NCBI GenBank assembly: GCA_910575275.1
Contig: CAJTEE010000002.1
Coordinates: forward strand, 749,741-813,740
DNA length: 64,000 nt
Reading direction: 5' to 3'
Origin: Lachnospiraceae bacterium
Lineage (GTDB): Bacteria > Bacillota > Clostridia > Lachnospirales > Lachnospiraceae
The notes under the pieces were generated by a model. It had not been told where the DNA came from, did no database searches, and was given only the letters and a program-made list of their open reading frames with translations. The position numbers were made by a program, and so were the translations under genes. The first letter of the stretch is position 1; each line of letters opens with the position of its first letter. Below are positions 1-64,000 of this stretch, piece after piece.

Positions 1-822
1 CCTGCTGTCCACGCCGGGTACGCTAAAAAGCAGAATCCGGCATCCAGGCCCCGCCGCCGCAAACGCCTGCGTCACCGCTGCCGGACGTCCCACACACTCA
101 ATCACAACATCTGCACCAGAAAGTCCGGTCAGCTTTGTTAAGCGGGTCTGTATATCCTCCTCAAGCGGGTCGATCGCATAATCTGCACCGACCTTTAGGC
201 CGATTTTCTGACGCATCTTTACCGGCTCGCTTAACACAACACACGCCGCGCCGGCTCTTTTTGCCATCTGTACCATCATAAGACCGATCGCGCCGCCGCC
301 GATGACAAGAACCGTTTCTCCCGGCACAATGGCCGCCTGGTCGATTCCGTGTACCACACACGCAAGAGGCTCTGCCATCGCCGCCACATCAAAATCCAAC
401 GCAGCATCCACCTTATAGCACTGTGTATCCGGACAGACGGAATATTCGGCAAATCCGCCGTTTACATTGACACCCAGGGCAAACAGGTTCTCACAGTTTT
501 GCTTGTGTCCCATGCGGCAGGGACGGCAGCGCCCGCAGTATATGTTTGGATCGACCGCAACATGATCTCCCGGCTTCACTCCCGTGACTGCCGCTCCGAC
601 CTTTTCCACGATCCCGGAAAATTCATGTCCGAGGATAACGGGAGGCATCACCTCTGCACTGCCCTTTTCGCCGTGATAAATATGTACATCCGTACCACAG
701 ATGCCGCACGCCATATTTTTTACAAGAACCTCATGGGGTGCCAGAGCGGCAGGAAAGTCCAATTCCCGCACCTCAAATTTCGGAGAATTTTCAGCGCCCA
801 GAAAATATGTACCTTTCATCAT
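1..822 (-). CDS. Zinc-dependent medium-chain dehydrogenase (sorbitol/threonine dehydrogenase-like), 3' end outside window
   Basis: Oxidises an alcohol, probably a polyol or sugar alcohol, with NAD(P). The first 274 codons are present; the C-terminus lies beyond position 1. Visible are the catalytic zinc ligands C42 in GICGTD and H66-E67 in GHE, and the structural zinc cysteines C96, C99, C102 and C110. The Rossmann loop of the form VIGGGAIG follows about residue 170. The start ATG at 822 overlaps the stop of the upstream permease gene as ATGA, with a GAGG ribosome site 10 nt upstream. It is the last visible gene of the sugar ABC operon, which suggests it oxidises the imported substrate. The exact substrate cannot be read. 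Confidence 0.88.
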   Translation of the reverse strand, partial: MMKGTYFLGAENSPKFEVRELDFPAALAPHEVLVKNMACGICGTDVHIYHGEKGSAEVMPPVILGHEFSGIVEKVGAAVTGVKPGDHVAVDPNIYCGRCRPCRMGHKQNCENLFALGVNVNGGFAEYSVCPDTQCYKVDAALDFDVAAMAEPLACVVHGIDQAAIVPGETVLVIGGGAIGLMMVQMAKRAGAACVVLSEPVKMRQKIGLKVGADYAIDPLEEDIQTRLTKLTGLSGADVVIECVGRPAAVTQAFAAAGPGCRILLFSVPGVDSR

Positions 823-1841
823 ACATGCCCTCCTCTGCCGGCTTTCTTTTCTTCCGCGGCTGCAGCGCTCCGGATGATATGGCTTCTGCGGTTTGTCTGG
901 ATGACAGACTGATAGCTGTCCATGCCGACTGCAATGATCAGGATCGCGCCCTTGACGATATACTGATAATATTCACTGATTCCAGCCACGTTCATGCCGT
1001 TCGAGATCACGCCCATGACAAGGACGCCGCCTAACATCTTGAACACGTTGCCCTTACCGCCGCGGCTCGAAATACCGCCGATGGTACAGCCGGAAAGAAT
1101 CTCAATGTAAATGTCCGTACCAGCACTGGGGATTCCGCTGTTCACACGGCTCATCAGCACGACGCCGCCCAGAGAAATAAACAAGGAGCCGATCACATAT
1201 GAGGAAATTACAATCTTATTGACTGGGATTCCCGAAAGGCGTGCCGCCTCCTTGTTGGCTCCGACCGCAAACAGCATACGGCCATAGCTCGTTTTATTCA
1301 GGAGGAAATGGCCGATAAAAAGGATCACGACAAACAGGAGGACACAGATCGGCAGATAGCCTCCAAGCAGGGAGGTCTGCCCGACAATCTTGGCAGGCTC
1401 CGGCAGGTTATAGACAATAAACCCATTCGTGATCAGGTAGGCGATGCCTCGGGCGACATTCTGCGTACCCAAGGTCGCAATGAGCGGCGGCATACCGGTG
1501 TAGGCGATGCTGATACCGTTTAACAGTCCCACCGTACAGGCTGTGATCACGATCGCTGCCGCAAATGCCGGGAGCACCGGCCAGCCCTTGTCAACGAGAA
1601 GGGTTGAGCAGATCATGCCGGAGACCGCCGCCTGAGAGCCGGTCGAAAGATCGATCCCACCGCCGATCAGGATGATCGCAAGACCGACGGCACAGATTCC
1701 GTTTACGGAGACCTGCTTTAAAACGGTAATCATATTTTTGGTCGTCAGGAAATTAGGGCTCAGGAAATAGAAGAAAATGAGCAATGCGATCAGTACCAGC
1801 CAGCACGCGTTGGCTGAAAGGTGTTTTTTGAATTCTTTCAT
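819..1841 (-). CDS. Sugar ABC transporter permease, RbsC family
   Basis: Inner-membrane permease of a monosaccharide or polyol importer (CUT2 type), 340 aa. The hydrophobic profile shows a first helix at about residues 12-32 followed by eight or nine further helices. The internal motifs GGGIDLS and IGGISSRGG are typical of the BPD_transp_2/RbsC family. The length is usual for the family. It lies 6 bp downstream of the ATPase gene and overlaps the dehydrogenase gene by 4 bp, so the four genes are one transcription unit. The basic Ser/Ala/Lys-rich C-terminal tail (about 25 aa) is longer than in many relatives. Confidence 0.93.
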   Translation of the reverse strand: MKEFKKHLSANACWLVLIALLIFFYFLSPNFLTTKNMITVLKQVSVNGICAVGLAIILIGGGIDLSTGSQAAVSGMICSTLLVDKGWPVLPAFAAAIVITACTVGLLNGISIAYTGMPPLIATLGTQNVARGIAYLITNGFIVYNLPEPAKIVGQTSLLGGYLPICVLLFVVILFIGHFLLNKTSYGRMLFAVGANKEAARLSGIPVNKIVISSYVIGSLFISLGGVVLMSRVNSGIPSAGTDIYIEILSGCTIGGISSRGGKGNVFKMLGGVLVMGVISNGMNVAGISEYYQYIVKGAILIIAVGMDSYQSVIQTNRRSHIIRSAAAAEEKKAGRGGHV

Positions 1842-1847
1842 AGTAAA

Positions 1848-3344
1848 CTAACTCCTCACCAATTCTTCTCCGGAGGCCAGCGTCAGGATAGCCTCTTGGG
1901 AAAATTCGGATTTTGCTAATGTGCCGGTCTGTTTCCCCTCAAATAAAACAACAACACGGTCAGACATGCCGATGAGCTCATCCATCTCGGAGGAGATCAT
2001 GATGATGGACATCCCACGTTTGCACAGGGCGTTCATCAGGTTGTAGATCTCCCATTTTGCGCCGACATCAATGCCGCGTGTAGGCTCGTCAAAGATGAGG
2101 ATCTCGGCGTCGGAAGCCAGCCATTTTGCCAAGACCACCTTCTGCTGGTTGCCGCCGGAAAGCGTGCCCGCCAGCTGCTCACCGCTGTAACAGGCAATCT
2201 TTAAATCACTGCGCTGCCGTTCTACCATTTCATCCACTTTTTTCCTGTTTACGAACAGGCCGCTGCTGACCTTTCTTAGGTTCGGCAGCACTACATTTTG
2301 GCTGATCGGCAGCGTGAGCAGCACGCCCTCCCGCTTGCGGTCCTCCGGCAGCAGCACGATCCCGTTTTTCACGGCTTCCTTCGGGTTTTTGAAAAATACC
2401 TTTTTGCCGTGCAGTGTAATATCACCGCTTCCTCCGTTGTCCGCGCCGTACAGGATCCGCATGATCTCGGTGCGCCCGGCCCCCACAAGCCCGGCAAGTC
2501 CAAGGATCTCTCCCCGGTGCAGCTCAAAGCTTATCTGTTTGACGCCGTTGCCGGAAAGATTTTCCACCTTGAGCACGGTTTCACCGATCGTCTTTTCGCA
2601 GACAGGATACGCCTCACTCATGCTCCTGCCCACCATATCGCGGATCAGCTGGTCTCTGTTAATCTCTGCTATATTGTGGACGCTGATCAACTGCCCGTCA
2701 CGCATGACAGCAGCCCGGTCACATACATCAAAAATCTCGTTCATCCGGTGGCTGATAAAGATGATCGTAACGCCGCGTTCCTTTAGCTTTCTCATGATGC
2801 CGAACAGAATTATGCATTCATGCTCAGTCAAAGGGGCCGTCGGCTCATCCATGATTAAAAGGCGCGTCTCCTTGGCCAGATTCTTTGCAATCTCGACCAG
2901 CTGCATATAGGCGACGGAGAGCTCCTCCACCGGCTTTGTTACATCAATATCGACCTCCATGTCCGCAAAGATCTTCTTCGCATCCTCGATGCAGGTCTTT
3001 TTATCATACAGTCCGTGCTTCATGGGGAGCCTGCCGACATATACGTTTTCTGCAACGCTCAGGGTATTCATCAGGTTAAATTCCTGGTAGACGACGGAGA
3101 TACCCAGATCCTGAGACCGCTTTGGGGTCATACTGTCATACTCTTTTCCGTCGTAAATAATAGTTCCCTCGCTTGGCAGGATCGAGCCGGACAAGGTCTT
3201 TATAAGGGTCGATTTCCCCGCTCCGTTTTCTCCGCAGAGGGCCAGTGTCTCGCCCTCATAGACGTCTAAGGAAACGTCATTGAGGGCCAGAACACCAGGA
3301 TACTGTTTGGAGATATGTTTCAGTGACAGCAACACCTGCTTCAC
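1848..3344 (-). CDS. Sugar ABC transporter ATP-binding protein, RbsA/MglA type (two ABC domains)
   Basis: Energises the importer; 498 aa from the preferred start. The first domain has an intact Walker A (GENGAGKST). The second has the degenerate GLVGAGRTE and the canonical signature LSGGNQQK, the asymmetry expected of CUT2 ATPases. Longer starts up to 3386 exist, but they would overlap the binding-protein gene and lack a Shine-Dalgarno. I chose GTG at 3344, which sits about 10 nt after AAAGGAG. Operon order is binding protein, ATPase, permease, dehydrogenase. The ribose/galactose/polyol specificity is not resolved. Confidence 0.93.
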   Translation of the reverse strand: MKQVLLSLKHISKQYPGVLALNDVSLDVYEGETLALCGENGAGKSTLIKTLSGSILPSEGTIIYDGKEYDSMTPKRSQDLGISVVYQEFNLMNTLSVAENVYVGRLPMKHGLYDKKTCIEDAKKIFADMEVDIDVTKPVEELSVAYMQLVEIAKNLAKETRLLIMDEPTAPLTEHECIILFGIMRKLKERGVTIIFISHRMNEIFDVCDRAAVMRDGQLISVHNIAEINRDQLIRDMVGRSMSEAYPVCEKTIGETVLKVENLSGNGVKQISFELHRGEILGLAGLVGAGRTEIMRILYGADNGGSGDITLHGKKVFFKNPKEAVKNGIVLLPEDRKREGVLLTLPISQNVVLPNLRKVSSGLFVNRKKVDEMVERQRSDLKIACYSGEQLAGTLSGGNQQKVVLAKWLASDAEILIFDEPTRGIDVGAKWEIYNLMNALCKRGMSIIMISSEMDELIGMSDRVVVLFEGKQTGTLAKSEFSQEAILTLASGEELVRS

Positions 3345-3357
3345 AGCGTTCACTCCT

Positions 3358-4428
3358 TTATTCTTCCAGCAGCCATTCGGCGGCATCCTCCTGCCATACC
3401 ATGACCGGTACGAAATAATGATGGATCAATGTATCGTCTGCAAGCTGCTCCTCGGTATACTGGAAGCCGTTTTCCACATAGGCCACGCCCTGCTTAAGGA
3501 TAAACAGAAGCTCCTCCGCGCAGTTGGTGGAGACGGAGCCTTTCAGGATATCGCCGTTTAACATGGCCTGGACTTCCTCCTGCGAACAGTCAAAGCTGAA
3601 CAGAGCGCCATCCCATCCGGCTCCCTTAAGCGCTTCATAGGCGCCGGCTCCGGAACCGCCGTTCCACATGACGCAGACATTCATGTCCGGCAGACCGCTC
3701 AGCAGATCCTCTCCGGCCTTCATGCCGCCCTCTGCCGTACCGGGCTGCGTCTCGACCTGAAGCTTGACACCGCCGTTTTTGATCGTCTCCTCGATTCCGT
3801 CCGCAATGCCCATGGCGCGGTATTTAAAGGTCTCGTTGGAGATACGGTTGCCAAGGCCGATGATCGCTTCGCCTTCAATGTTTTCGTTGCACCATTCGCC
3901 GATGATCTCGCCGAAGTATTTGCCTGCGCCGTAGTTGTCAAGGCTTAAGAAGAACGTATCCTTCTCCGCCTCGTACTCGGAATCGTATTCGATTACGCAG
4001 ATCCCGGCCTCCAGCATCTCGTCGATCTTGGAGGAATATGCCTCCGGGGCCTTGTTCGCCTGGATCATGACGATGTTGCAGCCGGCGTTGATGAAGTTTT
4101 CGATGGTACTGACGCAGTTATCCTCCGTAAGCGTGATCGCCTGATACTCCCAGCCGTTTGCCTCCGCTTCCTTCTGAATGCGCCTGTTTGCATCGACAAA
4201 AATCGCGTTGGTGGTCCAGCTCGAGATCGCGACGCCGATCTTAGGCGTCACCTTTTCTGCCCCGTCCTCTTTCGCAGCCGCTTCCGTATTGGCGGAATCC
4301 GCAGCTTTTGCCGTGCTGTCGGCAGCCGAACCTGCCTGGGTGGCGTCTGCAGGGGCGGATTTGGAACCGCAGGCCGTCAAAGACAGGGCCATTCCTGCGG
4401 CTAGTGCAATCGCGAGTAATTTTTTCAT
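3358..4428 (-). CDS. Sugar ABC transporter substrate-binding lipoprotein (periplasmic-binding protein type 1 fold)
   Basis: Captures the sugar outside the membrane; 356 aa. It has a lipoprotein signal peptide with lipobox LTAC and lipidated Cys20. An Ala/Asp-rich linker (about residues 22-58) is followed by a Peripla_BP_4-type domain beginning near PKIGVAISSWTTNAIF. The start ATG at 4428 is preceded by GGAGG-like sequence. It is the first gene of the operon, 145 nt downstream of a strong promoter at 4574-4602. The family includes ribose-, allose-, galactitol- and erythritol-type binders, so the ligand is open. Confidence 0.92.
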   Translation of the reverse strand: MKKLLAIALAAGMALSLTACGSKSAPADATQAGSAADSTAKAADSANTEAAAKEDGAEKVTPKIGVAISSWTTNAIFVDANRRIQKEAEANGWEYQAITLTEDNCVSTIENFINAGCNIVMIQANKAPEAYSSKIDEMLEAGICVIEYDSEYEAEKDTFFLSLDNYGAGKYFGEIIGEWCNENIEGEAIIGLGNRISNETFKYRAMGIADGIEETIKNGGVKLQVETQPGTAEGGMKAGEDLLSGLPDMNVCVMWNGGSGAGAYEALKGAGWDGALFSFDCSQEEVQAMLNGDILKGSVSTNCAEELLFILKQGVAYVENGFQYTEEQLADDTLIHHYFVPVMVWQEDAAEWLLEE

Positions 4429-4573
4429 ATTCTTTTCCTCCTAATCATGTTTGAGTACTCTTGGAGCCTCTTTTATCGCAGCAGCCCGTGTACCAGAGCT
4501 GTTACTTTTGTGATTTTTTAACTACATTCTTTATTGTTACATTAAATACTTTCTTTATATATTTAATAAAGTA

Positions 4574-4602
4574 ATTATGTCATTAACATTATAACTTGTC
4601 AA
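4574..4602 (-). promoter_or_regulatory. Promoter of the sugar ABC/dehydrogenase operon
   Basis: On the minus strand TTGACA (4602-4597) and CATAAT (4579-4574) are separated by exactly 17 bp. The start site would lie near 4567, giving an untranslated leader of about 140 nt. An AT dyad CTTTAT/ATAAAG at about 4553-4571 lies at the predicted start site and could be an operator. No catabolite-responsive element matching the usual consensus was seen. Confidence 0.75.
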
Positions 4603-4951
4603 TCCTATTTCTTATTTTTTTGTGCGAATTATCTATATTGCACAATTTTTTAGTGTTTTTTTGTGTATTTATTACAATGCAAGTAAGAAGGAATTATCTT
4701 CTGAGTTTTTTATTTGCTCTTGAGCAACGATTCGGATATGCAGGGGGGATATGCAGTAGAGTCCGGGGCAGGCAAACGGGGAGGCGCATCCGGTTGTCTG
4801 CCCCGAACTCTGCGGACCCACACCAACCACCCCAGCCTTATAAAATCCACTCAAAACTAACATAACAGTTGATTTTTACCAAACAACCATATAAAATTGC
4901 CATAACAGCGTTCTACGCAGACACTTACCCAATAAAAAAGAGAGGTACAAT
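4603..4951. other. Intergenic stretch with a direct repeat and a stem-loop
   Basis: No gene is supported here. The 10-bp word GGATATGCAG occurs twice with a 13-bp period (4734-4743 and 4747-4756). A stem formed by CGGGGCAG (4764-4771) and CTGCCCCG (4798-4805) follows. The flanking bases GAGT/ACTC can extend it, but it has no T-tract on either strand, so it is a poor intrinsic terminator. The rest is AT-rich divergent promoter sequence for the binding-protein gene and the gene at 4952. Confidence 0.5.
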
Positions 4952-5734
4952 ATGAGCACGAAAAGCCCTGACGATATCCATGGATTCCTGTCCGACTGTT
5001 TCTTTGACACACAGTCCTTCATGGATCGGATGAACGACGCCCACTATGACAACGCATTTTTAAATTATAAAACCCGGTGCGCGCCCATCGTATCTGAAAT
5101 CGACCGCGGACTGCAGGATGGAGATACGCCTCTGCCCGCTATACTGGCGCAGCAGCTAATTGACAGAATTGCCGCAGGCTGGGATGCAGAGCTCGCCGCG
5201 TCTCCCAAAATAAAAAAACACCGGGTCGAAACCCGGGATCAGATGTTTCTCGCCCTGTATCTCATTCCGATGCTTTTAGAAACCGGAGTTCCTAACGCCA
5301 TGCCCTTAGCGGAGGCGATTCGTGACGAATGGTGCCGCAGGTATCCCAAAATGCCTATCGTCATCGGCCGCTACGCGGATATTTCCGCCGGCTTCCGCAA
5401 GAAGCCGTGGGGAATGTGCTTTCTTACTACCGCTGTCTGTGAGTTTGAAAAAAAGCCGGACGATTGCCCGGAGCTTACCGCCCTGCGCCGTTTCCGTGAT
5501 CAATATATGATGAAAACTCCAGGAGGCCGGGCGCTTGTGCGGCAATATTATGAGATTGCTCCCAAATTAGTCGTCGCCATTGATCTCTGCTCCGACAGGG
5601 AATCCGTCTATGCCGACCTGCGTGACCGCTATATCCGGCCCTGTCTGGCCATGATCGGGAAAGGCCGCCTTTCCGACTGCCAGTCCCACTACTGCGCCAT
5701 GATCCGCCATCTGCAGGAAATGTTTTCCATGTAG
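4952..5734 (+). CDS. Unknown protein with a C-terminal CFI-box-type cysteine motif
   Basis: 260 aa, cytosolic, function unknown. The N-terminal 150 residues are mostly helical with no motif I recognise. The C-terminal part has CFLTTAVC (156-163), C172, LRRFRD (178-183), GGRALV (191-196) and YYEIAP (199-204). This is the spacing of the CFI-box-CTERM region found at the end of many unrelated bacterial proteins, which carries conserved cysteines and an LRxFRD helix. The ribosome site AGAGAGG precedes the ATG by 8 nt. It is a single gene with no obvious operon partner. Confidence 0.75.
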   Translation: MSTKSPDDIHGFLSDCFFDTQSFMDRMNDAHYDNAFLNYKTRCAPIVSEIDRGLQDGDTPLPAILAQQLIDRIAAGWDAELAASPKIKKHRVETRDQMFLALYLIPMLLETGVPNAMPLAEAIRDEWCRRYPKMPIVIGRYADISAGFRKKPWGMCFLTTAVCEFEKKPDDCPELTALRRFRDQYMMKTPGGRALVRQYYEIAPKLVVAIDLCSDRESVYADLRDRYIRPCLAMIGKGRLSDCQSHYCAMIRHLQEMFSM

Positions 5735-5832
5735 AAAATCCTCCAAAAAGAAAAAATTTTTAGACAGGCAACTATGACAAGCAGCCCGGAATAGAATAGA
5801 GTGTAATCAAAAACCCTTTGGAGGACTTGAAC

Positions 5833-6075
5833 ATGAGTGATTTAGCTGCAACAAATTGTGGATGCGGATGCGAGACCTCAAACAACGGATGCGGATGCGG
5901 GAATAACATAATCTGGATTCTCGTACTTCTGTGCTGCTGCGGCGGTTGGGGACATAACACCTGCAATAACGGATGTGGATGCGGATTCGACAACAGCTGC
6001 ATCTGGATTATTCTGCTTCTGTGCTGCTGCGGCGGCTGGGGCGGAAATGGCGGCGGCTGCTTCTGCTGCTGCTAA
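5833..6075 (+). CDS. Cys/Gly-rich small protein with internal duplication (chorion-class high-cysteine-like)
   Basis: 80 aa. It consists of two tandem copies of a unit in which a GCGCG cluster is followed by a short hydrophobic stretch (IIWILVLL or IWIILLL) and CCCGGWG, and it ends in CFCCC. About a quarter of the residues are Cys. Short proteins like this are common in Lachnospiraceae and are often labelled chorion-class high-cysteine HCB protein 13; the function is unknown. A spore or surface role is only a guess. The ATG at 5833 is chosen because GGAGG at 5820-5824 is its ribosome site. The gene ends just before an intrinsic terminator. Confidence 0.8.
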   Translation: MSDLAATNCGCGCETSNNGCGCGNNIIWILVLLCCCGGWGHNTCNNGCGCGFDNSCIWIILLLCCCGGWGGNGGGCFCCC

Positions 6076-6087
6076 TCTCCCTGTCGC

Positions 6088-6112
6088 GGACGCCCTGACA
6101 GGCGTCCTTTTT
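6088..6112 (+). terminator. Intrinsic terminator of the Cys/Gly-rich gene
   Basis: Perfect 7-bp stem GGACGCC/GGCGTCC with a 6-nt loop, followed by TTTTT. It lies 12 nt after the stop codon. Confidence 0.9.
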
Positions 6113-6114
6113 AA

Positions 6115-6143
6115 GGGGCGGGCCCAAAAGCCCGCCCCGTCCT
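6115..6143. terminator. GC-rich hairpin between convergent small genes
   Basis: Perfect 9-bp stem GGGGCGGGC (6115-6123) and GCCCGCCCC (6130-6138) with a 6-nt loop. It lies directly behind the preceding terminator and just past the stop of the minus-strand 50-aa gene at 6161. On the minus strand it is followed by TTAAAAAGG, so it may serve that gene. Confidence 0.6.
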
Positions 6144-6160
6144 TTTGTTGTCCGGATGCG

Positions 6161-6313
6161 CTATTTACCGCTGTCTTTTTTCTCCTGCGAAACGGCACAC
6201 CTTTTATTTTGGGGCTGTCTCTGCCTCTGGCATACGGCCGGGCTCTGTCTTTTTTCACATTCCTCATCAATCTCGTACACGCTGTTTCCCTCTATCACCA
6301 AGCGACTTGCCAT
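6161..6313 (-). CDS. Small conserved-type protein of unknown function (50 aa)
   Basis: Starts MASRLVIEGNSVYEIDEEC and continues into a basic, Gln/Arg/Lys-rich tail. A longer reading frame exists upstream, but the ATG at 6313 has a good ribosome site (CAGGAG, 8 nt away). I have the impression that short proteins with this N-terminus recur in Lachnospiraceae, but I cannot verify it here. It is convergent with the Cys/Gly-rich gene and separated from it by two hairpins. No function can be assigned. Confidence 0.5.
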   Translation of the reverse strand: MASRLVIEGNSVYEIDEECEKRQSPAVCQRQRQPQNKRCAVSQEKKDSGK

Positions 6314-6397
6314 TGCTGTTACTCCTGTTTTCCTTCTATGTTCCATACTATGATAAAAAGAGAGAAATGTGTTCTGCCGCCATGTCCTCACAGCGTA

Positions 6398-6563
6398 CTA
6401 GAGTGTGTTTGAAAAATGCTTTCTGGCAGCTGTGCGTCACAGTTCGTGGGAGATTTGGCACAAATGAGCGCGGCGTAGTGGGCTATGTTAAGTGAATTTG
6501 GGCAAAAAATACCGCGAGGTGAGACGTGCAGATGGCAGAAATGAATTTTCAGACACGCTCTAG
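6398..6563. mobile_element. 166-bp MITE related to the IS5-type element at 18136
   Basis: Bounded by CTAGAGTGTGTTTGAAAA on the left and TTTTCAGACACGCTCTAG on the right: 18-bp terminal inverted repeats with two mismatches. The similarity continues inward as an imperfect repeat of about 38 bp (TTTCTGGCA on one side, TTTCTGCCA inverted on the other). The outermost CTAG is the same on both sides and may be the target duplication. It has no coding capacity. The left end is identical over 18 bases to the inverted right end of the element at 18136-18592, so the two share a transposase specificity. Confidence 0.8.
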
Positions 6564-6628
6564 GCAGACTCTCATCATGTTTTCCCGGCCTGCCGCATAT
6601 ATTATCACAAGAGTAAGGAGGCTTGCCA

Positions 6629-7081
6629 ATGAATGATAAAGAATTAAAGCTCACCGACCTGGACTACGCCATCGGAAACCATCATCTCCAGATGATGAAA
6701 GCGGCCCTGCCTTATATGCAGATCGGCCAGCAGCGGGCGATGTCCATGTTCATCAAATGGAACGAACTCATGCGCACGATGAACTTCTTCCGTGAAAATG
6801 ATGAAGGCATGTTAAGCGTCTGCTCCTTAGACGAGGACCATGTCTCCCCAAACGACATGCTTTCGGCCGTCAGGCCCTACGCCAACGAACGCGAACAGGA
6901 GCTCATCGACATCCTGTCCCGTTTCCTGCAGACCCGCGGAGGCCGCATGGGCGCGAACGGACAGCCAGGCAAGAACCCGGGCCCGTTTCCCATCGACCAG
7001 CTTCTCTCCATCATGCCCCAGGAACAGCGTTCCCGCTTTGAGACGATCCAGCTCATGATGCAGGCGTTAAACGCGGGCTGA
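6629..7081 (+). CDS. Unknown small acidic protein, first gene of a two-gene operon
   Basis: 150 aa from the ATG at 6629. A TTG at 6623 is in frame but would sit on the ribosome site AAGGAGG (about 6615-6621). Predicted mostly helical in the first 110 residues, followed by a Gly/Asn/Pro-rich linker and a final helix (IDQLLSIMP to ALNAG). No signal peptide, membrane segment or recognisable motif is visible. The next gene starts 14 bp after its stop and has the same kind of ribosome site, so the two are co-translated. Confidence 0.7.
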   Translation: MNDKELKLTDLDYAIGNHHLQMMKAALPYMQIGQQRAMSMFIKWNELMRTMNFFRENDEGMLSVCSLDEDHVSPNDMLSAVRPYANEREQELIDILSRFLQTRGGRMGANGQPGKNPGPFPIDQLLSIMPQEQRSRFETIQLMMQALNAG

Positions 7082-7095
7082 AAGGAGGCTTGTAC

Positions 7096-7374
7096 ATGAA
7101 TCCGTCATGGAAATCTGACCCACGCCTTAAGGATATGGATCCGGCTAAGCTCTCGCTTTTATCCCGCCTCGCCGACCGGCTTCGCGCCGCCCCCCAGGCC
7201 GAGAAAATGAATGCACTCCTCTCCTTAAGACAGGAAGCCGCCCAGGCAGGGCTTTCTTTTACAAGCGAGGAGACCGGTCTTCTCTTTTCGATCCTGACCG
7301 AAGACCTTTCTCCGGAGGAAAAAAAGCGGGCACAGCTCGTACAGACGCTTGCCGCAAAGCTTCATTCCAGATAA
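7096..7374 (+). CDS. Unknown small helical protein, second gene of the operon
   Basis: 92 aa, strongly helical and charged (LSLLSRLADRLRAAPQAEKM, SPEEKKRAQLVQTLAAKL). The ATG at 7096 follows AAAGGAGG by 8 nt; an in-frame TTG at 7090 is less likely. It is followed by an intrinsic terminator. No homologous family is recognised. The partnership with the 150-aa protein upstream suggests that they act together. Confidence 0.7.
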   Translation: MNPSWKSDPRLKDMDPAKLSLLSRLADRLRAAPQAEKMNALLSLRQEAAQAGLSFTSEETGLLFSILTEDLSPEEKKRAQLVQTLAAKLHSR

Positions 7375-7399
7375 ACTGTATGCTGGGCAAATCAAACAA

Positions 7400-7429
7400 G
7401 GGGGCACGTCAGACATGACGGCCCCCTTT
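7400..7429 (+). terminator. Intrinsic terminator of the 6629-7374 operon
   Basis: Stem GGGGGC-CGTCA paired with TGACG-GCCCCC around a 4-nt loop, with one unpaired A in the 5' arm, followed by TTTCTT. Confidence 0.8.
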
Positions 7430-7494
7430 CTTAACATCCAGGCAAATCTGCTGCCGCATTCACTCGATGTTATATTGAAACGGCCAAAAAGGGC

Positions 7495-7530
7495 TTGACA
7501 AGCCTGTCGTTTTATAGTACCTATAAAACG
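7495..7530 (+). promoter_or_regulatory. Promoter and perfect palindromic operator of the RraA-family gene
   Basis: A consensus -35 TTGACA (7495-7500) is followed by a perfect inverted repeat with arms CGTTTTATAG (7508-7517) and CTATAAAACG (7521-7530) around a 3-bp centre. The -10 region, at the usual 17-bp spacing (about 7518-7523), lies inside the repeat. A protein bound there would block RNA polymerase. The operator type (GntR, IclR or other) cannot be told from this alone. Confidence 0.7.
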
Positions 7531-7668
7531 AATCCTGCTCTAAGGGTTTAATAGCAGACAGCATTTCATTTCGTATTCCCGGAATCTCTTTGCACCCGGA
7601 TTTGTAAGAAACAAGTGCGTGTGTGTGAGCGCTTCCGGGAGTGCTCCATTATGAAAAGGAGGATTTTC

Positions 7669-8346
7669 ATGTACCCAGATGTAAGAAAGACCCGTCCCCT
7701 CGTAAGCGACGCACTTTTGGACAAGTTTGCCGGTCTCGATGCAGCCACCGTCCATGAGGCAATGGGAAAGTGCGGAGCCATGACCCACGAAATCCGTCCC
7801 GTGGACAGCCGCATGAAGCTGTGCGGCCGGGCCTTGACCGTAAAATGCCACCCGGGCGACAATCTCATGCTCATTAAAGCGGTCAGCATGGCCGGGCCCG
7901 GTGATGTTATCGTTGCCGATATGGGCCATATCCTCGATAACGGTCCCTTTGGTGAGGTACTCGCCGTAGACTGCATCTCTCACGGCTGCCAGGGCCTTAT
8001 TGTGACCTGCTCTGTGCGTGACAGCGAGGCTTTGGTGGAAATGAATTTCCCGGTATTCTCTGCCGGAATCAGCGTATTCGGCACCTCAAAGGCCACAAAG
8101 GGAACCGTCAATCATCCGGTGGTCGTCGGCGGTATTCTCGTAAATCCCGGAGACATAGTCCTTGGAGACCGAGATGGTGTCGTCGTCATTCCGTATGCAA
8201 AAGCAGAGGCCGCAGCAGAAGCTGCCATGAAACGCCGCGAATCGGAGGCTGGGACCATGGAACGGCTCCGCAAGGGGGAATCCCTGTTTGAAATCTATGG
8301 GTATCAAAAGGTGTTTGATGCCTTAGGTGTCACAGAGGAAGCTTAA
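7669..8346 (+). CDS. RraA-family aldolase/decarboxylase-like protein (HMG/CHA aldolase group)
   Basis: 225 aa. Members cleave 4-hydroxy-4-methyl(carboxy)-2-oxo acids or decarboxylate oxaloacetate with a divalent metal; some homologues instead regulate RNase E. It shows the family pattern HPGDN, PGDVIVADMG, a G-x-x-GEVLA helix, the SVRD motif (Arg-Asp of the active site) and VNPGDIVLGDRDGVVVIP. The ATG at 7669 follows AAGGAGG by 8 nt; longer upstream starts have no ribosome site. A palindromic operator lies 140 bp upstream. It converges on rarA with overlapping stop codons. No RNase E context is present, so an aldolase role is favoured. Confidence 0.85.
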   Translation: MYPDVRKTRPLVSDALLDKFAGLDAATVHEAMGKCGAMTHEIRPVDSRMKLCGRALTVKCHPGDNLMLIKAVSMAGPGDVIVADMGHILDNGPFGEVLAVDCISHGCQGLIVTCSVRDSEALVEMNFPVFSAGISVFGTSKATKGTVNHPVVVGGILVNPGDIVLGDRDGVVVIPYAKAEAAAEAAMKRRESEAGTMERLRKGESLFEIYGYQKVFDALGVTEEA

Positions 8347-9689
8347 AAAGGATCGGAATCCACACTCCCGGTCTCCTCACGCAGCCGTTCCATCCGCTCT
8401 TTGACGGCCCTCTCGCAGCCTATCTCTGTCGGGAAATAGAATCTCTCGTTTTCCAGTCCGTCCGGCAGATATTGCTGCTTTACATAATGGTTCGGGAAAT
8501 CATGAGTGTACAAATAGCCCTTGCCGTGGCCCAGCTTTCCCGCGCCCTTATAGTGGCTGTCCTGTAAATGGACCGGGACCGGAGGATTTTTCTTCCCCTG
8601 CACCGCCTCCATGGCCTTAAAAATCCCCTGGCTGGCCGCATTGCTTTTCGGCGCGCAGGCGACGTACGCCACGGCCTGTGCCAACGGGATCTGGCCCTCC
8701 GGCATGCCGATCCGTTCCACCGCCTGCGCCGCGCTCACGGCCACCGTCAACGCGTTCGGGTCCGCGTTCCCTACGTCCTCGGCCGCACAGATCATGATCC
8801 GGCGGGAGATAAATCTCACATCCTCCCCCGCATTCAGCATCCGGGCAAGGTAATACAGAGCCGCATCCGGGTCCGAGCCGCGCATGCTCTTGATAAACGC
8901 GGACACCGTATCATAATGGTTGTCTCCGTCCTTGTCATAGCGGATTACCCGCTTTTGGATACACTCTGACGCCACGGCAAGCGTCAGACGGATTCTTCCG
9001 TCAGCGCTTTTTTCCGTTGTCAAAATTCCCAGCTCTACGGCATTTAACGCCGCACGCGCGTCCCCGCCCGCGGCGTGGGCCAGGAAATCGGCCGCCTCAT
9101 CCGTAATTTCTGCCCCGTAGCTCCCCATGCCTCGCTCCGTGTCACACACGGCACGTAAAATTAACGCTTTCACGTCCTCCGGCTCCAGCGGCTTCAGCTC
9201 AAAGATCCGCGACCGGGACAAAAGAGCGTTATTTACCTCAAAATACGGATTCTCCGTGGTCGCACCGATTAACGTCACCGTCCCGTCCTCCACAAACGGC
9301 AGAAGGTAATCCTGCTGCCCTTTGTTAAAGCGATGGATCTCATCAATAAACAGGATCGTCTTCTGCCCGTACATGCCGAGCATATCCTTTGCGCTCTTTA
9401 TGGTCTCCTCCATGTCCTTTTTCCCCGCCGCGGTCGCGTTGAGCTGTTCAAACCGGGCGCTGGTCGTATTGGCGATCACTCTCGCGAGCGTCGTCTTTCC
9501 AGTGCCGGGCGGCCCGTAAAAGATGACGGACCCAAGCTTATCCGCCTGAATCGCCCGATACAAAAGCTTGTCTCTGCCAATGATGTGCCGCTGCCCCATG
9601 ACCTCGTCAAGCGTGCGCGGTCGCATCCTGGACGCCAGAGGAGACTCCTTCTCCATCGTGCTGCTTCTCATATAATCAAATAGATCCAT
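8343..9689 (-). CDS. rarA: Replication-associated recombination protein A (AAA+ ATPase)
   Basis: Clamp-loader-like ATPase acting at stalled replication forks; 448 aa. Walker A GPPGTGKT is at residues 59-66, Walker B DEIH at 116-119, and the arginine-finger/sensor region LLSRSRIFEL follows. The C-terminal MgsA-type tetramerisation domain ends in FPTEIGCERAVKERM. ATG at 9689 (MDLFDYM) is preferred over the ATG at 9704, because GGGGGA at the latter serves as the ribosome site. The stop overlaps that of the convergent RraA-family gene. Confidence 0.95.
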   Translation of the reverse strand: MDLFDYMRSSTMEKESPLASRMRPRTLDEVMGQRHIIGRDKLLYRAIQADKLGSVIFYGPPGTGKTTLARVIANTTSARFEQLNATAAGKKDMEETIKSAKDMLGMYGQKTILFIDEIHRFNKGQQDYLLPFVEDGTVTLIGATTENPYFEVNNALLSRSRIFELKPLEPEDVKALILRAVCDTERGMGSYGAEITDEAADFLAHAAGGDARAALNAVELGILTTEKSADGRIRLTLAVASECIQKRVIRYDKDGDNHYDTVSAFIKSMRGSDPDAALYYLARMLNAGEDVRFISRRIMICAAEDVGNADPNALTVAVSAAQAVERIGMPEGQIPLAQAVAYVACAPKSNAASQGIFKAMEAVQGKKNPPVPVHLQDSHYKGAGKLGHGKGYLYTHDFPNHYVKQQYLPDGLENERFYFPTEIGCERAVKERMERLREETGSVDSDPF

Positions 9690-9849
9690 GATACATCCCC
9701 CCATCCCGTTTCAACTGTCCGATTCATTCCCCCGCCTTACGACCCGCTTTTATTCTATCTGTCTATCGGCCTTCGCTTCACGCCCAGACCCAAAACGAAA
9801 TGGAGCTATCCTTACAGACAGCCCCATCTTAAACATGCTTTCAAAGCTC

Positions 9850-10698
9850 TTACATTCCTTCCAGGTCCTCTACGTCCCCCGCGATCATGATCCGCGTCTC
9901 CTGGTCGATCGACTGGATCAGCATACGCACATACGATTCCGAGAGCTGAATCCCGCCGAAGGTCCGGTCCACCGTATCCGCCTGCTGGCAGTTGATGATC
10001 AGCGACGGTCCACCGCCTCCCTCCGCGCGCAGGATCATCCCATAGTTGGAATACGCACGCATCTCCTCCAGCCGCACGGCTAACTCTGTCTTCTCCGTCT
10101 TAAGCCCGGACGTACCCGCACGGAAAATCGTCATATAGTGCTCGGACTGCGGATCCATGATCCAGTAGTCGCGCTCTGACAGACTGTGATAGGGCGTCAG
10201 GCTCCCTGGATTATCCAGGCTCCCAAAGGCACTCTCTAGGCGGTATGCGCCATAGATCGTCTCGTCCTCCTCCGGGCCGCCCGAGATAATGCAATTGATC
10301 GCAAAGACCTGATTCCAGTCCCCGTTTTCATCCTTGTTTAAGTAGTACAGCCGGGAATTGCCCGCTACATCGCGCCGCCTCGGGCGCTCCTTCCCCTCTG
10401 CATCGGCCAGCGCCATATTTACGGCGTCCTCCGGCTTTTTATTCAGATTATTGATCACGAGTACCAGGCTCTTGCAGTCCCCTGCAATGCCCATCTCCTC
10501 GATCCAGCGCCCCTTATCCTGTTCCGTCTTCCATCCGAGATCCACGGCTATATCCTCCTCGGCCGCTTCCTCGGTCTCCAGAGTGAGCGTATCGACCTCC
10601 CGCTGCCGGGCCGCCGCCCATACGGGGAGACAGGCCGCCTGCATAAGCAAAAACGACGTACAGAGCGCCGAAACAATTTTATATACATGCTTTCGCAT
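9850..10698 (-). CDS. Secreted YkuD-like protein lacking the catalytic cysteine
   Basis: 282 aa with a signal peptide ending near PVWAA. The C-terminal half follows the layout of an L,D-transpeptidase catalytic domain: YGAYRLESAFG, SERDYWIMDP, SNYGMILRA and TFGGIQLSES. In active enzymes the last motif is S-H-G-C, with Cys as the nucleophile. Here the position reads F-G-G, so peptidoglycan cross-linking is unlikely by the known mechanism. The ATG at 10698 follows AGAGGA by 9 nt. The gene has its own promoter (10832-10860). The fold assignment is my inference from spaced motifs; it may be a binding or inhibitor protein. Confidence 0.6.
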   Translation of the reverse strand: MRKHVYKIVSALCTSFLLMQAACLPVWAAARQREVDTLTLETEEAAEEDIAVDLGWKTEQDKGRWIEEMGIAGDCKSLVLVINNLNKKPEDAVNMALADAEGKERPRRRDVAGNSRLYYLNKDENGDWNQVFAINCIISGGPEEDETIYGAYRLESAFGSLDNPGSLTPYHSLSERDYWIMDPQSEHYMTIFRAGTSGLKTEKTELAVRLEEMRAYSNYGMILRAEGGGGPSLIINCQQADTVDRTFGGIQLSESYVRMLIQSIDQETRIMIAGDVEDLEGM

Positions 10699-10831
10699 AG
10701 ATACCATTCCTCTTTTCCAACAGCCTGCGCTGCTCGAATCCGACAAAACACATCACCGGCGCGTTTTGCTGGATACTGCGTATCCCGCCCGATGGCCCGG
10801 CCTGCGGCCAAACGATCATGCGTCTGCATCT

Positions 10832-10860
10832 ATGATAGCATATTCAGGAAGAAATGTCAC
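10832..10860 (-). promoter_or_regulatory. Promoter of the YkuD-like gene
   Basis: Minus strand GTGACA (10860-10855), 17 bp, TATCAT (10837-10832). It leaves an untranslated leader of about 125 nt (10699-10825) in which I recognise no riboswitch. Confidence 0.6.
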
Positions 10861-10983
10861 GAAAAAATTTTCCTCAAAAAGCCGGTGGCGGAGAATTGCC
10901 ACATTTCAAACATCTGTTTGCAGGCACGCTCCACCACTTGCTCTTTTATTTCGGCTCTGCCCGGATTGCTCCGCTTTTGCCTC

Positions 10984-13395
10984 TTATTTTACAACCAGGT
11001 TCACGATCTTCCCTGGCACGTAGATCTCTTTTACGATATTCCCGGTAAGCTTGCCCTTCACGGCCTCCCTGCCGGCGGCAATCGCCTTCTCCTTGGCAAT
11101 GTCAGCCGGGACCATGATGACACAGCGGACCTTGCCGTTGATCTGCACGGCGATCTCCATCTCGTCGTCCTTCATGGCCTCCTCGTCGCACTCCGGCCAG
11201 CTCTGGTGGAAAACGCTTTCTTTGCCGCCGAGCTCTCTAAACAGCTCCTCGCCCAGATGCGGTGCAAACGGAGCCAGCAGGATCACAAAGGTTTTTAAGG
11301 TCTCCTTGTCAATGCCGCCCTCCTTCTTTGCGAGGTCGATCAGCTTGTTGTTGTACTCCATGAAACCGGAGACAACCGTATTCAGGCTGAACTGGTTGAA
11401 GCGCGTCTCGATGTCATAGACAAGCTTATGGCGCAGCTTCACCATCTCCTTCGTCTCTCTGACGTTTTTGTCCTTGTTTTCCATCACCAGCGTATAGAAA
11501 CGGTTCAGGAACCGGGAAACGCCCTCGATCCCGCGGTCATCCCACTCGGCGTCTAACTCCGGCGGCCCGACAAACAGCTCATACAGCCGCAGCGCGTCAC
11601 AGCCGTAATCCCGCACCAGATCATCCGGGGAGACCACATTACCCTTGGACTTACTCATCTTAATGCCGTTCTTTCCGGTGATCATGCCCTGATTGAACAG
11701 CTTGGTAAACGGCTCGTCAAAATCCACGACGCCGATGTCGTGCAGAAACTTCGTATAGAACCGCGAATACAGAAGATGCAGCACCGCATGCTCAACGCCG
11801 CCAATGTACATATCCACCGGAAGGTACTTGTTCGCCTTCTCGCCGGAGACCAGCTCCTTATCGTTTTTGTTGTCCACGTAGCGCAGGAAGTACCAGGACG
11901 AGCCCGCCCACTGCGGCATCGTATTTGTCTCGCGCTTTGCCGGCCCGCCGCAGCACGGGCAGGTTGTGTTGACCCACCAGTCGATGGCCGCGAGCGGGGA
12001 TTCGCCAGTGCCGGTCGGCTGATAGCTCTCCACCTCAGGCAGAGTTAACGGAAGCTGTTCCTCGGGAACCGGGACATTACCGCATTTTTCGCAGTGGATA
12101 ATCGGGATCGGTTCTCCCCAGTAGCGCTGACGCGAGAAGACCCAGTCACGCAGCTTAAAGCTCACGGTCTTCTTGCCGAGGCCGCGCTTTTCGATCATGG
12201 CCGGCGCTTCCTTTTTCAAGACCGAGGACTCCATGCCGTTCCACTCACCGGAATTGATCATGGTCCCGCTGGCCTCCGTGTATGCCTCGGTCATGTTTTC
12301 GATCTCTTTGCCGTCCTTTGCGATGACCTGGATAATCGGCAGGCCGAATTTCTTCGCAAAATCAAAGTCTCTCTGGTCATGGGCCGGGACGCACATGATC
12401 GCTCCCGTGCCGTGGTCTGCAAGTACGTAATCCGACAGCCAGATGGGGACCTTCGCGCCGTTTAACGGATTGATCGCATACGCTCCCGTAAATACACCGG
12501 TCTTTTCCTTATCCTGAAGGCGGTCCACGTTGGATTTCATGGACGCGTCAAAAATGTATTTTTCTACGGCTTCTCTCGTCTCGTCGGTCGCCAGGCCCTT
12601 CGCCAGTTCATGCTCGGGAGCCAGCACCATGAAGGTCGCCCCGTAAAGCGTATCGGGCCTTGTGGTGTAGACCGTGATCTTTCCCTCGCGGCCGTCAAGC
12701 GCAAAGTCAACCTCCGCGCCGTAGGACTTGCCGATCCAGTCGGTCTGCATCTTTTTGACCTTCTCCGGCCAATCTAACTTGTCAAGATCCGAAAGCAGCC
12801 TGTCCGCATATGCCGTGATCTTTAGCATCCACTGACGCAGGTTCTTTTTCGTCACCGCGGTGCCGCAGCGCTCGCAGCAGCCGTTTACAACCTCCTCGTT
12901 TGCCAGGCCGGTCTTGCAGGACGGGCACCAGTTGATCGGGAACTCCTTCTCATAGGCCAGCCCCTTCTTGAACATCTGCACGAAGATCCACTGCGTCCAC
13001 TTATAGAACTTTGGATCCGTCGTGTTGACCTCCATATCCCAGTCATAGATTGCCGCGATCTGGTTGATCTGTTTTTTGATATTTTTGACATTCTCCGCCG
13101 TCGAAGCCGCCGGATGGACGCCCATCTTGATCGCATAGTTCTCCGCCGGCAGGCCGAATGCGTCCCAGCCCATCGGATGGATCACATATTTGCCCTTAAG
13201 GAGCTGATACCGGCTCCATACATCCGAGATCACATAGCCTCTCCAGTGTCCCACATGCAGGCCGCTCCCTGACGGATACGGGAACATGTCCAGGCAATAG
13301 TATTTTTCCTTTTTCCCATCATTGACATTGATCGGCTCTTTTTCCCAGTTTTCCCGCCATTTTTTCTCGATTGCCGTATAGTTATACTGCGCCAT
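10984..13395 (-). CDS. leuS: Leucyl-tRNA synthetase
   Basis: Charges tRNA-Leu; 803 aa, the usual bacterial length. The class I signature HVGH (47-50) and the KMSKS loop (IKMSKSKGN) are intact. A zinc-type cysteine pair (CPSC, CERC) near residue 155, the CP1 editing domain in the middle and an anticodon/C-terminal domain ending in VNLVVK are present. Its start is 84 bp after the rplT stop, a gap that holds a terminator but no T-box leader. It may therefore depend on read-through from the infC operon or on a weak promoter that I cannot see. Confidence 0.98.
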   Translation of the reverse strand: MAQYNYTAIEKKWRENWEKEPINVNDGKKEKYYCLDMFPYPSGSGLHVGHWRGYVISDVWSRYQLLKGKYVIHPMGWDAFGLPAENYAIKMGVHPAASTAENVKNIKKQINQIAAIYDWDMEVNTTDPKFYKWTQWIFVQMFKKGLAYEKEFPINWCPSCKTGLANEEVVNGCCERCGTAVTKKNLRQWMLKITAYADRLLSDLDKLDWPEKVKKMQTDWIGKSYGAEVDFALDGREGKITVYTTRPDTLYGATFMVLAPEHELAKGLATDETREAVEKYIFDASMKSNVDRLQDKEKTGVFTGAYAINPLNGAKVPIWLSDYVLADHGTGAIMCVPAHDQRDFDFAKKFGLPIIQVIAKDGKEIENMTEAYTEASGTMINSGEWNGMESSVLKKEAPAMIEKRGLGKKTVSFKLRDWVFSRQRYWGEPIPIIHCEKCGNVPVPEEQLPLTLPEVESYQPTGTGESPLAAIDWWVNTTCPCCGGPAKRETNTMPQWAGSSWYFLRYVDNKNDKELVSGEKANKYLPVDMYIGGVEHAVLHLLYSRFYTKFLHDIGVVDFDEPFTKLFNQGMITGKNGIKMSKSKGNVVSPDDLVRDYGCDALRLYELFVGPPELDAEWDDRGIEGVSRFLNRFYTLVMENKDKNVRETKEMVKLRHKLVYDIETRFNQFSLNTVVSGFMEYNNKLIDLAKKEGGIDKETLKTFVILLAPFAPHLGEELFRELGGKESVFHQSWPECDEEAMKDDEMEIAVQINGKVRCVIMVPADIAKEKAIAAGREAVKGKLTGNIVKEIYVPGKIVNLVVK

Positions 13396-13425
13396 GACGT
13401 ATTTCCTCCGTTTACTATTTAAAAT

Positions 13426-13456
13426 CCCCGGCCCTCTTTTGACAGAGGTCCGGGGG
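13426..13456 (-). terminator. Intrinsic terminator after rplT
   Basis: Stem CCCCGG-CCTC paired with GAGG-CCGGGG (with bulges), followed on the minus strand by ATTTTAAAT. It separates the ribosomal operon from leuS. Confidence 0.7.
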
Positions 13457-13479
13457 ACATTACAGGCTGCTGCCCTTTA

Positions 13480-13836
13480 TTAAGCCAGCTTTGACTTCGC
13501 AAGCTCTGCCATCTTTGCAAAGCCCTCTGCATCATTGATCGCCATGTCAGAAAGCAACTTCCGGTTCATAACCACACCGGCCTGCTTTAAGCCGTACATG
13601 AAACGGCTGTAGGAAAGGCCGTTTAATCTGGCCGCCGCGTTGATTCTAGCGATCCAGAGCTGACGGAACTGTCTCTTTCTCTCTTTTCTTCCTGCATAGG
13701 AGTTCGCAAGCGCTCTCATAACGGACTGCTTTGCGATTCTATACTGTTTGGAACGGGCCCCTCTGTAACCCTTTGCTAATTTCAGAACCCGATTGTGTTT
13801 CTTTTTGGCATTTAAGCCGCCTTTTACTCTTGCCAT
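13480..13836 (-). CDS. rplT: 50S ribosomal protein L20
   Basis: 118 aa, full length. It starts MARVKGGLNAKKKHN and contains the conserved KGYRGARS and LWIARINAAAR segments. L20 binds 23S rRNA early in assembly and represses its own operon by binding the leader mRNA. It is the third gene of infC-rpmI-rplT. Confidence 0.98.
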   Translation of the reverse strand: MARVKGGLNAKKKHNRVLKLAKGYRGARSKQYRIAKQSVMRALANSYAGRKERKRQFRQLWIARINAAARLNGLSYSRFMYGLKQAGVVMNRKLLSDMAINDAEGFAKMAELAKSKLA

Positions 13837-13869
13837 TGCTCTATTTCCTCCTTCTTAATCCAAAATCCA

Positions 13870-14067
13870 TTACAGGTACGGCAGAATCTTTTTCATTACC
13901 TTGCTGTTTGTGCTGTCGGTAACGATATCTTTTCTGAGATTCCTTTTCCGCTTTGTTGATTTCTTCGTTAAGATGTGAGACTTATAGGCTTTATTTCTTA
14001 CTAACAGACCTGTTCCGGTTTTTTTAAAGCGCTTTGCAGCCGCTCTGCTTGTCTTCATTTTCGGCAT
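13870..14067 (-). CDS. rpmI: 50S ribosomal protein L35
   Basis: 65 aa from the ATG at 14067 ([15 protein letters not shown]). The longer frame to 14106 overlaps the infC stop region and has no support. The ribosome site AAGGAGG lies 7 nt upstream. Small, very basic and complete, with the C-terminal KKILPYL typical of the family. Confidence 0.98.
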
Positions 14068-14092
14068 TGTAAATTCCTCCTTGAAACTATTC

Positions 14093-14599
14093 CTATCGTT
14101 TTGCACTTAAAAACATTACCAGGCTTCTTCCCTCTACCTTGGAAGGCTTATCGACAACAGCGATGTCGGAAAGCTCTTTCGCGAAATCATCCAGCACGTA
14201 CCGGGTCTGGTTCATATGTGCCATTTCGCGGCCGCGGAACCGAAGCGTGATCTTGACCTTATTGCCTTTTTCGATAAACTTCCTCGCGGCGCTGATCTTT
14301 GTATTCAGGTCATTGGTGTCGATATTGGGGGATAACCGCACCTCTTTAACCTCGATGGTCTTCTGCTTCTTTCTCGCTTCCTTTTCCTTGCGGATCATTT
14401 CATACCTATACTTGCCGTAATCGATGATCTTGCAGACCGGCGGCTTGGCCGTCGGCGCGATCTTCACTAGGTCAAGCTCTGCCTCACGCGCCATCTTGTA
14501 GGCGTCCTTGGCGGACATGATCCCAAGCTGCTCTCCATTCTCCCCAACCAAACGAACCTCCCTGTCGCGGATCTGTTCGTTAATCATTAACTCGCTAAT
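14093..14599 (-). CDS. infC: Translation initiation factor IF-3, AUU start
   Basis: Discriminates the initiator tRNA and prevents subunit joining. It has the N-terminal domain ([19 protein letters not shown]), a basic linker and the C-terminal domain ending in LVMFLSAKR. The first in-frame ATG (14587) is 21 nt from GGAGG. An in-frame ATT at 14599 is 9 nt from it, so the start is AUU, giving 168 aa beginning (M)[11 protein letters not shown] initiation is the known basis of infC autoregulation in E. coli and Bacillus. The leader also carries a terminator for L20-type control. Confidence 0.92.
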
Positions 14600-14823
14600 A
14601 GCCGTACACCTCCATACTCTTAATCATACTCACATGTTAAACAGGCGATAGAAAAGAAAAAGCAGATAGTAAACTATCCGCTCATAAACCGTATCAGTCA
14701 GCCTCCATCTGCCTTTTGCACAGGAAGACTCTACTAATTCTGTATGTACCCGGGTCGCTTACTCGCGCCAAGGTGAGGCGGATAACCTGCTTTCCTGAAT
14801 CGGCTGCTCTCACAACCTTTCTT
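14600..14823 (-). ncRNA. Structured leader of the infC operon (L20-leader-like)
   Basis: About 220 nt lie between the predicted start site (near 14817) and the AUU codon. It contains a terminator hairpin, and upstream sequence that could pair alternatively. Firmicute infC-rpmI-rplT operons are known to carry an L20-binding leader that terminates transcription when free L20 accumulates. Position and layout fit, but I could not fold it or match the Rfam model here. Confidence 0.6.
14651..14681 (-). terminator. Attenuator hairpin in the infC leader
   Basis: On the minus strand GCGGATAGT pairs with ACTATCTGC (one G-U) around a 2-nt turn, and is followed by TTTTTCTTTTC. It sits about 60 nt before the infC start. 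Confidence 0.8.
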
Positions 14824-14852
14824 ACTATACTACGGCCGGAGGCGTTTGTCAA
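14824..14852 (-). promoter_or_regulatory. Promoter of the infC-rpmI-rplT operon
   Basis: Minus strand TTGACA (14852-14847), 17-bp spacer, TATAGT (14829-14824). A near-consensus promoter, as expected for a ribosomal operon. The stretch from 14853 to 15027 shows no gene. Confidence 0.85.
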
Positions 14853-15027
14853 CCGGTTTTTGGAAGACTTTCTGATTCGGGAAACCACCCTGGTAACAGT
14901 TCGGATGTCGTCCGGACCGTTACACTCTCCTTGTATCGGGCGGTTCCCCGCAGGTTCGTCACCGGCAACCATTACGTTTTCATACGGTCAGCGCAGCAAG
15001 TACGCAGACCTATCCGAACCATTGCCA

Positions 15028-15342
15028 TTACCGTTCTCTGAACGTCCCACACTCCGTCTGCCCTACCGCTCGCGCGCCGTCCCCGCGGACAACGATCTGC
15101 TCCGCTCGGCAGAGGTGGTCGTCATTGTAGAGACAATTCATTACGTCGCAGTCTACCTGCAGCCGGTCTTCCGGCGTCTTAAACAGGTTTTTGAACATTC
15201 CTCCGCGATTCTCCTCGAAGCTTCCGCAGCAGGTATCGCAGCTATCCTTTGCTCCGCTTCCCTCGACCAGAATCCCGCGCTTACAGCAGCATTTTTCCGC
15301 ATTGTGCACACAGGTCGAAACCGTACAGGCAAGTTTAGTCAT
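15028..15342 (-). CDS. DUF1540 protein (cysteine-rich, duplicated)
   Basis: 104 aa, cytosolic, function unknown. Two DUF1540 units are visible: LACTVSTCVHNAEKCCCK at the N-terminus and VDCDVMNCLYNDDHLC near residue 68. Each is followed by a distal Cys (DTCCGSF and TECGTF), a pattern that suggests metal or disulfide knots. ATG at 15342 follows AAGGAG by 9-10 nt; the longer frame to 15465 has a worse site. DUF1540 proteins are common in Clostridia. Confidence 0.85.
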   Translation of the reverse strand: MTKLACTVSTCVHNAEKCCCKRGILVEGSGAKDSCDTCCGSFEENRGGMFKNLFKTPEDRLQVDCDVMNCLYNDDHLCRAEQIVVRGDGARAVGQTECGTFRER

Positions 15343-15497
15343 CGCACATTTCTCCTTCATATTCAGAATATAAAATATGGCAGCCCCCCAAGGGAGCCTT
15401 CGCAAACGGCAAATTTTGTCCGTCTCGATCATTTGTCGTTTCCGATAGTATGTGCGAAAAATCATCTGTTATGCGCACGGTTTGATTATTGCACGCT

Positions 15498-15965
15498 CTA
15501 GCGATCCGCAACCTCTCTGACCGGAACGCCAAAACGCTTCAGACGTTCTAAAAGCGTCGCGCTGTCTCTCATCATCGGGTAGATCCTCACGATTCCGTTC
15601 CCGTCTTTATCAACCAGCTCATAGAATACCATAGATCCGTTTTTTGTCTTGTTGTGGATCACCACCTGCTTCAACGCTTCAAAGGGAAGTTTCTTTTTTC
15701 TTCCGATCACCGGATTGACCCGTATGTCCTTTTTGTCCACCACGGTTTTCCATAAAAATCCCCACAGGGCAAAGCACACTCCCACCAACGCAAACAGGAC
15801 GGAAAATGCCTGCATGAACAGATGGCCCTGAAACGCCGGGCCGGTTGCAAAGCTGCCCATCGTCAGCGCGTCCATCACGCCGATCAGCGGAACAACGAGT
15901 GTATACTTAACTGTAGTAGATGGCAGGCTCTGCATTTTCGGTTTTTCTGTTTTCTTAATCTTCAT
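15498..15965 (-). CDS. Small membrane protein with a PH-like cytosolic domain, unknown function
   Basis: 155 aa. A basic, Lys-rich N-terminus is followed by two hydrophobic helices (about residues 21-40 and 49-72). A beta-rich C-terminal domain (IRVNPVIGRKKKLPFEALK to VPVREVADR) resembles bacterial PH-like or YcxB-type domains. It is 11 bp downstream of a larger relative in layout (15977-16588) and belongs to the same three-gene cluster. No motif allows a specific function. Confidence 0.65.
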   Translation of the reverse strand: MKIKKTEKPKMQSLPSTTVKYTLVVPLIGVMDALTMGSFATGPAFQGHLFMQAFSVLFALVGVCFALWGFLWKTVVDKKDIRVNPVIGRKKKLPFEALKQVVIHNKTKNGSMVFYELVDKDGNGIVRIYPMMRDSATLLERLKRFGVPVREVADR

Positions 15966-15976
15966 AGTGTATCTCC

Positions 15977-16588
15977 TTACTCCTCTACACGGACCCGTTC
16001 GATTCTTTTGCCGCAGCGTTTTTCCAGAAATGCCGGAAACTGTACCGCATTTCCGCGGTGGATCCCGGCCTTTTCCACCGGAAGCGACATTGAGCGGTTC
16101 CAGAATATGAGCACATACTTTGGCGTCTCCTTAAGCCAGGCGACACCCTCATACTCATACCAGGTCGTGATCCCGGAATTTTCGAACTGAAATCCCTCAT
16201 CGTAGAACTCCAGGCTGCACCGGTCCCCATCAAGCAGTGAATTTGAAAGCAATGCCCTCGCCTGGGCTTTCAACTGCGCCTTCTCATCCGTTTCTTCCGC
16301 CTTTTTCTCCTTTGCCTGTTTCTGGCGTTTCCTGTTGAGTTTTAAGATTCCCCATGCCAAAAACGCAGCGGCGGCCGACTGCACCGCCCGTTCCGGCCAG
16401 GGCAGGTCACGAAAAACAGAATAAAACACAAAGAGCATGACCGGCAGCAGAACAAGCTCCTGGTAGCCTAAGGGCGGCAGGAGGAAGCGTGGTTTTTCAA
16501 CTTCCTGCTTTTTTGGCATCGAAGCGACAAGCTGATGGTAAAACATAGCTTCGTCGTACATACTCTTGACTGCAAATCTTACTTCCAT
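15977..16588 (-). CDS. YcxB-like membrane protein, paralogue 1
   Basis: 203 aa with two hydrophobic segments (about residues 45-60 and 68-83) and a highly charged coiled stretch (RKRQKQAKEKKAEETDEK). The C-terminal YcxB-like domain ends FLEKRCGKRIERVRVEE. The neighbouring gene upstream (16601) ends FLEKKCKRPVETVRV, so the two arose by tandem duplication. Members of this family sit in the cytoplasmic membrane with the PH-like domain inside; the role is unknown. Confidence 0.65.
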   Translation of the reverse strand: MEVRFAVKSMYDEAMFYHQLVASMPKKQEVEKPRFLLPPLGYQELVLLPVMLFVFYSVFRDLPWPERAVQSAAAAFLAWGILKLNRKRQKQAKEKKAEETDEKAQLKAQARALLSNSLLDGDRCSLEFYDEGFQFENSGITTWYEYEGVAWLKETPKYVLIFWNRSMSLPVEKAGIHRGNAVQFPAFLEKRCGKRIERVRVEE

Positions 16589-16600
16589 ATGCGCTGCTCC

Positions 16601-17167
16601 TTATACACGGACCGTCTCCACCGGTCTTTTGCATTTTTTCTCGAGGAATTGTCTCAGCCCCTCGCCGTCTCCCTTCGTAAGGTCCTTCTGCATGAAATAG
16701 CGGACGACATTCCCTTTCTCCACAAGCACCAGCATGCCCGAAAGATTTAAGACGCGCCCGATGTACGAATATTTCACATGCGACAGTTCATGCAGGCCCA
16801 CCACCTCATAGCACTGGTCGTAGAACCGATACTCCCAGCATGCCTTTTCCCGGCCCGCCAGATTCGCAAACTGGCGTTTAATCTCCTTTTTCGCATAATG
16901 CCATTCCCTGAAAAACGAATACAGGCAGCAGACGGCCAGAAGGAGGCTTACAAGTCCTATAGCAGCAGACACGATGCGCAGTACACTGTCTGAAACGTAT
17001 GCGAGGATAAACGTAAATACGGACAACAGGCACAATGCTGTCACCACACGCCGGCCTCTGCTCTGAAAACCGATGATGCGCACCCCCTTTTCCAGGTGCA
17101 GAAGCTTGTCCTCCGTCACCTCATGGTGCACGATAAACCGCGCATCCTGTTCCTTTAACTGTTCCAT
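16601..17167 (-). CDS. YcxB-like membrane protein, paralogue 2
   Basis: 188 aa. Two hydrophobic helices (about residues 41-60 and 65-88) separate a short N-terminal strand region from a YcxB-type C-terminal domain (FYDQCYEVVGLHELSHVKYS to ETVRV). It sits 12 bp upstream of paralogue 1 and 21 bp downstream of the AEC carrier gene, so all four may be co-transcribed. Function unknown. Confidence 0.65.
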   Translation of the reverse strand: MEQLKEQDARFIVHHEVTEDKLLHLEKGVRIIGFQSRGRRVVTALCLLSVFTFILAYVSDSVLRIVSAAIGLVSLLLAVCCLYSFFREWHYAKKEIKRQFANLAGREKACWEYRFYDQCYEVVGLHELSHVKYSYIGRVLNLSGMLVLVEKGNVVRYFMQKDLTKGDGEGLRQFLEKKCKRPVETVRV

Positions 17168-17188
17168 ATCTGTATCCTTTCCGCCGTT

Positions 17189-18100
17189 TTATGACAATAG
17201 CAGGATCACGGCTGTCAGTGTGATGATCCCCACCAGGATCGACATCGAGTTGACCGCGCTCGCAAGTGCCACATCCCCGTCGATCATGGACGTGTAGGGC
17301 ACTCCCAACGATGACACCGGGCCGAACATAAAGATCGCGAGCGTACGGTTTACTTCCCGTCCAAAGGGGCCGAAATTCAGGAAAAGGAGGGCTAATCCGA
17401 CGGAGATGAGGAGCCTTGCACCGATGATCAGGCCGGCCTCTCTGGCCTGATTTTTCGTGATGTGCAGCTCCAGGCCCAGACCGATCATGAGAAGCGCCAA
17501 AAAGCTGTTCGCGCCGCCCACCACCTCCGTAAAGCTGAACACAAGCTCCGGCAGACGCACATGAAACAGCGCGAGAATCGTCATGGTAATGTAGCAGTCA
17601 AAGGGCACCGAGGAAAAGAGCCGTTTGATCATCTGCCTTGGACCCCGGATTTCCCCCTTCCCGGAGATCGCGACGGCAATCGCATAGGAGGTCCCCGTAC
17701 AGATCATCGCGTTTCCCGCGTCAAACAGGCTTGCCGCCGCAACACCAAGAGGCCCCAGAAAGCTCTGCACAAACGGCATGGTAAAGCAGCCTACATTGTA
17801 GCCAGACATGTTGATCACGGCAAAGGCACGCTGTTCTTTGCTGCCGTGCAGGAACAGAAGATAGCCGACCACCACAAACAGGCCGCTGCACAAAAAGCCG
17901 ATCAGCACCGACGCCAGCATGGAAACGTCGATCGCGGCTTTTCCGAAATTATAAATGATCGCGGCCGGAAGCGTGATTTTGGTCACGAGCGCCGAAAAAA
18001 CCGCCATGTCCTGTTTGTGCAGGACTTTGCCTTTCCTCAGAGCATAGCCCAGTATGATGATCGTAATGAAGCTGATCGCTTTCGTAAATACGGTGTTCAT
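17189..18100 (-). CDS. AEC-family (auxin efflux carrier type) transporter
   Basis: 303 aa integral membrane protein with about ten helices in two five-helix halves. Motifs typical of bacterial AEC/malate-permease-like carriers are visible: ITLPAAIIYNFG near residue 50, NMSGYNVGCFTMPFVQ near 100 and GPVSSLGVPYTSM near 265. The substrate is unknown; organic acids are usual for bacterial members. It starts 36 bp from the IS remnant at 18136, so its promoter may lie in or beyond that element. Confidence 0.85.
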   Translation of the reverse strand: MNTVFTKAISFITIIILGYALRKGKVLHKQDMAVFSALVTKITLPAAIIYNFGKAAIDVSMLASVLIGFLCSGLFVVVGYLLFLHGSKEQRAFAVINMSGYNVGCFTMPFVQSFLGPLGVAAASLFDAGNAMICTGTSYAIAVAISGKGEIRGPRQMIKRLFSSVPFDCYITMTILALFHVRLPELVFSFTEVVGGANSFLALLMIGLGLELHITKNQAREAGLIIGARLLISVGLALLFLNFGPFGREVNRTLAIFMFGPVSSLGVPYTSMIDGDVALASAVNSMSILVGIITLTAVILLLS

Positions 18101-18135
18101 TTTTTTGTTGTTTCCTTTTTTGGGTGTTTTTTTAT

Positions 18136-18592
18136 CTAGAGCGTGTCTGAAAATTATTAAAATTTGGTTATTTTATCCAAATGAGGATTGATGCAAGGCA
18201 AATAAAGCCAATATAAGTAAACGCCAGTTTGTCATAGCGTGTTGCAATCCGGCGGAATGCTTTCAGTTTAAGAAAATATTTCTCAACCAGATGGCGCTCC
18301 TTATAAAGCCACCAGTCGCAGCGACGCTCAAATTTGGCTCCGTTTCTGGATGGTATCGTTGGCTCCGCGTTCCGGCCATAAATATAATTTTACCATTAGG
18401 CGGTTATCTTTGGAGGGCCGTCCGGGTCTGCTGTTTCTTTCCGCCGGAAGGAGGGGCGCGATCTGCTCCCATTCCTGGTCCGCTAATTCATAACGCCTCG
18501 TCATTACAAACACCCCTTTTTCTTTATTCGATCACAGAATTCGGGGCAAAACATATGTTTTGTGCAGTTTTTAATTTTCAAACACACTCTAG
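18136..18592. mobile_element. Internally deleted IS5-type insertion sequence (457 bp)
   Basis: The left end CTAGAGCGTGTCTGAAAA (18136-18153) and right end TTTTCAAACACACTCTAG (18575-18592) are inverted repeats with two mismatches. The intact parent would be about 0.8-0.9 kb. Inside is only the N- and C-terminal coding remnant of the transposase. The right end is identical, inverted, to the left end of the 166-bp MITE at 6398. Confidence 0.85.
18168..18504 (-). pseudogene. IS5-type transposase remnant (N-terminus joined to C-terminus, frameshifted)
   Basis: The N-terminal part reads MTRRYELADQEWEQIAPLLP and then GRPSKDNRLM, the DUF4096 start of IS5-family (IS427-like) transposases. In another frame the C-terminal part reads FERRCDWWLYKERHLVEKY and AFRRIATRYDKLAFTYIGF, ending IWIK. 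The DDE catalytic core between them is missing and the join is out of frame, so it cannot be active. Confidence 0.85.
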
Positions 18593-18622
18593 GGCGTTGG
18601 TGTGGGGTTGTGGTTTGTTTAT

Positions 18623-19546
18623 TTATGATCTGGTCAGCTTGTGAAAGCCGTATTGTGCTGTCACCGCTTTGGGGAATTCCATACGGGCGGTGAGCTTTGG
18701 ATTTACGGTCTGGCAGAAGGCAAGGTCGCCCGTGAGTGTTAAAAGCATCCCGGCCTCATAGGGATCGATCCCCACCTGGTTTGTTAAGAATTCGAACATT
18801 TGCCGGTCCGCCGCCTGCCACGCCTCGTCCACCGTGTCTCTGGATGCGATGGAGATCCAGGCGTCTTGTGTCTCTAGGAGGGGCCAAGTGACCGTCGGAG
18901 TGTGGATGGTGTCAGTGTGGATGACATCGACGCGTATAGTCACGTGGGCTTCGATTTCCAGGCCGCAGTCTTCGACTTCCCCGTCTCCCATGGCCGCGTG
19001 GACGTCGCCCATGGAAAGGAGGGCGCCTGGGATAAGGACCGGGAGGTATAGGGTGGAGCCTTCGGTGATCTTCGTGCAGTCCATGTTTCCGCCGTGCGAG
19101 GAGGGCGTGACGGAGGGGATGTCTTCCCCCGCAGGTGCGACGCCGATCGTGCCGATCATGGGGCGCAGGGGGAGGCGGATTTGGGGCGTGAATTGGATTT
19201 CTTTGTCGGTTATTGGTACGCGGCGGATTTTGCGTTCGGGGAACTGGTCCCGGAGGCAGCCGCTTTTGGGGCCGACTATTACGATTCCTGTCGGGCCGGG
19301 GGTGATTGTCAGGATTTCGATTTTCAGCAGGTCGCCGGGGGTGGCGCCGGAGATGGAGACGGGGCCTGTTAGAGGGTTGCCGGGGAGAGACGGGGTGTTC
19401 TCGTAGGTGGCATTTGGGGGGAGGAGGCGGTTGGTGAAGCAGTCGTAGGTTTTAAAGCATAGGATGTCGCCGGGAGTGGCGTGGTGGATAGGTGTGTGGG
19501 TGGGGGAGAAGGTGTAGGTTGGGTGAGTGGTGTGGATTGTGTTCAT
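18623..19546 (-). CDS. Acetamidase/formamidase family protein
   Basis: Hydrolyses short amides to the acid and ammonia; 307 aa, typical of the FmdA_AmdA family. Family landmarks are GDILCFKTYDCF, the GPVSISGATPGDLLKIEI beta segment, GGNMDC (120s-150s region), the metal/active-site stretch GDVHAAMGDGE and GIDPYEAGMLLT. The N-terminus is unusually rich in Thr, His and Pro, and the coding strand is very C-rich and G-poor compared with neighbours, most strongly in the first third. That may point to transfer or local mutational bias. No transporter is adjacent. Confidence 0.88.
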   Translation of the reverse strand: MNTIHTTHPTYTFSPTHTPIHHATPGDILCFKTYDCFTNRLLPPNATYENTPSLPGNPLTGPVSISGATPGDLLKIEILTITPGPTGIVIVGPKSGCLRDQFPERKIRRVPITDKEIQFTPQIRLPLRPMIGTIGVAPAGEDIPSVTPSSHGGNMDCTKITEGSTLYLPVLIPGALLSMGDVHAAMGDGEVEDCGLEIEAHVTIRVDVIHTDTIHTPTVTWPLLETQDAWISIASRDTVDEAWQAADRQMFEFLTNQVGIDPYEAGMLLTLTGDLAFCQTVNPKLTARMEFPKAVTAQYGFHKLTRS

Positions 19547-19973
19547 GGCGGAGTGGGTGTCCTTTCTGGTTTACGGCGCCCGTTAGGGCGGCGTGGTTTG
19601 TTTTCTTGGGGGGCTTGGGGGGCGCTCGCCCTTTGGGCCTCGCTTGGGGGCCCTTTCCTACGCTCGCCCTTTGGGCCTCGCTTCGGGGCCCTTTCCTACG
19701 CTCGCCCCTTGGGCTTCGCTTCGGGGCCCTTTCCTACGCTCGCCCCTTGGGCTTCGCTTCGGGACGCTTCTCTGGGCTGGTCCGCAGTGCGACGCTCGAT
19801 TCCGCTTCGCTCCATCTCGCTCACGGGCTTCGCCCTATGAAAAAATTTCTGCATAAATCCGCTTTTGTGCGAGCACAACGCGGCTTTATGCAAAAATTTT
19901 TTCGCACTGCTCATTGCTTACGTGAAGATTATACCTCATCTCCCCCAATATGGCAATCGGTTTTGGTGAGGGG
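19547..19973. repeat. 38-bp tandem repeat and long hairpin, no supported gene
   Basis: Four head-to-tail copies of a 38-bp GC-rich unit begin at 19623, 19661, 19699 and 19737 (core CGCTCGCCC-TTGGGC-TCGCTT-GGG-CCCTTTCCTA). They are 90% or more alike and have no spacers. At 19839-19903 two 24-base arms with two mismatches (starting GAAAAAATTT and ending AAATTTTTTC) plus an inner TTGTGC/GCACAA stem make a 65-nt hairpin. Several frames stay open across the repeat only because it lacks stops. This region is repetitive intergenic DNA. Confidence 0.8.
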
Positions 19974-20002
19974 TGGACAGGATTACGGGAACGTGTTATA
20001 CT
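19974..20002 (+). promoter_or_regulatory. Promoter of the 50-aa coiled-coil gene
   Basis: TGGACA (19974-19979), 17 bp, TATACT (19997-20002) on the plus strand; the start codon follows 35 nt later. Confidence 0.75.
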
Positions 20003-20036
20003 GCTTGCAGAAGTTAACTGAGGGGTAGGTTAGTTT

Positions 20037-20189
20037 ATGTGTGAGAAGGATGAAAGAATCCGCAGCTTAACTGAAGAAATTGTAATTTTGACAGAAGAAA
20101 ATAAACGACTGGAGGAAACAGTTCAGTGGATGCATGATCTGATTTGGAAGATGGTGCGTGAGCGTGAGGATGGAAAGAAGGAGGAGTAA
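20037..20189 (+). CDS. Small coiled-coil protein (50 aa), unknown function
   Basis: Reads MCEKDERIRSLTEEIVILTE and continues ENKRLEETVQWMHDLIWKMV to a basic/acidic tail. Leu/Ile residues recur with heptad spacing (I8, L11, I15, L18, L25), so a coiled coil or helical oligomer is likely. It has a near-consensus promoter and a GAGGGG ribosome site. Its last six codons and stop form the 5' arm of a perfect 22-bp hairpin. The good promoter and coherent amphipathic pattern argue that it is real. No family is named with confidence. Confidence 0.65.
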   Translation: MCEKDERIRSLTEEIVILTEENKRLEETVQWMHDLIWKMVREREDGKKEE

Positions 20190-20221
20190 CGCAGGATTTT
20201 GCGTTACTCCTCCTTCTTTCC
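20172..20221. terminator. Perfect 22-bp hairpin covering the end of the 50-aa gene
   Basis: Left arm 20172-20193 and right arm 20200-20221 are exact reverse complements around a GGATTT loop; the stop codon TAA (20187-20189) is inside the left arm. It lies between convergent genes. The T-rich right arm (CTCCTTCTTTCC) may help release, but there is no classical T-tract. Confidence 0.75.
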
Positions 20222-20227
20222 ACACCT

Positions 20228-21097
20228 TTAATGCAGTACGCCGTTTTCATCCGGTGTGAAGGTCCTTTGTTTGGTCAGCATTTTGCCGTTTTCTGTCAGA
20301 TAGTAGGTCTTTCCTTCCAGAGTTAAAAAGCCGGTCTGCATGATTCCGGTCTCAGGGTTTAAATAGTACCAGTCGCCTTCGTAAAGCAGCCAGCCTGTTT
20401 TTATTTCTCCCTGTTCGTAGTAGCGCCACTCTCCGTCTGTTCGCTCCCAGCCGGTTCTGTCGGATTGGTTAGTCTCGTCTTCTGCTTCCGGGAACAGTAC
20501 GACTTTTTCAGCGTGTTCTTCGTCGTTCCATAAAAGGATCTCGCGGCCCTCTGTCAGGTCAGTGGCATATACCATATTTCTCGTCAGGTACGGGAGCAGC
20601 GTGGTCGATGTATCAATCGTATATACGTCCCCCTCTGCTGTCGTCAGACGATAGAGGTTCTCTCCTGCCTCGATGCAGCTTGTCACAGTCGTATAAGAAG
20701 GAAACGCTGCATCCGCCGGAACTCCCGCAAGTATTACCTTACCGTTCACAATGGGCGGCAGACTAAGCGTCATTGCTCCGCCTACATAGGCGCGGATCGG
20801 ATCTCCCTTTTTTAACGCGGTTAGCTCCATCGGATAGCCGTTTACTGCATCCAGAAGCTTTGTCTCCTCGCCAAGCATGACGACGACCTCCTCTGTGCCT
20901 CCCTCCGCAAACCGGCGCAGCATAGTCAGCCTCTCGTCTTCCACGGATACGATCGTCCCCTCAAATACGGGCGTCTGTGCCTGTTTGGCCGAATCCGCTG
21001 TTTGCCGCTCCCCGCTTCCAAAACTTGTGAACGCCATCGCCGCGGTCACAGCCGCTGCACATAAAACTGCTGTTGTTTTCATCCATTTTTTCATCAA
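20228..21097 (-). CDS. Secreted protein with C-terminal choline-binding-type (cell-wall-binding) repeats
   Basis: 289 aa. A signal peptide (MKKWMKTTAVLCAAAVTAAM) is followed by a beta-rich domain of unknown function (about residues 40-205). Three cell-wall-binding repeats come last: GWERTDGEWRYYEQGEIKTG, WLLYEGDWYYLNPETGIMQT and FLTLEGKTYYLTENGKM. Such repeats attach proteins to teichoic-acid choline or to polysaccharide. It lies downstream of the rpsA terminator and so has its own promoter. The enzymatic role, if any, is not visible. Confidence 0.8.
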   Translation of the reverse strand: MMKKWMKTTAVLCAAAVTAAMAFTSFGSGERQTADSAKQAQTPVFEGTIVSVEDERLTMLRRFAEGGTEEVVVMLGEETKLLDAVNGYPMELTALKKGDPIRAYVGGAMTLSLPPIVNGKVILAGVPADAAFPSYTTVTSCIEAGENLYRLTTAEGDVYTIDTSTTLLPYLTRNMVYATDLTEGREILLWNDEEHAEKVVLFPEAEDETNQSDRTGWERTDGEWRYYEQGEIKTGWLLYEGDWYYLNPETGIMQTGFLTLEGKTYYLTENGKMLTKQRTFTPDENGVLH

Positions 21098-21273
21098 TGC
21101 CTAACCTCTCTTTATTGATTCTCCTGTTTTTTCCAACACGTTTATCCTATCACAGATATGTTGCTTTTTCCATTGGATTTTACTTACAAAGTTTTTACAT
21201 ATTTTCGGAAAATCCGTGGCAGGGCCTTTTTATCTTATAGAAAATTTCGGAGGAATTTCCTATAGGATAAAAA

Positions 21274-21302
21274 AAGACGCCGCATCTTTTTTGCAGCGTC
21301 TT
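21274..21302 (-). terminator. Intrinsic terminator after rpsA
   Basis: Minus strand AAGACGC-GC paired with GC-GCGTCTT (one mismatch) around an A-rich loop, followed by TTTTTTT. An imperfect 17-bp inverted repeat (TTATCTTATAGAAAATT / AATTTCCTATAGGATAA, about 21233-21270) lies just beyond it. Confidence 0.8.
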
Positions 21303-21317
21303 CTCTTTCATTTCGGC

Positions 21318-22403
21318 TTATTCCTCAACCGGTTCTTCCTCGGCCGGGACCTCGTTTTCAAGCGCCTTTAAACTCAGGCTGATCTTCCGGTCCGCCTCAT
21401 TGAAATCAACAATCTTGGCAGTAATCTCCTGGCCGATGGAAAGGACATCGGATGGCTTCGCTACATGCTCTCTGGAAATCTGAGACACATGCAGGAGAGC
21501 ATCAACACCGGCTTCCAGCTCAACAAATGCACCGAAATCCGTCATACGCGCGATCCGGCCTGTAACAACGTTGCCGGCCGCATATTTTTCTGCTGCATTG
21601 GTCCACGGATTCGTCTCCGGGAACTTCATGGACAGGGCGATCTTCTCGCCGTTGATGTCCTTGATCATCGCGCTTACCTGCTCGCCGACCTTAAAGACCT
21701 TCTTCGGGCTCTCGATGCGGCCCCAAGACATCTCGGAGATATGAAGCAGGCCGTCCGCACCGCCCAGATCAATAAATGCACCGAAATCCGTCACATTTTT
21801 AACTGTTCCTTCTACTCTCTGCCCTACCTCAATGCGCTCAAACAGAGCCTTCTGCATCTCGGCCTTTCTCGCCACGATGAGCTGCTTGCGGTCACCGATG
21901 ACTCTCCTTCTTCTTGGATTGAACTCGGTGATCACAAATTCGATCTCCTGGCCTGCATATTTTGTCAGATCTCTCTCATACGTATCGGATACAAGGCTGG
22001 CCGGAATAAAGATGCGTGCCTCGTCAAGAATCACGCTCAGGCCGCCGTCAAGCACCTGCGCAACCTTTGCAGTCAAAACCTCATGATTCTCAAAAGCTTC
22101 CTCTAACCTCTTGTTGCCTCTGTCAGCCGCCAGTCTCTTATAGGAAAGGGCCACCTGGCCTTCCCCGTCGTTTACCTTGATAACCTTCGCTTCCATCTCG
22201 TCGCCGATTTGTACAAGCTTGCGCAGATCTGCGCCGGATTCGTTGGTGTACTCATTACGAGTGATAATGCCATCGGATTTGTATCCTATATTCAAAACCA
22301 CTTCGTCTTCTTTTACATCGATGACTTTACCGGTGACAACCTCTCCTGTGCGTATTGTCTTCAATGATTCCTCCAGCATTTGTTCAAAACTTAATTCGGA
22401 CAT
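21318..22403 (-). CDS. rpsA: Ribosomal protein S1-like RNA-binding protein (four S1 domains)
   Basis: 361 aa with four S1/OB folds. Domain 1 is near residues 17-88 (GEVVTGKVIDVKEDEVVLNI), domain 2 near 105-170, domain 3 near 190-258 (GQRVEGTVKNVTDFGAFIDL) and domain 4 near 275-345. An acidic tail ends in EEEPVEE. It overlaps the end of ispH by 20 bp and its ribosome site GAGGAGG lies inside ispH, so it is translationally coupled. In many Clostridia the two genes are fused; here they are separate overlapping frames. It binds mRNA on the small subunit. Confidence 0.93.
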   Translation of the reverse strand: MSELSFEQMLEESLKTIRTGEVVTGKVIDVKEDEVVLNIGYKSDGIITRNEYTNESGADLRKLVQIGDEMEAKVIKVNDGEGQVALSYKRLAADRGNKRLEEAFENHEVLTAKVAQVLDGGLSVILDEARIFIPASLVSDTYERDLTKYAGQEIEFVITEFNPRRRRVIGDRKQLIVARKAEMQKALFERIEVGQRVEGTVKNVTDFGAFIDLGGADGLLHISEMSWGRIESPKKVFKVGEQVSAMIKDINGEKIALSMKFPETNPWTNAAEKYAAGNVVTGRIARMTDFGAFVELEAGVDALLHVSQISREHVAKPSDVLSIGQEITAKIVDFNEADRKISLSLKALENEVPAEEEPVEE

Positions 22404-23235
22404 TAGTATGAACCTCCTCGATAATAATGTTCGGGGTAGACGCCCCCGCCGTAATACCTACGTTGCACGCAGACATGATACATACAGGATTTAAGTCGTC
22501 CAGAGTTTGGATGTAACAGGTGTTTCTACACTCCTCCCGGCAGATCTCATATAGCTTCCTGGTATTGGAACTGTCTTTATCGCCGATGACGATCATAGCA
22601 TCCACCTTTGAAGCTATTTCCTTTGCTTCTATTTGTCTGTCCTGTGTTGCATTGCAAATCGTATTTAAAACAATTATATCATAACGCGTTTTTGAAATTT
22701 TTTCAACTAAATCTTTAAATTTATTGTAATTAAATGTCGTCTGTGCCACGAGGCACAGCCTGCGGCCCTCTGGAATCCTCATTTTTTCGAAGTCCGACAG
22801 GCTTTCTATGACACTCGTCTCCTCGTCTCCCCAGCCGCGGATCCCGATCACTTCCGGATGATCCTTGTTCCCGACGATCAAAACCTTACGGCCGTTCTCA
22901 CACTGCTCCCGAACGATCTTATGGATCTTTTTCACGTAGGGGCAGGTGGCGTCCACCACATCAAGCCCCTTTTTTTCGAGCAGCTCATAGATGTCCCGGC
23001 CGACTCCATGGGATCTGATGATCACCACTCCCTCCTTTAGGGCATAAAGCTCCTCTCTGGAACTAAGGACCTTTACCCCTTTCGCCTGCAGGTCCTTTAC
23101 GACCTCCGCGTTGTGGATGATCGGCCCGTAGGTGTAGATGGGGAGCTTCGCCTTCTCAATCTGCTCATAGACCTTTTCCACGGCTCGTTTGACTCCGAAG
23201 CAAAATCCGGCCGTTTTGGCAACCATTACCTGCAT
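22384..23235 (-). CDS. ispH: 4-hydroxy-3-methylbut-2-enyl diphosphate reductase
   Basis: Last step of the methylerythritol phosphate isoprenoid pathway, making IPP and DMAPP with a 4Fe-4S cluster. The cluster cysteines C12, C98 and C194 are present, as are the substrate histidines H41, H76 and H126. 283 aa, the usual length. It overlaps cmk by 10 bp upstream and rpsA by 20 bp downstream. An alternative ATG three codons later (23226) would avoid the cmk overlap. Confidence 0.97.
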   Translation of the reverse strand: MQVMVAKTAGFCFGVKRAVEKVYEQIEKAKLPIYTYGPIIHNAEVVKDLQAKGVKVLSSREELYALKEGVVIIRSHGVGRDIYELLEKKGLDVVDATCPYVKKIHKIVREQCENGRKVLIVGNKDHPEVIGIRGWGDEETSVIESLSDFEKMRIPEGRRLCLVAQTTFNYNKFKDLVEKISKTRYDIIVLNTICNATQDRQIEAKEIASKVDAMIVIGDKDSSNTRKLYEICREECRNTCYIQTLDDLNPVCIMSACNVGITAGASTPNIIIEEVHTNVRIKF

Positions 23236-23900
23236 GGCCGTTTCTCCCGGATCATGGCTTCGATCCGCTCCACGACCTCCTTCAGTGTCAGATCGGAGCT
23301 GTCAATAAAAACCGCATCCTCTGCCCGCACAAGCGGGGAGTGTTCACGGTGCATGTCCCTGTAATCCCTGTCCACAATGTCCTTCTCGATCTCCTCGAGC
23401 ACGCAGCTTACACCCTTTTCGGTGAGCTCCTTATAGCGCCTTTTTGCCCGCACAAGCGAACTGGCCGTCAAATAGACCTTCACATCAGCCTCCGGCAGCA
23501 CGCAGGTCCCGATGTCACGCCCATCCATGACCACATCGGCCGTCCTGGCAAGCTGCTTTTGCAGCTCTGTGAGCTTTTCCCGTACCTGTATATAGCCGGA
23601 GGTCGCGGAAGCCATGTTTCCGACCTCCTCGGTCCGCAGGAATCCCGAAACATTCTCTCCGTTTAAGTACACCTGCTGTACACCGCCCTCATAAGCAATG
23701 GTAATGTTTACGTTTACACAGGCCGCCGCAATGGACGCCTCATCGGCCGGTTCGATCTTCTCTCTTATAAAATACAGAGCCATCGCGCGGTACATCGCTC
23801 CGGTATCCACGTAAATAAAATTCTCCTCTGCGGCAACCGCCTTTGCCACCGTACTCTTTCCTGCGCCTGCAGGGCCGTCGATCGCAACATTAAAAGCCAT
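23226..23900 (-). CDS. cmk: Cytidylate kinase
   Basis: Phosphorylates (d)CMP with ATP; 224 aa. The P-loop GPAGAGKS is at residues 9-16, VDTGAMYRA binds the nucleotide, and the conserved MDGRDIGTCVLPEA follows. Typical bacterial length. The order cmk-ispH-rpsA is a conserved clostridial arrangement. Confidence 0.97.
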   Translation of the reverse strand: MAFNVAIDGPAGAGKSTVAKAVAAEENFIYVDTGAMYRAMALYFIREKIEPADEASIAAACVNVNITIAYEGGVQQVYLNGENVSGFLRTEEVGNMASATSGYIQVREKLTELQKQLARTADVVMDGRDIGTCVLPEADVKVYLTASSLVRAKRRYKELTEKGVSCVLEEIEKDIVDRDYRDMHREHSPLVRAEDAVFIDSSDLTLKEVVERIEAMIREKRPCR

Positions 23901-23940
23901 AGCTTCCTCCTCTATTTTACTTCTGTTTCCATATTTTTAT

Positions 23941-25188
23941 TCATTCGGATGCACGCTGTCCGGCGCTTTGCCCTGCAAGCATCCCCGTAGACCAGGCAAT
24001 CTGCAGATTGAATCCGCCCGTCACGCCATCCAGATCCAGCAGCTCACCTGCAAAAAAAAGCCCCGGAAGCTTTTTCGATTCCATTGTATGCGGGTCAATC
24101 TCCTTTACCTGTACGCCGCCCTGTGTGATAATCGCCTCACCAAAGCCCCGAAGCCCTGTAAGCGTCACACGAAATGCCTTTGTCAGGGAAAGGAGCTGCT
24201 CCCGCTCTCTTACTGTGATCTCGTTTACTCTTTTATTCGGGTCGATGCCGCTCCTTTCGACCATAACCGGTATCAGCTTTGCTGGAAACAGACGGCCCAG
24301 GGAATTCTTGAACTGCCGATTCTTTGCTTCCTCAAAATCCCGCAGGAGCCTGGCGCCAAGCTGTTCTCTGGAGAGTGCAGGCTTTAAGTCAATCTCCATG
24401 ACAAGCGGCCTCTCCTGGATTGCCTTTGCCGCAAAGCTGCTTGCGCTTAACGCAACCGGGCCGCTAATTCCAAAATGTGTGAAAAGCAATTCTCCAAACT
24501 CCCGGTTCAGAATCCGTTTCCCATCCCTGACTGTAATCTCCACATTTCGCAGAGAAAGTCCCTGCAGAGCCCGCACATCCGGTTCCGCACAGTTAAATGG
24601 CACCAGTGCCGGCAAAAGCGGTGTTACGGTATGGCCCGCCTCCTTCGCAAACCGATATCCGTCCCCGGTGGAACCGGTGGCCGGATAAGACAGGCCGCCG
24701 GTCGCCGCGATCACGGTTTTTGCCTCTATTGTTTCGTTTTTGTTTTGTAAGAGGATGCCTCGCAGACAGCCTTCCTCGATAGACAGCCCTTTTACCGGCT
24801 CATTCAAATGAACCTTTACATCCAGACTTCTGAGCTTTTTCTCCAAAGCTGCTGTCACATCCGACGCTTTATCCGATACCGGAAAAACCCGGGCGCCCCG
24901 TTCTGTCTTTAACGGACAGCCGCATGACTCCAACAGACTCATCATGTCAAAATTTGTGAAGCCATACATGGCACTGTAGAGAAACTTTCCGTTTGTCACC
25001 ATGTTTGCAAACAGCTCCTCCGTCTCACACGCATTTGTCACATTGCAGCGCCCTTTGCCGGTAATATAGAGCTTTTTGCCCAGCTTTTCGTTTTTTTCAT
25101 ACAGATGGGTTTCCAGGCCAGTCCGGGCAGCCCCGATTGCCGCAGCCATCCCAGCAGCCCCGCCGCCGATGATTACAACCCGGTTCAT
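23941..25188 (-). CDS. NAD(P)/FAD-dependent oxidoreductase, BaiN/HI0933 family
   Basis: 415 aa flavoprotein. The N-terminal dinucleotide-binding motif is GGGAAGMAAAIG, and a second conserved stretch is GKGRCNVTNACE. The C-terminus has GGVQVKEIDP and FFAGELLDLDGVTGGFNLQ, the family's FAD-closing motif. BaiN-type members have been linked to bile-acid C=C reduction, but most homologues have no known substrate. Its start overlaps the stop of the PPK2-type gene as ATGA, and cmk begins 40 bp downstream. Confidence 0.9.
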   Translation of the reverse strand: MNRVVIIGGGAAGMAAAIGAARTGLETHLYEKNEKLGKKLYITGKGRCNVTNACETEELFANMVTNGKFLYSAMYGFTNFDMMSLLESCGCPLKTERGARVFPVSDKASDVTAALEKKLRSLDVKVHLNEPVKGLSIEEGCLRGILLQNKNETIEAKTVIAATGGLSYPATGSTGDGYRFAKEAGHTVTPLLPALVPFNCAEPDVRALQGLSLRNVEITVRDGKRILNREFGELLFTHFGISGPVALSASSFAAKAIQERPLVMEIDLKPALSREQLGARLLRDFEEAKNRQFKNSLGRLFPAKLIPVMVERSGIDPNKRVNEITVREREQLLSLTKAFRVTLTGLRGFGEAIITQGGVQVKEIDPHTMESKKLPGLFFAGELLDLDGVTGGFNLQIAWSTGMLAGQSAGQRASE

Positions 25189-26669
25189 CCGTTCTTCGCT
25201 TCCTTTTGTTTGATCCTCTTTTCGAGCGCGTCCACCACGGTCTCCAGCACCTTCACTCTCGCATAGTATTTGGAATTCCCCTCTACAAGGACCCAGGGAG
25301 CCGCTTTGGTTGAGGTCTTTTCCAGCATTTCATTGACGGCTTCCTCATACCGGTCCCATTTTTCACGGTTCCGCCAGTCCTCATCCGTGATCTTCCACTG
25401 CTTATCCGGATTCTTCAGGCGGTCGTTGAAGCGCCGTTCCTGTTCATCCTTATCAATGTGCAGCCAGAATTTCAAGACAACGGCACCCGCGTTTACCAGG
25501 TGCTGTTCCATTTCGTTGATCTCCTGATAGGCCCGACGCCATTCTGTCTCCGTGCAAAAGCCCTCGATCCGCTCCACCATGACTCTGCCGTACCAGGTCC
25601 GGTCGAAGATCGCGATATGGCCTGCCTTCGGGATATTGTTCCAAAAACGCCACAGGTAATGATGCGCCCGCTCCTCATCATTTGGAGAGGCCGTCGGACA
25701 GACCTTATAGCCCCTGGGATCCAGATGGCTCGTAAGCCGTCTGATCGCACCTCCTTTGCCAGCCGCATCCCAGCCTTCAAAGCCCAGCACGACCGGGATC
25801 CGCAGACGGTACAGCTCACTGTGCAGAAGCGCAAGCTTCTTCTGCAGTGCATCCAGTCTGTCCTTATATTCCTTCTGCGGCAGGGAGAGAGAAAGGTCGG
25901 CTTTGGCGAGGATTCCCTTTTGGTATCGGTCCGGCGGGACAGGGCCGTCGAAAAGCTGTGCCGCAGGAGCCTCTGCCGCAAGCGCAGCCTCCATGGCATC
26001 GGCGACCGTGTTCATAATCTTTAAAGCCGCCTCGTTCTTTTTTTCGGCGTCCACGACGGTCCACGGTGCATAGGGCCTGTCCGTCTGCTCGCGCATCTTC
26101 TGATTTATTTTTTCATATTTTTCATACTGCTCATTGCGTTTCCAATCATTTTCGCTCACGCGCCATGCGGTTTCTTTCGACGCTTCAAGTGCTTTAAAGC
26201 GCTTTCTCTGCTCCTTTTCGGAGATCGTAAGAAACAGCTTTACAAGCACGACTCCTCCGTCTGTAAGCTGTTTTTCAAAGGCCAGAATATCCGCAAATGC
26301 ATTTTTTAATTCCTTCTTGCCGGCCTTTTTATCGAATCGGTCCATCTGCACTTTCCGGTACCAGCTCGTGTCAAAAATCACAATGCGTCCGGCCGCAGGG
26401 GCCTTCACCGCAAATCTCCATAAAAACGGCCGCAAAAGCTCCTCCTCGCCGTCTCTGTCACCGGTGTAAACATCAAATCCACGCGGGTCAAATGCCTGAA
26501 TCAGCCTGTTGATCTGCAGTCCCTTCCCGGCCGCATCATAGCCGTCAAACGTAATTAAAACCGGCAGCTTAGCCTCCCTGCATTTTCTCTGCAAAAGCCC
26601 CAGGCGCAGCATGGCCTGCTCAAGCTTTGCTTTTTGTTCCATAGACTGCTTCTTTTCCTTTTCCGACAT
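25185..26669 (-). CDS. pap: Polyphosphate:AMP phosphotransferase-like protein (two PPK2 domains)
   Basis: 494 aa from the ATG at 26669. Two tandem PPK2 domains are visible. The first has FDGYDAAGKG near residue 40 and the second has FEGWDAAGKGGAIRRL near residue 315, each followed by a DRxWY-type lid (FDTSWYRKV, IFDRTWYGRV). Duplicated PPK2 (class II) enzymes make ADP from AMP and polyphosphate. The second domain keeps the consensus better; the first has DTSWY in place of DRSWY and is probably the non-catalytic one. The upstream extension to 26756 is unlikely. Confidence 0.88.
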   Translation of the reverse strand: MSEKEKKQSMEQKAKLEQAMLRLGLLQRKCREAKLPVLITFDGYDAAGKGLQINRLIQAFDPRGFDVYTGDRDGEEELLRPFLWRFAVKAPAAGRIVIFDTSWYRKVQMDRFDKKAGKKELKNAFADILAFEKQLTDGGVVLVKLFLTISEKEQRKRFKALEASKETAWRVSENDWKRNEQYEKYEKINQKMREQTDRPYAPWTVVDAEKKNEAALKIMNTVADAMEAALAAEAPAAQLFDGPVPPDRYQKGILAKADLSLSLPQKEYKDRLDALQKKLALLHSELYRLRIPVVLGFEGWDAAGKGGAIRRLTSHLDPRGYKVCPTASPNDEERAHHYLWRFWNNIPKAGHIAIFDRTWYGRVMVERIEGFCTETEWRRAYQEINEMEQHLVNAGAVVLKFWLHIDKDEQERRFNDRLKNPDKQWKITDEDWRNREKWDRYEEAVNEMLEKTSTKAAPWVLVEGNSKYYARVKVLETVVDALEKRIKQKEAKNG

Positions 26670-26773
26670 GTCGCCCTTCCTGTCCTTTCCCTGTAATCTC
26701 TTGCCAGAATTGTACCACCTTTCCCCACTCCGTGCAAGCCCCCTCTGCGCGGCCAAAGACTGTTTTATATAAT

Positions 26774-26814
26774 AAAAAAATCCCGTCTATCCGGATTCAT
26801 AGACGAGATTTTTT
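26774..26814. terminator. Bidirectional intrinsic terminator
   Basis: Stem GTCTAT/ATAGAC extended by AAAATC/GATTTT, with A7 on one side and T6 on the other. It closes the YczE-family gene on the minus strand. Confidence 0.8.
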
Positions 26815-26821
26815 CCTCAGA

Positions 26822-27448
26822 CTACGTCATTCCAGGCGTTGCGATAAGACGCCTGGCCACCTTCGCTGAAAAGAACGCGATAAACGGCCCCAAGCCCACG
26901 GCACATACCAGAGTACCGGGCCCGATAAGCCCACCCATTAAAAATGCCAGCAGGGCACAAAGTGAATCGGTAAACATCCGGCATCGGAAATAGGACTGTC
27001 CGCTTCTGTGAGAAAGGATAATAGACAGCGCATCATAGGGGGCAACGCCCATATCCGCTGTCTGGTACAGGGCACAGGCCAAGCTCAGCACCGCAACGCC
27101 AGCCAGCATAAGCCACATCCTCGCCTCTAGTATCGCCGAAGCGCTCCAGACAGACCGCACCGCCCTTTCGCAGAGAGAGGCCAAGGCCCCTACAAAGAAC
27201 CAGTTTATAAAAGTACCGATTCCGATCAGTGTTTTACCAAAACGCCGTTCCACCAAAAACCAAAGGCAGTTTACCCAAAACAGTATGACAGAAAAGTCCA
27301 CGCCCAGCCGGTCACCAATCGCGATCATCAACGCGGAATGTGGGTCATTTCCCATAAGGGAGAGCTTGAACAGCGCGACGCCGCCCCCCATAATCCCGAT
27401 TCCAGCAAGCATTACAAGAAAACGGCCTCGATCCGTACGCCTGTTCAT
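26822..27448 (-). CDS. YczE/YitT-type integral membrane protein
   Basis: 208 aa with five to six helices and the family's MGNDPHSALMIAIGDRLG and MGVAPYDALSIILS repeats. These show an internal duplication (G-x-x-P-x-x-A/D-L-x-x-x-I). The start ATG at 27448 (MNRRTD) follows AAGGGAG; the longer frame is less likely. The substrate is unknown. It is divergent from an AraC-type regulator gene 165 bp away, a common arrangement for this family, and is probably under its control. Confidence 0.82.
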   Translation of the reverse strand: MNRRTDRGRFLVMLAGIGIMGGGVALFKLSLMGNDPHSALMIAIGDRLGVDFSVILFWVNCLWFLVERRFGKTLIGIGTFINWFFVGALASLCERAVRSVWSASAILEARMWLMLAGVAVLSLACALYQTADMGVAPYDALSIILSHRSGQSYFRCRMFTDSLCALLAFLMGGLIGPGTLVCAVGLGPFIAFFSAKVARRLIATPGMT

Positions 27449-27613
27449 CTGTTTTCTCTCCCTTTCTTCCGTTTCTCGGATGTACGATTTCAGAGAAGCC
27501 CTCTGGACTTTCTGCTTCAATATTGGTATAATATCACCATATAAATTTTACTGTTAGGATAAAATCGCCATTAAACTATGACAATCCAGGCAAATCAATG
27601 GGAGGGCTACTTT

Positions 27614-28495
27614 ATGTCGGATCTACAGCTTAACGTTACGATAGATAAAAACGAACGGCAGCTGGAACGGCATGGAGCCGCCTCCTTCCCCGTGGCTTTT
27701 TATCACGGTGATCTTACCAGCAATACCGTAGTGTGGCATTGGCATGACGAACTGGAATTAATCCTGATCCATCGTGGTACGATTGCCGCCGGCGCCGGCG
27801 GCGCTTCTGTCACATTAGCTGCCGGGGAGGGCTGCTTTATCAAGACGGGGGTTTTGCATAGCATCTGGAAAACGGACAATGCTCCCTGTGAATACCGCTC
27901 CGTGGTATTTCATCCCAGGCTGGTCGGCAGCATGGGCAGCATTTTCTGGCTTAAGTACATTCAGCCTCTTGGAAAGCCGGAGTTTCCGCAGATCATCCCT
28001 TTTGCCGGCCAGGCCTCGGACGATTATCCGAAGCTTTTTTCCCGTCTCTGGCAGATACAGGAAACGAAAGAGATCGGATATGAAAATGACGTACGCTATC
28101 TGCTGACCAAACTTGTTTCTCAGCTTTCCAATGCTCCTGTGGAGAAGGAGCATCAGTCCCTAAGCCGGGATGTGAGAGATATGGAGCGCATGAAAACCAT
28201 GCTTTCTTTCTTAGAGGCACACTACGCGGAGGAACTGACGCTGCGGCAAATCGCGGAGAGCGCCTGCATCAGCGAGACGGAATGCATGCGCTGCTTCCGG
28301 CGAAGCATCGGTATGTCTCCCATTCGATTTCTGAAGGAACGCCGCCTTCAATATGCCGCCGGGCTGCTTCGCAGTACAGGACAAACCGTATCCGAAATCG
28401 CGGCTTCCTGCGGATTTTGGGATATGAGTTATTTTACCAAGGCCTTCCGCCAGCTTTACGGCGCGACGCCAACCGCGTACCGGCGCGGCAGTTAA
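27614..28495 (+). CDS. AraC-family transcriptional regulator with N-terminal cupin
   Basis: 293 aa. The N-terminal cupin-like sensor (WHWHDELELILIHRG, GEGCFIKTGVLHSIW) is followed by a C-terminal double helix-turn-helix of AraC/XylS type (LTLRQIAESACISETECMRC and VSEIAASCGFWDMSYFTKAF). ATG at 27614 follows GGGAGG by 8 nt. The dyad TGGT-N8-ACCA at about 27524-27539 in the divergent intergenic region is a possible operator. The likely target is the YczE-type gene. Confidence 0.9.
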   Translation: MSDLQLNVTIDKNERQLERHGAASFPVAFYHGDLTSNTVVWHWHDELELILIHRGTIAAGAGGASVTLAAGEGCFIKTGVLHSIWKTDNAPCEYRSVVFHPRLVGSMGSIFWLKYIQPLGKPEFPQIIPFAGQASDDYPKLFSRLWQIQETKEIGYENDVRYLLTKLVSQLSNAPVEKEHQSLSRDVRDMERMKTMLSFLEAHYAEELTLRQIAESACISETECMRCFRRSIGMSPIRFLKERRLQYAAGLLRSTGQTVSEIAASCGFWDMSYFTKAFRQLYGATPTAYRRGS

Positions 28496-28706
28496 TCCGG
28501 CGGTGCAAGAACCGGTTTAATGTCTACGCAAATTGGATATTCGCAAAAAAATACAGACACTATGCGGCCTGCAGCGACTTTTTTTATTCAAGTATTGAAC
28601 ACGCGATCTCAATATCCTGTGGCAATTTTGCGGCAGGGCTGGTTTTAACTTGTTTTTCTGACAATTTATTCTATATACAGAAGAAACTATATACATAAGG
28701 AGGACT

Positions 28707-29265
28707 ATGACTATGAAAAAGCCCAAAAAAGTTCTGGCCGCGTTCGGGCTGGCTGCCTCGCCGCCACGGCCGCATTTCCGGCCCTCGCCGAATAGAAATA
28801 TGACGAAACCGCAGGTAAATGGTGGCGGCAGGAATTTGACGGGACATATCCAAAATCCGAACCGGATATTGCCGGTTCCATCCTGGCCTTTTCTATGTGC
28901 ATTGACGGCAATAACGACGGCCTCGCAGAGAGCTACTATTTTGATGAGAATGGCTATCTCTATACCGGCACAACACTCAAAGCAAATACTCGGATTACCA
29001 GATCTTTGTTGATGAGAACGGCGCCGCTTACAAGGAAAACGATTACTTTCATACAAAGGTGCTTACCAACCGTCGGCCGGCCGGTACAGCCAACAGCTTT
29101 TTAAACCAGGCCTGTGTCAACCTTCTCGGTGAAGACCGCTCCCATGTGGAATCCATTCTCGGAAAGCCGTTCTCCGGCCCGGAAGCTAGCATTCTCAAAA
29201 ATCAGGACTATACGATCTATCCAAATGACGAGATTTCTTTTGGCCTCTATTATCTGAGTGAATAG
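28707..29265 (+). pseudogene. Decayed secreted protein gene (frameshifts and in-frame stop)
   Basis: A good ribosome site (AAGGAGG) and ATG at 28707 open a signal peptide (MTMKKPKKVLAAFGLAA). The frame then shifts near 28755 to LAATAAFPALAE and meets TAG. In the same frame it continues as YDETAGKWW and SYYFDENGYLYTGTTLKA. It shifts again near 28995 to DYQIFVDENGAAY and runs to LGKPFSGPEASIL and the stop at 29265. The YFDENGYLYTG pieces resemble cell-wall-binding repeats. At least three lesions make it a pseudogene; sequencing error cannot be excluded for any single one. Confidence 0.75.
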
Positions 29266-29282
29266 GGGAGCCGCCTTCCTAT

Positions 29283-29339
29283 AAAAAAAGGATCACCCTA
29301 TTTAAAGAGATACACTCTTAAATATGATAATCCTTTTTA
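29283..29339. terminator. Long-stem bidirectional terminator after the tRNA cluster
   Basis: AAAGGATCA and ATTTAAAGAG pair with CTCTTAAAT and TGATAATCCTTT around a short loop, with A7 and T5 flanks. It ends the minus-strand tRNA transcript. Confidence 0.75.
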
Positions 29340-29344
29340 TTTCA

Positions 29345-29417
29345 TGGAGACGACAGGACTTGAACCTGCGACCCTCTACACGTCAAGCAGATGCTCTCCC
29401 AGCTGAGCTACATCTCC
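29345..29417 (-). tRNA. tRNA-Val (GAC)
   Basis: 73-nt cloverleaf. Acceptor GGAGATG/CGTCTCC, D arm GCTC/GAGC, anticodon stem TCTGC/GTAGA with loop TTGACGT (anticodon GAC), T arm with GGTTCAAGTCC, discriminator A. CCA is not encoded. Confidence 0.93.
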
Positions 29418-29456
29418 ATTTTCCTTTCTTCTGCTCCGGGCCCTCGCCCTTCGCGA

Positions 29457-29529
29457 TGGAGCATATGGGATTCGAACCCACGGCCTCTACAATGCGAATG
29501 TAGCGCGCTCCCAACTGCGCTAATGCCCC
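29457..29529 (-). tRNA. tRNA-Ala (CGC)
   Basis: 73-nt cloverleaf. Acceptor GGGGCAT/ATGCTCC, anticodon stem CTACA/TGTAG with loop TTCGCAT (anticodon CGC), T arm GGGTTCGAATCCC, discriminator A, no encoded CCA. Pairing in the acceptor includes one G-U. Confidence 0.93.
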
Positions 29530-29536
29530 TTATAAG

Positions 29537-29610
29537 TGGAAGCAATGGGGCTCGAACCCATGACCTCTCGCGTGTGAGGCGAACGCTCATCCCGGCTGAG
29601 CTATGCTTCC
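29537..29610 (-). tRNA. tRNA-Val (CAC)
   Basis: 74-nt cloverleaf. Acceptor GGAAGCA/TGCTTCC, anticodon stem TTCGC/GCGAG with loop CTCACAC (anticodon CAC), T arm GGGTTCGAGCCCC, discriminator A. It lies 7 nt upstream of tRNA-Ala in the transcript. Confidence 0.92.
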
Positions 29611-29685
29611 AGTTGCCAATAATTGGCTTCGTTCCTTATCCTATCACAAACCTTCCCGCTAGTCAAGAAGATTTTGAAAGAAAAC

Positions 29686-29759
29686 TCGGGGCAACAGGAT
29701 TTGAACCTGCGACCTCTCGGCCCCCAGCCGAGCGCGCTACCAAGCTACGCCATACCCCG
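29686..29759 (-). tRNA. tRNA-Pro (GGG)
   Basis: 74-nt cloverleaf. Acceptor CGGGGTA/TGCCCCG, anticodon stem CTCGG/CCGAG with loop CTGGGGG (anticodon GGG), T arm GGTTCAAATCC, discriminator A. First tRNA of the minus-strand cluster Pro-Val-Ala-Val. Confidence 0.93.
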
Positions 29760-29831
29760 CGGAACAAAGCCTATTATACCAGAAAAGGGAAAAAAATCAA
29801 TACAAATGTTGAATAAATTTTTCTCTCCCTT

Positions 29832-30605
29832 CTAAATGTAGATTTCCGCCTCGGAGAACAATGCAGCGGCTCCGCTTAGGATCGTCCGTTCCCCGGCAAA
29901 GCGGCAATAGAGAACGCCGCCGCGTGCAGATGCCTGATAAGCGACAAATTCCTGTTTTCCCGTCTTCCCGGCCCACAAGGGAATCACATGGCAATGCCCT
30001 CTGCCGCAGACCGGATCCTCCGCTACGCCGCATTTAGGGGCAAACGAACGGGTCACACAGTCATAACCGCTGTCTTCGGCCGTAATATGCAGGCAGGTGC
30101 CCTTCATGCCACGGATCAGTTCCTGATTCGGAATGACTTGACGAACCTGGGCGGCATCTTTCATCACACAAACCAGGTCCGCACCCATGTATGCTTCCAC
30201 AGGGGTAATCCCCAGCGCCGCCGTCAAATCCTCCGTAACAGCAACCGGCGTAAGCTGGAAGGAGGGAAAGTCCATTGTCAGCAGAGCTCCGTTCTTTTCT
30301 ACCGTCAGCCGTCCGCTCAAAGTATCAAAAGCCACAACGGGCAGGTCCGGCTCTACAAAGCGGGTAATCACATAGGCGGTGGCCAGGGTTGCGTGGCCGC
30401 ACAGCTCCACCTCGCCGCCGGGGGTAAACCAGCGCAGGTGATAGGCATCCCCTTCCTTCACAGCGAAAGCTGTTTCAGACAAATTGTTTTCAATGGCGAT
30501 TTTGTGCATGGTATCGTCAGCCAGCCATTTGTCCATCACGCAGACAGCGGCGGGATTTCCCGCGAAAACCTTATCCGTAAAAGCGTCTACAACATACTGT
30601 TTCAT
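29832..30605 (-). CDS. PhzF-family isomerase/epimerase-like protein
   Basis: 257 aa from the ATG at 30605 (MKQYVVDAFT), which has AAGGAG 8 nt upstream. It shows the PhzF fold landmarks: GNPAAV (17-22), the catalytic Glu in NLSETAF (E44), RWFTP and ELCGHATLA, a second half with EDPVCGRGHCHVIPLWA, and GG-LYCRFAGERT. PhzF proteins isomerise substrates such as DHHA; most homologues are of unknown substrate. It is divergent from a MocR-type gene with 182 bp between starts, which suggests PLP- or amino-acid-linked control. Confidence 0.9.
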   Translation of the reverse strand: MKQYVVDAFTDKVFAGNPAAVCVMDKWLADDTMHKIAIENNLSETAFAVKEGDAYHLRWFTPGGEVELCGHATLATAYVITRFVEPDLPVVAFDTLSGRLTVEKNGALLTMDFPSFQLTPVAVTEDLTAALGITPVEAYMGADLVCVMKDAAQVRQVIPNQELIRGMKGTCLHITAEDSGYDCVTRSFAPKCGVAEDPVCGRGHCHVIPLWAGKTGKQEFVAYQASARGGVLYCRFAGERTILSGAAALFSEAEIYI

Positions 30606-30706
30606 AGCAAAGCACTCCTTTATCTTATTTATGGCACCAGGCATCATGCCACAGTTGGCCCGGAGCCCGCCGGGAATGGGCAATGACCTCCATTTCTCAC
30701 GTGAGC

Positions 30707-30735
30707 TTGCTTCTATTATATTTATGTGGTATCAT
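30707..30735 (+). promoter_or_regulatory. Promoter of the MocR-type gene
   Basis: TTGCTT (30707-30712), 17 bp, TATCAT (30730-30735); the ATG at 30788 follows with AGGAGG. Confidence 0.65.
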
Positions 30736-30787
30736 GCAGGCAATATTAAAATTGTATGTACAACACTTTTTCAGGAGGAATTTTATT

Positions 30788-32182
30788 ATGCCGGTTAACT
30801 CCTTTGACAGCTACCCTATGACCTGGAAGCCGGATAAGGCTTCACTGACACCGCCCTACTATAAGGCCCTGGCAGAAGACCTGGAGGCAAAAATAAAAGC
30901 CGGGAGGCTGGCTCCCGGCGCAAAACTCCCGCCTCAGCGGGAACTCGCGGACTATCTGGATTTGAACTACACCACCATTACCAGGGTATACGAGCTGTGT
31001 AAGCAGAAAGGCCTGATTTATGGTACTATGGGCAAAGGAACCTTTGTTGCTCCCCACTCGGCGGAGGATGTCACGATCACTGCGCCTAACCTGGCCGCCC
31101 CGTTGATCGAGCTGGGAATGGTAAACGGCTTCAGCGAGTACAGCAAGCCGGTGGAGCGGGCAACACATGCGGTCGTGGAAAAGGGCTATCTGCGCCGCCT
31201 CTATGAATACTCCTATCCGGCTGGCCATCCTCACCAGCTTGCGGCGGCAGTACGCTGGATGGAGCAGCTTGGCGTCCATACCGATCGGGAACACACTGCA
31301 ATCTTTTCCGGGGCGCAAAACGCCCTGACAGCTGCTCTCCTCTCTTTGTTTTCCCCCGGAGACAAGATCGCCGTGGACCCTTATACCTACTCCAACCTGA
31401 TTGAGCTGGGGAAACTGTTACATATTTTCCTCATCCCCGTGGCGGGAGACGGGGCTGGGATGCTCCCGGAGGAACTGGATAAAACCTGTACGCAGAACCA
31501 CATAAACGGTATTTACCTCATGCCCGCATGCACCAATCCTACCGCGATTACCATACCGCTGTCCCGGCGCATGGAATTGGCAAAGGTTATCCAGCAAAAC
31601 AGGCTGATCCTGATTGAGGATGATATTTCCTCCTGGATGGATGCGGCGGCGGGGACTGTGCCGCCCTCCATGTTTGATCTGCTGGGAGGACAGAGCGTCT
31701 ATATCTGCGGAATGTCGAAAAGCCTCTGCCCTGGTCTGCGGATTGCCTATATGGCTTTTGGCGCTGCTTTCAAAAAGGCGATTCTGCATGGGCTGTTTAA
31801 TATTAACATCAAAACCTCCTCCCTCGACGCCGAAATCATCACCGAGCTGATTCTAAACGGGGATGCCTACAAAATCGCGGTTCACAAACAGCAGTTAGCC
31901 GAGAAAAGCTGCGCGGTATTCGCAAGGTATTTTCCGGAGGTTCGGGCTGCCGCCCACACAGGCTATTTTAAGTGGGTTCCGCTTCCGACGCAAAGCCCCG
32001 CCGACCAGGTGGAAGGGGAACTGATGCAGAATGGAGTCCGCACCTACCATTCCATGCGGTTTTCTGTAAGAGGGAAACAGGAGCAGGATTTTTTGCGAAT
32101 CGCTCTCTGCTCCGCCGGGAACAACCGGAATTTGGAAAAAGGGCTTTCCATCTTGCAAAGCTATCTTCAAAGGTTTTCATAA
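30788..32182 (+). CDS. MocR-type regulator: GntR wHTH fused to aminotransferase-like domain
   Basis: 464 aa. The N-terminal winged helix (about residues 20-85) has LAPGAKLPPQRELADYLDLN and TRVYELCKQKGLIYGTMGKG. The fold-type I aminotransferase domain follows, with ALTAALLSLFSPGDKIAVDP, NPT in PACTNPTAI, and the PLP lysine context CGMSKSLCPGLRIAY. Members such as GabR and PdxR sense PLP or an aminated ligand and control the adjacent gene. The ATG at 30788 is 8 nt after AGGAGG. The divergent phzF-like gene is the obvious target candidate. Confidence 0.92.
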   Translation: MPVNSFDSYPMTWKPDKASLTPPYYKALAEDLEAKIKAGRLAPGAKLPPQRELADYLDLNYTTITRVYELCKQKGLIYGTMGKGTFVAPHSAEDVTITAPNLAAPLIELGMVNGFSEYSKPVERATHAVVEKGYLRRLYEYSYPAGHPHQLAAAVRWMEQLGVHTDREHTAIFSGAQNALTAALLSLFSPGDKIAVDPYTYSNLIELGKLLHIFLIPVAGDGAGMLPEELDKTCTQNHINGIYLMPACTNPTAITIPLSRRMELAKVIQQNRLILIEDDISSWMDAAAGTVPPSMFDLLGGQSVYICGMSKSLCPGLRIAYMAFGAAFKKAILHGLFNINIKTSSLDAEIITELILNGDAYKIAVHKQQLAEKSCAVFARYFPEVRAAAHTGYFKWVPLPTQSPADQVEGELMQNGVRTYHSMRFSVRGKQEQDFLRIALCSAGNNRNLEKGLSILQSYLQRFS

Positions 32183-32216
32183 ATCCGCCGGCAAATGCCT
32201 GCCCAAACCGCGGCCT

Positions 32217-33548
32217 TTAGTACCCATACCGCGTTCTGTATTTCAAACCCATCCGGCCGGACAGGACAAGCGCCATCATCTCCGCCGCAGGCGTCGCCAG
32301 CCAGATGCCGTTTACGCCAAGAAAGAGCGGAAGCACCAGCATGGTAATCAGCATAAAAACAAAGGATCTCAAAAATGCGAGCACGGCCGAAACCGCTCCG
32401 TTCGACAAGGCAGTGAACATCCCGCTGGCAAAAATATTGAAGCCGATGAAAAGAAGCGCTATGGTACAGATCCGGTTCCCCGTTACCGCCAGATCATACA
32501 CCGGATCATCCGGACGGGCAAATACCGATACCAGAGACTCTGTAAGCAAAAACGAAGCCGCGGCCGTCACCACGGAGATCCATGCGATTACCTTCAAACT
32601 GACTGCCACTAGCTTCTTTAACTTCTCATAATTCTGCTCTCCATAATAAAAGCTGATCATCGGTGCAACCCCATACGAATACCCTGTATACAAAGAGCTT
32701 GCAAACATCAGCGCATACATGATGATTGTGACGGCTGCGATCCCGTTCTCCCCAACGTATCGAAGCATGGTCCAGTTAAACATCATCGTGACAATCCCGG
32801 TGACAAGCGCGGTTGCCATCTCCGAGCAGCCGTTTGAAGCCGCCCGCATAAGGACTTTGAATCGAAACACCGGCCTCTTAAAATGCAGCAGGCTCTTTTT
32901 CCGGCGAAACACGGCGAAACCTACAACCGCCGTCACGGAATAGCCCATCCCTGTCGCGATCGCTGCCCCTCCGATTCCCATATGGAACCATGCAAGAAAC
33001 ACAAAATCAAGCACCATGTTCAAAATACCGCCGGATACGGAACAGATCAGAGAAAGCGCTGCCTTCCCGCTGGCAATCATGTAGAGCGTAAAATTGTTCA
33101 TCAAAAGAATGGGAACGGTAAACACCAGATAACGGCTCAAATATTCCACGCAATACCGCTTTACATCGGCAGAAAGACCCATTCCGGAGAAGATAGGCTC
33201 CATTGCCCCATATCCAAGCACACACATGATAAGGCCCACCACTCCGTTCACCAGGATCAGGAATGTAAAATCCTCTCTTGCCTCCTCCTGTTTTTGTTCT
33301 CCCATTTTTTTCATGATCACCGCGCTGCCTCCGGCTGCAAGCATGGTGGAAATGGCCGTCACGAGCTGGATGATGGGCGCCGTCAGGTTGATTGCCGAAA
33401 GCGCGGCCGTTCCGATCAGATTCGACACAAACAAGCCGTCAACCATTGTGTAAAAAGACATGAATACCGTCATGGCAATCGTTGGGATAGCAAATTTCAG
33501 AATATTTTTTAATGTTACAGGTTTTCCGTATATATTTTGTTTTTCCAT
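32217..33548 (-). CDS. MATE-family efflux transporter
   Basis: 443 aa, twelve predicted helices, exporting drugs or cationic metabolites against Na+ or H+. Typical motifs are FAIPTIAMTVFMSFYTMVDGLFVSNLIGTA region at the N-terminus and the repeated half (GVAPMISFYYGEQN). ATG at 33548 follows GGAGGAAACATTG. Its promoter has the 19-bp spacer of MerR-activated promoters and lies head to head with the merR-type gene, so it is probably induced by the transported drug. Confidence 0.93.
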   Translation of the reverse strand: MEKQNIYGKPVTLKNILKFAIPTIAMTVFMSFYTMVDGLFVSNLIGTAALSAINLTAPIIQLVTAISTMLAAGGSAVIMKKMGEQKQEEAREDFTFLILVNGVVGLIMCVLGYGAMEPIFSGMGLSADVKRYCVEYLSRYLVFTVPILLMNNFTLYMIASGKAALSLICSVSGGILNMVLDFVFLAWFHMGIGGAAIATGMGYSVTAVVGFAVFRRKKSLLHFKRPVFRFKVLMRAASNGCSEMATALVTGIVTMMFNWTMLRYVGENGIAAVTIIMYALMFASSLYTGYSYGVAPMISFYYGEQNYEKLKKLVAVSLKVIAWISVVTAAASFLLTESLVSVFARPDDPVYDLAVTGNRICTIALLFIGFNIFASGMFTALSNGAVSAVLAFLRSFVFMLITMLVLPLFLGVNGIWLATPAAEMMALVLSGRMGLKYRTRYGY

Positions 33549-33590
33549 CAATGTTTCCTCCGGCTCTGCTGTTTTCTGAATCAGACATGC

Positions 33591-33619
33591 TTGTCATTTG
33601 ATCCTGCATGTAGTATCAT
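33591..33619 (+). promoter_or_regulatory. Promoter of the MerR-type gene
   Basis: TTGTCA (33591-33596), 17 bp, TATCAT (33614-33619). The -10 box overlaps the -10 of the opposing MATE promoter. Confidence 0.65.
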
Positions 33620-33645
33620 AAACCGTACAGTAACAGTATGGTCAA
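33615..33645 (-). promoter_or_regulatory. MerR-type operator/promoter of the MATE gene
   Basis: Minus strand TTGACC (33645-33640), 19-bp spacer, TATGAT (33620-33615). The spacer region carries the dyad ACCATAC-N7-GTACGGT (one mismatch). The 19-bp spacing with a centred dyad is the hallmark of MerR-activated promoters. Confidence 0.85.
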
Positions 33646-33669
33646 GAGGAAATTTTATGAGGAATCACT

Positions 33670-34500
33670 ATGAGGGAAAAAAACAGACTCCTTACAATCG
33701 GCCAATTCGCTGCCGTGCACGGAGTCAACAAAAAAACTTTAATGTGGTACGATGAGATCGGGCTGTTTAAACCTGCCGCTGTCAGCTCTGAAAACGGATA
33801 CCGTTTCTACAGCTACCATCAGAGCCCTGTTCTTGAAACCATTCTTCTTTTGCGCGAGCTGGACGTTCCCATCCACGATATACAGGCTTTCATGAAAAAC
33901 CGCTCTGCGGACAGCCTGAAATGTCTCTTGGAAGAAAAAACAGCAGACCTGGACCGGCAGATTGCCCATTTGCAGGCAGTCCGAACCACGCTCTGCACTC
34001 ATCGTCAAAATATGGAAACCCTGCTGACCATGGACCTGTCCGAAATAAACATCATCGAGAAGAAAGAGCGCTGTCTGGTCACGGTGGAAATCGGCAAAAC
34101 CGTCTCCTTTGAGGAGAAGGTCGAATTGATCACAGCCGAAACGGAGAAATACCACCTCGGCCGCCTGCACGACGCCTCCTACGGTTCGATGATTCCTGTT
34201 TCCAGCCTGCAGGCCGGAAATTATGACGATTATTCCCGACTCTTTATTGAAATTCCCCGTCTCCCTTATGAGGCAGGACTGCACATCACACCTGGCGGAA
34301 GCTATTTGAGGGCCTTCCATAAAGGGGACTGGGGAGGAATTCCAAAACGGTATCAGGAAATCCTTGCATATGCCAAACGGCATGGCCTGAAACTCCAAGG
34401 ATTCTCCTATGAAACAGGAATCAACGAAACGGTTATTGATCGGATCGAAGATTATATTGTCCAGATCGAAATCCCCGTCTCCAAAGCCGCGCCGCGGTGA
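33670..34500 (+). CDS. MerR-family regulator with GyrI-like effector domain
   Basis: 276 aa. The MerR helix-turn-helix occupies residues 5-75 (LTIGQFAAVHGVNKKTLMWY, IGLFKP). A dimerisation coiled coil (LEEKTADLDRQIAHLQAVRT) follows, and then a GyrI-like/BmrR-type drug-binding domain (residues 120-270). The architecture matches the multidrug sensors BmrR and TipA. It is divergent from the MATE gene, and the start site region contains both promoters. Likely activates the pump on binding the drug. Confidence 0.93.
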   Translation: MREKNRLLTIGQFAAVHGVNKKTLMWYDEIGLFKPAAVSSENGYRFYSYHQSPVLETILLLRELDVPIHDIQAFMKNRSADSLKCLLEEKTADLDRQIAHLQAVRTTLCTHRQNMETLLTMDLSEINIIEKKERCLVTVEIGKTVSFEEKVELITAETEKYHLGRLHDASYGSMIPVSSLQAGNYDDYSRLFIEIPRLPYEAGLHITPGGSYLRAFHKGDWGGIPKRYQEILAYAKRHGLKLQGFSYETGINETVIDRIEDYIVQIEIPVSKAAPR

Positions 34501-34556
34501 CCCCAATTCGTGCACAGCTGCACTCTGTCGGGGCAGTCTTTACGATCGTTTTCTGT

Positions 34557-35069
34557 TTATGAGTACCGCATCACGGGCCGGTATAACAGCGGATACAGTA
34601 CCCACGCGATCAAAAGTCCGCCTGCTCCCTGTGTCAGATTGGAGGGCACACTTGCAAGCGCCGCCGCCGGACCGTACAGGAAGCTCTCACACAGGCAGTA
34701 GCCCCCTGCCACCAGCGCGACATCAATCAGGCCGCAGCAGACCACCGCCAGATAGGGGGATCTCCCATGCGAGACCAGTCTGCGGTACACAATACTCCCC
34801 CAAAGAGCGATCAGGCCCTTGATCGCAAACGTGATCGGGACGTAGATAAAATATCCGCCCAAAAGATCCGCCATGCAGGATCCGATCCCGGCGGCAAAAA
34901 ACGCCGTCATCGGATCCAAAAAAATCCCACAGAGCACCACCATCGCATCACCGGGATGGATATAACCGCCCGTCCCCGGCGTAGGAATCCGAACTGACAT
35001 TGTCATTACGCAGCACAACGCCGCGAAGACTGCTGCCAGGACCATTTTTTTCGTCGACTGCCTTTGCAT
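34557..35069 (-). CDS. ECF transporter S component (vitamin/cofactor-type)
   Basis: 170 aa, five to six helices. The N-terminal KKMVLAAVFAALCCVMTM and RIPTPGTGGYIHPGDAMVVL match the S-component family that captures vitamins or other small molecules for an energy-coupling module. Its ATPases and T component are not in the window, so it would use shared ones. The C-terminus is Tyr/Pro/Leu-rich. The ligand cannot be told; related proteins bind queuosine precursors, thiamine precursors or pantothenate. No riboswitch was recognised in the 100 bp upstream. Confidence 0.8.
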   Translation of the reverse strand: MQRQSTKKMVLAAVFAALCCVMTMSVRIPTPGTGGYIHPGDAMVVLCGIFLDPMTAFFAAGIGSCMADLLGGYFIYVPITFAIKGLIALWGSIVYRRLVSHGRSPYLAVVCCGLIDVALVAGGYCLCESFLYGPAAALASVPSNLTQGAGGLLIAWVLYPLLYRPVMRYS

Positions 35070-35186
35070 TACAGATTCTCCTTTCCATACGTTTCTTCCT
35101 GATCCGTACTATACAGGAGAATTGGACTGATTAAAATATCCAGTTTAAGCTTTTTTATACAGGCCAGTCATTCCGTTCCCACATCT

Positions 35187-36272
35187 CTAAAACCCAAAGT
35201 ACCGGTCAATCCCCTTAAGAAGCCCGTCTCCAAGCTTTTCCAATGTTTCCGGCGAATGGCTGGACTTTTTGTCGCCCAGCTCGATGTCCACGCTCGGGAT
35301 CGTTGAATAAGAGGTCTGGGTCAGATCCATTTCTATGCTGCCGGATGAAAAAATCTTGTTTCCCGCAGCCTTAAGCCCTTCAACCAAACAGGAGCCCAGT
35401 TCATTGTGCGACTGCCAGTGCGAGGCGACCGGCTCCATAGCCCGATAGGTCCGGTTCGACGGCACACTCATGAAAAAGCAGCCCTTATCCTTCTCCGTGG
35501 AGTCCCAATGAAGCGCGATATGACAGTCCGCATTGTTGTTTGCGATCACGGTCCGCGCCACATTGTCAAGCTGTACGTCGCCGCCCTCGCGTATCATTAG
35601 CACGTCATAGCCCGCCGCCAAAAGCTTATCCCTTAAAACCTTTGCCATCGCAAGCGTCACCTCATGCTCCGCTGTCCCGTCCGCAAACGTCATGCCGCCC
35701 GAAACAGCCACCGCCTGCGTCGCCCCGGCGCCCGTCGTCCCGCCCGTCACTTTGGCGCTCCCATCCGGATGGCACTGGGTCTTCACCGATGAGCCGCCCT
35801 TCGTCCCGTGTCCCGCATTCACGCAGACCACCTTTCCGTTTCGTTTTTCGCTTCCATTCTGATAATAAATGGCCTTCCCGCTCGAGATCCTGGAAAAAGA
35901 CGCATACGGATACGCCGCGTCAAGTCCCACCTCCCAGGTCTTGTCCACATAAGGGCTCTCCTCCGCCTTCTGGCCTGCGTCCGCATTCGCCATCGGAGCC
36001 GTCGTCGTCAGGTAACGGCTCGCCACATAGACGGTCACCTTTGAGCCCTCGGCCCGTACCTCGCTCCATTCCCCCCGATCCGCAACACGCTCCAGTTTCG
36101 TCCCGCGCTCATACCGTCCAAGCACCGCATCCGTATCCATAGAAGGCCGGTTCCTGAAATTCAAGCTCGAAGCATCCACATACACCGTATCCGCCAAAGC
36201 CGGAAACACACTCCCCAAAGCCAAAACCGCCACAGCTCCCATCAGGCCAATCATTCGTTTCTTTCTTATCAT
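35187..36272 (-). CDS. N-acetylmuramoyl-L-alanine amidase (Amidase_3) with SH3 domain
   Basis: 361 aa from the ATG at 36272. Signal peptide, then an SH3b domain (ASSLNFRNRPSMDTDAVL to SRYLTT), a linker, and a zinc amidase. Zinc ligands: His in VVCVNAGHGTKGG, Glu in EHEVTLAMAKVL and His in CHIALHWDS; the catalytic Glu is in VDIELGDKK. Cleaves the glycan-peptide bond of peptidoglycan outside the membrane. The ribosome site AGGAG precedes the start by 11 nt. Its neighbours also act on the cell wall. Confidence 0.9.
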   Translation of the reverse strand: MIRKKRMIGLMGAVAVLALGSVFPALADTVYVDASSLNFRNRPSMDTDAVLGRYERGTKLERVADRGEWSEVRAEGSKVTVYVASRYLTTTAPMANADAGQKAEESPYVDKTWEVGLDAAYPYASFSRISSGKAIYYQNGSEKRNGKVVCVNAGHGTKGGSSVKTQCHPDGSAKVTGGTTGAGATQAVAVSGGMTFADGTAEHEVTLAMAKVLRDKLLAAGYDVLMIREGGDVQLDNVARTVIANNNADCHIALHWDSTEKDKGCFFMSVPSNRTYRAMEPVASHWQSHNELGSCLVEGLKAAGNKIFSSGSIEMDLTQTSYSTIPSVDIELGDKKSSHSPETLEKLGDGLLKGIDRYFGF

Positions 36273-36502
36273 TCTCCTCTTATCTCCTCTCGTACGCATC
36301 CCTTATTTTAATTATTTAGGAAACATCATAAATCTTTTTCTTATAACGCTTTCCTTAATTATAAACAATTTCTCCAAGAAAATCAATCCGCTCCCAACCA
36401 CGCAGACCAAATTATCAAATTATCTGTAACAGTTCAGACGACGTCCTAACTGTTACAATTATCTTTTCCTTTTCTCCCCTCACTCCCGAAATAACGCAGC
36501 AA
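36273..36502. other. Intergenic region upstream of the amidase gene, with a repeated palindrome
   Basis: AT-rich, presumably containing the amidase promoter. At 36426-36456 lies GTAACAGTT...AACTGTTAC, a 31-bp palindrome that recurs with three differences at 37586-37616. No coding sequence is supported. Confidence 0.6.
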
Positions 36503-36554
36503 AGGCCGTGTCAGGCAGATGGGGCTGCACCGTCCCGTCTGCCTGACACGGCCT
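36503..36554. terminator. Perfect 17-bp hairpin after the 77-aa... coiled-coil gene
   Basis: Arms 36503-36519 and 36538-36554 (AGGCCGTGTCAGGCAGA and its exact inverse) with an 18-nt loop. It lies 21 bp after the stop of the minus-strand gene at 36575. The T-tract is weak, so termination is likely but not certain. Confidence 0.6.
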
Positions 36555-36574
36555 CTGCTGACCCTCCATTTCCC

Positions 36575-36802
36575 TCACCCCGCCTGATCCACCAGCTCCC
36601 TCACCTGTCCAATCGACAGATTCTTCTCCTTCAGCATCGCAGAAAGCTCCGCAATCTCCAGGCCCTCAAGCTCCGCTTCCAGCTCCTTTCTTTCTGCCTT
36701 CAGCTTATCCAGGCAAGCCGTGTACTGGCAGATTGCCTCCTCCACGCTGATCAGTTTCTCCTGCAGCTTCTCCTTTGGGCTCTTTCTCGCTCCTCTTGGC
36801 AT
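36575..36802 (-). CDS. Small coiled-coil protein with MPRGARKS N-terminus, unknown function
   Basis: 75 aa from the ATG at 36802, which follows AGGAG. A basic N-terminus is followed by a long heptad region (LQEKLISVEEAICQY, LDKLKAERKELEAELEGLEI) and a C-terminal helix-turn (KNLSIGQVRELVDQAG) that looks like a small DNA- or protein-binding unit. Short proteins of this build (MPRG or MARG, then a coiled coil) recur in Lachnospiraceae without known function. Confidence 0.65.
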   Translation of the reverse strand: MPRGARKSPKEKLQEKLISVEEAICQYTACLDKLKAERKELEAELEGLEIAELSAMLKEKNLSIGQVRELVDQAG

Positions 36803-36925
36803 ATTTCCCATCTCCTATGTTTCTGCGCATGACACGCAACGTATTTTGTAGCGGCATCTTTGCCCGCTCCTACCATACTATATGGAGATTGTCCGGGATT
36901 TATTCCTTGGTTTGCCAAAAATTAC

Positions 36926-36963
36926 CGTGGGGGCCGAATCACCCCCTCGATTCAGCCCCCACG
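36926..36963 (-). terminator. Terminator of the Cys-rich repeat gene
   Basis: CGTGGGGGC pairs with GCCCCCACG, with an extra GAATC/GATTC step, followed on the minus strand by GTAATTTTTGG. Confidence 0.75.
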
Positions 36964-37016
36964 CCATTCGTTTTTATGCCAGCTTTTTTATCTTCAGACG
37001 GTTACGCCTTGATGCG

Positions 37017-37484
37017 TCAGCACGGCACACAGGTCGTCGTGCAGCACTGCCCCGTGGAGGCCGTGGCTCCGCCGACCGACGTGCACGGCGTGGTGCAGGA
37101 ATGGCTGCATCCGCATGAACCGGTGCTTGTCGCCCCTGCCACCGCTCCGTTTACCACGCTGACGGACGAGCAGTTCCGGCAGCCGGCCGCATAGCCGACA
37201 TTATACCCGGCATTGTAGCCGGCATTATACCCTTCATTTCTTCCCGCCTCAAAACCGGCATTATACCCGGAACGATACGCGCCGCTGCAGTTGCAGGTAC
37301 AATTGCAAGTGCAGTTCGTATTCGTACCGCCGCCTACACCGCTGTTTGAGCCACAGCAGCAGGGATTGCAGCCGCACCGGCTGCAGGTACAATTTCTGTT
37401 GCAGCATCCGTTTGTTCCGATAATAATGCCGCAGCCCGAATTACAGTTGTTATTACAAGAACACATATTTCTACAATTACCCAT
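37017..37484 (-). CDS. Cys/Asn/Gly-rich repeat protein
   Basis: 155 aa, no signal peptide and no hydrophobic segment. The N-terminal half has 20 or more Cys in CxC, CC and CCC clusters, including CTCSRCGCNPCCCGS and TNCTCNCTCNCSG. The middle is a four-residue repeat, YNAGYNAGYNVGYAAG. The C-terminal part (SCGCSHSCTTPCTS, QCCTTTCVPC) again is Cys-rich. AAGGAG lies upstream of the ATG. It lies between cell-wall hydrolase genes. The composition suggests a metal-binding, disulfide-linked or spore-coat-like structural protein, but function is unknown. Confidence 0.7.
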   Translation of the reverse strand: MGNCRNMCSCNNNCNSGCGIIIGTNGCCNRNCTCSRCGCNPCCCGSNSGVGGGTNTNCTCNCTCNCSGAYRSGYNAGFEAGRNEGYNAGYNAGYNVGYAAGCRNCSSVSVVNGAVAGATSTGSCGCSHSCTTPCTSVGGATASTGQCCTTTCVPC

Positions 37485-37542
37485 TATGATAATCTCCTTA
37501 ATTTTTCAGGTTTGTACTATATCATATGGGACAGCAGAAAAT

Positions 37543-37577
37543 CGGTGCAGGAGCTTTTAAAAAAGATTCCTGCACCG
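37543..37577. terminator. Hairpin downstream of the NlpC/P60 gene
   Basis: CGGTGCAGGA and TCCTGCACCG with an inner CTTTT/AAAAG make a 35-nt near-perfect hairpin. It lies next to the 37586-37616 palindrome, and both lie beyond the stop of the gene at 37627. Confidence 0.65.
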
Positions 37578-37585
37578 ATAAAAGA

Positions 37586-37616
37586 GTAACAGTTCAGACA
37601 ATGTCCGAACTGTTAC
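37586..37616. repeat. Second copy of the GTAACAGTT palindrome
   Basis: 31 bp, GTAACAGTTC at one end and GAACTGTTAC at the other, with GAC/GTC inside. It matches the palindrome at 36426-36456 in 28 of 31 positions. It is 10 bp after the stop of the hydrolase gene. Confidence 0.75.
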
Positions 37617-37626
37617 GTAAAAAGCC

Positions 37627-39399
37627 TTAATCGCCCAGGACATTCACAATCTTTGCCGGACTTCGGTAGTTCCAGGTAGAGATCTTGATTCCGGTCTTCG
37701 CGGTTGACGCATGGCAGACCTGGCCGTTGCCGATATAGAGGGCCACGTGATTGATCGTACCGCCGCTCCCGGCATAAAATACCAGATCACCGGGCCGCAT
37801 CTGACTCGAGGTGATCGCACGGCCAGCTCCCGACTGTGACCTGGAATCACGCGGCAGAGAAACACCGAAGTGTGCCATGACCGACATCGTAAAACCCGAA
37901 CAGTCCGTTCCGTTTGTCAGGCTCGTGCCGCCATATACATAAGGATTGCCGACAAACTGTACCGCATAGTTAGCAATTTCTGCGCGTCTTGAAGACACAC
38001 CCCCGGCATTGGAGCCGGCCGCCCCGTCATTGACCTTACTCGACGAGCCGTTGGGCTTGGACGTCGTATTCGTTTTGGGCTTGGTCGTTTTGTTTCCCTT
38101 TGAGCCGGTGCTGTCGGCCACGACGACCGGCGTATATTTGATCGCCTCGTTCAGGCCGTATTTGACCTCGACGAGATCGCTGGAAATATAGGCGACCGTA
38201 TCGTCAAGCTCGATCCCCACCCAGCCATCCTGCTGGTTGGAGACATGATAATTCTCATTCATTGCAAGCTGCGTCCAGATACTGGACTCCGTATTCGGCT
38301 CCGTACGGACATTGACGCCATCCGTATTCGTAAAAGCCATCAGCTCGGCGACCTCCATGGCCTTGTCCTGGGCCTGCTGGCCGGTCAGAATGAACTCCGA
38401 CTTGACGTAGCCCGTGATCTTTCCAGAGCGGATCTTTAACCACCCCTCCATGGAGCTGTCCAGGACATCACAGCCGGCATTGCTCGGCAGCTTTGCGATA
38501 ATCTTTCCATCCTTCTCGTCCGGTTTGTCACGGACATTTAAATAATTGGTCACATTGGAGACGCCCAGATTGTCATAAAGGCTTAACACCGTTGTCCGCA
38601 TATCCTGTTTTCTCGCCTCGTTGAGTGCCAGACGCACCTCGGCATATTCCGAGGAAATAAAGCCGCTGTCGATCTGCAGCCATCCCTCCTGCTGGCCCTT
38701 CACCGCATAACGCTCGTTTTTTAAAACCTGTCCGACCACCTCTGCATCCGGGCTCGCACTCGCGCGCACATTAAGCTTTTCCGCCTGGATCACGGCGCGC
38801 TCCATGATGTTGGCGGCGGCGCTCTCCCTCGCCTGCTCGCCGGTATAAATGTACTGCGAACTCACATAGCCGGTCACGCCGCCCGAGGAAATCTTATACC
38901 AGCCCTCCGTCTGTGTGTCTACGACCTCACAGGCGCCGCCGCTTGGCAGCTTTCCGACGACCTCGCCAAAGCTCTCCGGTGTCTTTCGAATGTTCAGATA
39001 ACCGGACACTGCGGCGATCCCCAGATTCGCATATCCGTCCAAAATCCCCTGGACCTTTGCCTCGTATTCCCTGGACGCGATCTCCTCGTTGGAAAGCGTC
39101 GTCTCCAGGACAATAGACTTAATCTCGGCCCGGGCCGTCGTCTCCACGGGAGCCGTCGTTTCAAGAGAGGCCGCTACCGTCTCTACCCGCATGGTCTCCT
39201 CTCGGTTGTCCCGAAGATTCTTTAGCATTCCTCCTGCCACGGCCACCACCGTAACAACGGCGACCGCCGCTCCGGCGGCAGCCATGGCGCGCATCGAAAC
39301 GCCCTGCTCGCGTTTCTTTTTGATTTTTTTCAGCCTCTCGATGTTTTTCTTCGGCTGTGGTTTCGACTTTTTCTCTGTTACCTTTTCTTCGTCTGACAT
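37627..39399 (-). CDS. Membrane-anchored NlpC/P60 (C40) peptidase with four SH3 domains
   Basis: 590 aa. A basic N-terminus (KKNIERLKKIKKKREQ) is followed by one transmembrane helix and four SH3b modules, each marked by L/V-N-[IV]-R (GYLNIRKTP, KLNVRASAS, NYLNVRDKP, GVNVRTEPN). A Lys/Thr/Asn/Ser linker leads to a C-terminal NlpC/P60 domain with Cys in GTDCSGF, His in INHVALYIGN and a polar third residue in CHAST. Cleaves peptidoglycan stems (gamma-D-Glu-diamino acid type). ATG at 39399 has GGAG 8 nt upstream; a 71-residue in-frame extension to 39612 is treated as leader RNA. Confidence 0.9.
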   Translation of the reverse strand: MSDEEKVTEKKSKPQPKKNIERLKKIKKKREQGVSMRAMAAAGAAVAVVTVVAVAGGMLKNLRDNREETMRVETVAASLETTAPVETTARAEIKSIVLETTLSNEEIASREYEAKVQGILDGYANLGIAAVSGYLNIRKTPESFGEVVGKLPSGGACEVVDTQTEGWYKISSGGVTGYVSSQYIYTGEQARESAAANIMERAVIQAEKLNVRASASPDAEVVGQVLKNERYAVKGQQEGWLQIDSGFISSEYAEVRLALNEARKQDMRTTVLSLYDNLGVSNVTNYLNVRDKPDEKDGKIIAKLPSNAGCDVLDSSMEGWLKIRSGKITGYVKSEFILTGQQAQDKAMEVAELMAFTNTDGVNVRTEPNTESSIWTQLAMNENYHVSNQQDGWVGIELDDTVAYISSDLVEVKYGLNEAIKYTPVVVADSTGSKGNKTTKPKTNTTSKPNGSSSKVNDGAAGSNAGGVSSRRAEIANYAVQFVGNPYVYGGTSLTNGTDCSGFTMSVMAHFGVSLPRDSRSQSGAGRAITSSQMRPGDLVFYAGSGGTINHVALYIGNGQVCHASTAKTGIKISTWNYRSPAKIVNVLGD

Positions 39400-39639
39400 A
39401 TATTCTCCATCCTCCGGCTGTCCGGAGCCCGCAAACTCTGTTTTTATTGTAAAAGTGTTGACCGGCAGCCATGGTGCATGCAATCTCGCTTGCGATGACC
39501 CATGGATATCGGGCAGCCAAGCCGGATTGCTCATACCGGCGGCGATTGCGGGAGCGCCAGAGGCGCGCAGCAATCGACTTTTATATTCGGTGATGTCTGC
39601 GTCAACAGACATGTCCGTTTATGTTAAGAAACGTTATCG
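39400..39639 (-). ncRNA. Long structured 5' leader of the NlpC/P60 gene (candidate cis-regulatory RNA)
   Basis: About 240 nt from the predicted start site. Visible stems include CGATTGC/GCAATCG enclosing GCGCC/GGCGC; CCGG/CCGG around TATGAGCAAT; and CATGG/CCATG enclosing CGCAAGCG. GGCTGCC occurs twice. Sequence near the ribosome site (CAGCCGGAGG) could pair with upstream CCGGCTTGG. C-di-AMP-type riboswitches often precede such hydrolase genes, but I could not match the known consensus. The 71-codon open frame across it has no signal-peptide character. Confidence 0.5.
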
Positions 39640-39645
39640 AGTTTT

Positions 39646-39675
39646 ATTGTATCAAACTCTGGCGCTTTCTGTCAA
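39646..39675 (-). promoter_or_regulatory. Promoter of the NlpC/P60 gene
   Basis: Minus strand TTGACA (39675-39670), 18-bp spacer, TACAAT (39651-39646). Confidence 0.7.
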
Positions 39676-39752
39676 ATTATTTCCCCAAAAGATGCGAATA
39701 TTTTTCTGACGAAATTATTAAATTTTTGTTGTCAAACTGTAACAACCGGTTC

Positions 39753-40559
39753 CTACCAATCCACGATCCGGTCTACGATAGCCTGCTGCTCCGTACTCGT
39801 GCGGCGCAGGTAGATCCGTGTGGTTTCAATGCTCTCATGCCCCATCAGATCCGCCAACAGGGCAATATCCTGGAATCGCTCCAAAAAGCTTTTCGCAAAA
39901 CGGTGACGGAACGAATGCGGATATACAACGGAGGGGTCGATCTGGTAGCGCTCTGCCAATACCTTTAACTGTCCGGAGATTCCCCGGGTCGTGATGCGCC
40001 TCCCATGCTTGTTGAGGAACAGAAAGCCGCTGTTTATCTCCCTCTCCTCGATCCATTCAAATGCCTCCTCGCGCAGAGCCCTCGGGATATAAATCCGCCT
40101 GAGCTTCCCTCCCTTGGAGTACAGATCCAGATACCCGATCTTTACATGCTCCACCTTGATCTGGATCAATTCACTGACACGGACCCCTGTCGCCGCCATG
40201 AAGCGTACCGTGAAATACCACTCCTTTTCCCCGCTCTCCTTCAGGCAGGTTTTAAAATACTCATAATCGGCTTCGCTGATTACATTTTCCAGAAATGCCT
40301 TCTGCTGGATCTTCACGAACTGCAGCTTCCACTCCGGTTTTTCGATGCTTTCGAGGTAGCAGTTAAGCGCACGGATCCTTAAGTTTACGGTCTTCGGCTT
40401 GTAGGACTCGATCAGCCACATACGATGTTCCTTCAATTTGCGCCTTGTGACCACATCGTACTGCTGATAAAACTGTTTGACCGCAGCCTTGTAGGACGTA
40501 ATCGTATTGTCCGACAAATCCGTCTCTTTCAGGTACGCTTCAAAGTCGTCCAAATTCAT
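39753..40559 (-). CDS. Orphan tyrosine recombinase/integrase
   Basis: 268 aa from the ATG at 40559. The N-terminal SAM-like core-binding domain (LSDNTITSYKAAVKQFYQQY) precedes a complete catalytic set: R in ATGVRVSEL, K in SKGGKLRR, H and R in HSFRHRF, H in MGHES and Tyr in TTRIYLRR. It is short, like XerC/D or lone chromosomal integrases. There are no phage, plasmid or conjugation genes nearby and no clear attachment site, so its target is unknown. It might be a domestic inversion or resolution enzyme. Confidence 0.9.
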   Translation of the reverse strand: MNLDDFEAYLKETDLSDNTITSYKAAVKQFYQQYDVVTRRKLKEHRMWLIESYKPKTVNLRIRALNCYLESIEKPEWKLQFVKIQQKAFLENVISEADYEYFKTCLKESGEKEWYFTVRFMAATGVRVSELIQIKVEHVKIGYLDLYSKGGKLRRIYIPRALREEAFEWIEEREINSGFLFLNKHGRRITTRGISGQLKVLAERYQIDPSVVYPHSFRHRFAKSFLERFQDIALLADLMGHESIETTRIYLRRTSTEQQAIVDRIVDW

Positions 40560-40698
40560 AAATTGAAACCCTCCTTTCAATCTATGATTTTAGCACGAAT
40601 TTTCTGGAAATAAATGGATATCTTTCAAATTTCGACTTTTTTCGACATAAAGACAGAACATGCAAATAATTGTTCCGCTGTTCCGGGGCGATATTAAT

Positions 40699-40753
40699 AA
40701 AAAAATACCGCCCCGGCTCTGATCTTCCGGTCAAAGCTGCGGCGGCATTTTTT
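40699..40753. terminator. Bidirectional terminator downstream of the TRAP operon
   Basis: AAAAAATA-CCGCC pairs with GGCGG-CATTTTTT over a 27-nt loop. Within it CCGGGGCG (40683-40690) and CGCCCCGG (40709-40716) can form an alternative stem. Confidence 0.6.
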
Positions 40754-40797
40754 ATGAGGCGGATTCTGCGCTTACACGCAGCATTTTCCTACACGTT

Positions 40798-41838
40798 TTA
40801 TTTCCCGGCAATCGCCTTGACAGCCGCGTAGCCGTCCTCCCCCCATATCTTGACTCCGAGCTCGTCACGGACACTCTGGGTTGCGTTCACGAACTCCTCC
40901 AGATCCGGCTCACAGACAGTCATGCCCGCGTCCACACACGTCTGGCGGTCCTTTTCCATGGCCGTCTCCATGTATTCGGCCGCAAATTCACGCGCTTCCC
41001 TGCAGGAATCCGAAATGAGCTTCTGGTATTCCTCCGAGAGGCCGTTATAGAAATCATCGTTGATCATAACAAACGCCGGTTTTACGATATGGTTCGTCAG
41101 TACCAGGTACTTGTTTACATTCTGGAAGCCGTAGGATACGGCCGTCTCGATCGGGTTTTCCTGCCCCTCTACGACGCCGGTCTGCATGGCGGAATACACC
41201 TCACCCATGTCCATCGGAGTCGGGTTCGTCCCGAACGCCTCAAAGGTCTTGACATAGTAATCACGCTCCGGCACGCGGATCTTCATGTTTTTCATATCGG
41301 CCAGGCTGTTGATTTCGATGTTGCTGGTGATGACGCGCGGGCTTCTCGGCAGCGTGTCCAGGATCCGGCACTTCCGCTCGTCAATGCTTTTCTGGATATA
41401 TGTCTTTCCCAGATCGCTCTCCATAAACTCCGTGTACTGGTCCAGCGTATCGAACAGGTACGGAAGGCAGAGATACTCAAGCTCCAAAACGCCTGGATCG
41501 CCGCTGGACATCATCTGAAGCTGATTCATGGAGACCTGCTCCACCTGTTCGTTTGTAGAGCCCGCCTGGTTGGAGGGATACAGTTCTACGACGATCTCGC
41601 CGCCGGACCCCGCCTCGACCAACTCCTTAAATTTTTTCATTCCCTCATAAGCCGCCTCACCCTCGTTTGCCCAGGTTGAATACTTGATTGTGACGGCGGC
41701 CTTCGTTTCCCCGCCCGCGGATGCCGTATCTTTGGAAGCTACCGTCGTAGCTGTCCCCGCAGAATTTCCACCACAGCCGGTCATAGCCAGTACCGTTACG
41801 ACTGCAAGAGCGGCCGCCAAAATTCGTTTCGTTTTCAT
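40798..41838 (-). CDS. TRAP transporter substrate-binding lipoprotein (DctP type)
   Basis: 346 aa with a lipoprotein signal (MTGCGG, lipid Cys22). The DctP/TAXI-type solute-binding domain has PERDYYVKTFEAFGTNPTPM, the TRAP-specific arginine stretch, and AMQTGVVEGQENP. It captures an organic acid or similar anion outside the cell. Order in the operon is creatininase-like, DctQ, DctM, DctP. The 155-bp gap before this gene may hold an internal regulatory element. Confidence 0.93.
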   Translation of the reverse strand: MKTKRILAAALAVVTVLAMTGCGGNSAGTATTVASKDTASAGGETKAAVTIKYSTWANEGEAAYEGMKKFKELVEAGSGGEIVVELYPSNQAGSTNEQVEQVSMNQLQMMSSGDPGVLELEYLCLPYLFDTLDQYTEFMESDLGKTYIQKSIDERKCRILDTLPRSPRVITSNIEINSLADMKNMKIRVPERDYYVKTFEAFGTNPTPMDMGEVYSAMQTGVVEGQENPIETAVSYGFQNVNKYLVLTNHIVKPAFVMINDDFYNGLSEEYQKLISDSCREAREFAAEYMETAMEKDRQTCVDAGMTVCEPDLEEFVNATQSVRDELGVKIWGEDGYAAVKAIAGK

Positions 41839-41993
41839 GTTTTTCTCTCCTTTTCCATTTCGATAACTCTTAGTATCTCTTTTTTGTTCGCCGCTTGTTG
41901 CAGTCCGGCTCCCTTTACTGCAGAAGACAAAAATCCGTTCCGAATTTTTTCCTGCCAGGCGGCTTGTAAACGTGTGTCATTGAGATTTGGCCT

Positions 41994-43271
41994 TTACCGC
42001 ATCACCAGATTCGGAAGGAACAGACTGAGCTGCGGTACGAAGGTGATCAGCAGGATCGAAATAATAAGCGGCAGATATAACGGCATCATCGCCTTTGTCA
42101 GGCGGGCAAAGCCCATCTTCGTAATGCTGTTTACGACAAACAGCATACTGCCCACCGGAGGCGTGCAGCCCCCAAAGGTCAGCGTGACCACCATGATCAG
42201 TCCGAAATGGACCGGATCAATGCCGATGGCCCGCGCAACCGGAAGAAGGATCGGCGCCAGCACGACCAATGCCTGCGATGCCTGCATAAAAAAGCCGATC
42301 AGAATCAGCAGGAAGAGAATCAGCAGCGTGAGTACGGTTTTATTGCTGCTGATGCCGAGCATCACGTTTACCAGCATGTCCGGCGCCTTTGACATCGTGA
42401 GCACCCAGGAAAAACAGCTCGCTGCCGCCAGGATCAGCATATTGTTCATGCTGTTGACGCCCACCTTTTTGAGGGATTCAAAAAATGTGGACAGCTTAAT
42501 ATTCCGGTATACAAAGAAACCGATTACGATTCCATAAAGCACCGCGATCGCCGCGCTCTCTGTCGGCGTAAAAATACCGGTCATGGTTCCGCCGATGATG
42601 ATGATCGGCATCATAAGCGCACTGAATCCCTTCGTCACGGCGCGGCCCATCTGTTTTGGGGTCGCCTTCGGATAGCTCGGATACTTCATTTTCACTGCAT
42701 GGAAATGTGTATAGAGCATCTGCGTTCCGGCGACGATCAGCCCCGGTACGACGCCGGCGATTAAAAGCCGTCCCACATCGGTCCCGGTTAAGATCCCGTA
42801 GAGCACCAGTGTGATGCTGGGAGGAATGATTGGCCCTACGCAGGAGGAGGCCACCGTGATCGCGGCGGAGAAATCCAGATCATAGCCCTCTCTCACCATG
42901 GCCGGGATCAATGACGAGCCGAGCGCCGCCGTATCCGCCGTCGCGGATCCGGAAACACCGGCAAAAAAGACGCTTGCCACGATATTGACCTGGGCCAGCC
43001 CGCCCTTCATATGGCCTACCAGGGCTTTTGCGAGCTCAATAATCTTTTCGGTAACACCGCTGATGTTCATTAACTCGCCCGCCATAAAGAAAAACGGGAT
43101 CGCAAGCATGGTAAAGCTGTTTGCCCCATTCACCATACGCTGCACAATCATCGCCAAGGATGTACCCGTCGCCAGCATATAGCCTGCGGAAGCGATCCCC
43201 AGGGAGTAAGCGACAGGCACGCCAAACAGCATCATAACGACCAGTACAAGAAAGAAAATGCCGACTATCAT
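41994..43271 (-). CDS. TRAP transporter large permease (DctM type)
   Basis: 425 aa, about twelve helices. Family motifs LFGVPVAYSLG, SGSATADTAALGS and GPIIPPSI are present near the N-terminus and middle, and GCTPPVGS near residue 360. It moves the bound substrate with a Na+ gradient. It overlaps the DctQ gene as ATGA. Confidence 0.95.
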   Translation of the reverse strand: MIVGIFFLVLVVMMLFGVPVAYSLGIASAGYMLATGTSLAMIVQRMVNGANSFTMLAIPFFFMAGELMNISGVTEKIIELAKALVGHMKGGLAQVNIVASVFFAGVSGSATADTAALGSSLIPAMVREGYDLDFSAAITVASSCVGPIIPPSITLVLYGILTGTDVGRLLIAGVVPGLIVAGTQMLYTHFHAVKMKYPSYPKATPKQMGRAVTKGFSALMMPIIIIGGTMTGIFTPTESAAIAVLYGIVIGFFVYRNIKLSTFFESLKKVGVNSMNNMLILAAASCFSWVLTMSKAPDMLVNVMLGISSNKTVLTLLILFLLILIGFFMQASQALVVLAPILLPVARAIGIDPVHFGLIMVVTLTFGGCTPPVGSMLFVVNSITKMGFARLTKAMMPLYLPLIISILLITFVPQLSLFLPNLVMR

Positions 43272-43831
43272 CTCTGTCCCTCCTCCCGTAAGGCTTCTTC
43301 GGTTATCGCTGCCCCTTCATTCTCCTCCGCTACCTCCGTATCGGCGTCCTTTAAACAAAATTCGCCTTTGCGGAAGCGGCCAAGATCATAAAACCAGCGC
43401 GCAGCCGTCATGACGGCCATTACGGCAAGGCCGACCGTACCCGCCAGACGCCACATATAGCCCGGGATCGGGAGCGCGCCAAGCTGATTTTTTCCCGCGG
43501 CCTTGAGGAGCGGGAAGCTGGCATAGGAGCACACGAGGCAGAACATGAGAATCATGAGCTGGCGGAGCGTATAAAGCGCAAACTGCACCGGTCGGGGGAA
43601 TTTTTCCGTTATAATATTAATCGTCATATGATCGTCATCAAAGTTGGAAACTGCCGAACCGACCATGCACATCCACACGACGAGAAAGCGGACCAGCTCC
43701 TCGCTCCAGACGAGCGAACGATTGAATACATAGCGGCTGATCACCTGGAGACAAGTCACTGCGATGATTACAAAGAAAACGATGCCGACCAGTGTCCGGA
43801 GGGGAAATGCGAAATCTTTTTTTCTTTTCAT
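43268..43831 (-). CDS. TRAP transporter small permease (DctQ type)
   Basis: 187 aa from the ATG at 43831, with GAAGGAG upstream. Four hydrophobic helices and the DctQ signature RYVFNRSLVWSEELVRFLVVW are present, with VSNFDDDHMTI after the second helix. A polar acidic tail (about 45 aa) follows the last helix. Coupled to DctM by a 4-bp overlap. Confidence 0.93.
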   Translation of the reverse strand: MKRKKDFAFPLRTLVGIVFFVIIAVTCLQVISRYVFNRSLVWSEELVRFLVVWMCMVGSAVSNFDDDHMTINIITEKFPRPVQFALYTLRQLMILMFCLVCSYASFPLLKAAGKNQLGALPIPGYMWRLAGTVGLAVMAVMTAARWFYDLGRFRKGEFCLKDADTEVAEENEGAAITEEALREEGQR

Positions 43832-43854
43832 ATTCTCTCCTTCTGAATGCTTCT

Positions 43855-44577
43855 TTAGAACGCGTTTTTGTAATAGGACAGAATCCGTTCCACACAAGCC
43901 TCCACGATCGCCTTTCCTTTTTCTGACGTCGCTGTCCTTGCATCCCCGATGCTGCCGTTCGGGGTCTTCTCGGTAAAATGCTCATATTGGAGCACATCCG
44001 GATAGGCGTTCGGTTTTGCCTCCACGCAGGTGATCTCATCATGATCCACCAGTTCCGGATACAGATACAGGATCACACTAGTGCCGCATTCGCTGGCATG
44101 TCCGTGTGCCATGGCTCCCTTGAAATCGAAGATCTCTTTGCAGTTGGCCTGCGTGAATCTCCACCAGTCGATCTGGAACGCCTTGATTCCATCCTTTAAA
44201 TGTTTTTTAATTATGTAGCTTACCGTGTCCACATTGCCCGCATGGCCGGTCAGGAAAATGAAATTTTTTGCCCCATCCTGAATCAGTTTCCTGACCAAAA
44301 ATTCCAGATACTCCTCCAAAATCATCCGCGGCATCGGGAATGTGCAGGAAAATGCTTCCAGGGCGCTGGATTCGCCGGCTTCGACGGTCGGGGCAATGAG
44401 CGCTCCCGTTTTCTCTGCCAGAATTTCTGCAATCTTCTGTACTACTAGCAGATCGGTACCCATCGGAAGCTGCGGACCATACACCTCACACGCCCCGGTT
44501 GGGATAATAACGGTCGGGTTTTCGGCAAGACGGGAAAGATATTTTTTCCCGCTCATCTTACGGATATGATTTTCCAT
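43855..44577 (-). CDS. Creatininase-family amidohydrolase-like protein
   Basis: 240 aa, first gene of the TRAP operon. The family motif E-x-H-G-x-H, which supplies metal ligands, reads CEVYGPQLPMGTD here. The two expected His are thus Tyr and Gln, while E and D are kept. The later H (LTGHAGN) and E (HASECGTS) are present. A creatinine substrate is unlikely; TRAP-linked members probably open amide rings of an imported compound. The altered ligands make its metal dependence uncertain. Upstream lies a divergent LysR gene. Confidence 0.82.
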   Translation of the reverse strand: MENHIRKMSGKKYLSRLAENPTVIIPTGACEVYGPQLPMGTDLLVVQKIAEILAEKTGALIAPTVEAGESSALEAFSCTFPMPRMILEEYLEFLVRKLIQDGAKNFIFLTGHAGNVDTVSYIIKKHLKDGIKAFQIDWWRFTQANCKEIFDFKGAMAHGHASECGTSVILYLYPELVDHDEITCVEAKPNAYPDVLQYEHFTEKTPNGSIGDARTATSEKGKAIVEACVERILSYYKNAF

Positions 44578-44615
44578 GAAAGGGATTCCTCCTTTATGAA
44601 TTTTTTATAGTTGAA

Positions 44616-44672
44616 ATTATAGCACAATTCCTGTAGAATATTAGTGACGCTTTTTTATACTGTTATAAAAAA
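44616..44672 (-). promoter_or_regulatory. Promoter and LysR-type palindrome before the creatininase-TRAP operon
   Basis: The minus strand -10 TATAAT is at 44621-44616; no good -35 lies 17 bp away. An AT palindrome TTTTTTATA/TATAAAAAA (44651-44672), with a 4-bp centre, sits about 50 bp upstream of the predicted start site, where LysR activators usually bind. A second TTTTATAAAA lies near 44686. Confidence 0.65.
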
Positions 44673-44799
44673 ATATCATATCCATTTTTATAAAAGCATA
44701 TTTTACCTTTTATTTCTGTCATTTTACTTAAAATTCGTTTCTGCTTAATTAAAATCTGTTAATCGTTTTATGTACAACAGACAAAAGAGGTGCGAACCC

Positions 44800-45705
44800 A
44801 TGACGATTGAAAATCTAAACTGTTTTCTCATTCTTGCGGAGGAATTAAGCTTCACGCGGGCATCCAAAAAAGCCCATATCACCCAGGCCGCCTTAAGCAG
44901 GCGGATCAGCAGTCTGGAGGCGGAGCTGGGGGTACAGCTCTTTAGCCGCAACCGCCATACGGTCTTTCTTACCCCGACCGGACACGAGCTTTTTCTGCAG
45001 ATCCGGCCGGTTTTGGAGGATTATGACAATGCGATCTGCAGAGTGCAGAATATCGCAAAGGGCGTCGTCGATGTGGTCCGTGTCGGAATCGGTTCTTATG
45101 AGCAGCATCTCCTCTCCCCTGTCATTCAGGAATTTATCAGAAAACATCCCATCTCCCAGATTCATTTCTTTCAATATAAATACCGGGAGCTTGTCGAGGA
45201 ATTTAACCGCAGGCATCTGGATTTAATCGTCTCCAGCGACCAGTTTTTCGAACTCCTGACCGGAGAGAATCTGGAGTACCTTCTGCTTCACGACCATCCC
45301 TGGGCCCTTGTGCTGAATCGGAAAAATCCTCTGGCTGCTCTCGACCCTGTACCGATCGCCGACTTGAGCACGCAAAATATTATTACCATGAATCGGAGCT
45401 CTCTCGGCGTCCTGTCTGATCTTTATAAGGGGCGCTTTACTCCTTCCCGCGCCGATTTTGTAAATTCCTGTGACACAAAGCTCTTGTTAGTTTCTGCTAA
45501 TCGAGGGGTAGGCTTCGTCCCAGAATTTATGGATCTGGGCGCATACCCCGGGATTGTAACCCGCGGGCTCTCTCCCCATTACCGTCCGAGAAAATTTTTC
45601 GCCGTGTTCCGAAAAGACAGCCCCAATCTCTGCGCCAGTATGCTCGCAAAGGAGCTTCACTCCTTCTATCAGCACACTCTTTGGATGCAGGAGCAGCCGC
45701 AGTGA
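44800..45705 (+). CDS. LysR-family regulator, probable activator of the TRAP operon
   Basis: 301 aa from the ATG at 44800. N-terminal helix-turn-helix: MTIENLNCFLILAEELSFTR, HITQAALSRRISSLEAELG. The effector domain has the usual LysR layout (VVDVVRVGIGSYEQHLL, LIVSSDQFFE, LLVSANRGVGFVPEF). It lies back to back with the creatininase-TRAP operon over a 222-bp AT-rich gap containing the palindrome. The ligand is presumably the transported compound or its breakdown product. Confidence 0.92.
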   Translation: MTIENLNCFLILAEELSFTRASKKAHITQAALSRRISSLEAELGVQLFSRNRHTVFLTPTGHELFLQIRPVLEDYDNAICRVQNIAKGVVDVVRVGIGSYEQHLLSPVIQEFIRKHPISQIHFFQYKYRELVEEFNRRHLDLIVSSDQFFELLTGENLEYLLLHDHPWALVLNRKNPLAALDPVPIADLSTQNIITMNRSSLGVLSDLYKGRFTPSRADFVNSCDTKLLLVSANRGVGFVPEFMDLGAYPGIVTRGLSPHYRPRKFFAVFRKDSPNLCASMLAKELHSFYQHTLWMQEQPQ

Positions 45706-45789
45706 CCTCAACTCCGTGCGGGTCCGTACTCCGTTAGGCCAGACTCTGCGCAGCCCGGCCCGGCAGGGTCTTTTATTATATATGATAAC

Positions 45790-45841
45790 AAATACGCCGC
45801 CGCTCCCATAATCTTGCGATCATAGGAGCGGCGGCGTATTT
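45790..45841. terminator. Bidirectional terminator between convergent genes
   Basis: Perfect 17-bp stem (arms 45790-45806 and 45825-45841, AAATACGCCGCCGCTCC and inverse) around an 18-nt loop, with AT-rich flanks. It separates the LysR gene from the SDR gene. Confidence 0.8.
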
Positions 45842-45862
45842 CAACCTGTATGTTCTGTTATT

Positions 45863-46762
45863 TTACAGATACTGGCCATTGTCGCAGACGATCACCTGGC
45901 CAGTGATGGCTCTGGACATGTCGGAGCCCAAAAACAGTGCAAGCATTGCCTGGTCGATCGGGAAGGTAGGCACATTGCGCACCGAGCGCTTGTGCAGGAT
46001 CGGGATCATATCAGAACCGACCGGCGCAAGCCCTGCATCGCCTTTATCCACGGCCTCCTGACGCAGGGACAGCGGCGTCACGGTAAAGCCCGGACAAAGC
46101 GCATTGCAGTGTACGCCGGTACCCACGCAGCGCAGCGCGATGCTCTTGGTCAGGGTATTGAGCCCGCCCTTCGCCGCAGAGTACGAGGAACCGCACAGAG
46201 GGCGCACTCCGTTCACGGAGGAGACATTTACGATATTGCCGTAATTCTGCGGGAGCATAAGGTTTAACGCCTCGCGGCAGTAATACATCGGCCCCTTTAA
46301 ATTGATATCGACCATGCTGTCGATCGCGTCGTCTGTCGCCGTCTCCGCACGGAACTGATCGCCGACACCAGCATTGTTTACCAGCGTGTCCAGGCGTCCG
46401 TATTTCTCCCTGATAAACGCCATGACTTTCCTCGCATCTTCTTTATTGGAGGCATCCGCCACAAAAGGCGTAACCTCCGCTCCGGTCTCCTCTGCGATCT
46501 TCGCAGCCGCCGCCTCAAGCTTTTCCTTTCTTCTGGCCGTGATGATAAGCTTTGCACCGTGCTCGGCATACAGATGCGCCATCGTGTAGCCCATACCGTC
46601 TGAGGCGCCTGTCACCAGGCAGACCTTGCCATCCAGGATTTTGGAAAAATTGATGTCGATTTTGTCATCCTCCGACACGGCCGCTGCATAATCGTCCGAT
46701 TTCGGCTGCCAGCTCACGTTGATATTATGTTCGTCCAATCTCTTAAACTTCTCACTGTTCAT
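45863..46762 (-). CDS. Short-chain dehydrogenase/reductase with N-terminal extension
   Basis: 299 aa. The NAD(P)-binding motif TGASDGMG begins near residue 52, NNAG follows, and the catalytic Ser-Tyr-Lys set is SSVNG...SSYSAAKGG. About 40 residues precede the Rossmann core, an extension not seen in the classical 250-aa form. The C-terminal GSDMSRAITGQVIVCDNGQ is typical. It is divergent from a LysR-family gene 204 bp away, probably its regulator. The substrate is not known. Confidence 0.92.
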   Translation of the reverse strand: MNSEKFKRLDEHNINVSWQPKSDDYAAAVSEDDKIDINFSKILDGKVCLVTGASDGMGYTMAHLYAEHGAKLIITARRKEKLEAAAAKIAEETGAEVTPFVADASNKEDARKVMAFIREKYGRLDTLVNNAGVGDQFRAETATDDAIDSMVDINLKGPMYYCREALNLMLPQNYGNIVNVSSVNGVRPLCGSSYSAAKGGLNTLTKSIALRCVGTGVHCNALCPGFTVTPLSLRQEAVDKGDAGLAPVGSDMIPILHKRSVRNVPTFPIDQAMLALFLGSDMSRAITGQVIVCDNGQYL

Positions 46763-46900
46763 GCTTTTCTTTCCTTTCTTTTCGTATGTATCCCTGCAAG
46801 ATATCTGATGGTTTTACTATACGGCATTTTCCATGTGATAGCAAATATTTATTTCGAATGTCTGGACATTCTTTTTATGCATATCAAAATCAAAAACATA

Positions 46901-46929
46901 TTGCAGTCTTTTCCCTTCCCTTGTACAAT
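46901..46929 (+). promoter_or_regulatory. Promoter of the LysR gene at 46967
   Basis: TTGCAG (46901-46906), 17 bp, TACAAT (46924-46929). Confidence 0.65.
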
Positions 46930-46966
46930 GAGAATAACAAAAAAACAAGAAAGGACACGATGCAGC

Positions 46967-47851
46967 ATGGAACTGCGGCTGTTAAAGTATTTTCTGGCCG
47001 TTGCCAGGGAACAGAGCATCACGGCGGCGGCCGAATCCCTTCATATCACCCAGCCCTCGCTCTCCAAGGGGATCCAGACGCTTGAGGAGGAGCTTGGCAA
47101 ACAGCTTTTGATCCGTACCAACCGCAACGTACTTCTCACCGAAGACGGTTTGTTTGTGCAAAAGCAGGCCAAAGAGATCCTGGACATGGCCGAAAAGCTT
47201 CAGGCCGGTTTAAGCAGCCGGGAGGCGCTTCGGGGGGATGTATACATCGGAAGCTCCGAGACCGGCGTCTTCTTTCGGGTCGCCCAGGTCATCCACAGAA
47301 TCTACAAGGAATATCCGCAGATCCGGTTTCACATTTTCAGTGGTACGGCCGACCTTGTATTGGACCGCTTAAGCCGCGGCCTCCTGGATTTTGGCATTCT
47401 CCTGGAGGCGCCCAGTACGCGCAGCTATTTACAGATGCCCCTTCCCTCCGAACACCGCTGGGGCTTCTATATGAGAAGCGACGATCCGTACGCCGCCAAA
47501 GGCTGCATCACGCCGCAGGATATCCCGGGCCTTCCGCTCATCGTCTCCGACCGCCACGAGATCCGGCAGCTTCTGGCCGGATGGGCCGGGCTTGAGACCG
47601 GGGAGCTTACGATCGCTGCCTCCTACAATCTGATCCTCAATGCTGCCTTCCTTGTCCGGGCCGGAATAGGCTGCGCCTTCTCCCCCGACGGGCTTTTAGA
47701 AACGCCGGCCGCGGGTTCCCTTCGCTTTGTTCCCGCAGCCCCCGCGCTTCCCGAGGTACAGAATATCGTCTGGAAGCGTTCCTCGGCTGTCTCCCCCGCC
47801 TGCCGCATCTTCTTAGAACAACTGCGGGAGGAGCTTTCGCCCCTCCCGTGA
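46967..47851 (+). CDS. LysR-family regulator
   Basis: 294 aa from the ATG at 46967 (MELRLLKYFLAVAREQSITA), with AAAGGA upstream. The helix-turn-helix (AAAESLHITQPSLSKGIQTL) and an effector domain with the usual GDVYIGSSETGVFF and LLDFGILLEAPS landmarks are present. Longer upstream frames lack a ribosome site. It faces the SDR gene back to back and converges on galK. Likely regulates the SDR gene. Confidence 0.92.
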   Translation: MELRLLKYFLAVAREQSITAAAESLHITQPSLSKGIQTLEEELGKQLLIRTNRNVLLTEDGLFVQKQAKEILDMAEKLQAGLSSREALRGDVYIGSSETGVFFRVAQVIHRIYKEYPQIRFHIFSGTADLVLDRLSRGLLDFGILLEAPSTRSYLQMPLPSEHRWGFYMRSDDPYAAKGCITPQDIPGLPLIVSDRHEIRQLLAGWAGLETGELTIAASYNLILNAAFLVRAGIGCAFSPDGLLETPAAGSLRFVPAAPALPEVQNIVWKRSSAVSPACRIFLEQLREELSPLP

Positions 47852-47907
47852 TCCTCATTTTCCTATCGTCTTCCCCGCGCCGGTTTTTCTGTATGGAAAC
47901 ACCGGCG

Positions 47908-49209
47908 TCATTCGCCACTTCCGATATACGGATCCACACACACTGCACCATAGGGCCGGATGCTCATCCGATAGGCGCCGCCCTCCCCGACCGCTTTCTC
48001 AATATACGCGATATACTCATCAACAACCGCATTCGGCAGGATTGCCAAAATCACGCCTGCAAAACCGCCTCCGTGTACCCGGCAGGCGCCACAGCCCTTT
48101 TTCCCGATAAAGAGCTCCGTGAGCGCCAGCGCCGTCGTGATGCCCTGCTCCGTCTCTCCTCCGACGTAGCAATTCTGAAGCCACTTCCACGACGAGTTCC
48201 CCGACTCGGTGATCAGCCTCAAAAAATCATCAAACCGGTTTTCCCGAAGCGCCGCCACCTCGGCCTCCACACGCTTATTCTCCTCGAAGAAATGGAGCGC
48301 ACGAAGAAGCGCCCGGTCCCCCGCCTCTTTGAGAACCCGGCCGACGTTTGTAAGGACCTCCTCCTCGGCAAGCTCGGCAAGGACTGTCTTATGGAACACC
48401 GCGGCCACCTTCCCCATCTCCTTCGGGATGGAGGAGTACTCCTCACTGAGATCTGCGTGGCCCCTGCCGGTCTGGACAATGATCAGGCTGTGGTCCTGCG
48501 CGCCGAAATCATAGTCGATTCTCTCGACAACCGGCTTTTTCGGGTCCTTAAAGTCGATCGTGATCATACCGCCGACCGCACAGGCCATCTGGTCAAGAAG
48601 CCCCGACGCCTTGTCCCAGTAATGATTTTCCGCATACTTTCCGATATGGGCATAGCTGACCACATCCATCTCCCCGCCATTAAAAAACGTATTAATCATC
48701 GAACAAATCAACATCTCATAAGCGGCAGAGGAGCTAACGCCCGCCGCACTGATCACATTACTCGTAATATAAGCGTCAAAGCCGCCGATCTTCTTCCCCA
48801 TCTCCAGGAAGCCCTTCAGCAACCCCTTAGTCAAATCGACGGTCCCCGCCCTTTTCACACTCGGAGTCAGGTCATTTAAAGCGATCGTAAAATCCTGATC
48901 ATACGTCTCACTGATAATACGGATCACATCCGTCCCATTCGCCGCGGCCGCAGCGACACAGTCCAAATTAATACTGCCCGCCAGCACCTTCCCGTGATTA
49001 TGGTCCGTATGATTCCCGCTGATCTCCGTCCGGCCCGCCGAGCTAAACAAACTGACCGGCCTCTCACCGAACTTCTTCACAAACTCCTCCACCACATGCA
49101 CATACCGCTCCCGATTCTTTAAAACCCCCGCCTTCCCATACATTTTCACCAAAAAATCCTCGGCCTTCTCACTCTCCAACGCCTTCAAAAGAGATTTCAC
49201 TTCCATCAT
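47908..49209 (-). CDS. galK: Galactokinase
   Basis: 433 aa GHMP kinase that makes galactose 1-phosphate. The signature GRTEISGNHTDHNHGKVL is a variant of the usual GRVNLIGEHTDY. GVSSSAAYEML (ATP loop) and GGGFAGVIL (third motif) are present. The catalytic Arg and Asp are kept (R60s region and LLDQMACAVGG). No galT or galE is nearby, so it stands alone here. The first two codons are ATGATG; GGAGGG lies just upstream. Confidence 0.9.
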   Translation of the reverse strand: MMEVKSLLKALESEKAEDFLVKMYGKAGVLKNRERYVHVVEEFVKKFGERPVSLFSSAGRTEISGNHTDHNHGKVLAGSINLDCVAAAAANGTDVIRIISETYDQDFTIALNDLTPSVKRAGTVDLTKGLLKGFLEMGKKIGGFDAYITSNVISAAGVSSSAAYEMLICSMINTFFNGGEMDVVSYAHIGKYAENHYWDKASGLLDQMACAVGGMITIDFKDPKKPVVERIDYDFGAQDHSLIIVQTGRGHADLSEEYSSIPKEMGKVAAVFHKTVLAELAEEEVLTNVGRVLKEAGDRALLRALHFFEENKRVEAEVAALRENRFDDFLRLITESGNSSWKWLQNCYVGGETEQGITTALALTELFIGKKGCGACRVHGGGFAGVILAILPNAVVDEYIAYIEKAVGEGGAYRMSIRPYGAVCVDPYIGSGE

Positions 49210-49301
49210 TTCCCTCCTCGCTTTCTACAAGCCTCAAAATTTCCCTATAATTATACCTGATTTTACCACATTTGTACACCTTCAACTCACTCTCAAACAC
49301 T

Positions 49302-49988
49302 TCAAAATTTTCCAGCTAAAAATTTTCCAAGCACTCCCGAAGCAGCGCAGCAGAGGCCGGGGCCCTCTGCAAACCACACCTCCTCCCCCTTCTCCAGCAC
49401 CGCCGTCCCATTCGTCCCTTCGATCAGCTTTTTTTCCACTTCCCCATACTCCGCGGCCGGCACCAAAAGCTTTAACTCCACATTCTCCGTATAAACCGTA
49501 TCCAGCGTCGTGATCCCCTGCTGCCGGACGATATACTGGATTTTCCCGAGCCCCGTATAGTCAGTCCGCACGCGTACTTCAAACCCGGATTTCTTTTCAA
49601 CGACCACACTGTTTAAAAGGCCCTCCTTAACCGCGTCCGAATAAGCGCGGACAAGCCCTCCCGTCCCCAAAAGCGTACCGCCAAAATAGCGCGTCACGAC
49701 CACACAGGCATCGTGAATCTCCTCCCCAAGCAATACATTTAGCATGGGCCGCCCCGCCGTCTGCGCCGGCTCCCCGTCGTCACTCGAGCGGGTCAGCTCG
49801 TGGTTCCTTCCGATCGTATATGCCAGGCAGTTATGCGACGCATCCCAGTATTTTTTCCTCATCTCGGCCACAAATGCCGCGGCCTCCTCCTCCGAGCCCA
49901 CAGGTTTTGTCGTCGCAATGAAACGGGATTTCTTTACCACGATTTCGCTCTCGCCGCCCTGATACAAAATTTTATACCTGTCTGCCAC
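49302..49988 (-). CDS. YigZ/IMPACT family protein
   Basis: 228 aa, of unknown cellular role; related proteins modulate translation or bind RNA. The N-terminal UPF0029 domain has KKSRFIATTKPV, SHNCLAYTIG, DDGEPAQTAGRPML and TRYFGGTLLGTGGLVRAY. A C-terminal DUF1949 domain (residues about 140-210) follows. Complete and typical. No tight neighbours. Confidence 0.92.
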   Translation of the reverse strand: MADRYKILYQGGESEIVVKKSRFIATTKPVGSEEEAAAFVAEMRKKYWDASHNCLAYTIGRNHELTRSSDDGEPAQTAGRPMLNVLLGEEIHDACVVVTRYFGGTLLGTGGLVRAYSDAVKEGLLNSVVVEKKSGFEVRVRTDYTGLGKIQYIVRQQGITTLDTVYTENVELKLLVPAAEYGEVEKKLIEGTNGTAVLEKGEEVWFAEGPGLCCAASGVLGKFLAGKF

Positions 49989-50142
49989 TGACGTTTCCTC
50001 CCTCTCATAATTGTTTATATTTTTTCATATTTGTATAAAAAACGTAATTATTTCTTCATATTTCCCCACTTCCATGGTAAAAATATCATAATACAAACCA
50101 ATCTTTTCCACAATAGGTATTTATTATTATTCGGAAATCTGT

Positions 50143-50148
50143 TATAAT
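50143..50148 (+). promoter_or_regulatory. -10 box upstream of the PBP gene
   Basis: A perfect TATAAT 26 bp before the start codon; the -35 at the expected position is weak (TTTATT). AAAGGAGG follows as ribosome site. Confidence 0.5.
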
Positions 50149-50174
50149 CAGGAAATATAAAGGAGGCTTCCTGA

Positions 50175-52838
50175 ATGAATTACGGAAAAAACAGCGTAGC
50201 CAAAAAGCTGCGCCAGACGAATTCCAAGGCAGAAAAGATCACCTCCAAGCTGCTTCTACTCTTTGTGAAAGCGGTCCTGGTGTGCTTCGCATTCTGCGCA
50301 GTCGTCGGTGTGAGCCTGGGCTACGGCGTATTTAAAGGAGTCATCGACTCGGCGCCCGAGATCGACGTTGCGAGCATCGAGCCGAGCGGCTTCGCCACTA
50401 TGGTATATGACAGCAAGGGGAACCTGACCGAGACACTTGTGCAGTCCGGCTCCAACCGGCTTGAGGCTACGTATGAGGAGCTGCCCGAATGCCTGATTAA
50501 TGCGTTTGTCGCGATCGAGGATTCCCGCTTCTGGTCCCATAAGGGCGTGGATTTCCGTTCGGTCCTGCGCGCCGCGATCGGTATCCTCACCAATGACCCG
50601 GCCGGCGGCGGCAGTACACTCACGCAGCAGCTCATCAAAAACAACATCTTCGCTGGAGGAAACGAGGACACCTTCGGGGAAAAACTTGAGCGGAAAATCC
50701 AGGAGCAATACCTGGCCATACAGCTTGAGCAGATCATGGACAAAAAGATCATTCTCAAAAACTATCTGAACACAATAAACCTCGGCAACAATACTCTGGG
50801 TGTGAAGTCCGCTGCCCAGCGCTACTTCGGAAAGGATGTATCCGAACTCACGCTCTCTGAGTCTACCGTTATCGCGGGCATTACCCAGCGCCCGGCCAAG
50901 TACAATCCGCTCACTGAATCAGGGCGCAAAAACAATGAGGAAAAGCGCCGCGTCATTCTGCAGTACATGTACGAGCAGGGACTGATCGGCAAGGACGAGC
51001 AGGAGGAAGCGCTGGCGGATGATGTCTATTCCCGTATCAAAAACATGGATATCATCAGCAACGAGGAAAGCCAGGCGCCGTATTCCTATTTTACCGACGA
51101 GCTGATTGATCAGGTTGTAGAGGCTTTCCAGGAGCAGCTCGGCTACTCGGAGACACAGGCCTACAACCTTCTCTATTCCGGCGGCCTGGAGATCCATACG
51201 ACCCAGGACCCGGATTTACAGGCTATCGTAGACGAGGAGATCAATAACCCGGCCAATTACAACGTGGTCTATTATTCTCTCGATTACCGTTTATCCGTCG
51301 AGCATCCAGATGGCACGCTGACGCATCATTCCGACGAAATGCTGGTTTCCTATTTGAAAAACGAAGGTGGCCGTTCCTCTTTTAACGGCCTGTTCAACAC
51401 CAAAGAGGCGGCCGCAGAGGCCGTTGAGCTCTACAAGGCCGCTGTCATAGGCGAGGGCGATACCGTCGTCGGTGAATCGGTTTACTACATTTTGCAACCA
51501 CAGATCTCCTTTGTCCTCATGGATCAGACCAACGGTTATGTAAAAGCCATAAGCGGCGGCCGCGGCGAAAAGGAGGTCAGCCGTTCCTTAAACCGCGCCA
51601 CCAACGCGCCGCGCCAGCCCGGTTCCACCTTTAAGGTAATCACGGCCTTTGCCCCGGCGTTAGACGCATGCGGTGCAACCTTAAGCACCGTCTATTACGA
51701 CGCACCGTTTACCGTGGGAACGAAGACCTTCCGCAACTGGTATGGCAGCAAGGGTTATATGGGCTACAGTACAATCCGCGACGGCATCGTCTACTCGATG
51801 AACATTGTTGCGGTCCGCTGCCTGATGGAGACCGTGACGCCGCAGCTTGGCGTCGAGTACGCAAAAAACTTCGGGATTACGACCCTGACCGAATCCGATT
51901 ATAACCCGGCTACGGCCCTGGGCGGCCTTACACTGGGCGTCACCAACCTAGAGCTCACCGCCGCCTATGCGACGATCGCCAACGAGGGCATCTATACAAA
52001 GCCGGTATTCTTTACGAAGATCCTGGATCATAACGGCAAGGTGCTGTTGGAGAACGAGCCTGAGACGAGACGTGTTTTGAAGGATTCGACCGCCTTTCTT
52101 TTAACGGATGCACTGGCGCAGTCCATGGAGGGCAGCCGTATGTTTGCAACCTCGGGCGTCAATTTGAATTCCACAAGCCCGGCTGCCAACATTCCCGGCA
52201 TGTCCAATGCCGGCAAGTCCGGCACCACGTCGAACAACAACGACATCTGGTTTGTGGGCTTTACGCCTTATTATACGGCCGGAATCTGGTCCGGCTGCGA
52301 CGACAACCAGAAGATCACGGCGATCGGCAGCACAACCTCCTACCACAAGGCGATCTGGAGAAAGATCATGACCCGTGTCCATGAAGGGCTGGCCGATACG
52401 GGCTTTGAAGTCCCGGATTCGGTTCAGACTGCCGCCGTCTGCCGCAAATCCGGTATGGCTCCAAGCCCCGGCGTCTGCGCGCATGACGCCCGCGGAAATG
52501 CCGTTTATACCGAATATTTTGCCAAGGGCACCGTTCCCTCCGAAATATGCGACCATCATGTGCTGATGACCGTATGCGCCGAGTCGGGCGGGACTCCGAC
52601 CGAGTTCTGCCCCGAGGAGACGCGAATCCCGCGTGCCTTCATGAGTATTCCCGAAGGCGAGAGCGGCGCTACCGACGATTCCCGCTACCGCAGGCCGGGT
52701 CCATGTCCGATCCACACACAGGCCGCCGTGATCATCCCGCCCGTGATTCCGGAGGAGACGCCGGCGCAGCCGGAGACCACGCCTCCCGAGACCACCGCGT
52801 ATGACCGCTTTGCCCCCAGAGGGCCGGGGTATGAATGA
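50175..52838 (+). CDS. Class A penicillin-binding protein (glycosyltransferase/transpeptidase)
   Basis: 887 aa, polymerises and cross-links peptidoglycan. Cytoplasmic Lys-rich N-terminus, membrane helix at 27-50, GT51 domain with catalytic Glu115 in VAIEDSRFW and GGSTLTQQLIKN, then transpeptidase with S484-T-F-K487 in QPGSTFK, SMN in YSMNIVA and KSGTT. A Pro/Glu/Thr-rich tail (EETPAQPETTPPETT) follows. Preceded by AAAGGAGG and a TATAAT box; it is followed by a terminator at 52858. Confidence 0.96.
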   Translation: MNYGKNSVAKKLRQTNSKAEKITSKLLLLFVKAVLVCFAFCAVVGVSLGYGVFKGVIDSAPEIDVASIEPSGFATMVYDSKGNLTETLVQSGSNRLEATYEELPECLINAFVAIEDSRFWSHKGVDFRSVLRAAIGILTNDPAGGGSTLTQQLIKNNIFAGGNEDTFGEKLERKIQEQYLAIQLEQIMDKKIILKNYLNTINLGNNTLGVKSAAQRYFGKDVSELTLSESTVIAGITQRPAKYNPLTESGRKNNEEKRRVILQYMYEQGLIGKDEQEEALADDVYSRIKNMDIISNEESQAPYSYFTDELIDQVVEAFQEQLGYSETQAYNLLYSGGLEIHTTQDPDLQAIVDEEINNPANYNVVYYSLDYRLSVEHPDGTLTHHSDEMLVSYLKNEGGRSSFNGLFNTKEAAAEAVELYKAAVIGEGDTVVGESVYYILQPQISFVLMDQTNGYVKAISGGRGEKEVSRSLNRATNAPRQPGSTFKVITAFAPALDACGATLSTVYYDAPFTVGTKTFRNWYGSKGYMGYSTIRDGIVYSMNIVAVRCLMETVTPQLGVEYAKNFGITTLTESDYNPATALGGLTLGVTNLELTAAYATIANEGIYTKPVFFTKILDHNGKVLLENEPETRRVLKDSTAFLLTDALAQSMEGSRMFATSGVNLNSTSPAANIPGMSNAGKSGTTSNNNDIWFVGFTPYYTAGIWSGCDDNQKITAIGSTTSYHKAIWRKIMTRVHEGLADTGFEVPDSVQTAAVCRKSGMAPSPGVCAHDARGNAVYTEYFAKGTVPSEICDHHVLMTVCAESGGTPTEFCPEETRIPRAFMSIPEGESGATDDSRYRRPGPCPIHTQAAVIIPPVIPEETPAQPETTPPETTAYDRFAPRGPGYE

Positions 52839-52857
52839 TAAGTAGAATAAATGATAC

Positions 52858-52905
52858 AAAAAAGAACCGCACAAGACAGTTTCCTGTCCGTGCGGCTCTT
52901 TTTTG
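52858..52905. terminator. Bidirectional terminator between PBP and VOC genes
   Basis: AAGAACCGCAC and GTGCGGCTCTT pair around an inner GACAG/CTGTC stem, followed by TTTTTT on the plus strand and AAAA on the other side. Confidence 0.85.
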
Positions 52906-52910
52906 CCTCT

Positions 52911-53300
52911 TTACTTCACAAACGACCCGATCTCCACCAGATTCCCCTCCGGGTCCGCGATATAGCAGGTTCGCTGGCCCCAGGGCTCCGTCGTCGGCTC
53001 CATGACGGGCCTAGCACCTTTTTCAATCACCTCGCGGTATGCCGCGTCCACTGCGGCATAATTTTCGACGCCGAGTGCGATCTCATAGTGTCCGTTTATC
53101 CCCTTTGCATACCCAAAGCTCTGCCCCGCCATCGCTTCAAAATCCTTTCTTCCGAACATAAGGAACAGAGTCCCGTCCTTTTCCAGATATACGTTTCCGG
53201 TGTCCTCCCCTTCCTTGATCGCAAACCCCAGCACATCCCGGTAAAAGCGGATCATCGCCGCCATGTCCTCCACAAAAATCCCGAATCCCTCCAGCTTCAT
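52911..53300 (-). CDS. VOC (glyoxalase/dioxygenase superfamily) protein
   Basis: 129 aa from the ATG at 53300 (MKLEGFGIFVEDMAAMIRF). Two beta-alpha-beta-beta-beta modules; FYRDVLGFAI and a final Glu in DPEGNLVEIGSF are typical of VOC proteins. The role could be lyase, isomerase or antibiotic binding; no substrate is indicated. The upstream 35-codon extension is rejected for lack of a ribosome site. Confidence 0.85.
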   Translation of the reverse strand: MKLEGFGIFVEDMAAMIRFYRDVLGFAIKEGEDTGNVYLEKDGTLFLMFGRKDFEAMAGQSFGYAKGINGHYEIALGVENYAAVDAAYREVIEKGARPVMEPTTEPWGQRTCYIADPEGNLVEIGSFVK

Positions 53301-53425
53301 GTTCCATATCCTCTCTTTCCTGTTTTTGCGGCGCAAACCTCCGCCCCGCAGATTTTTATCTATTATAGCAGAAAGAGCGGCCCTTTTCTTGTAAAAATGC
53401 GACATTTGGGAGCGTTTCCCCTGCC

Positions 53426-54622
53426 TCAGTTCCTCCCATACAGATCCCTCGTATATACCTTTTCCCTCACATCATCCAGGCAGCGGTCATACCGGTTCGC
53501 CAGAATGCAGTCCGTTTCCCTTTTAAACGATTCCAGATCCCTTAAGACACGGATCCCCTCAAACATCTCTCTCCCTCCCAGTAACGGTTCATAAATCAGA
53601 AGCTTTGCTCCCTTTTCCCTTAGCCGCCTCATGATCCCCCGCACCGAGCTCTGCCGGAAATTATCGCTTCCCTCCTTCATCGTTAACCGGTAAATCCCTA
53701 TGACCGGCGATTCCTTCCCCGCCTTTTCCCACACCTGCCTTGCAACAAAGTCCTTCCTCGTCCGGTTCGACTCCACGATCGCCCCGATCAGCTTCTCCGG
53801 TATATCCCGGTAGTTTGCCAAAAGCTGCTTCGTATCCTTCGGCAGGCAGTAGCCCCCATAGCCAAACGAGGGATTATTATAGTGGCCTCCTATGCGCGGG
53901 TCCAGGCACACTCCCTCTATAATCTGACGTGGATTCAGTCCCTTGGCTTCCGCATACGTATCCAGCTCGTTAAAGTAGCTCACGCGAAGCGCCAGATACG
54001 TATTCGCGAACAGCTTGACCGCCTCCGCCTCGGCTGCATGCATAATGAGCACCGGGACCGACGGCTCCAGCGCCCCTTCACGCAAAAGGAAGGCAAACTC
54101 CTCTGCCTTTTTTCGAAGCCCGGGATAGGGCTTCCCATAACCCACCAGGATTCTCGACGGATGCAGATTGTCATACAGGGCTCTGGATTCCCGGAGAAAC
54201 TCCGGGCAGAACAGCAGGCTCGCGCCGGCGTATCGTTCTGCCGTTTCTTCGGTATACCCCACCGGAACCGTGGATTTGATCACGAGGACCGCCTCCGGAT
54301 TGACCCGCAGGACCGTTTCGATCACTGCGGCCACCGCTGTGGTATCAAAAAAGTTCCGTTCCCGGTCATAATCCGTCGGCACGGCCACGATCACATAGTC
54401 CGCTTTGGCATAAGCCTCCTCCGCATTCGCAGTCACGGTCAGCTTTAAAGCCTTGTGCGAAAGATATTCTTCAATCTCCGGATCCCGTATAGGGGATTTC
54501 CCCTGCTTTAAAAGGGCGATCTTCTCCCTGTCCGTATCCACGAGCGTCACCGCGGTTTTTTGCGCCAGCAGGACCGCTAGCGACAGACCCACATACCCTG
54601 CTCCTGCAACTGCTATCTTCAT
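53426..54622 (-). CDS. UDP-glucose (nucleotide-sugar) 6-dehydrogenase
   Basis: 398 aa from the ATG at 54622, 4 nt after AGGAGGG. Oxidises a UDP-hexose to the uronic acid in two NAD-dependent steps. N-terminal [10 protein letters not shown], then [32 protein letters not shown] and the catalytic cysteine stretch [13 protein letters not shown], a variant of GGSCFPKD. It is the 3'-most gene of the glycan locus, 125 bp after the HAD gene. Supplies uronic acid precursors for surface glycan. Confidence 0.9.
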
Positions 54623-54747
54623 AGTCCCTCCTGTATGCCTCCCCCAAGCTGCTTCATCGTGGCAAGCGTCCATCCGATTCAAAGCTCAAAAGGCGCTCCT
54701 CCCTGGTATATCACCTTATGTCAACGTTTTCTCACTGGCACTCTATC

Positions 54748-56805
54748 CTACAGCAGATCTGTCAGACTCGTCGTCCTGTTAAAAAACGGATCCTCCACCT
54801 GCATACGCAGAAATCTTTCCTCCCGGATCTCTGCCTGATGGATCAGGGACAGAAAGCGTTCATCTAATTCCTTGTTGATCCGCATCTCCCCCTCCGGGCA
54901 GATACGCCTGTACGTCTCAAAATACGCCCTGATTCCTTCCTGGATTTCCTGCACACATGCTATACTCTCCGCCGGCCTCGTTTCCCTGGCGTATATCGGC
55001 ATCCCGCCGCTTGTAAATCCCCGCACAGATGGTGACGGCGCGGTCAGCACTGCCTCCAGAATATAATAGTTCTCAAAAACAGTGCTTCCCTCTTTCTCTG
55101 CCTCCCGATAAAACGGTTCAATATCCAGGCCATGCCCGCGCATTTCCTCCTCCTCAAGCCAAAGGAAATAGAACCCTTTTAAATGATTCTTCATCAATCG
55201 CTCCAGATACATCTGGCAGGTTCCCTTCGCGACAAAATCAAACAGGGCAATGTCCCCTTCACGCAGAAAAAGACGGTCTATGTACGCCTGATATGCCTTT
55301 CGTGCCAAAGACGCCCGCCCCAGAATTTCCTTTTTATATCCGGTCAGCCCGCCTTTGTCCTTTGATATACTCTCTCCGTTTATTTGGATCCCAAATCTCT
55401 CCGCCAGCTCCTCCTGCAGTGTCCCTCCAAACCGCATCCCTTCCACATACCGAATATCCTCCTCCGACTCTGCCCCCGCACAGACGGCTGCCGTCCTGGA
55501 GGTAAGAAAATAGATGGAGGTATGCTCCTCTAAAAGCTGCTCATACAGCATCCGGATCAGATAGCCGTCCCGTGCACAGAATAGGACATTGGAAATCTTC
55601 TCTCTTTCTATCCGTTCACGCAGCCAGAAAACGAAGTCTGTGATCAGCGGTGCAAAGAAGACATAGCCAATATCACGCGCCTTTTCTACGCCAAGCCTTT
55701 CCCCGGACTCTGTCACAAACGGATTATTGAACAGCCGGGATACGGCCATCCCGATCCGTATCCTGTCGGATAAGGAGTCCATGAGATCCTGCATTCCCAT
55801 ATACCCGCACAGCTCCAGAAGATCTGCCCCACTGTACAGGCGGACTGCCTCCACACTCTCACCTTCTGCCATTTCTATGTCCGTATACCTGTCATCCCCG
55901 ATATGGAGGCAGGATTTTCCCGTCAGCTCCTTCAACACCCGAAAAAGGCCCTGTGCCTTCCCTTTCCCGTATTCGCAGGAGACCAGGAGCCCGGCATATC
56001 CTTCAATCCCGAACCGTTTTAAAAGCTCCTCAATCTGCCGTTTCGTATAATACGAATCCGTGACAATATACACCGGCTTTCCCTGTTTCTTTACCGTCTC
56101 GAGGAGCTCACAAACCTCCTTCCGGGGGATAAGCAGGCTGCAGTCCGTCTGCCATTCCAATCGAGCCGCTTCTTTTGGGACAAGCTCGGAAAGTGCAAAG
56201 CTTTCCTTCATATAGGAATAAATTTCCTCCAGTGAGGGGGCGTATCTCCCCGAGAGCTCTTTTTCTGCCGCCAGCCGCTTCTGTGAAAAGCCCTCCATAT
56301 AAATTCCCCGCTTTGCGAGCTTTGCTCCAACCAGCTCGAACACATCATCCGGAAATAGAACCTGGCGCATGATAAGCGTGTCGAACAAATCGAAGCTGAC
56401 CGCCTCCTTCCCCTCTATTCTTTTCAGGATCTCTCCCCTCATAGGTCCGTCCAAGCCTGTAAAATCATACGCCGGCTCTCTTTCCGCACACAAATCGTTT
56501 CCCCGCACATCATACAGGGCTACCCCCTGTTTCCTGCACTTTCTTCCGATCCGCCTCGCGATCGCCTTGCAGGAGCCCGGACGCGCGGCGACCAAAATGA
56601 GGGATATGGAAGCCGCAAATGCCTGCTCCAGAGAAAGAACAGGAAATCCATACAGTTCCCCTTCCTCCCGGCAGCTATCCAAAAGTCCAACGACAGAAAC
56701 CGTATCCTTAAGCTCCCGAAGGACCTTCACGGCCTCCGCCCCCAGGCCATAGACAGCGATCCTCTTGCCCCGATACTCCCGAAATCTCTTTGCCGGCTCC
56801 GACAC
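54748..56805 (-). CDS. HAD-like protein with N-terminal Rossmann-like module (glycan locus)
   Basis: 685 aa, cytosolic. Residues 13-105 form the shared Rossmann-like module (RIAVYGLGAEAVKVLREL, LLDS). Next comes a HAD domain with FDLFDTL (nucleophile D139) and the later motifs IVTDSYYTKRQ and IGDDRYTDI; the second Asp of motif I is Phe, as in haloacid-dehalogenase-like members. The rest (about 340-685) resembles the C-terminal part of polysaccharide-locus HAD proteins, with LFCARDGYLIRM. Possibly a phosphatase acting on a carrier- or sugar-phosphate. No signal peptide. Confidence 0.75.
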   Translation of the reverse strand: MSEPAKRFREYRGKRIAVYGLGAEAVKVLRELKDTVSVVGLLDSCREEGELYGFPVLSLEQAFAASISLILVAARPGSCKAIARRIGRKCRKQGVALYDVRGNDLCAEREPAYDFTGLDGPMRGEILKRIEGKEAVSFDLFDTLIMRQVLFPDDVFELVGAKLAKRGIYMEGFSQKRLAAEKELSGRYAPSLEEIYSYMKESFALSELVPKEAARLEWQTDCSLLIPRKEVCELLETVKKQGKPVYIVTDSYYTKRQIEELLKRFGIEGYAGLLVSCEYGKGKAQGLFRVLKELTGKSCLHIGDDRYTDIEMAEGESVEAVRLYSGADLLELCGYMGMQDLMDSLSDRIRIGMAVSRLFNNPFVTESGERLGVEKARDIGYVFFAPLITDFVFWLRERIEREKISNVLFCARDGYLIRMLYEQLLEEHTSIYFLTSRTAAVCAGAESEEDIRYVEGMRFGGTLQEELAERFGIQINGESISKDKGGLTGYKKEILGRASLARKAYQAYIDRLFLREGDIALFDFVAKGTCQMYLERLMKNHLKGFYFLWLEEEEMRGHGLDIEPFYREAEKEGSTVFENYYILEAVLTAPSPSVRGFTSGGMPIYARETRPAESIACVQEIQEGIRAYFETYRRICPEGEMRINKELDERFLSLIHQAEIREERFLRMQVEDPFFNRTTSLTDLL

Positions 56806-56832
56806 GGCTTTTCCCCTCTTTCTTCTGCACGC

Positions 56833-58029
56833 TCAAAGCAGACCGAACGCCTGCATGGTTTCCTTGCTTGTTACAAGATTTTCGTCAACCCCGTATACCC
56901 TGCTGCCCGGATAACGAGACATGCATTCCCTATATATTTCCTCCCGCGCCCCCGCGAACATGTTGGCGATCACGATTGCATCATATTCTCTCTTTGCAAT
57001 CACCTTTGGAGCTTCCACCGGGAATCCCTGCCGGTTAAGCTCCGTGAAATCCCGATCCACCCATGCGGCAACCGTACAAAACCCTGTATCTCTCAGATAT
57101 TTCCACAGCCTCTGTCCATATGTGCCCGCACAATACAGGATAATGCGCGACCCCTTTCTCACCTTCGGGAACGGAAATAAATAATCCAGCTTCTCTGCTC
57201 CCCGATAGAAGCAGTCGGCCCTTGGCACCAGCAAAAACAGCATGTACTGCTCCCACTGCTTTCGTAAATCATACATGTGGCGGCTGCGCGAAAAAGAACG
57301 GAGCACGCTTCGGTATAATATCTCATACCGCTTGTATCCCTGCGCATCATACCTGGTATCCTTAACCATGGAGGCCGCCCTCTGCCGGTAATGATACAGG
57401 CACTCATCCAGGATATAAAGGCTCTTTGCATGCAGGAGACAGGGATAGGTGCACGCCGCATCCTCTCCCATGACGACGGCATCATCCACCTGCATCTGGT
57501 ACGGATACACGCAATCTCTGCGAAACAGCTTATCCCATACATTAGGGAAGATTCCCCACTCAAAAAATCTCCGGCCCGCTATCATCCTGGGATAAATCTC
57601 CTGTACCATCCCGGGTTTTCTGTAGCAGCCTGCTTGGATCCCATGAAAGACCGGTTTCGAAGTCCTGCCCGTATCCTCATATCTCCCGCACATCACAAGA
57701 TCGACGTTCTCCTGCTGAAGCGTTTCGAGCATATGTGCATACATATCCGGCTCAATCCAGTCATCCCCGTCCACATAGGCGATATATTCTCCTCTGGCCG
57801 CACGTAAACCGGCCTTGCGGGCGCTTACGATGCCTCCGTTCTCTTTATGGATCACCGTAATCCGAAGGTCACGTCTTTTGTATTCCTCACAAATTTCATA
57901 GCAGCCATCCGTAGAGCCGTCGTCTATCAGGAGGACCTCCAGCTCCTGATACGTTTGGCCAAGAATACTCTCGATGCATTGCCGAAGGTATGGGGCCACA
58001 TTGTATATAGGTACAATAATACTGATCAT
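56833..58029 (-). CDS. GT2 glycosyltransferase with C-terminal Rossmann-like module
   Basis: 398 aa. N-terminal GT-A fold (MISIIVPIYNVAPYLRQCIE; the DxD-type YVDGDDW) transfers a sugar from a nucleotide donor. Residues about 293-398 are an appended module beginning RIILYCAGTYGQRLWKYL with VDRD and later DAIVIANMF. The gene is 22 bp from its neighbours on both sides, so it is in the operon. No membrane helices. Donor and acceptor cannot be read. Confidence 0.87.
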   Translation of the reverse strand: MISIIVPIYNVAPYLRQCIESILGQTYQELEVLLIDDGSTDGCYEICEEYKRRDLRITVIHKENGGIVSARKAGLRAARGEYIAYVDGDDWIEPDMYAHMLETLQQENVDLVMCGRYEDTGRTSKPVFHGIQAGCYRKPGMVQEIYPRMIAGRRFFEWGIFPNVWDKLFRRDCVYPYQMQVDDAVVMGEDAACTYPCLLHAKSLYILDECLYHYRQRAASMVKDTRYDAQGYKRYEILYRSVLRSFSRSRHMYDLRKQWEQYMLFLLVPRADCFYRGAEKLDYLFPFPKVRKGSRIILYCAGTYGQRLWKYLRDTGFCTVAAWVDRDFTELNRQGFPVEAPKVIAKREYDAIVIANMFAGAREEIYRECMSRYPGSRVYGVDENLVTSKETMQAFGLL

Positions 58030-58051
58030 TCCGGATTCCGCCTTTCTCCGT

Positions 58052-59194
58052 TCAATACACGATTTTTACTGCGGCAATCCCCATCCCTTCCAGGGCTTTT
58101 TTTATCGTGTTCCTGATCTCCGTACTCTCAATCGCAAGGACGATCTGGTCAAATTCCGTATCCCGGATCCGTTCCACTTCCACGACGCCTTCCCCTGCAA
58201 ATCCCCGGGAATTCCGATCCACCCACAGAACCACGCTGCAATAATCAATCCGGCAAAGCTGCTCCCGATATGCATGTCCGACGATTCCGGCCCCGTACAG
58301 GATGATCCTTCCTCCCTTTTCCACCTTATCGAACGGAAACAGATACCGGAGCCTGGTCCCATACTCCCCATATACCCATCCGCGCAGCCCTACGGAATAC
58401 ATATAAAACGATTCGATCTGGCGCCGCAGCCCGGCATCCTTGTCAAACTGCCGGCACATTTGACGGTACAGGAGATAGAGCTTGTCAAAATACTTCTCAT
58501 CCGCAATGTAGCCCGGCGCTTCATCCCGCTTTCTCATACGGTGATAATAGTAAGAATTTCTCCTTACAGCGATCCGGTCGGCCTTCTTCAGCATGGTATA
58601 CACGACTGCCATGTCCTCTCCGTAATGAAATCCGCTGTTCTGGAGTGTATCATAAGCGGAAAGGGCCAAATCTCTTTTTACTATCTTCGTGCAGAGAGAC
58701 GGGTCAATTCCAAAATGGCCCTTCTCCCTGTCCCAGATCATATCCGGGAAGATCCGTTCCTCGATCTGCTTCCTGTCATAAAGCCCTTCTTCGCGATTTA
58801 TGTATTCTGTACTTTGATTTTCCGGGTCTATGTATCTTGTGATGCCAAACAAGACCATGTCCGTCCCACTCTGCATATCCGGCAGAGCCAGTACATAGGA
58901 ATCGACGGCAACAAAATCATCCGCATCTGCAAATGTCACATACTCACAGCAGCTTTCTTCAAGCCCCTTTTTCCTGGCCGCGATCGGGCCTTCGTTTTTT
59001 TGATGAAAGACCCGTATCCGTCCGTCGCGCCTCGCATATACCTCGCAGATTTCTCCACTCTTGTCCGTGGAGCCGTCGTCCACCAACAACAGCTCAATCT
59101 CCTCGAGCGACTGGCTTAGAATACTCTCGATACATTGCATAAGAAACCGTTCTGCATTATACACCGGCACGATCACGGAAATTCGTGTGTCCAT
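58052..59194 (-). CDS. GT2 glycosyltransferase with C-terminal Rossmann-like module (paralogue)
   Basis: 380 aa. Starts RISVIVPVYNAERFLMQCIE and has FADADDF in place of the DxD. Residues about 294-380 are the same kind of module (RIILYGAGIVGHAYREQL, VDRN, DQIVLAIES). It is a paralogue of the downstream gene, arising by duplication. 17 bp separates it from the methyltransferase gene. Role: sugar transfer within the same glycan. Confidence 0.87.
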   Translation of the reverse strand: MDTRISVIVPVYNAERFLMQCIESILSQSLEEIELLLVDDGSTDKSGEICEVYARRDGRIRVFHQKNEGPIAARKKGLEESCCEYVTFADADDFVAVDSYVLALPDMQSGTDMVLFGITRYIDPENQSTEYINREEGLYDRKQIEERIFPDMIWDREKGHFGIDPSLCTKIVKRDLALSAYDTLQNSGFHYGEDMAVVYTMLKKADRIAVRRNSYYYHRMRKRDEAPGYIADEKYFDKLYLLYRQMCRQFDKDAGLRRQIESFYMYSVGLRGWVYGEYGTRLRYLFPFDKVEKGGRIILYGAGIVGHAYREQLCRIDYCSVVLWVDRNSRGFAGEGVVEVERIRDTEFDQIVLAIESTEIRNTIKKALEGMGIAAVKIVY

Positions 59195-59211
59195 CCTGCT
59201 TCCCTTCCTTA

Positions 59212-60231
59212 TTATTTCAAAATTACGAGCGTTCCCGCCCGGTCTGCCAGGGGAAGCTTCTTTAAACGCTTTCCGGAGGCATCCTCAAACCGTTTTACTG
59301 CGGCGCGCACTCCCTCTAAAAAGAACGTATTGTAGTCATGGATAAAGATCATACCCCCCTCGGATAACCTCGGATAGAAAAAATGCAGCCCCTGATAGGT
59401 GGATTCCTCAAAATCCACGTCCAGGGAAACAAACGCATATGTCTCATCCGCCGCCTCCTTTGGCACGGAGGCCGGGAACAGTCCCTTACACACGACAGCC
59501 TTTTGCGGATTGGGCAGGGCGCATAGTACGCGTTCCACCGAGGTATCGCGGTATGCGGATACGAATCTCTCATCGCAGCGCCCCCGTGTGATCTCGCTTT
59601 TTGCCTCTGCACTGTCAAAGCCTTCAAACGTGTCAAACAGGTATAGCTTCCTCTCACGGAACAGCTCGTTTATTATGGAGGAAAAAAAGCCCCGAAAGAC
59701 ACCCAGCTCTGCGACAGCTCCTTCGACGCCGTTTTCTGTAATCTCTCTTGCCGCCAGTTCAAAGGTCCTGTAGCGAAAATAATCCTGCATATAGGCAGGT
59801 GCCGCATACCTTCCCCTTCCCAGAAGCCGCAGTGGATCTTTCTGATCCGATTCGTTCCGTTTTACCAGGCCCATTGGCTCCGTTTGCAAATCCTGAAACA
59901 ATTCCGGCGAGACAGCTTCCAAACGAAGAAATAACTCCCTCAGAACGGCAGCCTGGACATTATCCGTCAGCACCAGCTTATCCGTGTCTATTTCCAGCCC
60001 CCTGCATTGCTCCAGGATTTCCTCAAAATATTCATTCGCAATTACCATATAATCCACGTAGGACATAATTTCTGCGGCTTCCTCTGGCCTATAGACCGGC
60101 CGGCCCATGAAATCGCTCCCCTTCTGATATGTATCCACAAATCCTTCTGTCTCACAGGCGTCAAAACAGCCCCTGTCCAAAAGTTTCTTTGCCCGCTCCC
60201 CTGTTCCCCAAATCAAGATGGTATGCTTCAT
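59212..60231 (-). CDS. TylF/MycF-like O-methyltransferase with N-terminal Rossmann-like module
   Basis: 339 aa from the ATG at 60231. Residues 1-95 are the shared module (TILIWGTGERAKKLLDRG, then VIANEYFEEI). The second part is a TylF/MycF type SAM-dependent methyltransferase (VEGAVAELGVFRGFFSSIIN; LDVDFEESTYQGL; IHDYN), which in macrolide pathways O-methylates sugars. Suggests methylation of a glycan residue. The start overlaps the radical SAM gene as ATGA. Confidence 0.85.
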   Translation of the reverse strand: MKHTILIWGTGERAKKLLDRGCFDACETEGFVDTYQKGSDFMGRPVYRPEEAAEIMSYVDYMVIANEYFEEILEQCRGLEIDTDKLVLTDNVQAAVLRELFLRLEAVSPELFQDLQTEPMGLVKRNESDQKDPLRLLGRGRYAAPAYMQDYFRYRTFELAAREITENGVEGAVAELGVFRGFFSSIINELFRERKLYLFDTFEGFDSAEAKSEITRGRCDERFVSAYRDTSVERVLCALPNPQKAVVCKGLFPASVPKEAADETYAFVSLDVDFEESTYQGLHFFYPRLSEGGMIFIHDYNTFFLEGVRAAVKRFEDASGKRLKKLPLADRAGTLVILK

Positions 60232-61454
60232 CGAACCTCTCTCCTTTTCCATGCATTCCTGCTGTACTGTCTGCATGATATCTGCTCCGCCGCCGGAATC
60301 GGATATCGGACCGCATCGGCCCCCCGGCAATGGTTGCACATCGCAAGATATCCCCGTTCCGAATAGCCCATTTGGAACTCCATCAGGAGCTTTTTGCCAT
60401 CCCCTTCCAGTCGCGCCAGATCCAGATAATCCTTATCTCCCAGATTCATCCGCAGGTTCTCCGATACGCTCCGCGCCATAACGCAGTAATAGTACCTGCT
60501 TCCACGGATCTCCCTGCATGGTGTTTTGCAGCGTTCAAACGTTTTCAAAAGCTCTGCCTCTTGCCACCCCCAGTCAACGCTTTCAAAGCCGTAATCCACC
60601 CACCTCTGCTCTTTGTCCCCCAGCACATAGTCGATACGGCTCTCCTCCAGACGTTTTAGCAGCTTTTTATACTGCTCCTCCAAACGTTCTATCGCAGACG
60701 AATAATTTGAGATGCGGATTAACACATCGTACCTCTTACATGCGTCAAGTACCGCCTGACAGGGCAGGATGGTTCCATTTGTCGTAATGGAAAAAACACT
60801 CATTTTATCACGATACCGTTCCCCGATATACGAAATAATTTCGGGCAGCCCCGCATACAGGAACGGCTCCCCTCCTATCAGAACGAATTCGCGCATCAAG
60901 TCGATTTTTCCGAAAAGGCAGTCTGCACTTTCCTTTGCCGTTTCCAGACTCATATCCGCCCTGCTTTTATCAACCGCGTAGCAGGCATGTGCACACTTTT
61001 TGCATTTCAGACTGCACCGTTCTGTCAGGCATATCTGTACAATGTCCACAAAAAGCCGGCCAAATTCATACACGGACAGAATCGGAAAGATGCGCTCCAT
61101 AAATTCCGTCGCCGTGTAAAAATCCTGTTTTTTTTTCAAGCCCGCCCCAAGAAGCTGGTTTTCCATGGCCGGAATATGTTTTCTGTCCGCCGCAATCACG
61201 AGCAGGCCGTTCCTTTGCTCCTCTCTGTACGTTTGCAGAGAAAGAACCTCTGCGCCGTCCACACCGGTTCTCTGCTTATTTTCATCATTATCGAGGAATC
61301 CGGCAAAGCAGCCTGTCTTCACAAAGACAGCTTTCACTTCCCGGCCAATCCTCCCCGCCCCAAAAATATACAATTTTTTCTCTTTATCATGAAACAGACG
61401 GCATAACTGTTCCCCAGCCGAATCAAGCTCATGACCCTTATTTGTCCATTTCAT
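60228..61454 (-). CDS. Radical SAM enzyme with N-terminal Rossmann-like module
   Basis: 408 aa from the ATG at 61454. Residues about 26-110 are the module (KLYIFGAGRIGREVKAVF, FLDND). The radical SAM core follows with the 4Fe-4S motif C147-x3-C151-x2-C154 in CSLKCKKC, and GGEPF and SITTNGT. A C-terminal CNHC with other Cys could bind a second cluster. The substrate may be a sugar or carrier, because the locus is glycan-related. Radical SAM enzymes are less common in such loci. Confidence 0.85.
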   Translation of the reverse strand: MKWTNKGHELDSAGEQLCRLFHDKEKKLYIFGAGRIGREVKAVFVKTGCFAGFLDNDENKQRTGVDGAEVLSLQTYREEQRNGLLVIAADRKHIPAMENQLLGAGLKKKQDFYTATEFMERIFPILSVYEFGRLFVDIVQICLTERCSLKCKKCAHACYAVDKSRADMSLETAKESADCLFGKIDLMREFVLIGGEPFLYAGLPEIISYIGERYRDKMSVFSITTNGTILPCQAVLDACKRYDVLIRISNYSSAIERLEEQYKKLLKRLEESRIDYVLGDKEQRWVDYGFESVDWGWQEAELLKTFERCKTPCREIRGSRYYYCVMARSVSENLRMNLGDKDYLDLARLEGDGKKLLMEFQMGYSERGYLAMCNHCRGADAVRYPIPAAEQISCRQYSRNAWKRREVR

Positions 61455-61495
61455 TCTCTCTCCCACCTCTTTCTGATTTCTTTGTCCTGTCAGGC

Positions 61496-62995
61496 TCATC
61501 TGGCTTCCCGCAGCAGAGTCTCAATAGACAGCAGTCGATCCTTTTTACCCGCAAACATTTCCCTGATCTCATCAAAGAAATACCAGGAGGCTACAAGCAT
61601 CACATCAAATTCAGGTATCTTTTCCGTGGGCAGATAGACAGGATATCCCACATGCTGCTTATCTTTCTGCTGATCAACAACGGCGACAATTTCTATCTCG
61701 CTCCCTGCCAGCTCCCAGAGCAAATGCCGGCCAAAAATTCCTAACCCATATATGGCAACGGTCCGTACTCCTCGTTTTAAAAGATATTCCGCCAGGCTCA
61801 CACCATTTTCCCGCATCCGCATCCATTGGTCCAACAGCTTCAAGTAATTTTCGGCCTTTTCCATTCTCCTTCTCAGGGCGGCGGCCTGCCGGTTCTCTGC
61901 TCTTTCACCGACATATTTCAAACGTTTTTCCGAAAACGTTCTTTTTGCATATGAAATCTTCTCCAAATACCTCATTCCATATCTTTCATCCGGCTCTAAA
62001 TGCATTCCCTCTCCCCATTCGTTCCATGCATTCAGAAAAACAATGTCCATTCCGTTTTCCGCATTTTTTGCCATGAGCTCTGACAAATACTCTCCAAACC
62101 GTTCTGGCGTTGCACCTTCGATGATAACTCCCGCTTTCCCCTGTCTGGGCGTATCGTCATATCCTGTAAATCCGCTAAAATAGGTTCGAAACCCATTCTC
62201 CTGACTCTGCAAAATGTTCTGCCAAACCTCTTGATATTGGAGCCGAAACGTGTGCCTGCCGGGAACACCGTCCAAAATTCCCTGCTTTCCGTGCGCCGGT
62301 TCAAGGAATATCTGCGCATCCAGTCCTTTCGTGCGTCCCTCACAGCGGCCTCCTATGACATAAATGCCTGGAAGCCCTGCCTCCCTGGCCCACATTCGCC
62401 AGCATTCTAGCATCTCACGCAGACATGTAATATCAGCCGTGTTATAGATCATAAACAAGGGACTCCCCTCGACTGTGATATACCGACTGTCTCTGAAAAA
62501 CGGAAGAAGATATGCAAAGTGCTCTTTCCACTGCCGTCTTGTCCCATATTTCTGCTCCAAGAGTATTCCGTTTCTGCTTTCGGGTTCCTCTTTTTCGTAA
62601 AGGGTCGACCATACATCTGCATCCTGAAAGCCGCTCCATGATCTGGCCCATGTTGGATTCGCCCAGCAGAAGCAGAACGGCATCTGTATCTCCTTCCAAT
62701 CCAACAGATTCTCTGCCGGCTTCTCCAGAATTTTTCTGCCGTCTTTAAACCAGTAATGATACATGCAGACTCCGTCCACTTCATACTTGTGCATCAAATT
62801 CGCCTGCCATTGCATGGTCTTTTTATCCAGCAAGTCATAATAATTTTTATTTAACGGTACATGGGGCTGGTAATGGCCCTGAAATAAAGGCCTGGCATTC
62901 CGAGCGCTTACCCAGTCCGTAAACCCTTCTCCCCACCAAAGGTCATTCTCCCTGACCTTATGAAACTGTGGAAGATACATTGCCAACACTTTCAT
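61496..62995 (-). CDS. WbsX/GH99-like protein with C-terminal Rossmann-like module
   Basis: 499 aa. The N-terminal 350 residues are of WbsX (glycosyltransferase-associated GH99-like) type: MKVLAMYLPQFHKVRENDLW, WGEGFTDWV, PHVPLN, and the acid-rich FLNAWNEWGEG. Residues about 408-499 are the module (VRTVAIYGLGIFGRHLLWEL, VVDQQ, VMLVASWYF). WbsX proteins are found in O-antigen-type loci of unknown mechanism. It is the second visible gene in transcription order, 41 bp before the radical SAM gene. Confidence 0.85.
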   Translation of the reverse strand: MKVLAMYLPQFHKVRENDLWWGEGFTDWVSARNARPLFQGHYQPHVPLNKNYYDLLDKKTMQWQANLMHKYEVDGVCMYHYWFKDGRKILEKPAENLLDWKEIQMPFCFCWANPTWARSWSGFQDADVWSTLYEKEEPESRNGILLEQKYGTRRQWKEHFAYLLPFFRDSRYITVEGSPLFMIYNTADITCLREMLECWRMWAREAGLPGIYVIGGRCEGRTKGLDAQIFLEPAHGKQGILDGVPGRHTFRLQYQEVWQNILQSQENGFRTYFSGFTGYDDTPRQGKAGVIIEGATPERFGEYLSELMAKNAENGMDIVFLNAWNEWGEGMHLEPDERYGMRYLEKISYAKRTFSEKRLKYVGERAENRQAAALRRRMEKAENYLKLLDQWMRMRENGVSLAEYLLKRGVRTVAIYGLGIFGRHLLWELAGSEIEIVAVVDQQKDKQHVGYPVYLPTEKIPEFDVMLVASWYFFDEIREMFAGKKDRLLSIETLLREAR

Positions 62996-63063
62996 AGACT
63001 CCTCCTGTCCCCACAGGCACCTTCACTCTGACTCGTATCAATCGCGACCTTTGGACTTTTTTG

Positions 63064-63849
63064 TTAATCCGGACAAAACTCCTCCAAATTCAACACCTTT
63101 AAATCGGGGTTCTTTTCCAACAAATATTGATATATTTTTTGATTCGAAGCAACGATCAGTCCGGTTCCTTGCAAAAGTATTCCTGTGTGGATGATTGCAT
63201 TGCCATACGCGGTCCTTCTGCCCACGTTATCATTTTTTATATCCGCGACCCCGTTTAACTCAATATTCTGCTCCCCACAGAACCTCTGGAAAGCCTCCCC
63301 TCTTTTTCCCAGCCCCCATAAATAAACAAGCCCCTGGGAGAAGACCGCCTGCTTTAGTTGAATCGAAGACGCCCGCATCTGTTCCAGGAAAATTTCCGTC
63401 AGGTGAAACCAACCGCTTTCATACGGAAAACTCGTTATTTTTTCCACATAAAAATTCAGGGTTCTATCCAGGAATTGAATCGGATTTTCCGTAAAAAATT
63501 GAGTCAGCAGGCTATAAAATTCCTGATTATACGTTTCGTTGCAGCTTGTCCTCATTAAACCCTTTATTCCGATCCGCAAAAGCAACGCACTGATCCAATG
63601 CAGCAGCAAAGCTTTATGTGTACGATTCTTTTCCAATGTCTCTTTTAATAACATAGCGGCTCGATAAAAATTTACCGGATTTCGATTGGCAGAAATCTGT
63701 GTTCGGGTTCCTGTTCGATAAGAAACCGCCGGCGGCTCCCCAAGATAACTTTTTCTTTTTGCACAGATCATCACCATACATGAGAAAAAAACATCGTTTA
63801 ATGACGGCAGAGACTGAAAATAAATCAGAGTGTAGACAAAGTCCCGCAC
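63064..63849 (-). pseudogene. C-terminal part of a GT2 glycosyltransferase with Rossmann-like module, cut by an IS
   Basis: The open frame has 261 codons. Residues 10-50 match the interior of gut-type GT2 proteins (FQSLPSLNDVFFSCMVM, then a YRTGTRTQISANR). The catalytic N-terminal GT-A half is missing. Residues about 173-261 are the shared module (LVYLWGLGKRGEAFQRF). The first six codons derive from the neighbouring IS end at 63831, so the gene was probably broken by that insertion. An intact allele would encode about 450 aa. Any translated product lacks the sugar-nucleotide site. Confidence 0.75.
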
Positions 63850-64000
63850 TTTTGTGTGGGATTTTTCTATGATAAATGCTGAAAATCCAGTATTATTGCG
63901 GCTTTTAAGGTGCTTTTCTGATATAATAGAAGTATCAAATCAAGGCAGGTATTTCTACTTATGATGACGCAGAATGCAGATAAAAAGAGAGAACAGATCC
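63831..64000 (+). mobile_element. IS1182-like insertion sequence, left end only
   Basis: The element begins near TGTAGACAAAGTCCC (63831) with a subterminal hairpin TCCCGCAC/GTGTGGGA (63842-63861). A TATAAT box at 63922-63927 and a transposase start at 63961 follow. The rest is beyond the window. Family assignment rests on the start of the protein and on the arrangement. Confidence 0.6.
63961..64000 (+). CDS. Transposase N-terminus, IS1182-family-like (partial)
   Basis: The first 13 codons read MMTQNADKKREQI, which resembles the start of IS1182-family (DDE) transposases as I remember them. The remainder is outside the window. Two ATG codons in tandem; no strong ribosome site, only GGCAGG at a distance. 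Confidence 0.5.
   Translation, partial: MMTQNADKKREQI

Follow-up and report, generated by a model that had tools for sequence, protein, structure and literature searches.

Seven consecutive genes of a glycan locus encode proteins of unrelated families that all carry one homologous Rossmann module. The same kind of module is found on most assembly enzymes of such loci, across unrelated families. Whether enzymes are tagged depends on the locus: the module marks whole loci and is absent from the other glycan loci of this genome. The window, i.e. the whole stretch of DNA analyzed, comprises 64,000 nucleotides from a Lachnospiraceae bacterium, and the contig ends where the window ends, at the tagged locus.

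A homologous module in seven adjacent proteins

All seven ORFs are present on the reverse strand where the first-pass annotation had placed them, and the segment that it had described was found in each, N-terminal in three and C-terminal in four. The N-terminal copies belong to the HAD-type protein (685 aa, 54748..56805; module 56476..56784; PF00702, E 3e-10 at residues 135-314), the TylF-like methyltransferase (59212..60339; module 59950..60234; PF05711, E 2.5e-20 at residues 120-355) and the radical SAM protein (60228..61499; module 61101..61394), which has a CxxxCxxC motif and a predicted SpeY-like twitch fold. The called start of the TylF-like gene overlaps the radical SAM gene, and its real start is probably near 60234. 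The C-terminal copies belong to two GT2 glycosyltransferases, GT2b (398 aa, 56833..58029; module 56881..57168; PF00535, E 3e-40 at residues 3-125) and GT2a (380 aa, 58052..59194; module 58055..58330; PF00535, E 2e-32), to the WbsX-type protein (499 aa, 61496..62995; module 61499..61780; PF14307, E 2e-114 at residues 3-347) and to a GT2-like gene represented by its 3' part only, where the contig ends (63064..63849; module 63067..63348), recognized as GT2 by eye and having no Pfam match. The last had been annotated as a cut GT2: the ORF is indeed incomplete, but the window edge alone does not account for this, as its frame has stops upstream of 63849. GT2a has a paralogue at G000:C6:172911-174035, with similarity spanning residues 4-378. 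The gene adjoining the tagged run encodes a UDP-glucose 6-dehydrogenase devoted to precursor supply (53426..54682, reverse strand; PF03721, E 1.2e-34), which is untagged and has no match to the module profile.

The HAD, GT2b, GT2a and TylF-like modules were supported by alignment, profile and held-out search, and the WbsX module by held-out search and by a structure prediction of the isolated module (pLDDT 94.4). The alignment of the seven segments contains an invariant G, D and G and a Rex-like signature, i.e. GxGxxG followed by an acidic residue ending strand 2. Variants of the motif have A as last G in the HAD and TylF proteins and C as first G in GT2b. A single profile covers all seven: a profile of six segments recovered the held-out seventh clearly in six cases (E, computed for 5000 sequences, of 8e-9 for GT2a, 5e-9 for GT2b and for WbsX, 1e-6 for TylF, 2e-5 for HAD and 4e-4 for radical SAM) and marginally for the truncated GT2 (E 0.028), the weakest of the seven. 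Real segments reached 13.0-34.6 bits versus 6.6-10.6 bits for the best of 2000 shuffles. Furthermore, for six of the seven, no ORF among 1068 untagged ones equaled the score of the held-out segment; three did so for the truncated GT2, whose match is therefore weak taken alone. This leave-one-out recovery rules out seven unrelated Rossmann folds. No Pfam model matched any of the seven segments at cut-off.

Accessory nature and locus-wide tagging

The module is appended to these enzymes and is not part of the standard fold of their families, since untagged homologues exist, most clearly for GT2, radical SAM and WbsX; these homologues rule out that it is an integral part of each enzyme's fold. 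Among the fetched ORFs, tagged and untagged homologues numbered 134 and 57 for GT2, 10 and 1 for WbsX, and 80 and 15 for radical SAM (some untagged homologues are fragments, L091 lying at an edge and L092 being split across two ORFs). The radical SAM loci had been picked through a tagged enzyme, the best 80 of 95 being retained. They numbered 12 and 2 for HAD and 10 and 3 for TylF, the untagged ones listed being distant (26-28% identical) or short at a stretch edge. ORFs were called mechanically and overlaps settled by length, so that the GT2a of the window was lost under a longer antisense ORF; therefore, these counts and those of GT2s in the source genome, of flagellin stretches and of membrane ORFs are approximate.

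With the seven-segment profile, more copies were recovered from four additional loci of the source genome, which brings the module to about 40 ORFs in five loci, on many enzyme families (scan run partly on unfiltered ORFs). In this genome, GT2s are tagged in 4 out of 5 cases in tagged regions or their flanks and in 0 out of 17 in other loci. Likewise, in ten other genomes picked as module holders, 20 of the 22 GT2s located near at least three other modules are tagged versus 1 out of 93 elsewhere. Of 98 module matches, 10 fall in open frames of 205-240 aa and, in view of this length, are probably Rex; the cluster counts of these ten genomes exclude them, and the tally of module-bearing genomes in the phylum sample still includes them. 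As the first-pass annotation had anticipated, loci with at least three tags are frequent: dozens of clusters were found in related bacteria, with up to 11 consecutive tagged ORFs.

Modules track enzyme family rather than locus, as 225 of 285 nearest-neighbor modules in other loci come from the same enzyme family. Similarity is 14.3 bits within a locus versus 13.7 bits between loci; same-locus modules being no more alike than those of different loci, a locus-specific docking or pairing code is unsupported.

Some proteins inside tagged stretches are untagged. A non-redundant subset of 116 of these 130 proteins includes, among the first 25 families listed, 12 GT2s, 11 GT4s, 8 epimerases, 7 cytidylyltransferases, 5 nucleotidyltransferases and 3 NeuB. 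These precursor families are absent from the 25 commonest of the 62 families matched by 111 tagged representatives (one for each of 112 partner groups, the truncated GT2 being omitted). Hence, the tag is carried mainly by assembly and modification enzymes. In addition, module-only proteins with a hydrophobic N-terminus were found, such an N-terminus being present in 14 of 31 small tagged ORFs versus 30 of 540 larger ones. We also observed that tagged stretches are nearly devoid of multi-pass membrane proteins: judging from hydropathy alone, five or more membrane segments are predicted for 1 of 707 ORFs inside these stretches versus 12 of 329 ORFs of these loci that lie outside the stretches, and no flippase-like protein was recognized in them on the same basis.

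Proximity to flagellin genes

Among 21 module clusters from 16 genomes picked as module holders, one of which (in G112) has just two modules, 12 lie within 30 kb of a flagellin gene, versus 1.9 expected if clusters were spread evenly over the genome. The same distance applies to at least 10 of 30 named loci, whose contigs were matched by length. The other nine clusters, including that of the window, are more than 30 kb away or on a contig without flagellin. At the genome level, the link between module and flagellin is weak because only 9 of 40 flagellin-centered stretches contain tags (at least three tags in 2 of 40) and flagellin-type genes (PF00669) are found in all 22 module-bearing genomes and also in 167 of 199 sampled genomes overall. 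For the same reason, this co-occurrence says little for or against the module simply following flagellated genomes. Proximity to flagellin, together with the near absence of multi-pass membrane proteins, suggests that the pathway in many tagged loci is a cytoplasmic glycosylation of flagellin, which is more likely than a capsule.

For the window's own locus, a flagellin role may be proposed by analogy only. It is quite possible that this locus directs the synthesis of a standard surface polysaccharide, such as a capsule, and that the flagellin link holds for other tagged loci only. WbsX, RgpF and UDP-glucose dehydrogenase often occur in polysaccharide loci, 210 kb separate the locus from the nearest flagellin gene on its contig, and it lies at the contig end. 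However, the locus shares the order WbsX-rSAM-TylF-GT2 with the C6 locus, its HAD protein has a relative in a cluster whose far end is 8 kb from flagellin, and tagged stretches lack the flippase-like proteins mentioned above.

Predicted fold and conserved pocket

The module is predicted to be a compact Rossmann fold of about 95 residues (pLDDT 94). Foldseek alone gave no match for the isolated module at E 0.001 or better; in the ranking of a second aligner, the nearest known structures are 2g6t, Rex repressors and the PglF-type domain 3nkl. Rex is also among the nearest relatives in sequence.

Over 452 modules, the four best conserved columns outside the core are all at the ligand site of the fold: the aromatic residue before the turn (99%), G12 (98%), G14 (89%) and D36 (88%). 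D36 is present in 16 out of 16 module-only proteins (picked by eye), of which just 44% retain G14, and the key Asp is replaced by Val in 5 out of 5 RgpF-type modules. None of the 20 most conserved columns lies outside core and pocket, except two loop glycines; a universal docking surface might have appeared among such columns, which speaks against assembly.

Of the relatives for which a ligand has been measured, the closest are Rex, whose ligand is NAD, and the WbaP domain, which binds uridine nucleotides. Because of GxGxxG and the Asp after strand 2, and in view of these two relatives, the module likely binds a nucleotide. Rex and RCK domains sit in dimer interfaces. According to the available part of eLife 91125, the WbaP domain is stabilized by UMP, UDP and UTP and supplies most dimer contacts. 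For this domain, and for PglF-like dehydratases, the authors propose feedback control by side-products of the pathway.

Possible roles of the module

Our tentative explanation is that the modules bind a nucleotide, pair, and both hold and switch together the enzymes assembling a single cytoplasmic glycan, which is probably attached to flagellin. Each enzyme would bring one copy of about 95 residues whose conserved pocket would take the nucleotide. The copies would pair with each other, since Rex, RCK and WbaP domains occupy dimer interfaces, and the paired modules would keep together, and switch together, the enzymes of one glycan. Tagged enzymes may also be recruited to the module-only proteins with a hydrophobic N-terminus. 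A bolder form, in which a nucleotide-gated universal tag would assemble whole flagellin-glycosylation lines on a platform of membrane-anchored tag-only proteins, seems unlikely. The tag carriers would then include glycosyltransferases, methyltransferases, acyl-, sulfo- and pyruvyl-transferase-like enzymes and a radical SAM oxidase.

The conservation of the pocket, the best conserved part outside the core, and the presence of Rex among the nearest folds and sequences also suit a feedback sensor without assembly: each module would bind a nucleotide (UMP, UDP, another product or NAD(H)) and throttle its own enzyme, as the response of the WbaP domain to uridine nucleotides and the feedback proposed by its authors, in the available part of eLife 91125, would suggest. 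We consider this doubtful, since sensing alone leaves unexplained the module-only proteins with a hydrophobic N-terminus, the near all-or-none tagging by locus and the absence of tags on precursor enzymes.

This last feature, i.e. tags on transferases and modifying enzymes and not on precursor synthesis, would also fit recognition of an acceptor, with the module binding to flagellin, to the flagellin chaperone or to a shared group of the nascent glycan. For instance, Maf1 touches flagellin directly in the cytoplasm (available part of PMC4065374), and one kind of flagellin transferase owes its acceptor specificity to a TPR domain (available part of PMC13317340). Nevertheless, such recognition is improbable: protein binding needs neither GxGxxG nor the Asp, yet these are the best conserved non-core sites, and 9 of 21 clusters are either more than 30 kb away from flagellin or on contigs that lack it. 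Finally, a passive leftover, i.e. an old fusion persisting as a folding or spacer domain without ligand, would explain that modules track enzyme family but is very unlikely given a pocket conserved despite about 20% identity and tagging that segregates by locus.

Comparison with known systems

The resemblance to PF08484 and PglD-type proteins that had been pointed out is real but stays under the cut-offs for all seven window modules: the radical SAM module, the best of seven, reaches 20.7 bits with PglD_N (PF17836, cut-off 23.4 bits) and the WbsX protein 14.6 bits with PF08484 (cut-off 23.5 bits). These families match several modules and exceed their cut-offs in a few modules of other loci, such as two L044 modules with PglD_N (33.0 and 31.9 bits). 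The hexapeptide-repeat acetyltransferase domain of PglD-type proteins is absent from the Pfam matches of the seven proteins. The tagged C3 locus includes a true C-methyltransferase (PF08484, E 9e-60). C2185-like_N (PF22674, cut-off 27 bits), the family of the C. acetobutylicum protein 2g6t, with which the predicted fold agrees, reaches none of the seven modules at cut-off; only TylF matches (14.5 bits whole, 18.9 bits for the module alone). In the source genome, this family is found at four places at E 0.01, two of them over the cut-off, versus about 40 tagged ORFs.

Rex carries a DNA-binding domain, whereas no Rex-type N-terminal DNA-binding domain is found among the Pfam matches of the seven tagged proteins. 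The N-terminal domain of PglF type in 3nkl, deposited as a UDP-D-quinovosamine 4-dehydrogenase, belongs to a single pathway enzyme and is not a locus-wide tag. SpeY, a twitch radical SAM dehydrogenase (7wzv), matches the radical SAM protein of the window only beyond the module. The WbaP domain (PF13727, CoA_binding_3) is found on one or two enzyme types, whereas the window module is bare and is found on many families. PF13727 (cut-off 25 bits) has no match among the seven window proteins or modules and gives 18.4-19.3 bits with a TylF paralogue; the source genome has just two PF13727 proteins above cut-off, both outside tagged loci. In the available part of eLife 91125, the WbaP domain follows a four-helix membrane bundle and dimerizes through a swapped beta-hairpin. 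The flagellar glycosylation islands of Clostridium resemble tagged loci as variable clusters of glycosyltransferase, methyltransferase and nonulosonate genes; the available part of PMC13317340 places them in the flagellar locus, between flgB and fliD, and mentions no shared module, whereas the loci related to that of the window are linked to flagellin by distance alone.

No description of a locus-wide module of this kind was found in the titles and abstract openings of the open-access papers listed, at most 15 for each search. The module profile provides a sequence handle for locating tagged pathways, and the module offers a first hint on many ORFs of tagged loci that lack an assignment. Moreover, locus-wide tagging makes the function of these domains directly testable. 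Accessory Rossmann domains have so far been known from glycan pathways as additions to one or two enzymes; if our explanation is true, tagged loci would be an unusual case in which one small domain coordinates an entire biosynthetic line.

A common module on enzymes of the window locus

At the end of contig C2, with which the window also ends, seven ORFs of this 4.03 Mb genome (54748-63849, minus strand) encode a HAD-type protein, two GT2s, a TylF-like protein, a radical SAM enzyme, a WbsX protein and a truncated GT2-like protein. The Rossmann-like segment (predicted fold, about 95 residues) that the first-pass annotation had described in all of them was found in each by direct inspection, with G, D and G invariant in their alignment. 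Furthermore, a single profile covers the seven, as had been proposed: leave-one-out searches with six-member profiles recovered the held-out segment in six cases out of seven (E 5e-9 to 4e-4), the truncated GT2-like segment being recovered by the profile of the other six at E 0.028 only. None of the seven segments matched a Pfam family above its cut-off; weaker matches were to PglD_N, C2185-like_N, C-methyltransferase C-terminal and NAD-binding models. In the contig-end GT2-like ORF (63064-64000), the frame has stops upstream, which would reflect a frameshift, an error at the assembly end or a broken gene. As called, the radical SAM ORF shares 112 bases (60228-60339) with the TylF-like one. 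Since the TylF-like module begins close to the Met at 60234, this ORF probably starts later than called.

The module is appended to these enzymes and not intrinsic to their fold, since the five enzyme types checked all have untagged homologues: GT2, radical SAM and WbsX provide clear cases, HAD and TylF only distant or truncated ones. In ten other genomes, GT2 matches located near at least three other modules were tagged in 20 cases out of 22, versus 1/93 elsewhere; in the own genome, none of the 17 GT2s in other loci carried a tag. In 225 cases out of 285, the closest module from another locus had the same partner class, and same-locus neighbours were no more alike than modules compared across loci. 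Since modules match by partner class and not by locus, tagged enzyme lineages gather in loci, and tags are not simply spreading inside one locus.

Distribution and partners

A profile search of the own genome identified 39 places (E ≤0.1), 36 of them within five loci: C2:806-813k (the window locus), C2:576-580k, C6:159-181k, C3:238-250k and C2:284-299k. Subsequent searches added neighbouring places. The fetched stretches of this genome contain 38 tagged ORFs (E 0.05), or 40 out of 305 ORFs with flanking stretches and a wider profile. Their Pfam partners are HAD, hexapeptide, GT2 plus GT4, GT2, FrhB, radical SAM, NKWYS, GT-D, DXD-type GT, FkbM, TylF, Methyltransf_24, RgpF, a true C-methyltransferase and WbsX. 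Three ORFs carry two modules, the first copy being weak in one. A 1082-aa protein (L041:6008-9253) combines FrhB-type domains with a citrate lyase ligase C-terminal domain, a family also found on one tagged representative. IS605 OrfB-type transposase genes lie close to two tagged loci (L041:1067-2266, L043:421-1725).

At E 0.001, 803 of the candidates scored are homologues of the radical SAM protein. In 80 loci from named genomes, mostly Lachnospiraceae (the best 80 of 95, picked via this enzyme), 446 of 1282 ORFs are tagged, up to 11 consecutively (L068), and 10 loci have no tag; the first 53 kb of the window have none (0/51). Pooling all stretches (these 80, own and further) gives 571 tagged ORFs out of 1639. 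The 111 partner-group representatives (one per group) match 62 Pfam families, including pyruvyltransferase, LicD, TupA-like ATP-grasp and glycerophosphotransferase. Module matches occur in 29/60 genomes of a family sample (1e-5) and 22/199 of a phylum sample (1e-8), own genome counted and single matches of the length of Rex, a redox-sensing repressor, included.

Pathway and possible link with flagellin

Untagged ORFs within tagged stretches include epimerases, nucleotidyltransferases, cytidylyltransferases, NeuB and also glycosyltransferases. Between the first and last tag of loci with at least five tags, only one of 707 ORFs (≥150 aa) has five or more membrane segments predicted from hydropathy only, and controls gave 12/329, 5/46, 11/129 and 31/577 by the same means.

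Two own-genome clusters have flagellin genes 8 kb away. Moreover, 12 of 21 clusters from 16 genomes have flagellin within 30 kb (1.9 expected). Of 30 named loci, whose contigs were paired by length, 10 or more have it within 27 kb, counting from where the fetched stretch ends. Conversely, tags are present in only 9 of 40 flagellin-centred stretches. We read many tagged loci as flagellin-glycosylation loci and, by analogy, the window locus may be one; dedication to another polysaccharide is kept as a rival reading. One tagged NKWYS-type protein has a GTPase/APS-kinase fusion nearby, which adjoins a module-only protein (L041:14298-18750; C6:162-167k), and a tagged NKWYS protein in the stretch L044:4058-8057 has a sulfotransferase match under cut-off; the glycan at such loci is perhaps sulfated.

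Module-only proteins

Several proteins of about 155-181 aa consist of the module only (for instance L044:16969-17439 and L041:18205-18750), many with a hydrophobic N-terminus. Among the 31 tagged ORFs no longer than 200 aa, which include a few split-gene pieces (L092), 14 have such a stretch, versus 30 of 540 larger ones. The N-terminus of L044:16969-17439, an own-genome ORF that overlaps an untagged WbsX gene (L044:17427-18560), is below the hydropathy threshold. Several module-only proteins share with the WbsX C-terminus a QW-type motif stretch ahead of the module.

Proposed role of the module

Across 452 modules, non-core conservation is strongest at four columns (the aromatic preceding the turn, G12, G14 and D36) and weaker at G17, at columns 37-38 and at two glycines in loops. 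The best conserved columns lie at the nucleotide site of Rossmann folds. In RgpF-type modules (L043:8183-15210; L044:13187-15256), Val replaces D36 in 5/5, and these perhaps bind a different ligand, or none.

We propose that the module would bind a nucleotide and that its copies would pair with one another; paired modules would therefore hold assembly enzymes together and switch them together. Three further rivals are kept: the module could be a sensor only, bind the acceptor, or be a leftover. Binding and pairing would both have a counterpart in the WbaP domain, the soluble domain of large phosphoglycosyltransferases (PF13727), which is related to the module by profile and fold. In eLife 91125, UMP, UDP and UTP stabilise this domain and UDP-Gal destabilises it; a feedback role is suggested by the authors, with a reviewer's caveat that inhibition by UMP may also occur at the active site. 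According to the same study, the WbaP domain supplies most dimer contacts.
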